A stretch of 64,000 nucleotides of DNA from Owenia fusiformis. Taxonomy: Eukaryota; Annelida; Polychaeta; Sabellida; Oweniidae. The stretch covers positions 25,186,455 to 25,250,454 of the forward strand of contig CAIIXF020000002.1 of the NCBI GenBank assembly GCA_903813345.2. Reading direction: 5' to 3'. A program made the translations under genes and the position numbers. Under the pieces are notes generated by a model. That model saw only the letters and a list, made by a program, of their open reading frames with translations. It did no database searches and was not told the origin of the DNA. The first letter of the stretch is position 1. Each line of letters begins with the position of its first letter. Positions 1 through 64,000 of the stretch are shown here, piece after piece.

Positions 1-300
1 TTTTTCTGTGTATGGTAAAAATTCAAATATTAAAATCATTGTGTAAAAGATTGTTCTGTTCACATTAGAATTACATTGTGTCAACTAATTTGCATATTTA
101 GTTGAGTCAACTTTTCAAATGTGCTTCAGTGCTCTGTTATTCACTTTAAATTATCACAGTTTTCTATACTTTAACTAGATATTATTTGAAATCAATCAAC
201 TCAAAATAAATTTTATGAAATTATAAAAATGTGCATTTCAATACATCACTTCTTTTATCAATCAGCAAAACATCAACATATTTATCGTAAATCAACTTAC

Positions 301-441
301 CTTTCCTCCAACTATGTTTAACTTTGTCTTAATGAGATCTTTGAATTCGTCCAGATCAAGCTGTCCTGAACCATCCTCATCTGCTTGTTCAAATGCAAGT
401 TTCAGGTCTTCAAGAAGATCGATGTTGATCTTTTCTTCTAT
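301..441 (-). CDS. EF-hand protein, internal exon (gene runs off the left edge)
   Basis: A 141-bp exon (47 codons, phase 0 at both ends), with a T-rich acceptor ending TTTTTAG and a consensus donor GTAAGTT. It encodes one complete canonical EF-hand: an entering helix (DLKLAFEQA), the 12-residue loop DEDGSGQLDLDE with acidic residues at positions 1, 3, 9 and 12 and Gly at 6, and an exiting helix (FKDLIKTKL). It should therefore bind calcium. An N-terminal EF-hand with this helix spacing occurs in cilia-associated EF-hand/WD-repeat proteins (WDR49/WDR64-like), but no WD repeat lies in the window, so that family is only a guess. The upstream exons are at 4590-4763 (candidate) and 8853-8945. The gene continues past base 1. 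Confidence 0.8.
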
Positions 442-1097
442 CTAAAAATCAAATAAAGATTTGAAATTATCAATTTTTAATGAGCACGTGTATTTGAGTA
501 TTCTGACTTGAGTAATGGGATGGATGTCCATGTATGAAAAGATCTCAAGGGCCTCTGGGAAGACCAGTTTTTTGTACTAATAGCTACCCAGAATAATTAT
601 AGTTTTCGAAAGAAATCAAACCAAGTCTTGATGCTTTTGTCAAAATAAATATCATGAACACATGAACAAGAATATCCTGATTTCTATAAATTAAAAAACT
701 TCAGCTAATGATACCTATTGCCAGATGATTCATGAATAGGTAATTAATCCACAAATTGTAAGGCATTCTATACAGATGTATTATTTTCTGGCCAATCAAG
801 AAAGGAAAACTGTAATAAGGGGAAATATTGATTTTGTGACTGAAAACCCATAAAGTAAGATCTGAATCTATGTAGGGCATAGTAATGACACAATTTTAAA
901 TGGTTTGTTTCTTTTCAAACTTTTGAATAACATTGCTATTGAAGATATTACAAAAAATTAAACACGGATAAATGAATAGATGATGCGATTTCATAAAATT
1001 GTTTATTCTATGCTAGCTTTAGTTCTCTGCTTAAGCCTCAATGAAACATTTGCATATAGCAAGAACATGTTCATAATAAATCTTTAAACAATAGACT

Positions 1098-1411
1098 AGA
1101 TGCGAGTAGAAATAATCTTGATTTACATGACTTCGTGACTCTACGTGACTTTATGTGACTTCGGGGAGATTCCCCATAGACCCCATGTTACAAAATCACA
1201 AAAAGTGAAATATCTTTTCTTATATTGGACAGATAACATTTTCTTTTACTGGACATATTTTAATTTACATAACAATTAGATACATAAGGGTAATATGAAA
1301 ATTGAACCACTAAAACAGATGAATTTTAAGTTAAAGGGAACATTCTACTATACCCGCCATGTTATCTGACCCGAACGAGCCACCTGGTGGTGAAACTGGT
1401 AACTCGCATCT
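1098..1411. mobile_element. short inverted-repeat element, copy 1
   Basis: It begins AGATGCGAGT and ends ACTCGCATCT, a perfect 10-bp terminal inverted repeat about 314 bp apart. The interior has no ORF. A diverged second copy with matching blocks (for example GGGGAGATTCCCCATAGACC and CCACCTGGTGGTGAAACTGG) lies at 58746-59165. The size and inverted ends suggest a MITE-type non-autonomous DNA transposon; no clear target-site duplication is visible. Confidence 0.6.
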
Positions 1412-2550
1412 GCTTTATTCATTGAGTTTTCAAATTCCTTAAACACCCATTAACTAGATTTAGTCTAAGTGAACTCCATAAACAACCTACCAAAGATGTA
1501 TCATTTCTGATAAATCTGACTGATTCTATACTTGAGACACTCCTTCCAAAATATGATCTTGTCAATGTTTCATTCCTATCAAAGGAAAATAAATGTCCAG
1601 TTGTAGATACCGGAGTTCTTGTATTTTGCTCATTCACCCAAGATACCAAAGACATCTTGCGCTAATTTGCACTACTTTAAAGATGTAACATATTACAGCA
1701 TAAAAATAAGTAAAATGTCGTTTCAGGCATGTGAAGATTCTTTATACTTCCGTAATTTTGATTTCAATCTTCAACGATATAATCCAGTTGTTGTCCACAA
1801 TTTCTAATGCACATATTCATTTAATAGACCTCTTAATTATTTAACTGGTACAAACTAAAACATTTGTAATTTTCTCAGATCATTTCCGATAGATTTTTCC
1901 AATTCAACCTCACATTGATTATACGGTTTCTTGTAGTGAGTGAAATATTGCATCTTAGGTACCTATTTAATTCAAGTTTGTCTTGCATATCCTGTAATCA
2001 TATCCATTTGATGAAAATAATACTTGCCATCCCTTTGATATTTAAATAGAAACAATTTTGATTCATTCTTTCACTTTCGACATATTATATACAGTAATTG
2101 AACATTTCCATTTCACTGATAATTGAAATGGTGTATTTGGGAATAACATTTCATGAATTAGAATTTTAACTTTTGGTTTTTATCATTTCTTTAGTTATCT
2201 TCTGTGTAGGACTGATTTATCTCTAGAATTCAGTTTCTATGGTAACAACATCATCATTCATTCTTCTTACTCTGTAGCTCCATCCTTTGATTCTGATGAA
2301 GGTTGAAACTGTCCCATGATGCCCTGAGAAAACATTCTTTGTTTTTATTAATAATTTTTCCTTCTTGTTCTTGAGCTAATAATATAGAAAAATATCCAAC
2401 ATTTAAACGGGAATTGCTAATTAGTTTTTACAATATTTTCACAAAATGTCCCGTGGGTAGAGGCATTTTACTTCACTGTTTACTTAACAAACAATAATAA
2501 AGATGTAAGATGCCAAAGTGGAAAATAGTGTACAATAAGGCATTAAAACG

Positions 2551-2672
2551 AACCACCTGCCATTTGTTACAGATAGCATACACCTAATGCAGAACTCTGA
2601 ACATTAACCTCTGAAACTGTCACAAAATAGTTGGAGACCACAACAATATGTCACCACTTGTGGTGGTGACAT
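2551..2672 (+). repeat. CACCACCTGCC family repeat, copy 1
   Basis: About 120 bp, from ACCACCTGCCATTTGTTACAG through TTGGAGACCA to a terminal palindrome TGTCACCACTTGTGGTGGTGAC. It is the best-preserved 3' end of an eight-copy family in this window. Confidence 0.7.
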
Positions 2673-3884
2673 GACAAAGATGAAAGTACATGTAGTGCCA
2701 AAGTGGAAACTTCTGACAAACAAAGACTGAAATAGCATATATACAGTGAGGAACAACTCTGGTTTGGTGTGAATTGTCTAGAATCAAATGATACATAAGA
2801 TAAAAGTTAACAATTAGAACAAGTTAATTACTTTCAGATCTGGTTGCAATGGGAAGGCTCAAGGCTGTTTATTCTGAATTCTCTGATAAAATAGACCCTG
2901 AGGGACATGTATAATTGTAGTGCAAAATTAAAGTTTGACCCAACCTGGGTATGTGAATGTCATGATACACAAGTATTGATTGTACAATCATGATATGCAA
3001 GTATTCTAAAATCATCATATGCAACTATGCAAGTACAATCATGCTATCCAAGGATTGTGCAATAGTGAAATTAAAAAAAAGATTTACAAATAGCACCAAT
3101 GCATGAAGTGATTAATGATTAGACAATTTTACATGAACGACCAATCAACCCTTGATAGACATATTGTTTTTTTTGGGACTCTGAAAAGAAAATACATCTA
3201 ATTTGGCGTATGGAAACAGTCCTATCTGAGAGTGAAACACATTTTTTAGCATAAATGTTAGACCAAAATTATTTGTGTATCTTAATTTAGGACTTAATTG
3301 AGGATTTAATACTCGTAGAACAATGTTATCAAATAGGTGACCTTGGAGAATAATTCATATTTATCATATAGTTTTAAGACAATATTTTCTTTCTGACGTG
3401 TAATGAAGGTACATTTGTAAGTCAGGTTATGAGTAAAAGATCACTGTTATTCTCTGAAGAGGTCAATAGGAATGTAAACTATTATATACTTAAACTTACC
3501 GGCTTCCTATATTTTGTAATCCGTTTCGCAAAAACTGAGATATTAAGTAAGATCTTTACAGAGATCTTATTCATTTTGAAAAATATTAATCACCACAAAG
3601 TTTAAATGCAGCATTCAAATGATATGATCAATGTATATAGCCTATTTGCCATCAGCATTACATAATATCCTAAATTGGGGATTATATAGATCAAAATTAA
3701 GAGATTTATATTAAGTAATTAGCAGCATGTAATTACTGTTATTCATTGTACCGGCTGCACATAGGTGGCGTCTCATGTTGAAACTATTTGATCAATCAAA
3801 TGACAAGAATTACATTTCTTCCCATGATTACTCATTAGAAAAAAATGATTATAAATTTTAAATTTTAGACAATTAAGTACAAGC

Positions 3885-4005
3885 AAAATGTCACCACCTG
3901 CCATTCATTACACATACCAAACTCAGAACACTGATTGACTACCATCGAGCCCCATCCACAAAACAAGTTAGAGACTTAAACAATATGGCACCACTTACCA
4001 CAAAT
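3885..4005 (+). repeat. CACCACCTGCC family repeat, copy 2
   Basis: It starts AAAATGTCACCACCTGCCAT. The 3' part is diverged (GGCACCACTTACCACAA), so the terminal palindrome is eroded. Confidence 0.6.
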
Positions 4006-4589
4006 AAGTCAAACTATCCCCTTAAAATCACCTGAGTGACAGGGACTAAGAACATTTATGGATCAAAATTACATGAAATTCTTTTGAAGAAAACCAGATT
4101 CCAACTCTTATTTCGATAGAAGGAAATCAGTGTCTAATGAGACTGGGATCCGTACATAAATTAGTAAATTCAGGATCAGCAGAGAGGCAGGCAAGAATAT
4201 AATGACCAAACTGCTACTGAGATATGGATTGATCCATTAAACTTCACTAAATTAGCATCTATTGACAGCTAGTTCTAGAGCAATTATTTTATTTAGTTTA
4301 AGTTCACATCTAAAGTATATCATCCTGTATGTACATTGTATATGCCATGTTTAGAGAGAGCCTACCAAATAATTAATAAGGAAAAATACCAGCAGTACCA
4401 GACAAAGGCCAGTGATCAATAGCACCCTTCTCTATTGATTTAGAATTACTTAGCAATGATAATACATGTTGCACTACATTAGCTATTGTACTGTTTGTTG
4501 TTTTGGGTCTTGGATGAAGAAAATTCAACCTTTTTCATAAGATATGCATTTTCTTTCAACTAATTTGATAATTAATCCAATTCAATCAC

Positions 4590-4763
4590 CTCATTTGTTC
4601 CTCTAGTATCAACTCCATTAGGCCCATCTGTCGGTTCCAAACTCTCAAACTCGTTACCGAATGAGAAGAAGTTTATCTCGGAAACACTACCTGGTCCTGA
4701 TTTTATTGGAATCTCAGTGAAGAACGCATCACTCCTAACTGGTCCTGCTGATTTGCTTGACAT
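4590..4763 (-). CDS. candidate internal exon of the EF-hand gene
   Basis: A 174-bp open stretch (58 codons, phase 0 to phase 0). The acceptor is AATCATTAAAG and the donor AATGAG|GTGATT is weaker than consensus. The reading begins MSSKSAGPVRSDAFF and is Ser/Gly/Pro-rich without a recognised domain. It would fit in frame between the exons at 8853-8945 and 301-441, both also phase 0, and its composition looks coding rather than random. The alternative is a chance ORF that runs to a stop at 4572. Transcript evidence would be needed to decide. Confidence 0.4.
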
Positions 4764-6078
4764 CTTTAATGATTTAATGTATAAAACAAGGTACTGTTTA
4801 AAATTATGTATGTCCAATTTATCTTATTTGTTTTTTGTGGTCCAATTCGGGTTTCTTTGAGTCTAGAATCCATTAATTGACTTGAACTATGCATATTTGC
4901 CTCATATTCATATATGTAGCAATGAGTCATTGCTTAATCATTCTACAGTTCACGCTTTTTAATTTCCATTTATATGATGATGTCCAGTATGATAATGTAA
5001 TACATTAATTGTTCATAATTTTTCATAGCTTGATCATTTTATTAATATGTAAACACATAATGTATCACTATCCATTATACATATGTATGTCAATAAGATA
5101 AGTTTAAGTGTATCACACTTCAAATCAGGATCCTGTTATCTTTAATATTTAACTTCTGTGATAACAGCATTCAATATAATAGAGAACCTCATAATCCTTC
5201 CTCCATTTAAGACTCCAAAATCTCAGTCATTTTGTTACATTTTCCAAGAGATAAAAAAGTATCTCTAGTGAGCTGAGATATTTAAATCTCTCCAGTCCGA
5301 TCAATTTTATACCACTCTCGTTGTTTCTTTATTCCTTTGGAAATTCCACAAGGAAAATATCCCGAGGGTCTAGTTGCCATAATACAATGAACTATCTCTA
5401 CACACAAAAAGATGTGACAAAACGTCAATAAACACATGTATTCATAATGCACTAAGTCTAATGTGTTCCGGATCAACTTGTTCCGATATTGACTTTTTAC
5501 TCTTTACTTGTATTTTGTCCATGAATGGAATTAAATATAATACAAATCTGCGGAATTTTAACAAAGAAACCACTAAAAACATGTAGCAGTTGCTAACAAG
5601 AATACCAATAGGTAATAGGTGTATAATATGAAGCATTAACTTAATGGTATTGTGTAATTTTTCTCAGAAATACCAAGGGATTATAGTGATATTTTCTCTA
5701 TATTTATAATGAAGCCTAAGAGAAAATCTAGTAGAAAAGTCAATAATGCAAGAAGCCATGCACGATATCAGTTTGGGGCCTGACCATTGATTAAAAAATG
5801 TTGGGGTAATTTCTTTTCCTTTAATTCAGTAGTATAGTTTAAGATCCTAACACAAGCATCTTGAAGTGAAGATCAAAAATGTTGACTGATCAATGTAACA
5901 AAACAAGGTGATTAAACATTGTTTTAGTAAAACTATGGAGGAAAAAGTTAAAGATGTAAAGATAAATAAGCATTAAGTACATCAAAATTTGGAGACATCT
6001 TTAAAGTTTACAGAATTTTAATCATTTTTATTAACAGTCTTCCTCTATATACATGCAACAAGACAATAACGTGCAAAA

Positions 6079-6180
6079 TGTCACCACCTGCCATTTGTTA
6101 CAGATGACAAACACCAAAGAACCACCAAACAACATCCACAAAAAAGGTGGAGACTAATACTAATATGTCATATGACATAA
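6079..6180 (+). repeat. CACCACCTGCC family repeat, copy 3
   Basis: Begins TGTCACCACCTGCCATTTGT. The family's terminal palindrome is reduced to TATGTCATATGACATA. Confidence 0.6.
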
Positions 6181-7431
6181 AACCCCTAGTGACCACTCTG
6201 CTTCCCAAGAATAAATGGACAATGGTTCACCCCTAAAAAGAATATATCGAGGCTTTCAAAATGTTCAATCCCAGAAAGTTAAATAGGTTTAATCCGAAAT
6301 GAACATTTTGAGTAATGAATATATGACCATTCAAAATATAAATTCATGCTTATGTAAATCCTTTCTCCAACTCATTATATTCTTATGGACTTGTATGTAA
6401 AGAATTTTCCCATGTATTGGTAGTGCACCTACGCAGCGAGTATTTCAAATGACAGTTTACCTATCAAATAAACTGGATAAAAAAATCAATGGAGACCCAC
6501 TTAAAATAAAATGCTAAATAATATAAGCGAATTAAAATGCAATTATTATTTTGTGCATGTTAACTGATTTAGGATGTACATGTAGCGACACTTTCATAAT
6601 AGCAAAATTGTGTTTTGTATATCATAACAATGAATATATTGTATATAAACCTTGAGATTACTGTTGACCTGCAAGGTTTAAAGTATCGGTATACAATTTT
6701 GCCAGTTGACCTCAAGAGAGGTCAACAATATACAATGTACCTTCAGTTGTGTTGTGTTGTGTTTTGTCTACCAGTTGTTAATTTTAATTTGGAAAGGGGT
6801 AGAATGGTATTTTAAGTACATGAGGACACTAGTTGATTGTTTATTGCCAAATCATTATTTTCAAATTTTCTTATCAAAAGTATGCGGTTAAATCATTTCT
6901 GTTTCTCCATAATCATCAACATTTGTTTCTTAAAAGAGAGCTTCATGCTGGGTAAATATTTGGATATCATCCATGAGACACTACTTATTTACTCGAGTCT
7001 CTAGTCAATACTTGGCTAGAGGGGATTTCATCTGGAATACTGTGAACTCTATTTGAAAAAAGCTGGCCGGGGTGTCATAAATTTATTGAATATTTTAAAA
7101 ATCGCCAGATAAATAAATCATTAATCAAACCGGACCCAGCTCGGCTCCTTGATGAGATATGACATGATTTCATCAGGATTTCGTCTAAAATTAAAACAAA
7201 ATGGCTCCAAGAAAAATGGCGATGTTCGAAAACTGGACGAAATGTCGTTAAAGTCTGACATTAGTAACTGGCTGTAAATTCTAAGTTAGCGATCCAGAAG
7301 ATGTAACTAATACACTGATCACTTTATGTGTGTTTTGGAATTTTTGGTGAGGTAATAAGACCAAAACTCCCAATTCAAATTGTGATGTGGAAAAATGGCG
7401 GACATATGATTTCAAATTTTATGATTACGAC

Positions 7432-7498
7432 ATGACCAGTTGTTCATGCAGGAATATATCTGTACTGGAAGGTCACGATACAGTGGCCTTAGAAGAAG
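7432..7498 (+). CDS. possible first exon of a small membrane protein gene
   Basis: An ATG opens 22 codons (MTSCSCRNISVLEGHDTVALEE) plus one base, ending at a perfect donor GAAG|GTAAGTAC. The phase matches the exon at 15306-15628: G plus GG makes a glycine codon. If joined, the product is 129 residues with no N-terminal signal peptide. The pairing rests only on phase and strand across a 7.8-kb gap, and this exon would sit inside an intron of the opposite-strand EF-hand gene. Confidence 0.3.
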
Positions 7499-8064
7499 GT
7501 AAGTACTTATAGTTGTGCCATTATTGATAAAACTTTTTAATAACATTCCGTGTACCAGTTTACCCAGTAAGCTATTACCCTCACTGTGCATTGATTATTT
7601 CTTTCATTAATCCTCTTCCAAGACAGGATGATACTCTGAGTACTAGAATTCTATTATTCATCAAGGTTCATGTGAATTAGTGGGATTAGCAAGCCATACA
7701 TTCAACTATATAAGGTGACATCTATCTTTAATTAAATGTTGAAATATAATATTTTATCAGGTTTAAGAAGACAGAAACTGAGATGGATACTTTTTGTGAT
7801 ATTTTTTTTGTGTTCAGTGTCTCGTTCCCTCCAACTAAGACCCCACATTTTATACATCAAATATATGTAAACTTAAGGACCGTCAATAGATGGAGGTAAC
7901 GCTCAATTAGAGTGATGAATTTCGTTCTCCAAACCGAGAATGGTCTTTTCAATGGAAATATCCTAACTTCATGATTTTGCATCTAAAACAAGTGAATAAA
8001 TAATTATGAAGAAAAAATATGGCACTAATTTGGTTTATATAGTGCCTTTGAGTTTTCATAGATC

Positions 8065-8115
8065 AATAAATAATATAAATAAATAAAAAAAATAAATAAA
8101 TAAAATAATAAATAT
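8065..8115. repeat. AAATA-rich simple repeat
   Basis: Irregular run of AAATA and AATAAATA units. No coding content. Confidence 0.7.
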
Positions 8116-8484
8116 TTACATACAAACCAGTGGGACTGGTGTGAAAAACAAGCCACCAGAGAAAATTAGTTAAAAGCCATCTATAATGTAGTAGTCCTGG
8201 CTTGCATTATTGCATACAAAGTTAAAAAAGATCTCCATCTCCACGATCCAAAAGGTAGCTGGCATGGTCTTAATGTCAGAAATATGAAATAAAAGCAGTT
8301 ATTTTATCATGAGGCAGAAAATGCAATGACTACATTTTCCAATTTATGAAGTTGGTTATTTAATTGATCTAAAACAAAAATGTCTTATTCTAAGAGTGTA
8401 AAATAAAAACTATAAAATGAGAATGAGCCAATCAGATCTTTGATTTCGTTTAATTATAATATATTTAAACGAGACATTAACATG

Positions 8485-8608
8485 CAAATATCACCACCAG
8501 CCATTTGTTATAGACACCGTACACCAACTGCCAAACACCAACCACCGCAACAAAAAAGTTGGAGACTACTAGATTATAGTATAACGATACACTTCTTGTA
8601 GTGACATA
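8485..8608 (+). repeat. CACCACCTGCC family repeat, copy 4
   Basis: Carries ATCACCACCAGCCATTTGTT and AAAAGTTGGAGACT; the 3' palindrome is degraded to CTTCTTGTAGTGACAT. Confidence 0.6.
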
Positions 8609-8689
8609 AAAATGAATTAAGTAATGTTGCAATGCATGTACTAGCTATCTTCACTAATGACATTAATAACAAGGCACCAACATACAAAA

Positions 8690-8807
8690 TATCACCACCT
8701 GCCATTTGAACAATGACCACCAATGAGCAAACACTACCCTCCCCCCAAATTAAAAGGTTGGAGACTTCCTATATAACAACAATATGTCTCTACTTTTGGT
8801 GGTGACA
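8690..8807 (+). repeat. CACCACCTGCC family repeat, copy 5
   Basis: Carries ATCACCACCTGCCATTTG, GGTTGGAGACTT and TACTTTTGGTGGTGACA. It lies 82 bp after copy 4 in the same orientation. Confidence 0.65.
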
Positions 8808-8852
8808 AAAAAATGTAAAGATATCACATTCTATATATTATTCTATATTTAC

Positions 8853-8945
8853 CGTTATTCCAGTTGGATCACATGGACGATCTTTAAAATATTGAATTTG
8901 TTTCTTTCGCTTCTCGAGAATTTCAGAGATAGCCGCTAATGGCAT
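8853..8945 (-). CDS. EF-hand gene, probable first coding exon
   Basis: The ATG at 8945 opens 31 codons (MPLAAISEILEKRKKQIQYF, then KDRPCDPTGIT) and ends in phase 0 at ACG|GTAAATA. That phase fits the candidate exon at 4590-4763 and the EF-hand exon at 301-441. The segment is a Lys-rich helix followed by a short Cys/Pro linker. Alternatively it is internal: an AG just after the ATG (GCCATTAG) could act as an acceptor. It would then need a phase-1 donor upstream, which I did not find. Confidence 0.5.
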
Positions 8946-9609
8946 AATTAATTAACAGTGATTCCAAGCAATCGACAAAGCTCTCTAATCCAAATATTAT
9001 TTCAGTCATTCAAAGTAAAAATAAATGTTATTGTTTATGCGTAGCGGAATATATTCCTTCATAATCCTTGTATGCTTGTCATGATAATGTTGGATAAGAT
9101 TTCTATAGCGCCTTTGATTACTGATGTTCATGGAGATACATTGTAGGGACGTATAAAAAATTCATGAAGGCAAGCTGGGAACAGCCGAAATTCAATGAAT
9201 AAAATATATAAATGTAGGCTACGTTAAATAATTAACACGAAATGATACTGGGTGATCAGATGTAATGATTATTCTGCATTTCAAGGTGTTGGCTCTTCCT
9301 CTTTGAAAGACAAAGGGTTTCCTGGGTATGTAATTTCCTGGTATACATTGTGGTAAAATTATGGTTTGCATACCCTGTTGATAAATAAACAAATATAAAA
9401 CTGGGGGAGGAGAACACAGCTTGGGTTAAACCTGAAAATGGATATTTTATGTTTTTTCTTGAATTGTTTTTATCCATAAATATTTTGATAGACTGTATGA
9501 GACACATTTTCTCAATTGTGTACTAAATGTTATATCGACACAAATCCTTAGAGAACTATAAATACATCCTTGGTCCAAGGGTCTTTTATGAGGAAATATT
9601 TGTTTGTTA

Positions 9610-10130
9610 TATTAGACAGGTTCCAATTCAAATAATTCAAGTTTTAGAGGCATTTTTTAGAAAAAGCAACAGACCTATTTTTACTAGATCAGTTTTTCAT
9701 GCTGATAAAGATATTAAAAGATGACAGCTCAACGGGTTGGTCACGACACTAAATTTTGGCATTTTTACCCCCCTAGGAAAATATTCTAGGGGGTACTATG
9801 AAACTAGTTCATAACTCAAAGGATATATGAGCTTTTGTTCTGAGTTGTACACCATACATTGCTAGTACAAATATGAATACTATCCTAAAGTTATGGGTTG
9901 ATACCCTTATTGGTCTCAGAAAAATACAAAAAACAGGAAAAAGATACGCAATTTTTGTCTTGCCAATTTTATATTTGTAGCTTCAAGCACAATATGACAG
10001 CTTTAACAGCTCATAGTAGTATTCTAAAAACATTTCTAAGCTATGTGTGGTATTGTAATACATCTATTTTAGTTATGAAGTACTATTTTGTAATTTTAAT
10101 ATGACTTTATAGTGCCCTACCCCTGGAAAA
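9610..10130 (+). mobile_element. left arm of a long-inverted-repeat element
   Basis: About 520 bp that recurs in inverted orientation at 12310-12860. Matching blocks include TAGAAAAAGCAACAGACCTA, GATGACAGCTCAACGGG, CCCCCCTAGG and AGTGCCCTACCCCTGG. The arms are diverged by substitutions and small indels. No transposase was recognised between them. Confidence 0.65.
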
Positions 10131-12309
10131 TTGAAGAAAGTGGATGTGGTGAATTTTATCATTTTGCAGCATTAAGTTAGGAACATGTATTGATAGACAC
10201 CAAATCAATAAATTCATACCATCATCAAATGTTAGGTGATATTTTAATTCATTTATTACTAGAATATAGGACTTAAGATATTTTATATGTAAGTTTTCAA
10301 TTAAGTACATGTATCATAATGAAATCTAGTGTAATCACATACTAGAGAGGTTGGCATACAGTCTGGACATTGACATAAAGTCTAAACATTATAATCATCA
10401 ATTGATCTCATTTGAGCAACTAGACTATGGTGGTCATCATGCACAAGTAATGTACATGTATTAACATAATAATGTTATAAAGGAGCATGTAGGTTATCGC
10501 AAACAACTTCAGACAATTCTAACTTGAATTATGAATATTTTCTGACCATGAACATGGGTATATCTTTTAGATCTATTCATTATCTTCAAGAAAAGTAAAT
10601 ATAATGATTAATCAGACCTAAGTGATATTAAAGGGAATGGCCCAATCAACATACTTTTTACTAAAAATGTTGACCTAATTTTTACCAAAGATGCAACCTT
10701 TAATTATATTGTTGAATGCATAATGAGAATATGCTTTGAGACATGTTCTATTTCTTAAGAGGAAAAGTGGATTGCTCCAGGGACTTTAAAGACACTGAAT
10801 TTGGATGACCAAAATGAACTGAAACCAATGGATAGCATGAATTTTTCAAAGGGGAAATAACATGGGGAACACTAATCTTAGGGGAATTCAGTTTTCTTTT
10901 CAAGAGCTATTTGATATTTAAAATAAAGAATAGTAATACATTAAAGATTGTTAAAATGATTGCATTTTTGGTGAAAATGAGGTCAACAACTTTGAAAAAT
11001 ATATTGATGGGTTGATTGCTAGTGAAATATCTCCGAGTCCGATTGACTTTATTATCCCTGTATACCTGTCTTCATGGTCAGAAAATAGTCATAATCAAAG
11101 ATATAACTGTCTGAAATTGTTTGTGATAACTTACCTGAACCTTTCCAGGTCAAATCAGGAGTGACAAAATTATTTCAACCAAAATTGACATTATTTCAAC
11201 CAAATTTTTGACATGTCTTCAAATACGATAATATTTTCTTCATAAGATAGAGTGTCACTTGTGAAATTTATTGATTGACCTGAGATCGTACCATATCTTT
11301 ATGACATAGAAGCGAAATAGCCATATTGAACTTTAATGATGTTTGTTTAATTGTTGTTTGCCACGACAATTGTCAAAATTTGGGGGTTTTGGGGGAGGGG
11401 TACAATTAGGTTAAAAAATTCACCTGATTCAGACTATCCTTAAATGAGCACTGATTTACCCGAGAGCATAACTTTTTCAAAACATGTAAGTGTTATTTTT
11501 GGACCACTCACATTAATGTTTCGTCTAATTTTCCCTTAGAGTTTCATCATCATTGTCCAAATCTTTGTTGAGATATTTGAGGTATATGAATGTTCATTAT
11601 TAAAATCTTGCCTTCCTTTGCAGTTGGAAAAGATTCGGCATTAGGTGTTATAAGTCCCAGAGCACAATAAATAAAAAATAACAACAAAATGACATAGAAC
11701 TGATAGACGTTTTCTCCTGTGCGTGTCAGCCTTGGTTTACCAAATTGCTATTCAGTAGGAAGAAACTCATTTTTCAGTTTCCATTTTAATTTCCTAACAA
11801 ATAGAACGTAGCAACTTCTGTTTTAGAGAACAATAGAACAATAGAAAAGATTACTTTACCATAATTTTAATCATCCCACATTGTAGACATATTTAGAATT
11901 AAAAATATGAAGAGAATGACAAAACCTCTTAAAACACATTTCTTAGGAAACAAATAGTGTTGTATTCTTGTTACTATGGCAACAGAGTTTTTTCTTTTTG
12001 TCATTTTTGTCATACAGATTACCTATCATACCAGGACCAAATCCTGAAAATTTGAATTCAGTATCTTCATTAGTATCTTAGATATATAGGTTTCTTATAG
12101 TGTCCCCTGCAGATTTTATCGGATTATATAAGGAAAATGCTCTGAAGAGGGTTGCCCAAGAATGCCACCTAACAGTTCTGGTATTTTTGAGGTCACTATT
12201 CAAGGGAATAGTTAACCATTGTAAAGCTGCTCATGGTAAACTGACAAAATTGATTGTATCTTCAACTAAGAAGACAATAAAATGTTAAAACCAGAAGAAA
12301 ACCACACCA
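10131..12309. other. spacer between long inverted arms
   Basis: AT-rich with no recognisable protein. A 62-codon plus-strand frame (12100-12288) follows a good acceptor-like CCCCTGCAG but resembles no family known to me. If this is a transposon, its coding part is lost or unrecognised. Confidence 0.4.
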
Positions 12310-12860
12310 ACTTTCTTCTATTTACCAGGGGTAGGGCACTATAAAGTCATATTAAAATTACAAAATAGTACTTCATCACTATAATAGATGTATTACAATA
12401 TCACACATAGCTTGGGAATGTTGTTAGAATACTACTTTGAGCTGTTTAAGTTATCATATTTTGCTTGAAGCTACAAATATAAAATAAGCAAGAAAAAATG
12501 ACAAAAAATGCATATTTTTTTCTAATTAATTGTATTTTTCCGAAACCAAGAAAGATATCAACCTATAACTTTAGGGTAGTATTCATCTCTGTACTAACAA
12601 TGTATGCTGTAGAACTCAGAACAATAGTTTATATATCCTTTGAGTTATGAACTAATATTATAGTACCCCCTAAAACAATTCCCTAGGGGGGTAAAAACGC
12701 TAAAATTCAGTGTCGTGACCACCCCGTTGAGCTGTCATCTTTTAATATCTTTATCAGCATGAAAAACTGATCCAGAAAAAATAGGTCTGTTGCTTTTTCT
12801 AAAAAATGCCTCAAAAACCCTTTCCCTTGAGATATTCTGAAAATGGAACCTGTCTATATG
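12310..12860 (-). mobile_element. right arm of the long-inverted-repeat element
   Basis: Reverse complement of 9610-10130, starting at CCAGGGGTAGGGCACT and ending near the GGAACCTGTCTATATG block. The whole structure spans about 3.2 kb. The outer boundaries are approximate because homology fades outside. Confidence 0.65.
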
Positions 12861-13984
12861 TTCTGCAATGGATATTACACTTGAGAATACTGACATTGCA
12901 TAATTATAGTAAACAAATTAACATCCTATATTTAAAAACGTAGTAGGGCTGTTAAACATTTGTTTATTCACCTTAGCCTAGATTTCACCAATTGATAAAC
13001 TTAGAAATACATTACTGCAACAATGTGTATTATATTCAGGTAATATTTGTCTTGGAATTACATTATAGGGATAATTATACCAGGATAACATGCAATTATT
13101 AATCATTTTACCAATTATATATTGTACTCTCAAAAACACTATTGTTTGCACCATGGCGATATATTGTTTTCTCTTACAATGTTTCCACTGTAGGTGGTTG
13201 CAAAACTCCAGCTTGATCAAAAATGTGAAAATATGATATAAAAATTTGAGGTTTTCGTGATTTCTTAATTCTTAGTTTTGGTGAAATGAAACATGGTGCA
13301 ACTTATTTTTTCAAATTCTGGCGCAGACATCTCATTTATTGCTTAAAAGGTCAAGTTGATAGACAGGATGTTGACAGAAAATCAATACTAATTGTTTTTT
13401 TGATTCAGAGGAATGTAATACAATTAATCCGTCATGCACCAGAGTGGATAAGATTGATTTTGCATCTAATACCTGTAAAATCTATCATCTTCAAAATGGA
13501 GCATGTTCAATCTTAATTGAAGATATAACACCTGACTGATATGAGGGCCTATGAGGAAAGCAAGAAATATAGTAGGCTTATGTCATATTAATGATTATAA
13601 AAATGATTTCATGATCTAAAGAGACACAGATTTGACTTTGGGGCACACAAAGACAAAAAAATGTTAAAATACAAATTTTCAAATATAATGATTTTAACAT
13701 TTGGTTTGAACTTTATTATTTCCCTCTGACACATATCATATGACTTGTATGGTAAGGGCTATGAATACTTTATCTGTTAAATGTTTGCGCATCTAAAGAT
13801 ATGATGTTTGTGGACAAGTCCTATAATTGCTTAATCTTGGTTTTTAAACCCATGTGATAATGATGGCCAGTTTTGCCCCACTATCAAATTTATCGTTGCC
13901 CACTGAAAAATTCAAGACTGAAAAGTAAAAAAAACACTCAGCATAATGTAAAACAACCCATGGATAAAATGAAACACCAAAGTG

Positions 13985-14108
13985 CACGATAACTGACATT
14001 TTGGTGTACATTCACATTTGTTACAGATGCCAAAACCCAACCATTGAACAACCAAACACTGCCACAAAAAGACTATATTACAATATGTCATCACTTGTGA
14101 CGGTGACA
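13985..14108 (+). repeat. CACCACCTGCC family repeat, copy 6
   Basis: Diverged 5' end (TGACATTTTGGTGTACATTC), then TTGTTACAGATGCCAAA and the 3' palindrome form CATCACTTGTGACGGTGACA. Confidence 0.55.
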
Positions 14109-14460
14109 AAAAATCTAATTAATTGTATCTCTAAACGAAACAGAAATAATGACCAGGGTCCTTATGAGATTAAAAACTAAAATGAAAATTACGATTTTTA
14201 AAACTAGCTATTATATTTACATCCAAACAGTAACATAGCCCTACCTCGAATTATTCATTCTAGTTAAACATTATAAGATGGAGAAACCAGAATTGAGTGG
14301 CACATATATTAATTGAGCATATTTACTTTAATCTCAATGACAAAACAGTAGTCTTGTTAAACAAACTACAAACAAAGCTGTGACACTTAAACTCAATTTA
14401 CTGGTTTTTGAAAATTAGTACAATGCATCCTTCATAAGAGTTTAGCAATGAAGTACTCAC

Positions 14461-14492
14461 TGCACATGAAATTTATCACCGAGTTCAAATTG
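14461..14492 (-). CDS. micro-exon of an unrecognised gene
   Basis: A 32-bp exon with strong flanks: acceptor TTGTAAATTACAG and donor CA|GTGAGTAC. Read in phase 0, as required by the exon ending at 20541, it gives QFELGDKFHV plus two bases. That phase fit and the quality of both splice sites are the only support. I did not find the next exon. Confidence 0.4.
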
Positions 14493-15305
14493 CTGTAATT
14501 TACAAGTAATGCACAAAAATGTTGATGTAAAATGTACATATTATTATTAACAAAAAAGACAAACTACGTCAAATTAAAACATGGATGTCTCAAAAGCGTA
14601 CAAATGAGTGAATAGCATACAAATACATTACTATATAGGAGTGAAAAGGATTAAATATTTAACACTTGATCATTGACATTATTTCATAACAAGGAAATGT
14701 CTGGTAGGTCTGATCTGATCTATTGATTTATCCTGAAACCAAAATTATTGTATTAATAAGGATGCTCTAATATTTCCATGTTATTGGTTTTAATTATTAC
14801 AAACACTTTGGATGTGATATATCGATTTGAATTTTCCATAAAATTGATACACCAAATTTAGTATTACACCTCGTACGGACTAGGTTTAAAATGAGCTCTC
14901 TCTCATAAACATTGTGTATCAATTTCAAACCCATGTTTCTAATAATTTGGGATATAATCAAGGGGATATTTTCGATTTATCTTCAGATTTTTCTTGATAC
15001 AGTGTTCATCAACCATTTGTCCAATTGAAAAAATGATATCATTCAAATTCATTAAATACATTATATTGCTTTTTTCAAATTTGCCAAATATGCCTCTTTC
15101 CAACACCCAATATTACATAAACAAATCATACGATGCCATCTATTTAAATAAGCTTGACGTAAAAGCATTATTGCTCATTCAATTCATTAGCCATGATTGA
15201 TGTAAAAAATAAAAATAATAAATTAATGATGACCAATCAGTGATCGAAATATTTCATTTTCTGACATACTCCTTATAATTGCAGAAATAATTCTTTATTT
15301 TTCAG
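14493..15305. other. non-coding sequence
   Basis: AT-rich, no supported feature. The short plus-strand frame at 14994-15200 has no coding character. Confidence 0.4.
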
Positions 15306-15628
15306 GGCTAGATACAGCAATCACAGTTGGCGTCATAAACACTGTCAGCCCTGAAAATACCTCTTCCACATTGGATAATAACACCGCTGTCATAGTTGTT
15401 GTCTGCGTCGTAATTGGCATAGCCCTACTATGTATCATAACATTTTTGATCCTGTTATACCTGCTTTATAAAAGGAGGGTACGTCGTAGTGAGACGTCAC
15501 ACCATGAAGAACATGTGTATAAAAAATACAAGCCACCAACACCACCGCCAAAGGTATATCATATAATTGAAACTAGAAAACCTAAGTATGTCATCAAGGA
15601 GATGGTGAATGTAAAACGACCAAGTTAA
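15306..15628 (+). CDS. single-pass membrane protein, last exon
   Basis: Acceptor TTATTTTTCAG, then two bases completing a codon, then 106 codons and TAA. In order: a short Thr/Ser-rich segment with N-glycosylation sequons (NTS, NNT), one strongly hydrophobic span of about 24 residues (AVIVVVCVVIGIALLCIITF onward), a basic stop-transfer KRRVRR, and a cytoplasmic tail with a proline motif (PPTPPPK), several Tyr residues and a Lys/Arg-rich end. This predicts a type I or III topology with the tail inside. The family is not recognised. The upstream exon may be 7432-7498, whose phase fits. Confidence 0.6.
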
Positions 15629-16229
15629 ATAATAATCATCTCCCTACAATGGACTAACTCAAAAATGTACTGAAGTACATCTCAAAACACCTAAACCATA
15701 GCAGCTTAGAGGATGAGTTTTGCCTTTGGACATCAGTTGTAACACCTTGAACTGTTTTATAACACATTGGATAATCAAAATATTTATGTTCTTATTAGTC
15801 TAAATCAGACTATTAATTGAATAATACAATTCGATATGAAATCTATGTATCACCTGAACTATGCATCATGTGGCGATTATGTATGTCCAATCCACATGAC
15901 ACTTGAATTGGCAGAAGTTTAGTAAAGGTTTTGACATGGAGGTCAATGGGACTAACAAATGGGCCAAAAATGTTTGTTTTAAGATTCATGCTAATATACA
16001 TTACAAAGGATCTACATAGATGGATAAAATGTAGTTTAACCAGAACAACGGCAACGCCAAAGCGTAGCGAATCCCATCGAACAGAAATGGCTGGCATTTT
16101 TACAAACGAAGCGCAAATATCATAAAACTACACACCAGAAAGGCCACCATTTTCAAAATGGTTGCTCACTAGCCAAGTTGTCATCAGAAGAAATAATATG
16201 CTTTTAAGTAGCCACCTCTAAAATTTTTG

Positions 16230-16940
16230 AAAAATCGCACACGTACTTGTAAAATAACACACATAAAAATGGTGGCCATTTTTCAAAATGGCCGACTACT
16301 CCCCAAAGTTTCATTAGACAATGTGCCATGCTTAAAGTATTCACATATCAAATATGAACAAAATCACTCCACTACTTTTCGAGTTATAGTAAAATACGTT
16401 AAAATGGCGGCCATTTTTCAAAATTGTTTTCAAAATGGCCGCCTTCTACCAAAAGTGTCATAGGGCAGTGTGCCATGCTTATAGTATTCACATACCAAAT
16501 ATGAACAAAATCGCTCCACTACTTTTCGAGTTCTAGTAAAATACGTTAAAATGGTGGCCATTTTTAAAAATGGCCGCCTTCTACCAAAAGTGTCTTTAGA
16601 CAGTGTGTAATGCTTATAGTATTCACACACCAAATATGAACAAAATCGCTCCATTATTTTTTGAGTTACAGCAAAAATCGTAAAATGACGAGTAAAGGCC
16701 GCCATTTTTCAAGATGGCTGCCATGTGCTTTTTAATATCTACATTTGTACCATTATTAATGTCCTTTATAATTTTTTTACATTTAAAACATATTGCTATT
16801 ACAGTTTTACATATTGCACCTAAATTACTGTAAAATCGTCACTAAAATGGCCGCCATTTTGAAATGAGCGGCCATTTTGAAAATCGGCTTTCGAGCAGAA
16901 CTTCTACCCCCATAGGGTATATGTGTACAAAATATGAACA
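16230..16940. repeat. AAAATGGCGGCCATTTT tandem modules
   Basis: Three to four degenerate modules of roughly 135-150 bp, each with a palindromic ATGGCGGCCAT-type core, the phrase CCAAATATGAACAAAATCGC and TACTTTTCGAGTT. The last module leads directly into the GGAC microsatellite. ATGGCGGC and its reverse complement resemble YY1 sites, but here they are part of a repeat, so function is doubtful. Confidence 0.75.
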
Positions 16941-16968
16941 AAATCGGGCCAACGGTATTTGAGTTATT

Positions 16969-17083
16969 GCCCGGACGGACGGACAGACGGACGGACGGAC
17001 GTACGTACGGACGTACGTACGGACGGACGGACGGACGGACGGACGGACGGACGGACGGACGGACGGACGGACGGACGGACGGA
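16969..17083. repeat. (GGAC)n microsatellite
   Basis: About 115 bp of GGAC units with scattered AGAC and GTAC variants. It is followed by CTCCGAACTTCGTTCGATGG, a short palindromic tail that ends this compound repeat. Open frames across it encode repetitive DGRT peptides and are artefacts. Confidence 0.9.
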
Positions 17084-17109
17084 GGCGTTCCCTATATCCC
17101 TCCGAACTT

Positions 17110-18062
17110 CGTTCGATGGGATAATAATCACATACTTAATTATATATATTTAATTTGCATCATTCTTAAAAGATAAAACTGGTCGGGGTACTAAGTGTAC
17201 AAATCGTTAATATACAATGAAACTCCGAGTACAAATAAACAGTGAGTACCCCTGAATAGAGCTCACAAGAATAACCATGAATTATGAAAACAAACTTAAT
17301 CAAAGAGTGAAATTCAGGAAAATCAACAAGGACAATGGTGAAATGAGTCAAAATTACAAATTGTAGGTATAAGCACTTATCAATCTGAAATTGCTTCAAT
17401 TTCCAGAGAGAGATATGTTGAATGTAAAATTTTCTGAGAATGGTTGCTCTTAAAGTTGCCTGAGGTTTGTATGTACAGAGTGAATTGATCAATAACTATA
17501 GTTAACTATCAACATGTCAATAGCTGCCTACATTGGTTTATAAACATGGAACTCTACTTCAAACAAAGTTTGTAACTATATATTAGGATTAATTGACTGA
17601 TTGACTAAGACCTGACTAAAGGGTGGTTTGGTAGTAGAAGACAACTGATTCAAAAGTAATTGTTAACGTATCCATAAATACATTATTTAAAAAAATATTT
17701 TTCTATCATTTTATATTTCACCTTTATCGAAAAAGGTCAAATAATCTAAAAATCTGGTAGATTTCTTGTTTTTAATTATTGCCACTTGTGTTTTTGATTT
17801 TATCTTTATTGACATTTATTGTAGATGCTCTGTATTATGTAAAATAAAGTCTTGTTTTAATAAGCTATTTACACAATCTAGTTAGTTGATAGTTTCTCAA
17901 AACATTTTTAATTTCACTTTGGAATGACCCGCCCCACAAAATCTTGTAATGGACTTCACCCCCCCCCTCCCCAAATGTAACATAACTTTCACACAAATGT
18001 TGTATGAACATGCATTGCCTGTGTCCTTTGCATGTCATATACGAAGGCATCTACTGTGGATA
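17110..18062. other. non-coding sequence
   Basis: No supported gene. The minus-strand frame at 17166-17492 (108 codons) lacks any motif or splice context. Confidence 0.4.
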
Positions 18063-18366
18063 AGCCCTAACTAGAGGTACCAACTATGAGCACCAACTAT
18101 GAATATCAACTTAAATCACTAATTATACATACAAACTGAAGGCACTGACTGTAAGCCCATATAACTGGAGGTACCAACTATGAGCACCAACTATGAATAT
18201 CAACTTAAATCACTAATTATAAGTACAAACTGAAGGCACTGACTGTAAGCCCATATAACTGGAGGTACCAACTATAAGCACCAACTATGAACATCAACTT
18301 AAATCACCAATTATAAGTACAAACTGAAGGTACTGACTGTAAGCCCTAACTGGAGGTACCAACTAA
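18063..18366. repeat. minisatellite, unit about 110 bp
   Basis: Three copies of a unit beginning CTGGAGGTACCAACTATGAG and containing ATCAACTTAAATCAC and ACAAACTGAAGGCACTGACTG. Each unit is itself built of ACCAACTATGA sub-repeats. Degenerate relatives continue at about 18545-18750. Confidence 0.8.
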
Positions 18367-18799
18367 GTGTTGTTTTTTATCTATAAATATTTCAATGGCT
18401 GTGCCATACTGGCATTACTAGCCATGTCTTTATATATATTAAAATGACATATGCTATAAATAATATAAATAGATCAAGATACAAAATAAAAACACTTCAT
18501 GTGTATGTGTGTGACTAAAAAGGGTATAAATCAAAAAATATAAGAGCAAACTTCAGGCACCAACTAAAGGCACTGAGTGAAGGTACCAACTATGAGCTCA
18601 TATCAATATCAGGAAAATATCAACTGAAATTAATATGTATCAACTATGAGTGCCAACTGTAGGCACCAACTACTACGATAGGTACCAACTGTAGGCATAG
18701 ACATTCAATATCAACTGAAATCACCAAAAAACTACCAACTGCAAGCACCAGCTATTTGTATTCAATGTGTATACTATGTGTACAGGTATATTAAGAATG

Positions 18800-19301
18800 C
18801 AGGCCTGTCAACTGTCCCGCAATTTGCGTATTTGTCACGCATTTGCTGAAGAATTTGAAGTCACGCCAGTTTTTTTTGCGTGACAGAAAATGTCACGCAA
18901 AATACGCATTTTACCTGGTAATTGTCAAGCAAAAATATTTCTGTAGAAATTTTTTCGAAATATGTTTACGATACGGTAAAAATACGAACGCCGGAAAAAA
19001 ACGAACGCAATTTGTTCGGATTTGTCACGCGAATCCCGTATGTGTGACGCATGTTCATTGGAAATTTTTCGTACCTACCCCCCCCCCCCCCCCCCCCCCC
19101 CCCGTTGACGATAACGCGAGCGTAGCGAGCGCGAAAAATTTGAGGTGTTCAAACTTTGGCAAAGGTGCTCAAACTTTGGCCAAAGGTGTTTAAAAGTTGG
19201 CCAAAGGTGTTCAAAATTTGGACAAAAGTGTTCAGATTTGGACTTAGGTGTCCAACATTTTGAAGTCACTCATATTAGGTGGTCCCAAGTTGACAGCCCT
19301 G
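18800..19301. mobile_element. short DNA transposon with CAGGSCTGTCAAC ends
   Basis: Left end CAGGCCTGTCAAC and right end GTTGACAGCCCTG form a 13-bp inverted repeat with one mismatch. AGAATG flanks both ends exactly. The interior has repeated TTTGTCACGC motifs, a 26-base C run (19078-19103) and about five copies of a 22-bp unit (GGTGTTCAAACTTTGGCCAA-like). The CAGGG-type ends resemble hAT elements, though hAT duplications are normally 8 bp. Confidence 0.7.
19078..19103 (+). repeat. poly(C) tract
   Basis: A 26-base uninterrupted C run inside the 18800-19301 element. The length is prone to assembly error. Confidence 0.85.
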
Positions 19302-20540
19302 AGAATGCCATTCACAATATAGGGCTATATGTACAATAATAGGTTGTTTTGAACATTATAGCCGTGTCTGTCTAGATTACAACCTAAACAATACATTGTA
19401 ACTATTCTATGTTTTAATCAACAGAGGAGAACAAATACACATTTATCATAGACGCACTTGGGTATATTGATTTCAACTGGGAGTCCTTACAGCTTAAATA
19501 CCCAGCATTGTGGCATCATATTACAACTTTTGACAAACATTCCTCACATTTCTTTGCTCGTTTTTAATGGTTATATTGACTTAATCAAATTATCAAAACA
19601 GAATCTGAGGAGACTTTTACTTGCATAAACAAATTCTACAAAGTGTATCAATTTGGTCGGTATCAATGTTTATTGCTTTATTGTAGTATGTAGCATTTCA
19701 ACGTTGGAAACGAATCAATCTAATGTAATTATACAGGTAAAGAAAACCGATGTATGGGTAGTAAAGTGAGAGGGAAAAAACAAAGGCAATCAATAGTCAT
19801 TTCAGAACGCAGGCCTTTATGTCATACAGGGGTTATTCATTAACCATACCATTTCAATAATACCACTTAGCAAAGACTCAATGTCTTATGTTGACTTATG
19901 GGCTTTCTCTTGAAATCTCTATATGGAATTAATAAGTATGAAGTATTATATCCATATGTACACGTAATATGTATGGAGCATTGAATTGCAAAATTCAAAG
20001 ACCAAAAATATGTTTATTTCTTGTTGCATATCCTAAGAGACTGAATATTCGGATACATAAAAAGCCACAACCGTGGGAATATGTTATTCGAAATACTTTC
20101 TTTTAATCTTTCAGTTAAGCACGTCTATGCTGCTAAATAACACTGTACCAGTGAAAGTGAAAGTACTTTTAAACAGTTGCTACAACAGATTTCATGACAA
20201 CCCTAGTGCTTAAAATCTATACTTTTTTAAATCAATACAAATCACATAATATGTCAGTGATATATCGCAAAATCATGTAAATTGTTCAGGAATCGACCAA
20301 AATAAGCTAAATGTCTGTTTAAACATCAGTCATTAAGAATATTTACATAAGTTAAATAATTAATGAATAATTGATATGTGGCGTGTCATGGATCCAATTT
20401 GAGTATGACCTACTTTTAAACTTTTCGATCAACAAACTTTTCAACATTGTTAAACCCATAAGCTAGTGTATCTGACACACGATTAAACATCATTAACTGA
20501 TCAAGTGATCATTGCTTATATAATTTATCATATGACTCAC
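19302..20540. other. intron of the unrecognised minus-strand gene
   Basis: I see no feature beyond AT-rich sequence. Confidence 0.4.
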
Positions 20541-21060
20541 CTTATTCTTGAGCACGTCGCCGAAAAATACATTCGCATTGTTGCTGGGTCGATATGCTTC
20601 TTTTGACTCTGCTAGTCCATCAGTCGGGCCGATTGTGAGTCTTCTCTCTCGTTTTACCCCCGCTAATTCCTCTGCTTCCTCTTCCAATGCTTTCTCTGTG
20701 GGTTGCCTAATTGCCCCTCCATGCGTAATGGGTCGCTGGCCCTGAGGGGCTCGTTCAGAAGCGACCCCAGGAGCAGCTGTTTGGGGTCGAAGATTTTCAT
20801 AATCGAACAGTCCACTTGCGAACGTATAATGTGTTTGTAAGTTGGCTGATGCTGAACTTGGCCTTATCTTCTTTTTGTCCGGTAGTTTTTCCGTCTCGGA
20901 CGGCATATTGCTTGGGTATTTCACCAATAAATCGTTCAGTAAATCGCGTTCTCCAGGAGTGACGATCAACTGCTTCTGTGCATGGCGGATTCCTGACCAA
21001 GCACTACTTCCACCAAATAACTGCGCCATAGCAGTCGAATATGCAATGGAATCCATCCGC
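20541..21060 (-). CDS. unrecognised protein, third coding exon
   Basis: A 520-bp exon: acceptor GTGTAATTGTAG, one completing base, 173 codons, and a perfect donor AATAAG|GTGAGTC in phase 0. It reads GRMDSIAYSTAMAQLFGGSS onward. It is rich in charged residues, with a dibasic KKKIRPSSAS patch, a Glu-rich helix (EKALEEEAEELAG) and Pro/Thr-rich segments. There is no membrane span and no recognised domain. The composition looks like a disordered regulatory or ciliary protein, but that is inference. The phase fits exon 22477-22653 upstream and micro-exon 14461-14492 downstream. Confidence 0.7.
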
Positions 21061-22476
21061 CTACAATTACACAGATACTGTAATTATGTGTTTTAAAAGC
21101 CTATTTGTGGTGTCTGATATCATTTTTATTTTATAACAAGTTTGCTATTGTTCATTTCCCGATTCTATCAGTGTTTACTATTTGTGATCTTTGATTTCAA
21201 ATTACTTTGGAAGAACTATTTTATTTGGAACTATTTTAATCAGTACCCCGGACACACTGATGAGAATGTGGTCGGACACATAATTGATCAATATAAGCTT
21301 ATGCAATTAATCAGTTGATTACACTTTTTACACAAAATTAGTCACACAGTTATAGTAAAATGTATTTTAAAAGTCCATTCTTGAAGTCTGAAATCAACTT
21401 TGTTTCAAAACAGGCCTGACTACTGACGTCGTAGTCCGGGGGTCGTGGGATGCGATCTAGAGGCTCTGTGATGAAGAAAAGAATTCATCCTAGGTTTGCC
21501 ATAAAGTCTGTGTAGATTCATCACTGGTAATATATCTAATAAATCAAGTTCATTTACTTCAGAGAATAATGCTTTATTTTCAACGGTTGCTATTGTTTAG
21601 ACCTATTACAGCGTGTTTACATTGTGCCCGTGCGGTACCGTATGCATTGTTAAATCGGTTCGTTTTGGAGTAGTTGGAATGAGCCGTATACAGCATCCAT
21701 TTAAAGTTAAAATCACGCACCTTGGTTTATCATGTTGTAGTTTCATCCACTGTCACAAAGCGTGACATGTGAAGGATTTTTTGTTCGAAGGAGTCATGAA
21801 TTTATTTAAAACCTAGGATGAGGAAATCCTAGTTTAAAACTAACTTTTAGAGGTCACATATCGTTTAATTATTAATAAGTGATGATTTACACCAATGCAT
21901 ATAGCATTCATCCTTACGTGTTTGCCGAAACATTAAGAATGTTGGTTAAATAAGCGAAAAATGAACTCATTCCGCCCTCCATGAAAGTCAGGAAAAAAAA
22001 TATATTTTCGAAATTTTTTGTCTCATAGAAATCAATGGTACAAAGATATTCTTCCTTTTAACCTGATAAGATAATAAAAATTGATTATTAAAATTTAGCA
22101 TATTTAGAAAAACATGTAAATTTCTTTTTATTATTTCTAAAAGTTTTTGCCACCGGAGTGATATTACGATGCGCTCACTTGCTCACTTTTTTGCATTGAA
22201 GTGGCTAAGATATGACATTTTATTATTGAAATAATTTTACACGGAGGAGATAAGGTAATGCTTAGGACTAATTTAAGAAAATTAGCTTCAATTATATACA
22301 ATTGTATAATGAGGAGGAAGATACTTCAAATTGCCAGTATATGAAATATATTTTTATGTAAGTTATAATATTGAAATCTTCCAGGGGAGTCATGGGAGTT
22401 AACCTCCGTTGTCTCTCAAGGTATCGCATCTTAGAAGAATGCATGCGCTTGATACATGTAAATGAGCAATAGTTAC
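21061..22476. other. intron of the unrecognised minus-strand gene
   Basis: No supported gene or repeat. Confidence 0.45.
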
Positions 22477-22653
22477 CCTCTGGCAGAGTCCGATTGGCCT
22501 CCTTTCTCAAAATCATTCTCTCTTATATCATCCAGATCATCATCGTCGTCTGAACCATCGGGGTCGTCGTCATTATCAGGATCATCGTCCAACAATTCAG
22601 ATATGTTTTCCAGGAGCTGTGACTGAGAAACTGACATAGAGGTACATGTTCCG
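22477..22653 (-). CDS. unrecognised protein, second coding exon (acidic)
   Basis: A 177-bp exon with acceptor TTCGATTTCAG and donor AGAGG|GTAACT, phase 2 at both ends. The reading gives a Ser/Gln-rich start (SMSVSQSQLLENISELL) and then an extremely acidic run (DDDPDNDDDPDGSDDDDDL), typical of disordered acidic tracts. Acceptors a few bases further in give stops, so the phase selects this boundary. Confidence 0.65.
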
Positions 22654-22715
22654 CTGAAATCGAACGCATAGAAGATTGATCCTCTTGAGATCTAGTCATG
22701 CAGTACCAGATTATA

Positions 22716-23789
22716 CAGGGTGTCTAAAAAGTCTCTTTTCACATTATACAGACTTTGTAAAGAGACTCAAGGCGAAGCTAAATTAAATAAAAAGTACAAA
22801 AAATGACTGCCATATTTTTTGATAAAGACACATGTTTTTGAAATCTGTTTACCTTGTATATGAATTGTATATCTTGACAAATGAAACATGTCAAAGTTAA
22901 CATCACACATAAACGCATTTTTCTAAACTATGAATTGGAGGTGTATGGATCCCAAAGCTAGCATGAAGAGTGCGAAGTGAGGCTAATTTTTGAAAGTTTC
23001 AAGGAGTAGCCTTGCAACAGTCACACATTTGCAAGAGTCTAAAATTTCCACAAATCATCTTACCTTTCCCAGGAACAACGAAGGAGCATGAAAATGTGTA
23101 CTTCTTGCATTGTTAGAGTATAATAAAGCTCAAACCATTGTAAATTCTAAATATTTCATGTCCACCATTTTGCTTGCCGGAACTACTTCTAGACTTCCTG
23201 ATTAATCCTCATACAAGTTTTGTGACTACACCAAATGGCATGGATTATCACCTGTATATTTTATCTATTACAGTATAATTATCATGATAGATACATGATA
23301 GAGGCTTTATGAATGATAAACAATGGATACATGAATGAGAATAACTCTGGACTAAAAAATAGTTCCAGGAAACAAAATGGTAGACATGAAATATTTAGAA
23401 TTCACAATGGTTTGAGCTTTATTATACTCTAACAATGCAAGAAGTACACATTTTCATGCTCCTTCGTTGTTCCTTGGTAAGGTAAGATTATATCTGGAAA
23501 TTTTGAATTCTTGCAAATGTGTGACTGTTGCAAGGCTACTCCTTGAAACTTTCAAAAAATAGCCTCATTTCACACTCTTCATGCGAGCTTTGGGGTGCCA
23601 TGCGCCTCCAATTCATAGTTATGAAAAATGCGTTTAAATGTGAGGTTTTCTTTTATGTGTCTCTTTAGTCAGGAAATGCATTCACATACAAGGAAAACAG
23701 TATACAAAATCTTCTGACTTTATCAAAAAAATATGGCTCCCATGTTTTTGTAATTTTGATTAACTTAAATGTCACCTTAAGGACACAGT
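22716..23789. mobile_element. foldback element with mariner-like CAGGGTGTC end
   Basis: The left end CAGGGTGTCTAAAAAGTC follows TA; the right end is the eroded counterpart GGACACAGTG before TA. Inside are two inverted arms of about 270 bp (about 22915-23185 and 23365-23640) sharing blocks such as AACAATGCAAGAAGTACACA. A short unique loop separates them. No transposase frame survives. It fits a TA-targeting Tc1/mariner-type non-autonomous element. Confidence 0.7.
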
Positions 23790-23912
23790 GTATAGCCTAT
23801 TTAACAGTGGCCCCTTGCGATAACTGACCCCCCCCCCTTCTATTCTAATATTGGTCATAAGGTGGAACTAGGCTACCGTGATTTAGTATTCCACCGTTTT
23901 CGAATTTGAATA

Positions 23913-24955
23913 CCCCCTGTAAAGAAAAAAAGGTGCAATTTCTTTTACCAATCATATCTTTTTTATTTTTCATTATTATAAGACCAAACATTCAGAGGGT
24001 ATAATGTGTGTATACTTTGACCAAATGGAGAAAATTTCATAGAATTTCGGAAATATTGTTACTTTTGTCAAAATCAAAATAGAACTCTAGTTAAAAAATA
24101 TATTGTGCTAAATTATTACCATTTCTTAGTAAAATGTCGTTCTCCGGTACGTTGCCAAAATTATTCGATGGTACCCCGTGATTGTTAAAAGTTAGAAAGG
24201 ATTGAATATAACAACTTCCAAAATCGTGAGTGTGATATTTTACCATAAACTGACGTCATGAATAAATCCCATACTCCAGCAATGTGGAATACACCATTTT
24301 AAAAAGTCTTCAATCCAATAAAACTTTGTGAAAAATATCAGTTATATAATGAATGACAGATTAATTTTTATGATAGAATTTGAGGTAATAACCTTCAAAT
24401 TCAGAGGTCTCTTTTCAGTTCAAAATTAGGGATGGGGGTAATATATATTGCAATAAACTGGAAATTGTAAGATAATTATAACCCTTAATATTTCTCAATG
24501 ATCCATAAATACATGTATGTTATACATCCTATACTTAGCGTATGCATACCGGAATTTATGTCAGATGTGATATATAAATGTGTTTATTGAGTAAAATGGT
24601 AAGATCCTATCCCTAGTTTCATTGATATTTTAGGCGTAAAATTTTCTAAAAATAACATATTGAAAATGTAACATATTGAAAATGATATCCCAGGCTTACA
24701 GGAAAATGTACAATACTGTATAATAGTCAATTCTAATTTATGACGTAATTTAATGGAAAAAGTCACATTTGTGAGTTAGTGAGACAATGTATTTAACCAT
24801 TGCTAACTTTTTTAAATTTTCATCAATTTTTTCTAATTTCCACAAGTCATTCACAATATTTACGCCATGCGCTTCCAAGAGTTTAGTAATATCATAAAAA
24901 ATTTGAAAATGTTATGACTGATAATGGACCATGCACCTTTTTTCTTTACAGAGGG
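23913..24955. mobile_element. TA-flanked inverted-repeat element
   Basis: The left end CCCCCTGTAAAGAAAAAAAG and the right end, read in reverse as CCCTCTGTAAAGAAAAAAGG, form about 24 bp of inverted repeat. TA flanks both ends. It is about 1.04 kb with no coding frame, and is likely a second non-autonomous DNA transposon sitting 120 bp from the first. Confidence 0.65.
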
Positions 24956-25038
24956 TAGTACATTTTGATTTCATTCTAGGAATAAATAATCCAGAAACAA
25001 TTCAATATGTAAATGTCGCCCGATTTTTCATGACTCAC

Positions 25039-25442
25039 ATCGCTGTGTCTCTACCACAATGCGAGACTGTGTCATCAAAATACACATATCTCTCAGATGG
25101 GTAATCAGTAGACGATCCACGGTCACCAAAGTCATTGTAACGATCTACTTCAACAGAACTTCCATAGAAACCCGACTGGTATCCTGAGGTTCTCGAGCTA
25201 AGTGGTCGACTTCTTGCGCTTTGTGAAAGTCGCGAGCTGTGATACTGGGGTTCCCGATAGGACGACATTTGTGACCCAACTCGACCAGAACTTAACTTTT
25301 CCATCACTGTTTTTGAGGTGCATGATGACTGCAGTCGTAAAAGGGATGTCTTATTATGTCTAACGAATGGGATGTCACCAATCGACACTCGACGTTGTTT
25401 CGGTCCCCGCGATGTATCCATATTCGGTCTCCAAGACATCAT
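25039..25442 (-). CDS. unrecognised protein, first coding exon
   Basis: Tandem ATGs at 25442 and 25439, 134 codons, then donor GCGAT|GTGAGTC leaving two bases. No in-frame ATG or good acceptor lies upstream, so this is likely the first coding exon. The protein starts MMSWRPNMDTSRGPKQRRVS and is dominated by Ser, Arg and Tyr (SRLSQSARSRPLSSRTSGYQ), so it is predicted to be disordered and rich in phosphorylation sites (RRVS). No domain or signal peptide. It joins in phase to 22477-22653 and then 20541-21060, giving about 366 codons before the micro-exon. Confidence 0.65.
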
Positions 25443-26236
25443 TGCCAAAATAAAAATTAGATAATACAACCAGGGTTCCAATTTCAATGAATGATTACAT
25501 TAGTTGATTGTTTATTCGTTGACAATTGTTGCGTCATCATTTCTAATTGTAAACGGAGATGAGAAAACAAACAGAGCAAATAGTCTCTTAGTTCAGTCTC
25601 GAAGTATTACAGGGTCACAGGGTGTCCCAAAACAGAACATTCCAAAGTAATAATATCTTATACATGAATGCTCTAAACATCATTTTCAGTACAGAAACTA
25701 AAATCTTTGGATAAAGATTTCATGATCGGCGATCCAAGACAAAGAATGTGCCAACTTTGAGGGGACTTAAAAAGGCTCATTTTTATTTCTTGCATATGGT
25801 CAATATGGAGGAGGATCAAACCAAGCCCACTTTGCCATCTATATTTGAAACTAATCAATTCATTTTTATCATGTTTGAATAGATGTCACGTCGTACTTAG
25901 GGTTGGTATCGTCAAATGCAGGGCATACATACTACCATGGGCTTTCAACTAGTTGAAAGCCCATGATACTACATACTTGCGTAATGAACAAAAATTCCCT
26001 CGAAATAAGAATAAATCAATCACAAGCACATAGACTAGCCCTGCAAGCACACTGCACACAAATAAAACGCAATTCTAAAAAGTAAGAACGACGGAACTCA
26101 TATTTTCATTGAAACAGATCGTTATTGAGAAAAAAATAGAAAAATTTGAGGTATAGGAAATAAAGTCCAATTACATCTCCGCAATCATTAACAGCTTTTT
26201 AATGTGAATTACTGTGAACGCAGTCGAAAAAAACGA
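25443..26236. other. region upstream of the minus-strand gene
   Basis: Probably 5' flank of the gene starting at 25442. It contains a solitary mariner-type end (CAGGGTGTCCCAAAACAG near 25618) without a partner, and the palindrome at 25936-25965. Confidence 0.4.
25929..25972. repeat. perfect 30-bp palindrome flanked by 7-bp direct repeats
   Basis: CATGGGCTTTCAACT is followed directly by its exact reverse complement (25936-25965). ATACTAC abuts it on both sides (25929-25935 and 25966-25972). The direct repeats look like a target-site duplication around an insertion consisting only of its two ends. Confidence 0.8.
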
Positions 26237-26350
26237 CTGTGAACGGCGTAACAAACGATTTCGTACGGCGTCAAAAACGATTTTGGATTGGGTCAAAAAC
26301 GATTTCGTACAGGGTCAAAAACGGTTTTTAACTGCGTCAAAAAGAATTAT
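26237..26350. repeat. degenerate tandem repeat
   Basis: Four to five units of about 26 bp built on GGCGTCAAAAACGATTTCGTAC. Not coding. Confidence 0.7.
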
Positions 26351-26819
26351 GTAGAAAATATGTATTATCAAATCAAAACCAACGTTATAATCCGTCTATA
26401 ATTTAATGAACAAACGTGTATTTTCGAAATGCCCGTAGTTTGAAACGATTGTTTCAAATGGTCGTGCAAAATCATTATTTGACGTTAGACATATTAATTC
26501 TTAACGGCTTTTGACATCGGGTAAAATCATTTCCAAAGGCTAAATCGCTTTAGACGACGTACAAAGTAATGTCCTTGGGTGCCTGTAATATTTATAGGAA
26601 CATTTTTATATTTAGAGTGTTTGAATGTTTAGTGAATCATCAAGCAGGTGGTATTACTAAAGAGTACGGTATATTACTATTTTAAATAAATATAAATTGT
26701 TGGACAATGTTGTCACCTTTATGTACAATGGTTGTATAAATGTGTCAAAGTTTCTATGGAAAAAGATATGTTAGAACAATGTTAGAGATTTTGAATTCAA
26801 TAGTTGGAGACAATCTTTA

Positions 26820-27432
26820 TGAATGAGTGTTCAACTTCAAGATTTTAGAACTGTACAGTTGCATGTTGACATTCCTTCTATCTGGTATTACTTGGGACTC
26901 AAACATCCCGAACCTAAGCAAAAATGTAATATGATGATTAAGTTACTATGTGGTATACATAATTTAGAAATTAACAATCATATTTTACCTAGAGAAAATA
27001 GGGAGTGTAAGAAATGTAAAAACAATTCATTAGAAGATCTTAATCATTTTATTATGGGTTGTGATAATTATGTTGATATCAGAAAGATTATGATTAAAAA
27101 TTTGATTAAGGAAAATCCTACATTTGAGAAACTTTCAAGTGAGGTTTTATATAACATTATTTTAGGCATGGAGTTTCCAATGAACAATTGGGATAATGTT
27201 TTGATTATTTCATGTAAGAATGTCTCAATTATGTACCAAAGAAGATTTTTTGGCTGATTTACCAAATGTACCCATTGTTATTTTGGGTTTAAATTTTGCT
27301 CATGTATACATGTATAATTCATGATATTGTAATTGTTTAATTAGCATAAGGTATAGTGTAAGATTTTTGTTTTAATTGTCAAACTATTCTTCAGTATTGG
27401 AGGCTAAATAAATAAATAAAAATAAAATAAAA
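26820..27432 (+). mobile_element. 3' end of a LINE retrotransposon
   Basis: A plus-strand frame (26823-27257) encodes the C-terminal part of a non-LTR retrotransposon ORF2, downstream of the reverse transcriptase. The typical zinc-knuckle-like CKKC...LNHFIMGC follows a conserved helix (WYYLGLKHPEPKQKCNMMIK). After the stop there is a short 3' region ending in an A-rich AAATAAATAAATAAAA tail (27408-27431). It is a 5'-truncated copy whose family I cannot name. Confidence 0.7.
26823..27257 (+). pseudogene. LINE ORF2 C-terminal fragment
   Basis: 144 codons, open, with CKKC spacing and a following His/Cys pair as in the C-terminal domain of non-LTR retrotransposon ORF2. No reverse-transcriptase or endonuclease motifs remain, so it cannot be functional by itself. 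Confidence 0.65.
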
Positions 27433-27522
27433 TTTACGGCGTAAAATTTTTTGATGAGATTTTGGAAATCTCCTCCTCTTCAACAGGTCCTTTCGATTCT
27501 TTACTAGATAAGAGAATCAAAA

Positions 27523-27532
27523 GGTTTTTACA

Positions 27533-27536
<4 letters not shown>
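27523..27536. repeat. target-site duplication, 3' copy
   Basis: GGTTTTTACAATAT, identical to 31352-31365, directly beside the poly(T) that is the LINE poly(A) tail on the other strand. Confidence 0.9.
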
Positions 27537-27566
<30 letters not shown>

Positions 27567-27642
27567 TGAATCAAATATAAAATAATACATTAAACAAGGC
27601 AATGATAAAATATTAAACCACTTTCACACCACCTCCATTCAT

Positions 27643-30017
27643 TCAGACATTCGCAACAGTCATACCCAGAAGTTCTGGTATATACATAAACATGGTATTT
27701 TCAAATTGAGTCACGTCCAAGTTGGGATTTACCTCATTAAATTGTTTTGCATATATATAATATTTGATTGCTAGTGATAGCCTGTTTAGCAAAGTGTTTT
27801 CATTATTTACAGATCTTCCGAACACCATATCATAGGCATTAAAATTAAGATTTACATTGAATAATTTCCCCAAATTCCCTTTAATAGCTTTCAAAAAAAT
27901 CTGAACCCGCCTACATTCCCAAAACTTGTGCTTTAAAGTGTCTCTTAATGGACAGTAACTACATCTAGCATCCTGTTTAATTCCTATCTGCGTTAAGTAA
28001 GCATTTGTGGTACAAATACCATGTAGAATCTTAAATTGAAGTTGTCGAATTTTATTTTGTTTCGTACAGCTATAAGCCATTTTAAAATAATCTATTCTTC
28101 CTAACTCACGATCATGTTCATTTTTATATAGTGGTTCCAAATATTTGTTTCTATTTAATATTTTTTGAATTGACTTCACTGTTAAACCATTCAATGACAC
28201 TGGTTTTTCGCCAAGTGTTAAATGCACAAGATCCGTTTGTAGGCTCGGTTCAAAAACTGAAGTTAAGTCTCGCTTCAATAAACGTTTCCACTCCTTCGGT
28301 ACAGCTGATATTATAGCATAATAATCAATAAAATTAATTTGTACGTTGTATTTTGCCTTAAAATCATAATACTGTAAAAAATGTCCCTGGTCATTTAGGA
28401 GGTCATTTACGTAAACGACCCCATTATCCATAAGATGCTTATTTATGACCTCTTTGTTATTAATTAGGACAAATCTATTATTCCAGAGTATTTCACTTTT
28501 AACTTCAGAACTAGTTCTTGGAGCTTGCATATTCCTTATATCAGAGTAAATTTGTAAAATATTTGAGTAAAATTCTGGCACGTCGTGGGCTATTGTTTTA
28601 ATATCAAAATTACATTGTATAAAGAACCTTATTCCCCCAAGCGGTTTAAAGTACAATTCTGGGATATATTTCCAATGACTTTGTCGAGGTTCGATTAATC
28701 TTTTTAGCCATATCAGTTTAAGTGCTTTTTCCATTGAAAACATGTCAATCATTCTTAGACCACCCTCGTCGTAATCACCAATTAAAGTTCGTCTCTTAAC
28801 CTTTTCCGTTTTTCCACCCCATAGGAATGAATAAATTATCTGTTGTGCCTTTGTTAATATATCATTTGGGGTATTTGTCATTGACATGGAATATACCAGT
28901 TTAGAAATACCAAGCGTTTTGATTATCAGAACTCGACCATATAAAGTTAAATTTCTTCTTGACCACATTTTCAATACTTTTTGAAGCGAGTCTAATTTCT
29001 TCTCAAAGTTAACAAAATCATTTGATTTCTTATTATATGAGACACAAATTCCCAGAAATTTACTTGGATCTTTAACCCATTTTAAACCGTATAACTTATT
29101 CTCAGTTTTAGATCTTTCTGAACCAATATACATACATTCTGTCTTTTCTTTGTTAATACATAATCCAGAAATATCTTTAAATTCATCAAAAATGTTTAAA
29201 GCCAGTTTAAGAGATTCTTTGCTATCTACTGTCAGTGTTGTATCGTCAGCAAATAACTCGATCTTTTGCTCATTATTTCCCAAGCGGATCCCTTTAATAG
29301 TCTGATCTTGTCTAATTCTAATTGCCAGGACTTCTATCACTAAGATAAATGTCAAACAACTCAAGGGGTCCCCCTGCCTACATGATCTTTTAATGTCGAA
29401 CCAGCCAGTTGATCTATTATTATTCAAAACACAACTCTTTATATCTGTATAGAATAATTTTACCCATTTAATTAGTGTGTCCCCGAAATTAAAAAGTCTC
29501 AACACATGTTCTATATACTCGAATTCAACACTATCGTAGGCTTTAAAAAAATCGACCATGCAAATAATGCCTGGAATGCACTTTTTCTTAGAATATTCAA
29601 GAATATCCTCTAGGTACCGTATGTTTTCGCCAATAAAACGATCTTTGATAAAGGCTGTCTGGTCGGGCCCTATAAGTTTCGCCAAAATAACACTAATACG
29701 GAGCGCAATTGATTTAGATGCTATCTTATAGTCAATATTAAGTAACGTGATTGGGCGCCAATTTTTCAAAAACCAATGATTTTTGTCCCCCTTTGGTACT
29801 AACGAGATAATACCCTGTCTTTGACTTACTGAGAGGATACCCTTTTCAAATGACAAGTTTAGAGACTTAATAAGCATTTCATTGATTTCATTCCAAAAAC
29901 ATTTATACCACTCTGTACTCAACCCGTCACTTCCCGGGGTTTTTCTATTTTTAAATTTTTTCAAGGCCTTATAACATTCATCGACCCTCAGTAAACCTTC
30001 ACATGAAGCCTTTTCAT
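27643..30017 (-). pseudogene. LINE reverse transcriptase part of ORF2
   Basis: Open for more than 770 codons to a stop at 27643. In order: the RT entry motif KTPGSDGLSTEWYKCF, NWRPITLLNIDYKI, IGPDQTAFIKDR, the first catalytic Asp in MVDFFKAYDS, RQGDPLSCLTF, and the catalytic LFADDTTLTV box. A thumb/linker follows, then a C-terminal knuckle CSYC-x7-H-x4-C (CSYCPLRDTLKHKFWEC). These are the complete motifs of an L1/Tx1-clade RT. In this frame the reading continues upstream of 29964 (LLRVDECYKALKKFKNRK) to the frameshift near 30045, so it is the continuation of the endonuclease frame and not a separate gene. Confidence 0.9.
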
Positions 30018-30032
30018 GTTCATTTAACTTAT

Positions 30033-31348
30033 TTATGTTAAGATCTTTTGTGTGTCAGCTTTAGCCTTGGAGTCATAGAGATCTACATAGAATGCTTTAA
30101 TTTGGTTAAGTATTTCTGTCTCATCTGTCACCACATTACCATCAACATTTAATTCAGTTATAGTTTTCTTTGAATAGTTTGATTTCTCTAAGTTGAAGAA
30201 GTAGTGTGTGCTTTTTTCCCCTTTTTCTACCCAGTCAGATCTAGATCTCTCAATGGCCCCCTCTGCTTTATATTGATATATATCATTTAGTTTACATTTT
30301 GCATCGTCATATTCTCTACACGCTTTTTCATTCAAATAATCATCCTTAACTAGTTCAGAGTCCAGGCTTTCAATAATTTTCAACAACTTTATTTCCTCTC
30401 CCCGTAGTTCCCTTTGCTTTGAAAATTCAATAGTTTTTACTTTAATCTGATATTTCAAATATTCCCAAAATTGAATATCATCAGCGTTATTCAGAGTTGT
30501 TTTAGTTTTAGCGATGAGTTCCTTAATTAACTTTTGATATGCTTCATTTTCTATTAATTTGTTATTAATTTTCCAAAAACCCGGTCCTCCTTTGTGAGTG
30601 ACAGATGAGTTAATGCTTAACACAATACATTTATGATCGGACTTAATTGATGGCACTATTTTGCTTTCTGATTCTTTAACCATATGTCTTTTAATAAGCC
30701 ACATGTCAATTCGACTTTTACTGACAGAGTTTTGCATATTATCCTTAGCATAAGATTCGTATGTATACTGGATTTTTGTGGGATTTTGGTGTCTCCATAC
30801 GTCAATTAAGTCAAAACGATTCATATACTCAATCAAAGAATCTCTAGATAGGTCCTTTTGTTGACTTACTATAGCCCTAGAATATCTATCTACCTCTCTA
30901 TTTAACACTACATTAAAATCACCTCCAAATATGACATTATCAGATGCAAAATTCGTGGATACAATCACTGATAGTTCGTCAAATAATTCTTTCCTAGCAT
31001 TATCTAGGTTTGGAGCATATACATTAATCAGTGTATATTGTAGTCCACCAATTTCAATCTGTACTACAATAAATCTACCATCGAGGTCAGTTGTGTTTTT
31101 GACAACCTTACAATCAAAATTATCGTTAAACAATACAGCAACACCTCGTTCACCTCTTTTTCTACCGTGTGATAAGATAATATTTTTACCCCATTCATTT
31201 TTCCACTCATCCAAATCATTCTCACACGAATGTGTTTCCTGAAGAAAATAGATATCTTTCTTCAGTCGCTTAAGATACAAAAAGACACTCCGTCGTTTGA
31301 CGGCTTGACGTATACCCTTTGTATTCAGGCTACATAATGTAATGGTGT
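30033..31348 (-). pseudogene. LINE apurinic-type endonuclease part of ORF2
   Basis: An AP-endonuclease-like domain at the N-terminus of ORF2. Visible catalytic motifs are YFLQETHS (Glu), FGGDFNVVLN (Asp/Asn), SRIDMWLI and IKSDHKCIVL (Ser-Asp-His). It nicks target DNA to prime reverse transcription. The frame stops at 30033. The stop follows an A run (CACAAAAGATC) where adding one base restores the reverse-transcriptase frame, so a single-base deletion is the simplest explanation. The domain is nearly complete at its 5' end despite the truncation. Confidence 0.9.
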
Positions 31349-31351
31349 AAT

Positions 31352-31365
31352 GGTTTTTACAATAT
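31352..31365. repeat. target-site duplication, 5' copy
   Basis: GGTTTTTACAATAT, identical to 27523-27536, at the truncated 5' end of the LINE. Confidence 0.9.
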
Positions 31366-32111
31366 GGAGTTTAAGGTTGTATATAAAATCGAAACGCCAA
31401 CCTATACGTATGATCGATCGCCCATACAAATGCATCGCTTTAATATTATCCGTTCACGTTTAGGTTGTTATAAACATTGTAAGCTTAAACTCCCAAATAT
31501 CTTTCAACAATTAAGTATAGTTTTGGAAGTTTATTTTATACATAAAGTTGATAGCACAACATATTTAAAAGAGTAAGCATATAGTCGATTTTCTCGGTTA
31601 TGATCATCTACATATGTATCATAATTATACCATAATTAGATTTATGAAATTATAAACAGTTTTGTCAGGGAGAATAGGTTATTAGTACAATAAATATAAA
31701 GGTAAGGTCAACTCTGGTAAGATTGATCGGTCCCCAATCAGAGACCACGTGACCAGTGACGTCACGCACAGCAGGTAACAAGTTGTAGGTCAGTTACCAA
31801 AAGAACTCCATTGAAGCAGGACGAAAAACCCACAAACCCTCCCTATAACCAACATGAAGAAGGTAAAGTCAATATCACTAATACTAGCGTAAGTGAAATA
31901 CAATATAACAGGTGCATCACACACCTTTATTTAATATAAAATGATTAATAATTACTCATCATTATAGCTAATTAAAGGAGATATATATACAATATATGAA
32001 TACTAATCCTTTAATTGAGCTAATTAAATATATATTTGTTGTACTAATTAGGCTCCCAGAAGGCAAAACTGTTGAAATCCGAATAAATACCTGTACTATA
32101 TCTACAGTGTA
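31366..32111. other. non-coding sequence
   Basis: No supported gene. Contains the CACGTG/TGACGTCA pair near 31746-31762. Confidence 0.4.
31744..31764. promoter_or_regulatory. E-box plus CRE motif pair
   Basis: ACCACGTGACC followed within a few bases by the palindromic TGACGTCAC, matching bHLH (USF-type) and CREB/ATF consensus sites. No transcription start or first exon is evident nearby, so the function is uncertain. Confidence 0.3.
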
Positions 32112-32734
32112 CAGGGTGTCAAAAACAACGGCACACCCTCCCCTGTACAGAAAAACTCGTTCATGTTATATGATGTGTCATATACTTTTTGAAAGATAAT
32201 ATAATTACGGAGTAACCTAAGAAATTTCAGTTATAAAACTATATTAAAAAAGTCACATTGCTTCAAAATTTGCTACTTCATTCAGTACTTTGTTAGCTAC
32301 TTTGTTACGGGTCAAATCTTGGAAGTGATGAATTAGTAGGAAATAGCTCAGATCTCGACTGCGCTGAACCTAAGGGGTTCAATTGTAAAATAAAGGGTAG
32401 AGTGATTGATTGGCAGATATCTTCTTGAAAACAGATACAGCTAGTAACGATGGAATTACTAAAGAATGTGAGGAAAGTGCTTAAAGACCATGCTACACCT
32501 TTATTTGAATTTTTATTGAAACCATATCAATCCAGATTAGCTGCTATTCGAGCACCAAGTGGTGACCATACCAACTACTAACAATCGGCTGTAAATCTGT
32601 AAAATGATACAAAGCTGAAATTTCTCAGGTAACTCCAGAATTAAATCGTCTTTAAAATGAGATATGACACACCATGTAACATTAAGTCCTTTTCGCTGTA
32701 GAGTGGGGGGGTGCCGTTGTTTTTTGACACCCCG
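32112..32734. mobile_element. TA-flanked inverted-repeat element with CAGGGTGTC end
   Basis: Left end CAGGGTGTCAAAAACAACGG after TA. The right end, read in reverse, is GGGGTGTCAAAAAACAACGG. About 620 bp with no transposase. Mariner-like ends; the right terminus is mutated. Confidence 0.65.
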
Positions 32735-32943
32735 AATATAGCAATTATATAAAAATACACTTTTAAATACAATAAGACCCGTCTAATCTGAATTCAGATC
32801 TATAACTGCACGTTCACGAAAAGGTGAACTAGATACACTATATACAATATATAATATACATAATTACACAATTAAAATGGTTTTCACTTTTATAAAGTAA
32901 CGGAATGTTTTCATTTACATAGAGTTTTTCTTGGATACTGCAT

Positions 32944-33116
32944 GTCTGGTACTGTACAATTATACAAGGCATTTGCATGCAAAATTTCACCACCTGCCAT
33001 TTGTTAAAGGCGCCGACCTCCGGAAACCGTCCACAAAAAAGTTGGACACTATCAAAATATGTCACCACTTGTGGTCAAGTGGTGACGTAAAAATCATAGT
33101 TCAAAGGCAGTACAGT
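32944..33116 (+). repeat. CACCACCTGCC family repeat, copy 7 with flanks
   Basis: Copy 7 (about 32986-33087) sits in a block starting TACAATTATACAAGGCATTT and ending ATCATAGTTCAAAGG. The same block recurs at 33149-33291, so flanks and repeat were duplicated together. Confidence 0.75.
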
Positions 33117-33148
33117 TAAATCTTTTTATTTTATTTTTATTTACAGTT

Positions 33149-33291
33149 AAATACAATTATACAAGGCATTTGCATGCAAAATTTCACCACCTGCCATTTG
33201 TTAGAGGCGCCGACCTCCGAAAACCGTCCACAAAAAAGTTGGACACTATAAAAATATGTCAAGTGGTGACGTAAAAATCATAGTTCAAAGG
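33149..33291 (+). repeat. CACCACCTGCC family repeat, copy 8 (segmental duplicate)
   Basis: Near-identical to 32944-33116, including the GCGCCGACCTCCG insertion shared only by these two copies. It has lost about 18 bp of the palindrome arm. Confidence 0.75.
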
Positions 33292-33715
33292 TATAAGGTA
33301 TAAGATAAATCTTTCCACTCAGCTACTATATTGGTTTGTCAAACGAGTGTTCAAACATGGCGTCAATAAGAGGTAATGAACAAGATAAACTGTTTTGAGA
33401 TTGAGGTGTTAACACATACGGGTTTTACTGTATATGGTATTATGGGTCACAAAAATGGGACACTGTTCACAAAATATGTTCCGTATTTTCGGGTTAGGTA
33501 AAAATCGCAAGTCACCACTATATTTCTCAAAAGCGTCATGGGAACACTCAATCGTGTAGAATATTTGATGTTATTTCCTACGACGGCACTCCTTCGTTGA
33601 TATCCTTCCTCTGCTTGTACCCAGAGTCCAGACTCCGTGGTCATTCGTCCTTTTTAGCAAGAGAATCCCATATATACGACCAGAATATTTAAATGAAGAG
33701 AGATTCAAAATAATC

Positions 33716-34437
33716 TTATAGGACGGTGTTTTCATAATGTACAGGTACTTGGTTAGTAATAGTATCATTGTAAGCAGGTGGTGGTGTTGACGGTGGGGAT
33801 TGTTCATCTTTTCCTGGTCGACATACCTTACAGCACCGGAATATACGATCATATGGCGCTAAACTGTGTAGGCAAATCGGAAGGAAGTCCCAGTTACGTA
33901 ATTTCTTGGGGAGACGGTTGGGATGCCTCGACTGCATGCAGTTAATTATGGCAATCACAATGATGAAAACGAGAATTGGGACGCCGACACCCACTAGTAC
34001 TTCCCAACCGGGTATCGATATAGCGAAGATAAACGCAGGGAATAGGAAGAACATCAGAATAAGATATACGATAGCAAACCATCGGTACTTAGCAGTCTTG
34101 TTGCCGAGGAACTTCGCCAGTTTTATTGGAACTCGCCTCATTGCAGGAATCGGGTACCATATGATGATACCGATGATGTTAAAAAACAGATGACAGAAGG
34201 CAATATGCAATGCCAATTTCAGCTTTGTACTTGACTGCGTGAGTGAGGCCAATATCGCGGTGAACGTCGTGCCAATGTTTGCTCCAAGGGTCAATGGGTA
34301 CATCCTATCAATCTTAAGTACGCCGATCCCCACCAGAGGGGTGATGGCACTCGTGAAAATAGAACTACTTTGGACCAGAATTGTCAACCCGGCTCCGACG
34401 ACAATGGCAAGGTAGCCAGTCAGGAAAGCAAGTTTAC
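33716..34437 (-). CDS. SLC34: SLC34 exon 10 (last)
   Basis: Acceptor CTGTATTTCAG; 722 bp ending in TAA. Carries the second transport repeat ([20 protein letters not shown]), the later membrane spans including [19 protein letters not shown], the conserved [10 protein letters not shown] and [12 protein letters not shown], and the cytoplasmic tail. Confidence 0.97.
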
Positions 34438-37400
34438 CTGAAATACAGATTGAAATAATGTGTATAGACTTCTCATGCTTATGAAATTGTAAACGAATTG
34501 AAACAATTTATTAACAAACTTTTTAATCAACGTTGGGAGTATTTGAAAAAGACATACATTAAATTGCATGATGGTTAGTATAAAGATAATTCACAAGCAA
34601 AGTATTTTACTGTATGAATGTAAGGCTATATGTCAATGTCGTGTAAATTAATTTGTGAGGAAGCCACATATATGGCTTGAAACAAAATAATCTTGAATCC
34701 ATATAAATCATTTTAATGCTCGTCATTTTCTAATTGGTCAAAAACCTGACTCACTGATATGAGAAATGAGCTTGTGCATTCGTTCGAAACGCCCACCAAA
34801 CATGAGTTGAAATACTTTCACATAAATATGAAATATATACTTTTTTACCGATCCTATTCATTACGAACGTTTTTTGTTGCATTTATATCAAGTAATATTA
34901 CATTTGCTTGACCTGAATGAAGTAAACTAGCTACTTTCTTCATAAAAATCACAAAATCTAGAGATCTAAATCTAGTACGTTAATTCGTTTCAATATCTCA
35001 TTCCAAAAGGCCACCCCCTTTCATTTACCCTTTGCATTCGTTCGACTTCGCTTCTCAAAAGAGAACTTCGTCTTCGTCGGTAGGTTATAACTAGGCACTT
35101 AAAAAAAGTTCAGCTTGTCAAATTTATTATCACTTCAAATGTAAAACGATCATGGACACAGAGGTCAGTGACCTTTATCTTCTTTCAAGGTCGTCTGTAG
35201 TCTAACTCTATTAACATGCTCTCATCCACATACCAATGAGTGCAATCGTACTGGCCTCCAGGCAAGGGAAAAATCAATACCCGGTGATGTCAGCGGGAAG
35301 TCGCGTTTCGTTCAGTGGACCTGCAGATGGCGCTATCACAAACAAGTACTGCACGAACCGATAAATATCCGGGTATTTAGCTATAACCACAGTGACCTGC
35401 AGATGGCGCTATCACAAACAAGTACTGCACGAACCGATAAATTCCCGGGTATTGTAACGCCCTTGCTCCAGGTATTGTATTCGACGAATGTATTCGACTT
35501 AAGTATGACTCACCAGGGAAATTAGCGTTGACGACTTTCTTGATTGCTACTGCTATGTGACCACTGAGTAAACTATGGAGAGTCTTCACGATAAGGACGA
35601 GGCAAATACAGAGCAACACCAAGGCTACTACCAAAAGTATTCCCCCGACCAACTCGTCACTCCAGTCCGTAAGGGCGAACAGACTTTTAGCCTCCCCCAG
35701 AGCACCTGGTGAAATCATAAAACAAAAAATAAATATAATATATAACACATCTTCAATTTTTCAGCATAGAATGACTCAAATGTATTTTTTGATTGATTAA
35801 ACAGATTTTTTAGTTCTGGAGGTACATATAATTATGTAATGTAAGGACTAGAAATGTTTTTATAATTAACAATTTATTATTTTTTAGTATAGATAATAAT
35901 TGGTAAATTCGAACAAATTTGCCTAGCCTGTTGTTTTATCAACGATTCTATTTTACGAATAATATCCATGTTTCGTTGCATATACCACATAAATAATAAT
36001 AATAATAATGGGTAGCATCTTGATCCAAGGTATTACATTTATGACTGAAGGAATACACTGGTTTAACAGTATGATGGGTGGAAAATACAAATTAATTTGA
36101 TTATTCCCTCCTCTTTTAATGACTGGTCGTTTTATAAAATATGGCAATTACATGCCGCGAAATCAGATCCTTGCTGTAGTGAACGTTTTTCTCGGTAAAA
36201 AATGTTCACTACACCCAGGTTTTACTGAACATAATGACACCATTTACGAACAATTGAGATGCACTTTTACGAAGACATATCATTTGAATAAAAAGTATTC
36301 GAGGAATGTATACTGCCAAGTTTAGCACTTATTTATTTCAATAGTCATAAATAATCTTGCCTCGAATTCAGATAACATACGTCTTCATTGAACTCTGGCA
36401 AATGTTGCTATACTAAAGAAACCAGGATAAATTGGCTAGGTGAATAATGTATCGATTATAAATACTATTATAGTTATCATCGGATCATTTTGCTTTGACA
36501 TTTTGTCCACACCAAGCAAAGAAACTGAGCAACACAGTTCTGTATCTCGTGTTGTCACTACTATGCAACGGTATTTCAACCACTTAGGGCATATTGGTAA
36601 CTTCATGTACATCAGTCAACCATTAGTCTACAGTCCCGTAGCCAGGGGGGGGGGTCGGAGCGTTCGAGCGAACACTCCTGGCCAAATATTCTTTCAAAAT
36701 CATTTCAAATGGTTTTGGTCTAAGGTTGAATGCGAATCTCCAGCCACTTGGATATTTTGGAAAAGTGAGCCCCCTCGGCAAAAGCTGGCTACAGGCCTGA
36801 CCTGGTTTAACTATTCATTGCATCGCGTTTTGAAGACAGGTGTGGTTGTTTCTGTCTTAGATTATGACTACTTCTCTGAGGCAAACACGTGCCAGTATCT
36901 TTAAAGTAATTTGTCAACCTTGTTTAGTCGTTAGTAGGTTAGAAAACGGTCTCGTGCACTCAAATCTTTTAATATTCAATTTTAAGTTTTATTCACTGCA
37001 TCTCCATGAAAAACGTCATACGATGTTTTAATGACCTTTGCTGCAATCACATGCAATAAAAGTTAGCCAGAATATATTTTTCAACGAAATCCCTTATATC
37101 TGAATTCAAATCTATCCCTATCCCTAAATCTCATAATGTTTTGTAGTTAGTTGAAAACAAACAACAACATCATGTTTTGGGATAAAAACAAATACAAGTA
37201 CTTAATACAGGTCATAAAGACCCCGATTGTTAATTTATAGCGAAAAGTTCGATATACAGGGTGTCCCAGAAGTAATGATAATTATGCTCTTAAATTTTTA
37301 TTTGACCAGGAAACAATATGAAATTCATACAAATTAAAGTTTGGGATATAAGCTTCAATTTGCTATATTACATATATGAATTTATACGAAAATATTCCAT

Positions 37401-40400
37401 GTATAGTTGCCATAGCAACATGTATGCACGTTCTGCGGAGCAGTTTCCGTATATTATAAATGTTCAAACTTAGTTTAGAAAAGCAGTTATTCTGTGATAA
37501 TGTTTCAGGCTTTTAAATCATTGTTATGGTAATTGTATACAGTTGCATGATGTCATAGTGGTTTAATATTATGTAATTTATCTCATTGTGACAGGATTAT
37601 CACTTTAATCTGATATTATGACATCACATGATGATGTCATATAGGGGTTCACAAAAGGAAAACTCTTAGGAACACAACCTAGGAATTTCCAGGGAGGTGT
37701 ACATTATGCCACCAACGTTGAGCAAAGATGAAAAATTAGAGCAGAGAGCAGTCATAAAATTCCTTCAGAAGACAGGGGGTAAACCCAGTGACACTATAAA
37801 GGAGTTTAAACAAGCATATGGTGAGAGAAGACTGTCCAACCCCACTGTGTATAGGTGGCATAAAAGATTCGGTTCACAATTGCGCCGCTCGGTTCAGTTG
37901 GCTCTGCAGGATATGTCCAACAGTGGTTTTGATCATGTCTTCCAATCCTGGCTGGAAAGGCACAGACAAATTGTCTCCAGCAAAGGACAGTATGTGGATA
38001 AGTGAATCAACAATGTACAATGCTCTTAAGGAATATCAGGAATAAAGTAGCAGCATTACAGTAGTGATGAGAACAGCAGAGAAACATATGAACATGAAAT
38101 GTTTTTCAAAAATGTATGAAAAACACACAGCTGCTCCGCAGAACGTGCGTACATGTTGCTATGACAACTATACATTGAATATATTTGTGTAAAGTAATAA
38201 ATGTAATATAGATTTTATATATTTTAGAGCATAATTATCATTACTTCTGGGACACCCTGTATGTATGGAAAATTACTAAACAATTTTTATGCCTAATATA
38301 ATTTAACAAATCCAAACAGTTTCTTACATTTTCTTATGACTTGTACCTCCTCTAGACTAGTTGTACCATTTACAGTAACATTCTTCATCACTGCGTCCTT
38401 GCAATGTTTCACAAGTTTAACGTCCTCTGCCAAAACTTCTCCTGTTGAAATTTTCGTGATAGCTTTACTATCGATCTGTAACAAATAAAACAATTGAGCT
38501 TGATTAATAAGTGAGACTTCTTTCTTTGTATAAAAATGAGAAAAATAGATGTTTGTATCTCGCAACTCTGTAAGTTCAAGCTTGATACTTTCAAGCGGGA
38601 ATAAATACTATCTATGAGCTAGATGGATACTATCTATATCGGGGGCAAAAAGAAATATTCACCCAGATCCCAAACATTTAAATCTATGGAATCTTTGTTA
38701 TATATAACATAAATGTAATTGCACTTTATAATTAAGACATCGCATGCAAGTAAAAAGTCCCTGTACGATTAGCACAAAATGCATTCGGGGAAATGATATG
38801 TTCAAATAAGGGCTGTATATTATATTTCTATTTCAATTCAACCAACTGGATGAAATATCACATTAAATTCTAAGGTGTGTAAATGAGGAAAACAGCACTT
38901 AAAAATAATCTGATCGCGTATCTATGATTCATCATTCCACTCGAACCAAAGGAGTACAAGTACAACATAGGTCAAAGAATTCCCAGAAAAAGATTTTCCT
39001 GTAACAATAAAAGTACTTCATGACCAAGCCCTCGCGTTGTTTACTTTAATGTAAAGCGAACGATATATTTTAGGAAAATACACTTACGCTTATCACAAGT
39101 TTAGTAAATGGTTTGGTGATCACTTTCAGAAGTTCCTTGTTGACATCCTGTGCAGTTTCGATATGCAGGCTGTCTACAATTGACCTCGTCAACCAATATA
39201 GGGGACCTTTATAAACAAAATCATTCAAAATGTAACCTCCGTATAGGAGAAGGTGAGATGACTTGGTGTGACCAATTAATGAGTTCTAAAAGTAAATGTA
39301 GCATAATTGTCGTAATAAATTTCTTTTAGAGCAGTTCTAAACGGACTTTGGAGTGAATACATGTCACTTTAAGGGCTGCATTTAATTTTGGGAGCAAATT
39401 TTTGGATAAGTCACGTATGGTGAAGTCGGATAACTAATCTCATTATCATGATTATTTCGTCGCCACATTTCAGCGTCTTTTTATATTTATTTTTGATATA
39501 TATTTTTATTTATTTAATGATGTTTTAGATTACTTTTTGTCAAGTTTACACTGGCCTTGTGTTGACGTAATGGCACATCTTTGTGAAAAGGTCCGTGACA
39601 GTGTTATTATACTACAGGGTGGGCCAAAAAACGCCACTTTTTTCAAAATGCTATAACTTTTTTAATTTTTGATACAAAATCACAATTCACATACCAAATG
39701 AAACTTGAGGTTGTTATCTAGACATTGATCATGAATTATACACTTTTACTTGAATAAAATATGTCACCAGCGTCTCACTTAAACACGTGGTGTGCCATGA
39801 GAAATAAGCATAATTTGCATAATGTTCCTAAACTGATACGCCCTGATGACCGCAAGCTAATAGCCTTTATTCAAACCTAAGTGAGTATAGGGCATGGGGA
39901 GGTCTCCAGGAGATGGTATGAAGGCACCCGATCTAAAAAATTGCTTAACTAAAGCTGGCAATTAAGACACATTGAAAAAATATAGCTACATTTTATTGAT
40001 ACTGCTATATCAGCAAGGCGACTAAAACTAAAATCTATCATCAAATGGGATGGCGGACCAATTGAACTCCTCTTTTTAGATCAAATATAATCCCAGTTGA
40101 AGGACTCGTTACATTATATTATTACTAAGAACCCTTGGCACTATATAACTGCAAAATTTGGGGTATGTAGGTTGGAAAATAAAAAAGTTATAGTGTCTTG
40201 AAAAAAAGTGGCGTTTTTTGGCCCACCCTGTATATTAGATGTCAGGTGACTAATGTCATTATCATTGTCATTCCCCGACACTTCAGGGTGTTTTTATATT
40301 TATCTCTTTTTTGTTACATTTTTTATTTATTTGATGATGTTTTTGATACTTTCCGAGAGTCAAGTTTATGCTGACCTTGTGTTGACGCAATGTCACTTTT

Positions 40401-43400
40401 TTGAAAAGCTCTGTAAATGAAAATGTTGTAAAAAGCTTAATTTAGATATCGTGTGACTTAAACTATCTATGTCATTTTACGACACTCCGGGGTCTCTTTA
40501 TATTTATCTCTTAATTTTTGTTAAACTTTTAGTTATTTGATGATGTTTTTGGTTACGTCAATTTTATGCTGACCTTGGGTTGAAGTAATATCACATTTTT
40601 GTGAAAAGCTCTGTAAATGAAAATGATGTACTACGTTTATATTTAGATATCAGGTGACTTAAATGTCCCCATCTTCGTCATTTTACGATACTTCGTTGTC
40701 TTTTCACATTTATCTGTTTTTGGTTACGTCAAGTTTATGCTGACCTTGGGTTGACGTAATGCAACCTCTTTGTGAAAAGCTCTGCAATTGACAGCGTTAT
40801 TATACTATATAATTATATCAATATGCTTCGATTGCTTCGATATATTTACCATCTCATGAGAAAGTCAAACTAACACTGAATGAACACTCGAGGATCACAA
40901 GTGAAATCTATGTCAAGCACTTATTTGTTTTCAATTGCGTTTTATTTTGTTTTCGCACAACAATTCAAACGGATATAACCAAAGCATAAAGATATTTATT
41001 CAGTTTACCTTCATTATATTTCGTAGGTTTTTCTCTTTCAAAATGTAGCAAAATAGTAGCAAAATACTAGTGTTGCCATGAGTGAACATGAACTTAAAAT
41101 GAACTTATTTGCTTAGCATTTAAAATGTACTAGTATTTGAAAAAGGTAATTAAATTACTAAAACCATGACTTGATTCTAGTTGTAGCAGTAAAGTAGTTG
41201 TTACCTTCATGTACATACGCACATTAATATGTGTACATTAATTTTATATTAATTCTATTTGATTCTAAAAGTAGTTGTTACCTTCATGTACATACGCACA
41301 TTAATATATGTACATTAACTTTATATTAATTCTATTTGATTCTAAAAGTAGTTGTTACCTTCATTTGCATACGCACATTAATATATGTACATTAATTTTA
41401 TATTAACTCTATTTGATTTTAAAAGTAGTTGTTACCTCCATGTGCATACGCACATTAATATATGTACATTAATTTTATATTAACTCTATTTGATTCTAAA
41501 AGTAGTTGTTACCTTCATGTACATACGCACATTAATATTGTACATTAATTTTATATTAATTCTATTTGATTCTAACAGTAGTTGTTACCTCCATGTGCAT
41601 ACGCACATTAATATATTAAGTACATTAATTAACTCTATTTGATTCTAAAAATAGTTGTTACCTCCATGTGCATATGGCTCAAACGCAGCACATATCGCCT
41701 CAATTGGTAGAAGGCAAAATACAGTGAGCCAATTAAACATGTCGTGGACTGTGGCACCTCCAAAAGCTCTCCTAAAAAATATAAATAAACATTTATCATT
41801 GTGACGGAGCTTGATTCACAAAGGGTACTTTTTACTTTTTAAACTTCTGCAATTTTCTATATATCCCTTAGCAAAAGCGCATGGGTTTTTTCCATGCAAA
41901 GCACATGCAAAGTCCATGCAATCAGAAAAAATCCATGCAAGTCCATGCAATTGGCTTTGAAAGAGAAGGCTGAACAGAAAACCCATGCACTTATCCATGC
42001 AATGCCCATGCAAAGTCCATGCGAATGAAACTTTAAAAATTCCCCAAAATATATTTCCATGCAATCACCATGCAATTCACATGCAGCATGCAACTACCAT
42101 GCAAAGTCCATGCAACTGTTTTATTATAGAAAACTAAAATCCATGCAAGTACCATGCCATTTTGCATGTATGCGCATGAACTACTGAAATCCATGCAAGA
42201 ACCATGCAATATCAGACTGAATCCTAATTCCAAAACGAGGCTCATGCAGCCTCTCTTTCAATCAAAGCTGGCTTAGCCATTTTGGTTTTGGTAAGTCTTC
42301 ACAAAATCCTATAACATCGGCCCTGATGCAGTTTTACTCTATTTGATTTTGATGTCAACTTTACCATTAGGTATTAGTTGTGCATTTGTTCCAGTTTCAT
42401 CATCATTGTTCATTTAGTTATCCATTTTCTTAAGCTTTAAATTTCTTTTCAATATATCCATTGAATCTTTCTACCTTTTGTGCTTTGCCTGTTTGTTTTG
42501 ATCTTTTCACCTAGAATTCATTCTAATCTGAATCATGATGGCATTATATCCTGAGCTGTAATTCAATATGGGTCAGTTTATTTGTATAGGTTTTACATAG
42601 GACATATACATTCATTAACTCCTTGGAGAAAAAAGTTATTTGTAAAAGAATCTAGAAGCAAGAGAAGGAAGCAAGGCCCAATAAATTATATAGACCCATA
42701 TTTTATGGGGGGTTTTCTTGAAAAAATTGAATATGCAAAAGAGTGTCATTGTGACATCATAATTCAAGATGGTGGATTTGAACTTTTTACAAGACAGAAT
42801 TATTTTAGCATTTTTTGTTTAAAACTTCAATTTAAAAATCTGAGCAGAACTACTTGTATAGATCTTTAATGCTGATCATTCTGTGATATTTGTACTATAT
42901 AGCATAACTCCTACAAATACTTTTTAAAGCGCTTAGACAGAAAATTCCAGGAAAATCCATGGGAAAATAACTGGAAAATAACATGGGATTTTTGTTTTTG
43001 TAATTTTTTGCAATTCGTTATGCTTTAGACCCCCTGTATCTTCATTAATATTATTCTCTAATCACAGTGCTTCAAAATTCAGAATATCTTTGCATTCACT
43101 CCCCCTGCGATAAGCAGTTAGCATTTCGCCAATTAAGCATTAGGTGAACTATGTGAACTAACTGTAAATTAAGTTTAAAATCTGACCAATCAGAATGTGC
43201 TCTTGATGTAAATTGGATGTATCCTAAAGTGTAAACTGAGTGTAAACTTAGGTGTAAATTAGCTCGTTTGCATGTGAAATTGGTCACCTATTTACTGGGT
43301 GTAAAGTAAGTGTAAACTGAGTGTAAACTTAAGTGAAAACTAAGTGCGAACTGGATGTAAAGTAGATGTAAACTTAAGTGTAAAGTGGGTGTATACTAAG

Positions 43401-46400
43401 GTGTAAACTGAGTGTAAATTAAAGTGTAAATTAGCTCATTTGCATATGAAATTGGTGGTGACATTTGTCAGCTTAAATGCCTTATTATAAATGTTGCATT
43501 TAGAAGACTTCTGATCACATGGCATCCTTGACCTAATGTGCAGCAGATGAAGCAGTACTATTATTAATTCTCACAATCTAAAACAGGTGCTCCTTGATTG
43601 ATTGACATTGTCAGTAAGGTTGATACTAGTATACGAATTGTATATTACGGGCAGAACAGCAGATGCATGGATGTAACATGAACCATACAAGTCCATGCAA
43701 AATTGCATGTGGATTGCATGGTTTTCGTTAAAACCCATGCAGATGCATTCAATTTTGCATGTGGATTAACGTGCTTTGCATGGATTTGAATGGGTGCCGC
43801 ATGGACTTTGCATGGATTTGAATGGATTTTGCATGGACTTTGCATGGATTTGAATGGATGTTGTATGGATCATGCGAGTCCATGCAATATTGCATGCATG
43901 TGGATTGCATGGTTTTCATATAAATCCATGCAGATGCATGCAATTTTGCATGGACATTGCATGGAACTTATTAACAATATTTCTCGCAGCCTGCATGGAC
44001 TTTGCATGTGGATTAACGTGCTTTGCATGGATTTGAATGGATGTCGCATGGACTTTGCATGGATTTGAATGGATGTTGCATGGACTTTGCATGGATTTGA
44101 ATGGATGTTGCATGGTTTTTTTAAATGAGTTAAAATTCTGCTGCATGTGTTTTGCATTGATATTGCATGGAAAAATCGCATGGACTTTGCATGCATGCGG
44201 TTTTGCTAAGGGATGTATGACGCTCAAGTTGACTTTGGCCAAACTGCCCTAATACGTCACTTCCGCTGAGAAAAAAGTAGTTTTAAAAAATTAATGTAGT
44301 CCCAACACAATTGTGATCATGACGAGTCAGTAAGCTAGTATGTAGGTACAGTTGTCATCTTTTTGCAATGTTAACATGCCATTTATTCTGAAAATGCGTT
44401 TATTTGGGTTATCTGAAGGAAAATTTCGAGTCAAGTGGCGTATTAATTTTGCCTTCATTTTTGTGAATTTCAATTTCTGTCGGCAGAGAGAGGGGGTAGT
44501 GTCACAATTGACCAATTATTTCAAAAAGTATATGTTTGGCCCCTATTGAGTTTAGTGTCAAAATGTAGATTAGACATAGCTTTAGAACCTCAGATAGGTC
44601 AGTGAGGCCACATAAAGCCATGACTCGAGATAAAAAGTCAGGCGTTTGGGCTTTTGCCCATTGACTAGTATGGTGACGTGAATTAGGGCTGTTTTGCCTA
44701 TGGAACAAGTCAGATATTGACATGTCGCGGGTCTCGCCCTCTTGGGGACTTCAGAGGTCATAGAGTTCAAAATAAAAACCATAAAAATAACAACAGACAC
44801 TTCAATCTATTTGTTTAGTGTCTGAGGTTCTGTGGACCACTATAACTAAAATGTCATCGTGTATAGCAAAATGTCGAACATACTTGTAAAAATCAATATC
44901 TGGACACCAGAACAGTATTATGCTGGTGTTTATATTTATGAGCGTCCAAATGGAGGGGTTGCGTTGGATGCGATCGCACTACCCTCAGCACAGTAAGCTT
45001 TCTTAAGAAGTGAGGTCGAACGAATTCAAAGGGTATGACCGCACACACATTTTGAGTCAAATTTTGACTTACTTACTTTCCCCGGTCAAGTTATTTCGTT
45101 CATGGTGCTGGAGAGGAAGAGACTCAGATGAACTATGCCCAGGCGAAATATGTAAAGTTCTTCGGTGTCGATCGGGACAAACATTGACAATGCAGAATGT
45201 TTGATTTTGTAATTGTTGACTCCCAACAGTAATATTGCATCATCAAGTGTTCATAAAGTATAGATGTCAAGATCAAATGCGAAAAAGCAAACAAACTTAC
45301 TAAATCCCAGTGTGTTGTACTTGTACAAGGAGTTCGGGCCATTTGGCGAATTGTTTATTCAAATGATCATAGGGTGTGTACAATACGAGAACCCCTTCCG
45401 TAATCTTACTTACTCTTCTACTTATTACCTGAACTCGTTCACTTCCGTAATCTGCCCCATCGACACGATCGTATTTGTCACTGATGTACCAATATTTGCG
45501 CCCATTATAATTGGAATAGCCGTCTGCACATCAAGAACTGCAAAATAATTTTGCGACCATTTTTCAACCATGCAAAAAGTGTCAGTTGCCTGTCTTTTAA
45601 ATTACTTTGATTTTAATTTAATATTGCACCAGGCCTCTGATCTCACCCATCTTCGTTCACTCGGCCCACGTCGGTGAACGCAGTGAAGACCGAGTGTGCG
45701 AAGATGGATCTCACCCCTATTATCAAGACAAGGTTAGATTTATCAATAGGAGAAAACTGCATTTGTGATTCATAGTCTCTACTGTTTGTTGAACTCAAGA
45801 GAATGAGAGACTCAGATAAATCTTAAACTTCTTAATTAATCGAACGGTTTTTAACGCATGCGTGAATTTTTGAAAAGTTTTTGGATGATATATTTTAAAC
45901 AAACAACCATAACGTCGATAACATAAAACAGTGACTTATGACTATATTTCAGAGCTTCCTGGTGGTGAGGTAGAATATGTAATACGTACTGCTTTCAGCC
46001 ACCATCGTTACTATGATAGAGGTGGTAGTCGATGAGCTTTGAAGGAGGACAGTTCCCAGAACTCCTAACATCAGTCCGCATACTGGATTTCGTAGCAAAG
46101 AATTCTGGGAAAAAACTTGTCCGGCTGATTTTCCTAAAAACGCCAACAATGATAAGTGTGAGTGCATGCTGGAGTAGCGTTACTAGGAAACGAAATTCGT
46201 AGAAAGTGAAATATCTGGTGACTAAGTAACGTCTGTATAAAAATGCATTTCGTATTTTATTTGAATTGATGACTTTACATGTAGGCCTACTCTGGAAGAT
46301 CAACTACATTGAATGATAAGATCACAAACCCAGCCTCGAAAATGTTTAAATGTCATAAGTTGTTTCATCTAATTTAAATATAGTTACATATGAATCACAT

Positions 46401-49400
46401 TCAATTATTCACTTAGGGCTATATTTGGATTTGTTTTGAATTGATCAACAAAGGCTAACGTATAAGATATGACAAGATGGGTCGCGATGAACCAGCCACA
46501 GTAAATATAGACTTCACGTGGATGAATACGCTGATCAATATTATTCATGACACAAATGTTTAAATTTCTAAAGGTAAATACAAATTCGTGCAATATATTC
46601 ATCCTTGGTCCAAGGTTAGTCCAATGCTTTCAATAGCTGTCATACTAGTGAAGCCCGATCTCGAAGGTAGTCTGGCCTCAAGACCTTGAACCTGACTCCT
46701 ATATAAACAACACAGTTGTGAGAGTAGATAGTCCAGGGTTATGAAGCAAACTATCTAGAAAGATGAGCTGAATTTACTTACCTCCGAGCAGTTTGAAAGC
46801 ATTGCTCAGGAAGTCCAAGGAACATATGAAGAGATAAAGGAGAGCAAGCAGGATCACCAGTCTGGCCAAGAGCCACATGACACGCTTGAATTTTCCAAAC
46901 GATGATAGTTCTGAAATAAATGTGTTCAATATGTTTATAAACCAAGTAATTAGTGAATATATGCATGTAGAATGGCATTCAAATTTTGAGCACTAATCTA
47001 TATAATAGGCTTTGTAAAAAGTATATTCTCCGTGCACTTAAGAACTCTAGGTGCACTTCATTTCCGTGATTTACTGTTTTGATTTTCCATCTATATAAAG
47101 AAAATCATTCTCTAAATTGTTTTTATCAGTTGTACCTTTCCATTTCTTCTCCTTTACTTTAGGATTAACGAGCTCCCAAGGGTCAAATGTGTCCTCCGAA
47201 ACATCATCTTCTACATCCTTGCTATCAGGAATGCCATTCTGAAAACAATAAACAGCAACATTTTGAGCTACCTGTAGCAACACAATGGCTAACTACAACA
47301 GATTGGTAGAAAATGTCGCCATCATTTTAGATATGAAATAAAAAGACTGGCAACATACTTGTATATTTCCTAAACACTGAAGACTGGTGACATGTAGTTC
47401 CTTATATGCAGAATAGGGGGGGAAAGATCCGCAATATGTTATAAACTGGTGAAGTTATCAAAGGTTCAAAGAGGAAAATGGGGGGGGAGGGTGTTAAAAA
47501 TCCCCTTAATAGTGAACATGGTAACCATATTTATAGAAAAATGATTACATTTTGTAAAGATCTATAGTTTTCTTGAAATTTAGATTGCACTTCGGGGGTA
47601 TTTATGAAATGGACATGACAAGGAATGATGAGCCAAAAATATTTTAAAAGTGAAAATGTTTTTGTAAAGCCCACTCAGTTCAATCGCTAGCATCCTTGGT
47701 CCAAGGGTATTTCACTTCTTTCTTAATTGAGTAATAAATTATCGAAGTCCTTTGAATGAAGGATGACACGCTAGATCTGATTCTCTCTTTATATCTGCAT
47801 CTGAAGACTAGTTATTATAACATATTTCTGAAAACTTGAAGACTCGTAATGTATATTTCAACTCCCAGGACTTGACTAATAAAAAAAACATATAGGTGCA
47901 CATGTTTTAGGTAAGATCTATGCAAATAAGGAACATCTCGTATAGAAATATGTGGAACATTTTCTATATTATATACGCCGGACACAATAAATGGTAGCGT
48001 CAACAACCTGTCTCCACTATTGGGTGGGGTGGCATATTAACCAATTTCATTCTCAATACGGCACTTAAATTAGATAATACAATGGAATCCATTCTTAAAA
48101 CACTCGTGTTAAGTAAACATACACAATCTATTAAAATGTTCATTTATACTTTTATGTAGTGTAACAGAATAAGTGCAAGCAGGCAGGTGCCAATCTTCAC
48201 TCATGTTCACTTATATTATGCGTCAAGCGAAATACGTCAAGCTTTTTAAAAAAAGTTTTTTGTTACAAATCAAATACATCTTTATCAATGTATTTCATGT
48301 TCAAGTAATCGTGGTTTATAGGCTAACAAATTATATTTAAGAGAGAGTTTTTTAAACGGCACTTTTTTCATTTGAAATACCTGCAATGAGATATTCCTAA
48401 TGCCTACTCTACAATAGCAAATGATGAGTGGTTTTTCGTGGGATTCACAACTCTATTGAATTGCTTATCGACTTGAACACAGACGATACCACAAAACAAG
48501 ACGAGCATCATCATAATACAGAACATTTATAAAGCAACTTTGAAAAAACTTTGAAACGTGTCATGAACGTTTTTAATTCTACAAATGTGGAGACTCCTGT
48601 ATATGCCTATGTTGCTACAAAAATGAGACTACCCTACATGTAGTTTTTGGCTGCACACTTAGATTGAGATTTTTCATTGAACTAGATGATGAACTTGGGA
48701 TCATACAAAATTTCAACTCTCCGAAGTGTATAGGTCCCAACAAGACAAGCTATCTCTTTTTGTGAACGGTAATCGACTTTTACCACTAAGAATAAGTTTA
48801 TGTATTTTAAAGCTCAGTGCACAATTCTTTGAGAAATGTTTTAATGTCTAGCCTTCTTATCCACCACCCACTTGTTTTCCTTTAAACTTGTTCTCATATT
48901 AACCTGTGACCAAATATATGTATTCAAATGTATTTAAATGTGGCTATTAATGTTTTGATACACAGCCGCTTCTTGTATTTGTATTTTCAAATAAATAATT
49001 TTCATGAATAAAACTGAATAAAGAAAAAAAGTTTTTATGAATTTCATGAAAAGATCGATGACTTTTGTATAAAAAGTAAAACGACGATATAAAAAAAACT
49101 TAATTATTTATAGCTAAATACCCTTTAGATTCGTTCGACTTGTTTGTTCGACTTCGAGTTGTTGTTGTTGTTAGAGTACTAGATAGCTCAGGGTCTTGAA
49201 GCAAGACTAGATTAAAATATGGAAATTATGGTTACTGGCTATTCATGTCTTGGACTGGAGTGGCATATTTTCAAATTGTGAGAAGGATAAACAATAAGCC
49301 GTGGGTATTATGTGAAATAATAGCCAAGGGCCGTTTAACCAGAGGCTAATATTTTCTCATAAGACTCAGTACGAATTGTTTATCTAAAACCCTACGCTGA

Positions 49401-49635
49401 CTCTTATGAAAGGTAGATGGTGTATGATCTCAATCTTAATATGTCTTTGATGCAATGAAGATATGTATGAATACTACCTATGCTTATCATATTGATATTG
49501 ACTTGCTAGTGTTTAGTGCTATTTAATACTTACACTAACAATTGCAGAAGGACCGTCAAACGCTGGGTTTGAGACACCAGTACACGCCCCTTTCTCGAGA
49601 TCTTTCTCTGCAAGTTCTTTCTTTTCGGGATCCAT
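33716..49635 (-). CDS. SLC34: sodium-dependent phosphate cotransporter, SLC34 (NaPi-II) family; ten coding exons
   Basis: Exons in transcript order: 49635-49534, 47238-47136, 46910-46782, 46133-45990, 45537-45429, 41771-41662, 39206-39088, 38475-38328, 35705-35514, 34437-33716. All junctions are GT-AG and all phases agree. Total 1878 bp, 625 residues, close to the family's usual 600-690. It imports inorganic phosphate with Na+ across the plasma membrane. Both inverted-repeat signature QSSS motifs are present (143-146 and 408-411), as are GANIGTS and GANIGTT. VHD206 keeps the aspartate linked to electrogenic transport in vertebrate IIa/IIb. The extracellular loop has two sequons (N304, N308) and Cys297/Cys322. 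The cytoplasmic tail has a Cys cluster (587-591), PPPAY (604-608) and a C-terminal TVL resembling a PDZ ligand. Confidence 0.96.
35313..35453. repeat. tandem duplication with two CAGATGGCGC motifs
   Basis: A block of about 64 bp (CTGCAGATGGCGCTATCACA through CGATAAAT...CCCGGGTATT) occurs twice, 76 bp apart, in SLC34 intron 9, 60 bp from exon 9. Each copy has CAGATGGCGC (35324-35333, 35400-35409), which matches the insect CTCF core AGRKGGCGC. Confidence 0.75.
35514..35705 (-). CDS. SLC34: SLC34 exon 9
   Basis: 192 bp, acceptor GATTTCACCAG, donor CCTG|GTGAGTC. Encodes ALGEAKSLF, the span [20 protein letters not shown], and the intracellular segment ending NANFPG. Confidence 0.95.
36631..36799. 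mobile_element. short GTAGCCAG inverted-repeat element
   Basis: Left end CAGTCCCGTAGCCAGGGGG and right end CTGGCTACAGGCCTG are inverted (CAG-CC-GTAGCCAG). 169 bp with a G run after the left end. A relative with C runs lies at 52148-52310. No exact target duplication seen. Confidence 0.6.
37257..38259 (+). mobile_element. internally deleted mariner-type transposon
   Basis: About 34 bp perfect inverted ends starting CAGGGTGTCCCAGAAGTAAT and flanked by TA on both sides, as in Tc1/mariner insertions. 1,003 bp long, compared with about 1.3 kb expected for a full mariner. It holds one open frame (37706-38005). Located in SLC34 intron 8, in the opposite orientation to that gene. Confidence 0.88.
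37706..38005 (+). pseudogene. mariner transposase with catalytic core deleted in frame
   Basis: 99 codons from ATG to stop. Residues 1-60 form the mariner/SETMAR-type N-terminal helix-turn-helix: [20 protein letters not shown], then an [20 protein letters not shown] core. The end ([20 protein letters not shown]) is the typical C-terminus of mariner transposases. About 240 residues holding the DDD/E catalytic triad are missing between them, with the junction near residues 64-75. The remaining frame is open. The product could bind the inverted repeats but not cut DNA. It may be expressed or only a relic. Confidence 0.75.
38328..38475 (-). CDS. SLC34: SLC34 exon 8
   Basis: 148 bp, acceptor TTTGTTACAG, donor AAAAT|GTAAGAA. 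Encodes the large extracellular loop with KNVTVNGTT sequons and the two cysteines of its probable disulfide. Confidence 0.93.
39088..39206 (-). CDS. SLC34: SLC34 exon 7
   Basis: 119 bp, donor ATAAGC|GTAAGTG. Encodes [20 protein letters not shown] and the conserved [15 protein letters not shown] that leads into the extracellular loop. Confidence 0.93.
39207..41661. other. SLC34 intron 6
   Basis: Contains the 39615-40230 element, the 77-bp array at 41190-41665, and about four diverged repeats (around 39360-40790) of a unit with ATCAGGTGACTTAA, GTCATTTTACGACAC and GCTGACCTTGTGTTGACGTA. Confidence 0.6.
39615..40230. mobile_element. TA-flanked element with CAGGGTGGGCC ends
   Basis: The ends CAGGGTGGGCCAAAAAACGC and their reverse complement continue inverted for about 45 bp with few mismatches (CTATAACTTTTTTA). 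TA on both sides. 616 bp, no coding frame. Interrupts the GACCTTGTGTTGACG-type repeats of the intron. Confidence 0.85.
41190..41665. repeat. 77-bp tandem array that includes the exon 6 splice donor
   Basis: Seven GTTGTTACC anchors at 41197, 41274, 41351, 41428, 41505, 41581 and 41654 (spacing 77, 77, 77, 77, 76, 73). Each unit carries ACCTTCATGTACATACGC or the ACCTCCATGTGCAT form. On the minus strand these read CATGNAG|GTAACAAC, which is the exon 6 exon/intron junction. Confidence 0.9.
41662..41771 (-). CDS. SLC34: SLC34 exon 6
   Basis: 110 bp, acceptor ATATTTTTTAG, donor CATGGAG|GTAACAAC. Encodes [20 protein letters not shown]. Residue 200 is Gly where vertebrate IIa/IIb have Ala; Ala202 and Asp206 are kept. 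It lies between the 77-bp array and the CATGCAA-rich element. Confidence 0.95.
41865..44212. mobile_element. 2.35-kb inverted-repeat element with CATGCAA subterminal repeats
   Basis: Left end CCCTTAGCAAAAGCGCATG, right end the inverse of CCCTTAGCAAAACCGCATG (18 of 19). Next to each end lie dense arrays: about 41875-42205 reads CCATGCAAAGTCCATGCAA, and about 43660-44205 reads TTGCATGGACTTTGCATGGA, so the arms are inverted. The middle has GTGTAAACT repeats (43200-43450) and no transposase. Likely a non-autonomous DNA transposon. No clear target duplication. Confidence 0.8.
43200..43450 (+). repeat. GTGTAAACT short tandem repeats
   Basis: Degenerate 10-13 bp units (GTGTAAACTGA, GTGTAAACTTAA). 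A flanking phrase, GTGTAAATTAGCTCRTTTGC, is present twice (43252 and 43425 areas). Lies inside the CATGCAA element. Confidence 0.7.
44213..45428. other. remainder of SLC34 intron 5
   Basis: No exon or named repeat recognised. Confidence 0.5.
45429..45537 (-). CDS. SLC34: SLC34 exon 5
   Basis: 109 bp, acceptor TTATTTTGCAG, donor TTCAG|GTAATA. Encodes [20 protein letters not shown] and [15 protein letters not shown], the re-entrant region after the first QSSS. Confidence 0.95.
45640..45716. mobile_element. 59-bp inverted-repeat insertion with 9-bp direct repeats
   Basis: ATCTCACCC at 45640-45648 and 45708-45716 flank a 59-bp segment whose ends, ATCTTCGTTCACTCGG and CCGAGTGTGCGAAGATGG, pair as a hairpin. 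It sits in SLC34 intron 4, about 110 bp from exon 5. Confidence 0.65.
45990..46133 (-). CDS. SLC34: SLC34 exon 4
   Basis: 144 bp, acceptor GGCGTTTTTAG, donor AAGCA|GTACGT. Encodes [20 protein letters not shown] and the first transport signature [20 protein letters not shown]. Confidence 0.96.
46782..46910 (-). CDS. SLC34: SLC34 exon 3
   Basis: 129 bp, acceptor TTTATTTCAG, donor CGGAG|GTAAGT. Encodes the first membrane span ([20 protein letters not shown]) and the conserved [13 protein letters not shown]. Confidence 0.95.
47136..47238 (-). CDS. SLC34: SLC34 exon 2
   Basis: 103 bp, acceptor ATTGTTTTCAG, donor GAAAG|GTACAA. Encodes an acidic N-terminal cytoplasmic stretch with [18 protein letters not shown]; the DPW-x-L motif is typical of the family. 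Confidence 0.92.
47239..49533. other. SLC34 intron 1
   Basis: Contains the 3' end of a LINE (48520-49028). Otherwise no feature. Confidence 0.6.
48520..49028 (+). mobile_element. decayed 3' end of a LINE
   Basis: A plus-strand frame gives [20 protein letters not shown] then FGCT, the Cys-rich knuckle pattern of LINE ORF2 C-termini, before a stop. A 3' region follows and ends AATAAAACTGAATAAAGAAAA, with AATAAA signals and an A-rich tail. It is 5' truncated, and no matching target duplication was found. Confidence 0.5.
49534..49635 (-). CDS. SLC34: SLC34 exon 1 (start)
   Basis: ATG at 49635, 34 codons ([20 protein letters not shown], then [14 protein letters not shown]), donor GTTAGT|GTAAGT. 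Chosen because it ends in phase 0, as exon 2 needs, and is a hydrophilic N-terminus like other family members. Confidence 0.85.
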
Positions 49636-49829
49636 AGTTATATGTTGAAGTTTTATTGGTCAACTTTACCATGTGATTTGAACCAATGTACCGACTATTA
49701 GGCGATAATTTTGCACAAGGTCAGTTTTGCTGGAAAAATAAAACGAAACATTTGTAAACTGGAAGACGATGACGCGATATCAAAGCATTTCGTTCAGGGC
49801 ATTATACGATTAAGTTGGAATAGTGCAAC

Positions 49830-50319
49830 TGTTACGCGGTAAACACGATACAAAAATATGTCATATTCAGCAACGAATATGGCATATTCACTTGCGGTGT
49901 ATGACAGATTCACCTGCGGTATATGGCATACACACTAACCAATGAGAACGTGATACGGAAGTACGCAATTGTCAATTGCTTCGATTGAACGAACAAGTAA
50001 AACGATATAAATTTAGAGTCGATTCTCGCTACCAATCAAATCAAGGCTTTCTGTATCACGTTTTCACCTGCGGTATATGTCATATTCACCTGCGGTATGT
50101 GTCATATTCACCTGCGGTATATGGCATAATCCGCAAGTGAGTATGACATATTCTGCAGGTGAGTATCGGGTATTCACTGAAATCAATGTATCGCATATTC
50201 AGTGCGGAATATCGCATACTCACCTGCGGAATATGGCATATACCGCAGGTGAGTATGGCATATTCACCCGTATCACAAATACCGCACAACCATGAATGTA
50301 TGCCATATACCGCGTAACA
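49830..50319. mobile_element. 490-bp element with TGTTACGCGGTA ends and 5-bp TSD
   Basis: TGTTACGCGGTA at the left and TACCGCGTAACA at the right, flanked by exact GCAAC (49825-49829 and 50320-50324). Inside are about ten 20-24 bp units of TATTCACCTGCGGTATATGGCA in both orientations, making a large imperfect palindrome. It begins 195 bp upstream of the SLC34 ATG. Confidence 0.85.
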
Positions 50320-50745
50320 GCAACAATTTCTTTAAAAGTCATATTTTCAAACTTAGCCTAGTATCTTTAATTAAGCCGCGTCAGTTACTGCAAAAAATAC
50401 AAACTTTCCCCTAGTTATGCAATTGTTATCAGTTGAATATTGTCATAAGCACAATTAAAGTTTAACTTGTTTAAATGCAAACAAAGGGAAGGGGGTCAAT
50501 TTTTCTGTTTTCCAACCAGTAATTTCTTGCAGACATATTCCATCAATTCTGAGACACAGATATGAGACATAAACAAATCAGGTGTGGATTGTTTTTTGCA
50601 AAAATACGATTGACAAAACGTTTGAACAGATAACCGATCCCCTACCTTTGACAGTTCGTGTTAAAAGTGGATTCCCTGCTTCTCTTTTAATGTATGCATG
50701 TTGTTAAAAATAACAAGCAGATTTTTGGTCGCGTTTCTCGCGGCA

Positions 50746-50983
50746 TTTTCCCGCCCGAATTTTTCCCGCCCGAATTGAGAATACTACTATTGTACTTATT
50801 GTGTGGAGGTACTCAATGTTTAAGGTAGTTTCGTATGTTCAGAGTTTGAGCTGAAATTTCGTTTAAATGAAGTAAGCCAGGTTTGTTTATTGTGGTTAGC
50901 TTTTAATATGGAATATTATAATTCATGTGCGCAAAATAATCAAATAATCTGATTGGTTTAAACGTAAATGCGCATGCGCGCAA
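50746..50983 (+). promoter_or_regulatory. promoter-like cluster: two E2F motifs, CCAAT box, NRF-1 palindrome
   Basis: TTTTCCCGCCCGAA occurs twice in tandem (50746-50759, 50761-50774), matching E2F. ATTGG (inverted CCAAT) lies near 50952 and TGCGCATGCGCGCA (NRF-1 type) at 50970-50983. The order and spacing are typical of a TATA-less promoter. Direction is not proven; a plus-strand start codon and donor follow. Confidence 0.4.
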
Positions 50984-51066
50984 TGTGTGCCATGTTTTTT
51001 CTTGTGATTTTATTTCGTTTCACGGAGTTTGTGTTTCTGTGTAACTTCCGTAAAAATAGCGGACCA

Positions 51067-51082
51067 ATGACAGAATTAACAG
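51067..51082 (+). CDS. possible first coding exon of a rightward gene
   Basis: ATG ACA GAA TTA ACA G, then a GTAAAA donor, 84 bp after the NRF-1-like site. A longer frame from 50968 overlaps the motif itself. No downstream exon was found, so this is weak. Confidence 0.2.
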
Positions 51083-52147
51083 GTAAAATCACTTCGAAGT
51101 TTAAGATAACTTTTTACCCGTTTGTCTTATTTGTGCATTCTATCTATCAGATAAGAGTCTCAGGGGTATGTAGGTAAATCCATTTTGGTAGGAGCACTCT
51201 GTTTAGTTTTAAAACTCACCCTTTATTATTTTGTATCAGCAGAATTTTAAAGATGACAGACATAATTGCATCTCTTGCTTACCACCTTCGTTCGTTCGAA
51301 TTTTCATCGGCTAGTTTTCAAATACTACACTTCGATGTTATATTTTAATTGATACAGACATATTCCTTACATCTTTCTTTATCTTGATGTGAAATGAAAA
51401 GCTATGATATTGGTTAACATGCCAGAAATGAACATAATATTATTCGAAGCGTATTTCGAAAATTTTGAAACCGCCATTGATGACATCATTTGTTTGTCAA
51501 CTTTTGACCAATCAGAGATGTATGTCATCTCAATACAGGTTTACATTATAAGCGTATGTCATATTTGAATCCTGGTGTTATTCCCCCTCTGCATTCATAT
51601 TAAGAAAATGCAGTTAGTCAATGAATTTTCTCTTTTGATATCAAAAGACAAAAATGTAACGAATTTCTTAATTGTCATAATTGTCTACATTGTAAAAGAT
51701 GGCTGAATGTAGACCATGCATATAATGAGTTATGCGCACCTAAACATACCCGCTCCAATTTGAAAGCCATTAAAATTTGTAAACAAACGGAACTACCTTA
51801 AAATTTACTTTATACAGGTACATGTATGGAACACGTTAAATAAACACGATGCATAATTCAATGTAACCCGATAAAACTCTTAGTATAATCACAATCCAAT
51901 TGTATGTAAATACATTCACACTTCAAGTTTAATGTCATTTTCATGATCGTAATTACTAGGAAATTTCTGAGTCTCGAAACTAGTTCAAAGTGCTAGTGAC
52001 TCTATTATATGTTGGCCATGGTCGATTTGATTCAAGGTCACTCGTTAATCTGTTTTTTCAGTGCAAAAATCCTGAGTTAATCCATCCCTTCATATTTGGC
52101 TACTCGGTATTCCAAGATCAGAGAGAACTCCCAATTGCAACTTACTA
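51083..52147. other. non-coding sequence
   Basis: Nothing supportable; AT-rich. Confidence 0.4.
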
Positions 52148-52310
52148 AACCCCCCCCCCCTTGCCAAAATTTCTTTCAAAATCGTGCAGTGTTTCACCAT
52201 TCTGACTATCTTTTAAATGATTTTTGGCCAAATTTGCCAAAGTGAACCCCCCCCGAAATTTTTGGGAAAAGTGACCCCCCCCCTTTGGAAAATTCTGGCT
52301 ACGGGCAAGC
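52148..52310. mobile_element. relative of the GTAGCCAG element
   Basis: Shares TTTCTTTCAAAATC, the C/G-run pattern and the terminal TTCTGGCTACGGGC with 36631-36799. The left end is eroded within a C run. Confidence 0.5.
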
Positions 52311-52368
52311 ATCCTTACATGGGAACGATAAAATCAGTGTAGAAAAGACTCCGCTACGAAACAAAACA

Positions 52369-53044
52369 TGTACAGTAGAATTTTAAATGTTTGGATCAAC
52401 TTTTAATCTAAAAAAATAAGCAATTAAATTACAGTTGGAAAGTAACATTTTGGGGAAAATTGCTATACACATGTTATATTCTGGTACAAAATTAAGTATG
52501 AAGGCATGTGTGTATTTCCCTCCTTTTTTCAGGAAAGTATCATTACTCTTGCCAGATTTACTAAAACAGACAATGTAATGATACTTTCCTGAGAAAAAAG
52601 CAAGGAAATACACACATGCCTTCATACTTTACTTTGTACCAGAAAATAACATGTGCAGGTATCGCATTTTTTTCCCAAAATGTTATTTTCAAGCTGTACC
52701 TTAAAGGTCCATATTGAAACAGAATATGTAAAAAGGGAAATATTTATACATGTCCTAACTTTTGTATATTTTAGTTTGTTTTGTAGTTGAGCTATCATAC
52801 CTGTGGCCTCTTATATTTTTATGCTTCTCTGCCATGTTATTTTCGAAAAAATTAACATGGCTGAAGCTCCCTAAATTACAAAAGGCCAGAGCTTTGCTGC
52901 AAATTATACATAACTAGTCTAAAATATACAAAAGTTAGGACACGACTCGTATGTTTAACATTTATAAACTGTTACAATAAAGTCATTTGATTGCTAATTT
53001 TTTAAATTCAAAGTAGATCCGAACATTTAAAATTTTACTGTACA
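52369..53044. mobile_element. foldback element with TGTACAGTA ends
   Basis: Left TGTACAGTAGAATTTTAAAT and right, inverted, TGTACAGTAAAATTTTAAAT. Nested inverted pairs lie inside, such as GAAGGCATGTGTGTATTTCC with its complement at about 52605, and CCTAACTTTTGTATATTTTAG with its complement near 52920. The whole 676 bp folds on itself. Confidence 0.75.
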
Positions 53045-56000
53045 TTATTCAAGTCTTGTCCAGAAAATAAAAACAATTATTTTAAAAATGCCGCCAAAAA
53101 TGAGACGTTCCTTATTTGAAATAAATGCACACTAAAATTCATGACTAGAAAATGTGATTTGGTGAATTCATTTTCAAAGAAGTCGCTTTATTTCATACAA
53201 AAATATAAAATTACCTTGCTTGATCATGTATCCATTGTATCCCACCCAGGCCAGCTGATTTTATTTTGAGTGAATGAACCCGGCCAGCATAAATTCGAGT
53301 CAAGCTGATCACAAGTGTAAAGACCAATCACGATCCGTGTACCTTTATACATGTGGTTGTCCCACGAGTGCCGTTTCATAAAACGACAACTTTTTTCTCC
53401 GAATCAGAATCGGATTCAAAATATTTATTTATTTGATCAGCACTTGTTGATATCCTTTTGAAAATGAAAAATACAACTTAAATATTTTATGTCGCAATAA
53501 AAAAGACATGGTAGTTATAATCGTCAGAATTACGCAAGGGACGATAGATCTCGTACGCAAGGGACGATAGATTTAAAGATATAGATAGTATTTGAAGCGT
53601 AAACACATTTACGTTAGAAAAGGTAGTGATACAAGACTGCATTCATCATAATACTCTGTAATATCATCTTGATTCACAAGGTGGACTAAACTTAACGGAT
53701 CATATTATCTAAGAATAAGAAGTGTCTAAATATTAATTGCAATGTTTAAAAACTATTTCCATGGTTATTAGATACATTGTGTGCAGTAATTGAAATCCTC
53801 ACAATGCTCCTTTTCATGGAGAGGTGGACCTCCCTACAGAATTTTCTGTAAAACACGCTCTGCACTCAAAACCGCTTAAGTGTAAAATTAATTTTGTTAA
53901 AAAGTGAAAAAAATCCTAAAATGTTTTTTTCAAATAGATATATAGTATATATCTTCATACATTTGTACATTCGTTACCCAAGGCATTAAAGTAAACTCCA
54001 AGGAAAAATAGGCGAATTTTCAAATTGAAATTAGGGTCCGTCTCAAACATGTCGATTTTACACCTTGACGCCCTGATTCATGTGTCAAGCTATTCAAATT
54101 AGAATGCATCATTTTCAAAAAACCAAGAACGTTCCTCATGGTATTTAACTGTCCTTTAAAATCGCAAATGGATTTGGACTGCAAGCTTTTTCTTTTTGAT
54201 GTGCATCCCTTTGTCAACATGAACCAATAAAATCTATCGTTTTTCTCAATTTTTAACTTCCAGTTTGTTTTTCATTTGAATAAAATTGAAAGAGTCGACT
54301 CTATTGAAACATGAATTGATGCGATCATGAAAAATGATGCTTAAGACGATAAGAAAATGATAACAGTTTTATTTGGGAAGAATTGATCATTTGGCTAGTT
54401 CACTATTCATCCGCATGTCGATTTTCACAAGACAATTAGAAACAAATGACAATGAGTTAGAAAGTTCACTTTAGGGACCGCTAACTTCACGAATCGACAT
54501 TTTCGAGATATAGGATATAACAAGCTGAACTGAGAAACAACCAGTGTGTATTTGTATCCAAATATGATCACGTTTATGTAAAAGTTTCCATCAAAACCCT
54601 GTCGTGTTTAACATTTTATTCTAAAATATCGTCAAAGAGAATAAACTAAGTATATGTACATGTACGTATTACGTCCGCAAAGTTTATATGCACTGAACAC
54701 ATCTTTACTACAATATAACACCAACTTTACCAAAACATCGCACTGATTCATGAAACCAAGATTTACATTTTTAGATTGAAAGACAATGGGATGACAGATG
54801 CCATGTCGTCAAAATAATTTTTTGACACACTTGGCATATGTTGTTTTTTTTTTATCTCACATACCAGGTATGGTTCTTTGTCTTGTTTTTACAATTTGAG
54901 TAATTTTTCCTTTGGGTTTAGCTTTTAATGCATGCTTAAACCAGTTGCAGGTTGACGTAGTGACGTTTTTCCTGCATGTATCACAACAGGACAACCATTT
55001 ACGTCATATTGGAGTACAAACATCATCTATCGAGATATGATCTGAAATGTCCCTTTAACATATTCCAAATCAAGAAGCCGGTCCTTATTCTACTCGAGTC
55101 TCCGTTATCAATTGAAACATGATTTTGATGTCGAGTCCAGTCCATTAAGGATGACGTATAGTCCAATCATAAAAATCATCTGCACTGGTGTAACGACGTT
55201 TCTCTTGACACCATTATCTGCGGAGCGCTTCGCCGATGACCCCCTCCCCCTCTCCCTATCCAAGTTCCTATCACAAGAACCATTTTCCATGGCAACTGGA
55301 AGTGTTTTTATTACTATGCTTTGGTTTATTCTGAGATTTTTGTTTTAGTCGCTAAAATTTCCGCTTTAGAGAAACAAATTTCTTTCGTGTCAGACTCGAT
55401 TCTTTTTCGGATTTCTGATTTCGCATCTCATAACTTTCGCTATCAAACTTGTTTCTTCTGATGTTTTGTTTTTCTTTGAAACTCTTGAAGTCTATATATT
55501 TTTAGTGATCTACCCCCGGTTTTATTTTTCGAAGAGGGGAAAAATCATCTTGCTTTTGTTGCCTCTATCGTCACATGCGTATCTCGTGCTTTATGTTTCT
55601 ATAATGCTAGTTCAATTGGCGATATTTTTAAATGAGGAACGTAATTTTATGCACCGCATGTCTTGATTTTTTGATTTCTTTATTCTCGAGCATTGCTTAC
55701 TTTTTGTTTTTCTGAATTACGTTTCACGAAGGGATACTGAATATTGTACATCAGATCGTAATAATGTATCGAGTAGTAGATCCGAGATCGTAATTAAAAA
55801 ATAATAAGCAAATAAACATCGTTGAAAAGCTATAAAATCTTTCATATTACAAATTAGAGATGCCTGTTTATGCTGTTCACCATTGAGAATGATGCATTCA
55901 TTGAAAGGGAAACTGATTCCAAACGTTAATAGACTTTATGACTGCAGTCAGCAATCCCCGGGAATGCACTGAACGAAACACTATTTACAGAGGTTGACAC

Positions 56001-57106
56001 ATTTTGGGCTGTAATGGTCTTCATAGTGATTTTTGTAATAATTTTTTTTTGGTAAATTATGCTTATGTAAGCTCCAAATAACTTGACATCTGCTTGCATG
56101 TAACATATTTTGGTAAAGACGTATAAAATGGAAAAGGTACGCTGAACAAAGAGAAAACTATTTAGCTGTTATCTTTTCAATGTATATCAATTGATCGTTA
56201 TGCGTAAATTACCGTAAAACTGTTATAAATGTGTTATCAGAGTATTGATAATCATATAAAATCAAATTAATCCATCTGTGATTTATACAAATGACTAATT
56301 TACTGCTTTGAGTTCAATGGTATAACCATGTCGATTTTCACGCATGTCGATTGTCACAGTTTCACACCATATTCGCTCATAGATGGGGTCGTGCTGGTTA
56401 TTTCGTAAAATCTTTTCGTTAAAATAGAGTGGATATAATGTTTTCTTGAATAGTGTCCATCTTTACACAAGAATGCTGCCCATGTTTGAATTACATCTTG
56501 GTCGTTTTTCACAAGAAAAATGGTGAATTTTCAGAAATTTTCAGATAATGCTCATTATAATTCAATTACAATTATTATCACGATTTGGAATACGATGGTC
56601 TGATAAACTGAATCAAGGACTTGCTAACCACATATAACCTATTGCTCTCGGATTCCCCTAATGCCCCGTGGGTGTGTTTTAATGACCATGTCGATTTTCA
56701 CAGAATAAATTTTACATTTACTTTATTGAGTCTATATATTCGGTAATAGGTGGAGATCAAATCCGGTGCTGTCAACACACTCTGAATGAATGTTCTATAT
56801 GCCAGCATAACCAAAATTAAAAGATGCGACCATTTATTATTGAGATATGACATGTTTTCAAAAGCGTGTTGTCCTGTTACATTGACAATTTCACCGAAAT
56901 TCACAATTTTGGAGCCAGATATCAACGCTACTTACAATCGAAACGATCAAAAAGTGTGCTGACGTACTTCAGATAAAGGCATCCTATTTTAGAATACATA
57001 AAATGTTGAGCAAAAATACGTTTTGTTTCAGCTATGTTCAATTACATGAAAAATGCCTATTTTTAACACTTATTTGTTTTCACTGTCTGGTGTATTGCAG
57101 TTTTTA
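53045..57106. other. non-coding sequence with scattered CATGTCGATTTTCAC motifs
   Basis: CATGTCGATTTT(C)AC recurs near 54048, 54415, 56329, 56345 and 56686. The 55080-55350 stretch is locally more GC-rich with open frames on both strands, but shows no motif or splice pattern. No gene is supported. Confidence 0.4.
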
Positions 57107-57762
57107 TTTAAAGTCCCCATGTAAAGTTTGAAAATATTTTTTTATCATTCATTTACTATTTGTTATGACTTTAAAAGTTATTTTAGAGATTTTTGAAAAA
57201 AATTGAAAAAAAATTGTGAGCATTTCATTTATCAAAAATATTTTGCAACATTAGTGATGTCATTATGACTCACTCAGGTGGCAACAACTTTTTGAATAAA
57301 ATTATATTTTTTTATATGTCAATCTTTTCTAAACATGCTAATTTCAATAATAAACCAATGCTGATTGTCTAACCAGGTTAAGAAGAATATGTTATGTTTT
57401 AGATATCATTGTACCATTGGTTTCTATGAGAACTAAAATTTTGAAATGTATTTTTCTCTGAACCATTTTCAAGCACTGATAAGTTATATTTCTCGCTTAT
57501 TTATGGACCGATTTTCTTCATATTTTCGGCAAACAAAACATGCGAGGGTGAATGCTGCATTGGTATGAATCGTGGCTTAATAAAAGATATGTGTGAACTC
57601 TAAAAGTTAGTTTTTAATAAATTCACGATTTTTTCACAAAAAAAGTCCTTTAAAAACCACTTTTTGAAGTTAAACAAAAGTTTCACATATCAGACTTTGA
57701 TAACATTGGGTAAGACTACGATATAAGCCAAAGTGGTTTGAACTTTATATGGGGACTTTAAA
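57107..57762. mobile_element. inverted-repeat element with TTTAAAGTCCCCAT ends
   Basis: TTTAAAGTCCCCATGTAAAG at the left and the inverse of TTTAAAGTCCCCATATAAAG at the right, about 655 bp apart. No coding frame. Probably a MITE. Confidence 0.65.
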
Positions 57763-58745
57763 GTATACGTTCAATCGGATTCCTTCAATTGCAATCAAGA
57801 GTGAGCGTGTGAAGATGGGTTGACCTGTCTTAATCTAAGCAGAGCGATGCATTTTGGGGTTTCCAATTCTAGGCAGCTTTATTTTGAGACACAAACGCTA
57901 TACTTTAGGAACGTGTATATAAATTCAACTGCTTGTAATTTTTGGTTTAATCCCTGACAAAGTCTCATTTAATAATAATGTTCGTATACAACTTAACCAG
58001 GTTACCCTATATATCCTTACTCAAATACATGTGATATTGGCATTTAGGATTAACTAGAACAACAGTGTGGCTAAAATATGTAAAATAACTTTAAAATAAA
58101 ATGTCCCGTCGAAACTAGTGAAAACCAGACTCGCCTTGACATTTTTGTAAACATCAAGAGCTCTGGATTTTGTTTAAACTTGAGTAACCAATATTCCCAA
58201 TCAATCCAATAATACACACTCTACTATACCTTGCATTTGGCGTTCATGAGCAACCCATCTGGCTGACTAGTAATGTTATGTTATTTGTTTTTATTTGTCT
58301 GTTCCTTATTAATGGTTTAACGGATGACTGTTAGATGCTAATAAGGTACTTTTAAAAATATGCTAAACAATACAATTAGACAAACAGAGTATATTATGCA
58401 TTTTTAGGGGTTAGGTAAAGTAGAGAGAATACATATGAGTGATAGAAGTATAGTAGCTGGCCGTCAGTGTATCGTGGTTATGGTGACCTAGTACATGTTA
58501 GCGTCAACAACAATATTGATATCCTTTTGCGCTTATTTATGGTACTGATTATAATTGTAGTGTTTTTCGTTTTGATCGTTTAATGTGTATCAATATGTTA
58601 TTTTCATATTATTTATTATCAACAAGGCTGAGTGTTGTTTTCATTTGGACCATAACCACATTTCTTATTTGCTTTGATATACCCCATGACGTACAGATTT
58701 GCCAGGGTGCATGTTCGGAATTTTGCTGCATTCCTCAATAACCCA
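57763..58745. other. non-coding sequence
   Basis: Nothing recognised. Confidence 0.4.
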
Positions 58746-59165
58746 GATGCGAGTAGAAATAATCTTGATTTACGTCATTAAAAATTCAAAACTCAGTCAA
58801 AGTAATATCATATTTGAAATCTACATGTAAAATTACATCTAGAAATGTGGTTTTAAAAAGTGTTTATCAACTTTGAAAAATTGATTTTTTTTGAAAATGT
58901 GACTTCTAGCTCGGGGAGATTCCCCATAGACCTCATGCTATAAAATCACAAAAAATGAAATATCTTTTCTTTTAGTGGACAGATAATATTTTGCTTTACT
59001 GGACATATTTTCATTAGTATAAGTATCAGGCACATAAGGGTTATATGAAAATTGAGCCACTTAAATTGATAATATTCAAGTTTGAGGGAACTTTCTTATA
59101 TACCTGCCATGTTAATTGACCCGAATCAGCCACCTGGTGGTGAAACTGGTAACTACCTACTTGCA
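58746..59165. mobile_element. short inverted-repeat element, copy 2
   Basis: Shares its start (CAGATGCGAGTAGAAATAAT) and several long blocks with 1098-1411. It has about 100 bp of extra sequence after TTGATTTACG. The ends CCAGATGCGAGTAG and CTACTTGCATTTGGG are inverted. Confidence 0.65.
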
Positions 59166-60671
59166 TTTGGGTAATTGAGTCACATGTTCATTTTAAAAGG
59201 AATCACTAGGTGACATTTATCTTGTCGTTTGAAACTCTTAATTATGATTTCTTGTTGCGAGAACGGTGTTATCATAGCCCAGAGCCTAGACGTCCCACCT
59301 ATAGACCTGTAGAAGCGGGCCAACTAGGCTACTTTGAGGCCGTTCCGCCACAATTGTTCAATTTAGTTAACTTGACAGAGACCAGGAGAGAAAATGAGAA
59401 TTCGTGGAACTCTAGAGGGTGTATACAATACGACATCTACTCGTGACAGATATCATCAATTATTAGGGTTATTTAGGTTTCCTTGAGACAGTTCTGTCAC
59501 AACGATAGCACAATAAATGAGGAGACAAGCTAATTAATAAGTCTATAGTACTTGCCTTATCATACTTCGATTCATAGAAATATTCATCTTCAACTTCCAA
59601 GGTGTTTAACTGAAAATGAAGCAACTGAAACCTTGTGAATCAAGATGAGAAATATTCACGAGGGACCATAATTTCAGGGCACTAAATATTAACTGTTTCT
59701 TCAAAAAGGATATAAATTTTAGTAAATCTTAATTAGTCATTTGTATTCGATATTGAAAATATTAACATCGAATGAAAACGTATGGGGGAATAATTGGCTA
59801 ATAATTGATTCTAAGCTGTTGTGCTCCATCTTGATTCACGAAAGTTTGGTTTGTTCGATATTTGACTGTGTAATGCCGTAGATTAGTGCGTATCAACGCT
59901 ATGAAAATGTTTTAGCTTCAATGTCAACTCCCAGTCAAAACAAGGCAACACCCCGGTTAGGTTGGATTTGAGGACTTTGTTTGATTAAAAGACTGCTCAA
60001 AGGTCAATTTAACCCCACTGCCACCGTTCTATCCGACCAAGGAGGATTGGAAGCCGTTATTCAAACTCGATACTCCGTTGCCTGGCGTAGATCAATTTGT
60101 TAACAATATTACTCATATTTTGAAAACTAGAACTGCTAAGGAAGGTTGGACATTAACATAATATTCATCGTCCAATGAAATACTCGGTACAAAGAGAACC
60201 TTATAGAAATGTTTTTACTAAACTGTTCATCGCGTTTGAATAATGGCTGCCAATCCTCCTTGCTATCCGATCCGACCAAACACAACACACACGATTACGT
60301 TGCCATCTTTCTATCAGTCCAGGAACTCTGAACGTCTTCCATATTGAAAATAAGTTTAATGACAATACGACTGGCTTCACTTATCTATTTTTTGTCTTGT
60401 TACAATGACATTTTTAGTCAATTTAATTTTCAGTTTTAATAGTGTATTTAGTGAATATTATTACCACCGTGCAGGGCCTGTTTTAGGGGTTTTAGTGCTA
60501 GTTGAGAAGGCATTTAAATTGCTATATTGACGTGAGCAATATTGTGTCGGGCGTAATGACTTTAGTCGGGCAATAATGACATTATCCGCCCGGCTATGTT
60601 TCCCGGGAAAAGTGATATCGTTCAGTGCGTAAGATTTTCCATTTCAAATTTGCTATTTCAGCCCTGGTCAT
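59166..60671. other. non-coding sequence
   Basis: A 78-codon plus-strand frame at 59210-59446 is Arg/Glu-rich but lacks a splice context or domain; not called. Confidence 0.4.
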
Positions 60672-60722
60672 TAGTGAAATATTAGACCTTGGGCCTGCGG
60701 CCCTTGGTCCAATGTTTCACTA
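60672..60722. repeat. 51-bp imperfect palindrome
   Basis: TAGTGAAATATTAGACC and its imperfect inverse around a TGC loop (20 of 24 paired). Its half-site resembles CCTTGGTCCAAGGG motifs near 9566, 46604 and 47695. Confidence 0.65.
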
Positions 60723-61710
60723 TATTGCCCTTTGAAATGACGTTATTGTACTATTGTTTAATATATCTGGTGGATAAGAAAGCAGTTTTATTTTTCTTGG
60801 CTGGGATCCTGCTCAGTTACGACAAGGAGAGGGGGTATGTATTAATTTATTTCAAAATTGGTTTAGTGCCTTATGTGGTATTTCTGAATACGACAATTAT
60901 AATACTGAATGAGTTCAACGATCACATGTCAACATATCCTTATGTTCAATAAAAAGTTTTACTTTCAGTTTCTATCCTTTTCTTTCGATCTGTTTAGAAT
61001 GAAGTGTATGATCAACTGCCTCCTGATGTTAGATTGCGATAATCGTGCCAAAAGGGGGTAGATACTATCTAGATAGGGTTATACACAATGTTTTTGTAAG
61101 ATCATCTTCTTTGATTTTAAAGACTATGAATCATTGAATGTCTGTCGTCATTATTGAAGGTCAATTGATGTCATTGGACTAATGAATTTGTGGATATCAC
61201 TAGAAAACTGTTTGAAATTGTGTTTTCTGCCTTTAAAGCTGTAATATTTTAAGTAAATTAACTAAATATGTTAGTCTAGTTACAATCCACTTGCCCACAT
61301 ATCTACATGACTACAGGCTTTCTCTTACAGGCTTGGAATGAGTTGTGGGGGTCACAGGGGCTTGAAGCTAGACTACCAACTTAATAGACGTCCATCTTCC
61401 AGGCTTATCTCAAATAAAATGCACTGCACAAGAAACACAAAATAAGTTCAACATCAAATAATTCTGTTTTATTTCTTGGTTTCAAAAGAAATGACAATAA
61501 CATACAGATTCTCCGTTTTAAAGATACTCGATCTCTGCCAATATAAATAACAGCACATTTGATTTGGTATTAGAAAAATATACACATTTCTGCATAATAG
61601 ACACATTTACATATAGATTATCTGCATAATATTCCAGGTAGGTCTGAATTTACACCCTGTGCATATGCCATCATTTCTCTCTACATACTAGTTACATCTA
61701 GGTTCTAACC
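60723..61710. other. non-coding sequence
   Basis: Nothing recognised. Confidence 0.4.
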
Positions 61711-62210
61711 TTACACTGCGCGAAATATCTGTATATCTTACCGATTATTTCTACATATTCCAACACTGCGCAAAATATCTCATATCGAACACATTATTTC
61801 TACACAGTATAATCCAACACTGCGCAAAATATCTCATATCTAACCGATTATTTCTACACAGTATAATCCAACACTGCGCAAAATATCTCATATCGAACAC
61901 ATTATTTCTACACAGTGTAATCCAACACTGCGCAAAATATCTCGTATCGAACACATTATTTCTACACAGTATAATCTAACACTGCGCAAAATATCTCATA
62001 TCGAACACATTATTTCTACACAGTGTAATCCAACACTGCGCAAAACATCTCATATTGAACACATTATTTCTACACAGTATAATCTAACACTGCGCAAAAT
62101 ATCTCATGTCCAACACATTATTTCTACACAGTATAATCCCACACTGCACAAAATATCTTATATCTAAGCAATTAGTTCCACATTGTATTCATCCTACACT
62201 GTGCAAATAT
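61711..62210. repeat. 54-bp satellite array
   Basis: Nine to ten head-to-tail copies of a 54-bp unit containing ACACTGCGCAAAATATCTCA and ACACATTATTTCTACACAGT. Copies are very similar in the centre and diverged at both edges. Frames through it are repetitive artefacts. Confidence 0.92.
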
Positions 62211-62635
62211 CTAATTAAATATAATCGTTGGATTACTTTTATTATAATCTTGGACTATCCTTTTTGTGCAGTTATTTACCAATTCATAGTAGAAATTAGT
62301 AAACGTCATTAACTCAGTATTTAAGCTTTCAAGTTCCAAAACATTTACGACTATTATCATCCTATAATTCACCTGAATATTCCCCGATGAATAATATTCT
62401 TATTTGCATCGGATTAGTTCTCCACTGCTCAAATTATATAATATGTACTAGTTCATAACTTGTTTTGCCTTTTTTCAACCCTTGACGTATGCAATCATGT
62501 TCCCCATGTACTATGGAGTGGTTCTATTTTGTATATATCCATAGTACTGTCAACTTGGTTTGATTCAATATCATGTACAAATACAATGTTGTTCTTCTGA
62601 TATGACAATTCCTGTTACATGATATAGTAATCAGT

Positions 62636-62680
62636 CAAGCGAGGGGTCATGGGTTCGATCCTCACTGGGGTGGACTGACT
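62636..62680 (+). repeat. tRNA-derived fragment with a B-box
   Basis: GAGGGGTCATGGGTTCGATCCTC forms a T-arm-like hairpin with a perfect GGTTCGATCC B-box. No A-box or acceptor stem partner is present, so this is a tRNA or tRNA-derived SINE remnant and not a tRNA gene. Confidence 0.4.
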
Positions 62681-64000
62681 TTTTCACATCAGCCCTGAGC
62701 ACAGGATTTCATTCTGTGTTTTCATTAACTAATATTTCTAAGAAATATCCATTCTATGAAATCATTCTAATACATTATCATGGAGACGTGTTCTCAGGAT
62801 GAGAAAGATATGCAACTGATACAGAGATACATTCATTGCCGCTTGTGTATGATACAAAATAGAGCACATATATTCATTGGATGTAGAATATAAATCGTAT
62901 GCAAGAATCATGCACTTTTAAACGCAATTCCAAACTGCTTATCAATGAAATAGATTTTGCGAAGTGCTTTGATCTTTAGCTTCTTTAATATGATTAATGC
63001 ATGTACAAGATGTTTATCCAATTATCCAATTAGATGTATTATTATGTTGCATAGATGACCTCACTTTAAAGTCTCACACAATTAAAATCTCCTCTCTAGA
63101 ATATATTTTATTTTTCTGAAAATAGGGGAAAATCTGTGTCGTTTGAAAGGGGTTCTATTTCTGAAAAATCTGCATTTCTATTAAAAATCGGGGACTCGCA
63201 ATATCTCCCGATTTAAATCGAGACTTGACAGGTTGGGTAACGCCACTTTATTACAATATGGTATTGGGAAAGGTTTTTCTAAAATTTTCCAAATGGGTAA
63301 TCCGTTGATACGTGGTTAATTTACACACATGATCACAAAATGTTACACACTGGTTTTATCTTTTGATAATTGTATGTTTTCTGCACGGTCAATGTAACTG
63401 TTTATTTGAGACGTTACGCTTAAAACAAAAGTTAAAATAGTGGCTAACAAGATAGTATTACTTACATGGCACAAATCATGCATATATGTTTTAACCAACA
63501 ACAATATTTATCATACAATATACCAACAAATACAAATTTTATACAATGTCGTGGTTGTAAGGCCTGCTTTCGCCACATAACTTAGACTTATAATGTAGAT
63601 AGTATAATAAGTATAATGCTTTATGAGTTAAGCATATTCTATCATATCGTCGTAAAATGACTTTGCATGTCATGTCACATCATGCCAACCTGTTATAAGT
63701 ATGTGCTCAACTGAAACATCATAATGTCCCAGACAGTTTTGATAAGAAAATGAATATGACCAAGAGCATTTATTCTTAGAGGTTTTGTCTTACCATTTCA
63801 CTGGGAAAATAACCCGACCAAGAAAAACATATGATGCACAAATAATGCAAAGCTTATTTCAAATGTAAACTCTTGAAAATTGTAAATACTTTGCAAAGTG
63901 TTTTATAAATCATACTTATAGCCCCTGCTTCCGATGTCTCAAAATATTCTAAAACACTTGTCAATATTTTTTAAACCTAAAATGTACTGTATGTGTCGCA
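62681..64000. other. non-coding sequence to window end
   Basis: Nothing recognised. Confidence 0.4.

What the first reader, a model, noticed from the sequence alone, without database searches (positions are those of the whole stretch)
41190..41771. Tandem array has copied an SLC34 splice donor about six extra times
Exon 6 ends CATGGAG|GTAACAAC on the minus strand. The adjacent array of 77-bp units repeats CATGNAG|GTAACAAC with its surroundings, so the real donor is followed by six donor-like copies at near-exact 77-bp spacing. The array appears to have grown from the exon edge outward. This could permit 3'-extended exon 6 isoforms, act as a splicing decoy, or vary between individuals.
Basis: seen in the sequence. 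Interest (0 to 1): 0.7.

Follow-up and report, generated by a model that had tools for sequence, protein, structure and literature searches.

The report
Minisatellite copying an exon's splice donor
In one animal phosphate-transporter gene, a 77-base tandem repeat overlaps the end of a coding exon, so six look-alike splice sites follow the real one; using any of them would end the protein early, and a working version of this arrangement is already known in a human gene.

Summary
On the minus strand, exon 6 (41771-41662) of an SLC34-type Na/Pi cotransporter gene ends at a donor, CATGGAG|GTAACAAC. That donor is the first of seven near-identical ones, at 41662, 41589, 41513, 41436, 41359, 41282 and 41205 (steps 73, 76, 77, 77, 77, 77), in a 93%-matched minisatellite found only at this locus. 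The array takes in the last 13 nt of the exon. All six copies share AG|GTAACAACTA with the real donor and score the same as it, so they are not degraded sites.

The functional reading is weaker. Every 3'-extended exon 6 meets the same in-frame TAG 15-17 nt into the intron (...AHGGNNYF*), so no extended isoform can make the full transporter. The donor columns are not significantly more conserved than the rest of the unit. The 'exon edge outward' direction is unresolved: the exon's last 27 nt (AAFEPYAHG) are an in-frame excess absent from two paralogues, zebrafish Slc34a2a and the family profile, so the exon end is itself derived.

I take this to be a passive minisatellite that overlapped a splice site, with at most NMD-bound mis-splicing. 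Human IFI6/G1P3 is a published precedent for a minisatellite supplying multiple splice donors. No transcript data were available.

The parts
41662..41771 (-). exon 6 of the SLC34-type gene (110 nt; acceptor TTTTTTAG|GAGAGC, donor CATGGAG|GTAACAAC, leaves phase 1)
   Evidence: protein [37 protein letters not shown] matches SLC34A2a 9z60 and TIGR01013
41662..41688 (-). 27-nt in-frame excess at the exon 6 end (AAFEPYAHG) absent from paralogues, zebrafish Slc34a2a and the family profile; placement within the exon end is ambiguous to a few codons
41191..41674 (-). 77-bp minisatellite, 6 full units plus a seventh partial one; overlaps the last 13 nt of exon 6
41602..41674 (-). unit 0 (73 bp): 13 nt of exon plus real donor at 41662|41661
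41526..41601 (-). unit 1 (76 bp), donor copy 41589|41588, GAG|GTAACA
41449..41525 (-). unit 2, donor copy 41513|41512, AAG|GTAACA
41372..41448 (-). unit 3, donor copy 41436|41435, GAG|GTAACA
41295..41371 (-). unit 4, donor copy 41359|41358, AAG|GTAACA
41218..41294 (-). unit 5, donor copy 41282|41281, AAG|GTAACA
41191..41217 (-). partial unit 6, donor copy 41205|41204, AAG|GTAACA
41645..41647 (-). in-frame TAG that terminates every 3'-extended exon 6 (...AHGGNNYF*)
   Evidence: translations; coordinates counted from the donor
39087..39206 (-). exon 7, acceptor TTTATAAAG|GTCCCC at the same position and phase as paralogue L008; a second in-frame acceptor lies 30 nt upstream (exon start 39236)

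Best explanation
A locus-private minisatellite formed by tandem duplication of a roughly 77-bp segment spanning the exon 6/intron 6 boundary, and later changed copy number by slippage or unequal exchange (inferred). Because the unit carries 13 nt of exon plus the start of the intron, each copy brings a donor identical at AG|GTAACAACTA (shown). The coding donor is the first one, 41662, because it alone gives an open frame into exon 7 at the conserved phase-1 intron position (shown). The six copies are passive passengers. If U1 uses one, exon 6 is lengthened by 73-457 nt, always including the TAG 15-17 nt past the real donor, so the mRNA is truncated and expected to go to NMD (frame shown, decay inferred). 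Exon context probably favours the first donor (inferred).
For: Array and donor copies. One locus in a 498-Mb assembly. Unit divergence of only 2-5 differences per pair, as in a young homogenised array. Equal donor scores: U1 duplex -6.6 versus -6.6/-6.5 kcal/mol, human-like PWM 5.88 versus 5.88/6.76. The same premature stop in all six extensions. Donor columns 0/8 variable versus 18/80 overall, P=0.12, so no significant sign of selection on the copies. Phase and position of intron 6 match paralogue L008. No array at the homologous boundary of either paralogue.
Against: No RNA evidence. Six donors of equal strength downstream of a donor weaker than 13 of 18 others in three sister genes might be expected to be used at some rate, and perfect retention of GTAACAAC in all copies is compatible with, though not evidence for, function.
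Confidence: 0.66

Rival explanations
1. Poison-exon regulation: the donor copies compete with 41662 and send a regulated share of transcripts to NMD, so array length tunes transporter output.
For: Equal-strength donors; every extension carries a PTC; the real donor is rather weak. In human IFI6/G1P3, downstream repeat units of a minisatellite are used as donors (PMC4526556, citing Turri et al. 1995).
Against: No transcript data; no significant excess conservation of donor columns; private to this gene copy and absent at the paralogues' boundary. Predicted accessibility of the copies (0.016-0.054) is no higher than that of the real donor (0.075).
Confidence: 0.12
2. Donor capture: the array arose first inside intron 6; the ancestral donor, about 27 nt upstream as in paralogue L008, was lost, and splicing moved to the first array unit, adding nine codons. 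The array then gave the exon its donor, not the reverse.
For: The exon end has a 27-nt in-frame excess against two paralogues, zebrafish Slc34a2a and TIGR01013, whose last 13 nt are array sequence. Paralogue L009 also shows a shifted intron 13 nt away, so this boundary is mobile.
Against: The excess could equally be an insertion within the exon before the array formed. The upstream half of the tail has no detectable array homology. No outgroup sequence of this gene was available.
Confidence: 0.2
3. Assembly artefact or chance resemblance.
For: None found; only a single assembly is held.
Against: Copies carry distinct substitutions and indels; 7 motif hits in the array versus 0.63 expected in the whole window.
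Confidence: 0.02

Closest known systems
Human IFI6 (G1P3, 6-16) minisatellite with multiple splice donors (Turri, Cuin & Porter 1995, cited in PMC4526556 and PMC2915984; original not held)
   Same: A tandem repeat supplies several splice donor sites at the end of a coding exon, with downstream repeat units serving as donors.
   Different: IFI6 transcripts using two downstream repeat donors are documented and encode isoforms. Here the unit is 77 bp, the first step is 73 nt (frame-changing), and an in-frame stop in the first unit prevents any extended protein; use is unknown.
Near intron pairs from intron sliding, or intron gain by tandem duplication of AG|GT proto-splice sites (Lehmann et al. 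2010, PMC2891723; potato RdRp case PMC4974935)
   Same: Tandem duplication across a splice signal and a displaced intron boundary relative to relatives.
   Different: No new intron is created; only donors are multiplied and no acceptor function is evident.
Canine LHX3 intron 5 repeat (PMC3223203)
   Same: An intronic tandem repeat whose copy number affects splicing.
   Different: It acts through donor-to-branch distance, not by multiplying donors.

Membership tests
SLC34 (NaPi-II) cotransporter gene | Two Na_Pi_cotrans repeats and match to the SLC34/TIGR01013 profile | tested here: met
   PF02690 over cut-off in both halves; TIGR01013 E 4.7e-55 on the last exon, below the whole-protein cut-off because only one exon was scanned; 9z60 Slc34a2a E 2e-66
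Minisatellite | Head-to-tail units of about 10-100 bp with high identity | tested here: met
   TRF period 77, 6.4 copies, 93% matches
Minisatellite supplying multiple splice donors (IFI6-like) | Each unit contains a donor motif as good as the authentic one, array starts at the exon end | tested here: met
Minisatellite supplying multiple splice donors (IFI6-like) | Donors in downstream units are used in transcripts | not testable with these tools
   no RNA data; all extensions carry a PTC
Minisatellite supplying multiple splice donors (IFI6-like) | Extended isoforms encode in-frame protein (a feature of the IFI6 case, not of the kind as such) | tested here: not met
   stop after GGNNYF in all six
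Intron gain by tandem duplication (proto-splice site) | Duplicated AG|GT acts as both acceptor and donor, giving a new intron | not tested
   the sequence upstream of each AG|GT shows no pyrimidine tract by eye; not scored

The most novel reading that the evidence does not exclude
The exon now ends inside the repeat because splicing moved onto a donor born in an intronic minisatellite, adding nine codons to a phosphate transporter: a natural case of exon-boundary capture by tandem repeats, with six spare donors still in place.
Probability: 0.2. Interest if true: 0.5.

Novelty: new member of a known kind. Interest (0 to 1): 0.27.

Why it matters
It is a natural test of how the spliceosome chooses among seven donors of equal sequence strength, and of whether tandem repeats can move exon boundaries. 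It is one locus, the copies are probably silent, and a better-documented human precedent exists.

Tried and rejected
1) Dispersed repeat or TE: the unit occurs only here in G000; the one other hit is 40 bp of AT-rich sequence in another gene's intron. 2) Array homology reaching further into the exon (ATGTGC): 66% of control windows score as well. 3) A decayed eighth unit at about 41082-41114: score 24, reached by 3.5% of unrelated windows. 4) Donor hairpins hiding the copies: local unpaired probability is low for all seven donors (0.016-0.075), highest for the real one, but too weak a model to explain donor choice. 5) Selection on donor copies: P=0.12. 6) An ancestral donor still present inside exon 6: no other GT in the exon scores above 2.5 on the human-like PWM, against 5.88 for the real donor. 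7) Orthologues from other species: no eukaryotic collection was available. 8) Naming the species through COX1: no match in the assembly.

Full report
WHAT IS THERE. The window lies in an animal-like genome assembly of 498 Mb; the species is not known to me. On the minus strand there is a gene of the SLC34 (NaPi-II) type. Its last exon matches zebrafish Slc34a2a 9z60 at E 2e-66 and TIGR01013 at E 4.7e-55, and both halves match PF02690. Directly over its end lies a 77-bp minisatellite, 41191-41674 (6.4 copies, 93% matches). Seven donors ATG[AG]AG|GTAACAACTA sit at 41662, 41589, 41513, 41436, 41359, 41282 and 41205, at steps 73, 76, 77, 77, 77, 77. Chance gives 0.63 such hits per window and at most 4 in 100 shuffles.

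WHICH DONOR IS REAL. Only 41662 leaves an open frame into exon 7. The downstream acceptor TTTATAAAG|GTCCCCTATATTGGTTGAC corresponds in position and phase to ttacttcag|GTTATCTGTACAGGCTGAC of a paralogue on contig C1 (L008), whose upstream exon ends GAAGTTCTCACAG|GT, also phase 1. A second acceptor 30 nt upstream also keeps frame; I could not decide whether it is used.

ARE THE COPIES GOOD DONORS. Yes, relative to the real one. Two copies are identical to it from -6 to +9; four differ by A for G at -3. U1 duplex energies are -6.6 (real), -6.6 and -6.5 kcal/mol; a human-like PWM typed from my own knowledge gives 5.88 and 6.76. A PWM from 18 homology-supported donors of this gene and two paralogues gives 6.29 for the real donor and 5.77 for the AAG copies, against a leave-one-out range of 3.9-11.4 for the 18; 13 of the 18 score higher than the real donor. 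All seven are on the weak side, with C at +5.

WHAT WOULD USE OF A COPY DO. Extensions of 73, 149, 226, 303, 380 and 457 nt all read ...AHGGNNYF*, because the first unit holds TAG in frame 15-17 nt after the real donor. With several exons downstream, NMD is expected from general knowledge. Extended protein isoforms of the whole transporter are therefore excluded; a regulatory poison extension is not.

ORIGIN. The unit was found at no other place in the assembly. Units differ from each other at 2-5 positions with no gradient. The left edge of homology lies 13 nt inside the exon. Against paralogue L008 (LLPLEVLTG|YLYRLT), paralogue L009 (LLPLELATRYLER|LTG), zebrafish Slc34a2a and TIGR01013, this gene has nine extra residues just before the junction (AAFEPYAHG). 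The exon end is thus derived, and its last 13 nt are array sequence. Two orders fit: the tail arose first and the boundary was then tandemly duplicated, or the array arose in the intron and its first donor was captured. I found no sequence signal that orders them; possible extra homology on both edges is at chance level.

FUNCTION. Donor columns are 0/8 variable against 18/80 overall, P=0.12, so no selection on the copies is shown. Neither paralogue has an array at the matching boundary. I commit to a passive minisatellite seeded at the exon boundary, with at most low-level, NMD-bound mis-splicing (0.66); the donor-capture order (0.2) shares the same passive present-day reading and differs only in history.

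KNOWN PARALLELS. PMC4526556 says of IFI6/G1P3 that two downstream repeat units serve as splice donor sites, giving three mRNAs, and cites Turri et al. [quoted passage not shown] Tandem duplication of AG|GT sites and sliding introns are described in PMC2891723. This is therefore a new instance of a known kind.

Noticed in passing
window 39613-40232: About 620-bp element in intron 6 with perfect 31-bp terminal inverted repeats TACAGGGTGGGCCAAAAAACGCCACTTTTTT, looks like a mariner-type MITE.
   Followed up: no
window 40231-40791: A second array (period about 200) in the same intron, also carrying a donor-like AAG|GTCAGCAT three times.
   Followed up: partly
window 41870-42260 and 43774-44119: Degenerate GCATGG-rich repeats in intron 5, so the 110-nt exon 6 is sandwiched between unrelated tandem arrays.
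   Followed up: no
L009 4110-4450 versus L008 5510-5800 (reverse strand numbering): The homologous intron sits 13 nt further downstream and in phase 2 in one SLC34 paralogue without change of protein length: a near-intron pair.
   Followed up: partly
window 45428-41772 and 35513-34436: This SLC34 gene has two introns (after NEFR and after ANFPG) that both paralogues lack.
   Followed up: no
window 27646-31370: Minus-strand LINE-like element with endonuclease (PF03372) and reverse transcriptase (PF00078) ORFs.
   Followed up: partly
window 39206 / 39236: Two in-frame acceptors 30 nt apart for exon 7; the upstream one has the better pyrimidine tract (0.71 versus 0.57) and would add ten residues.
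   Followed up: partly
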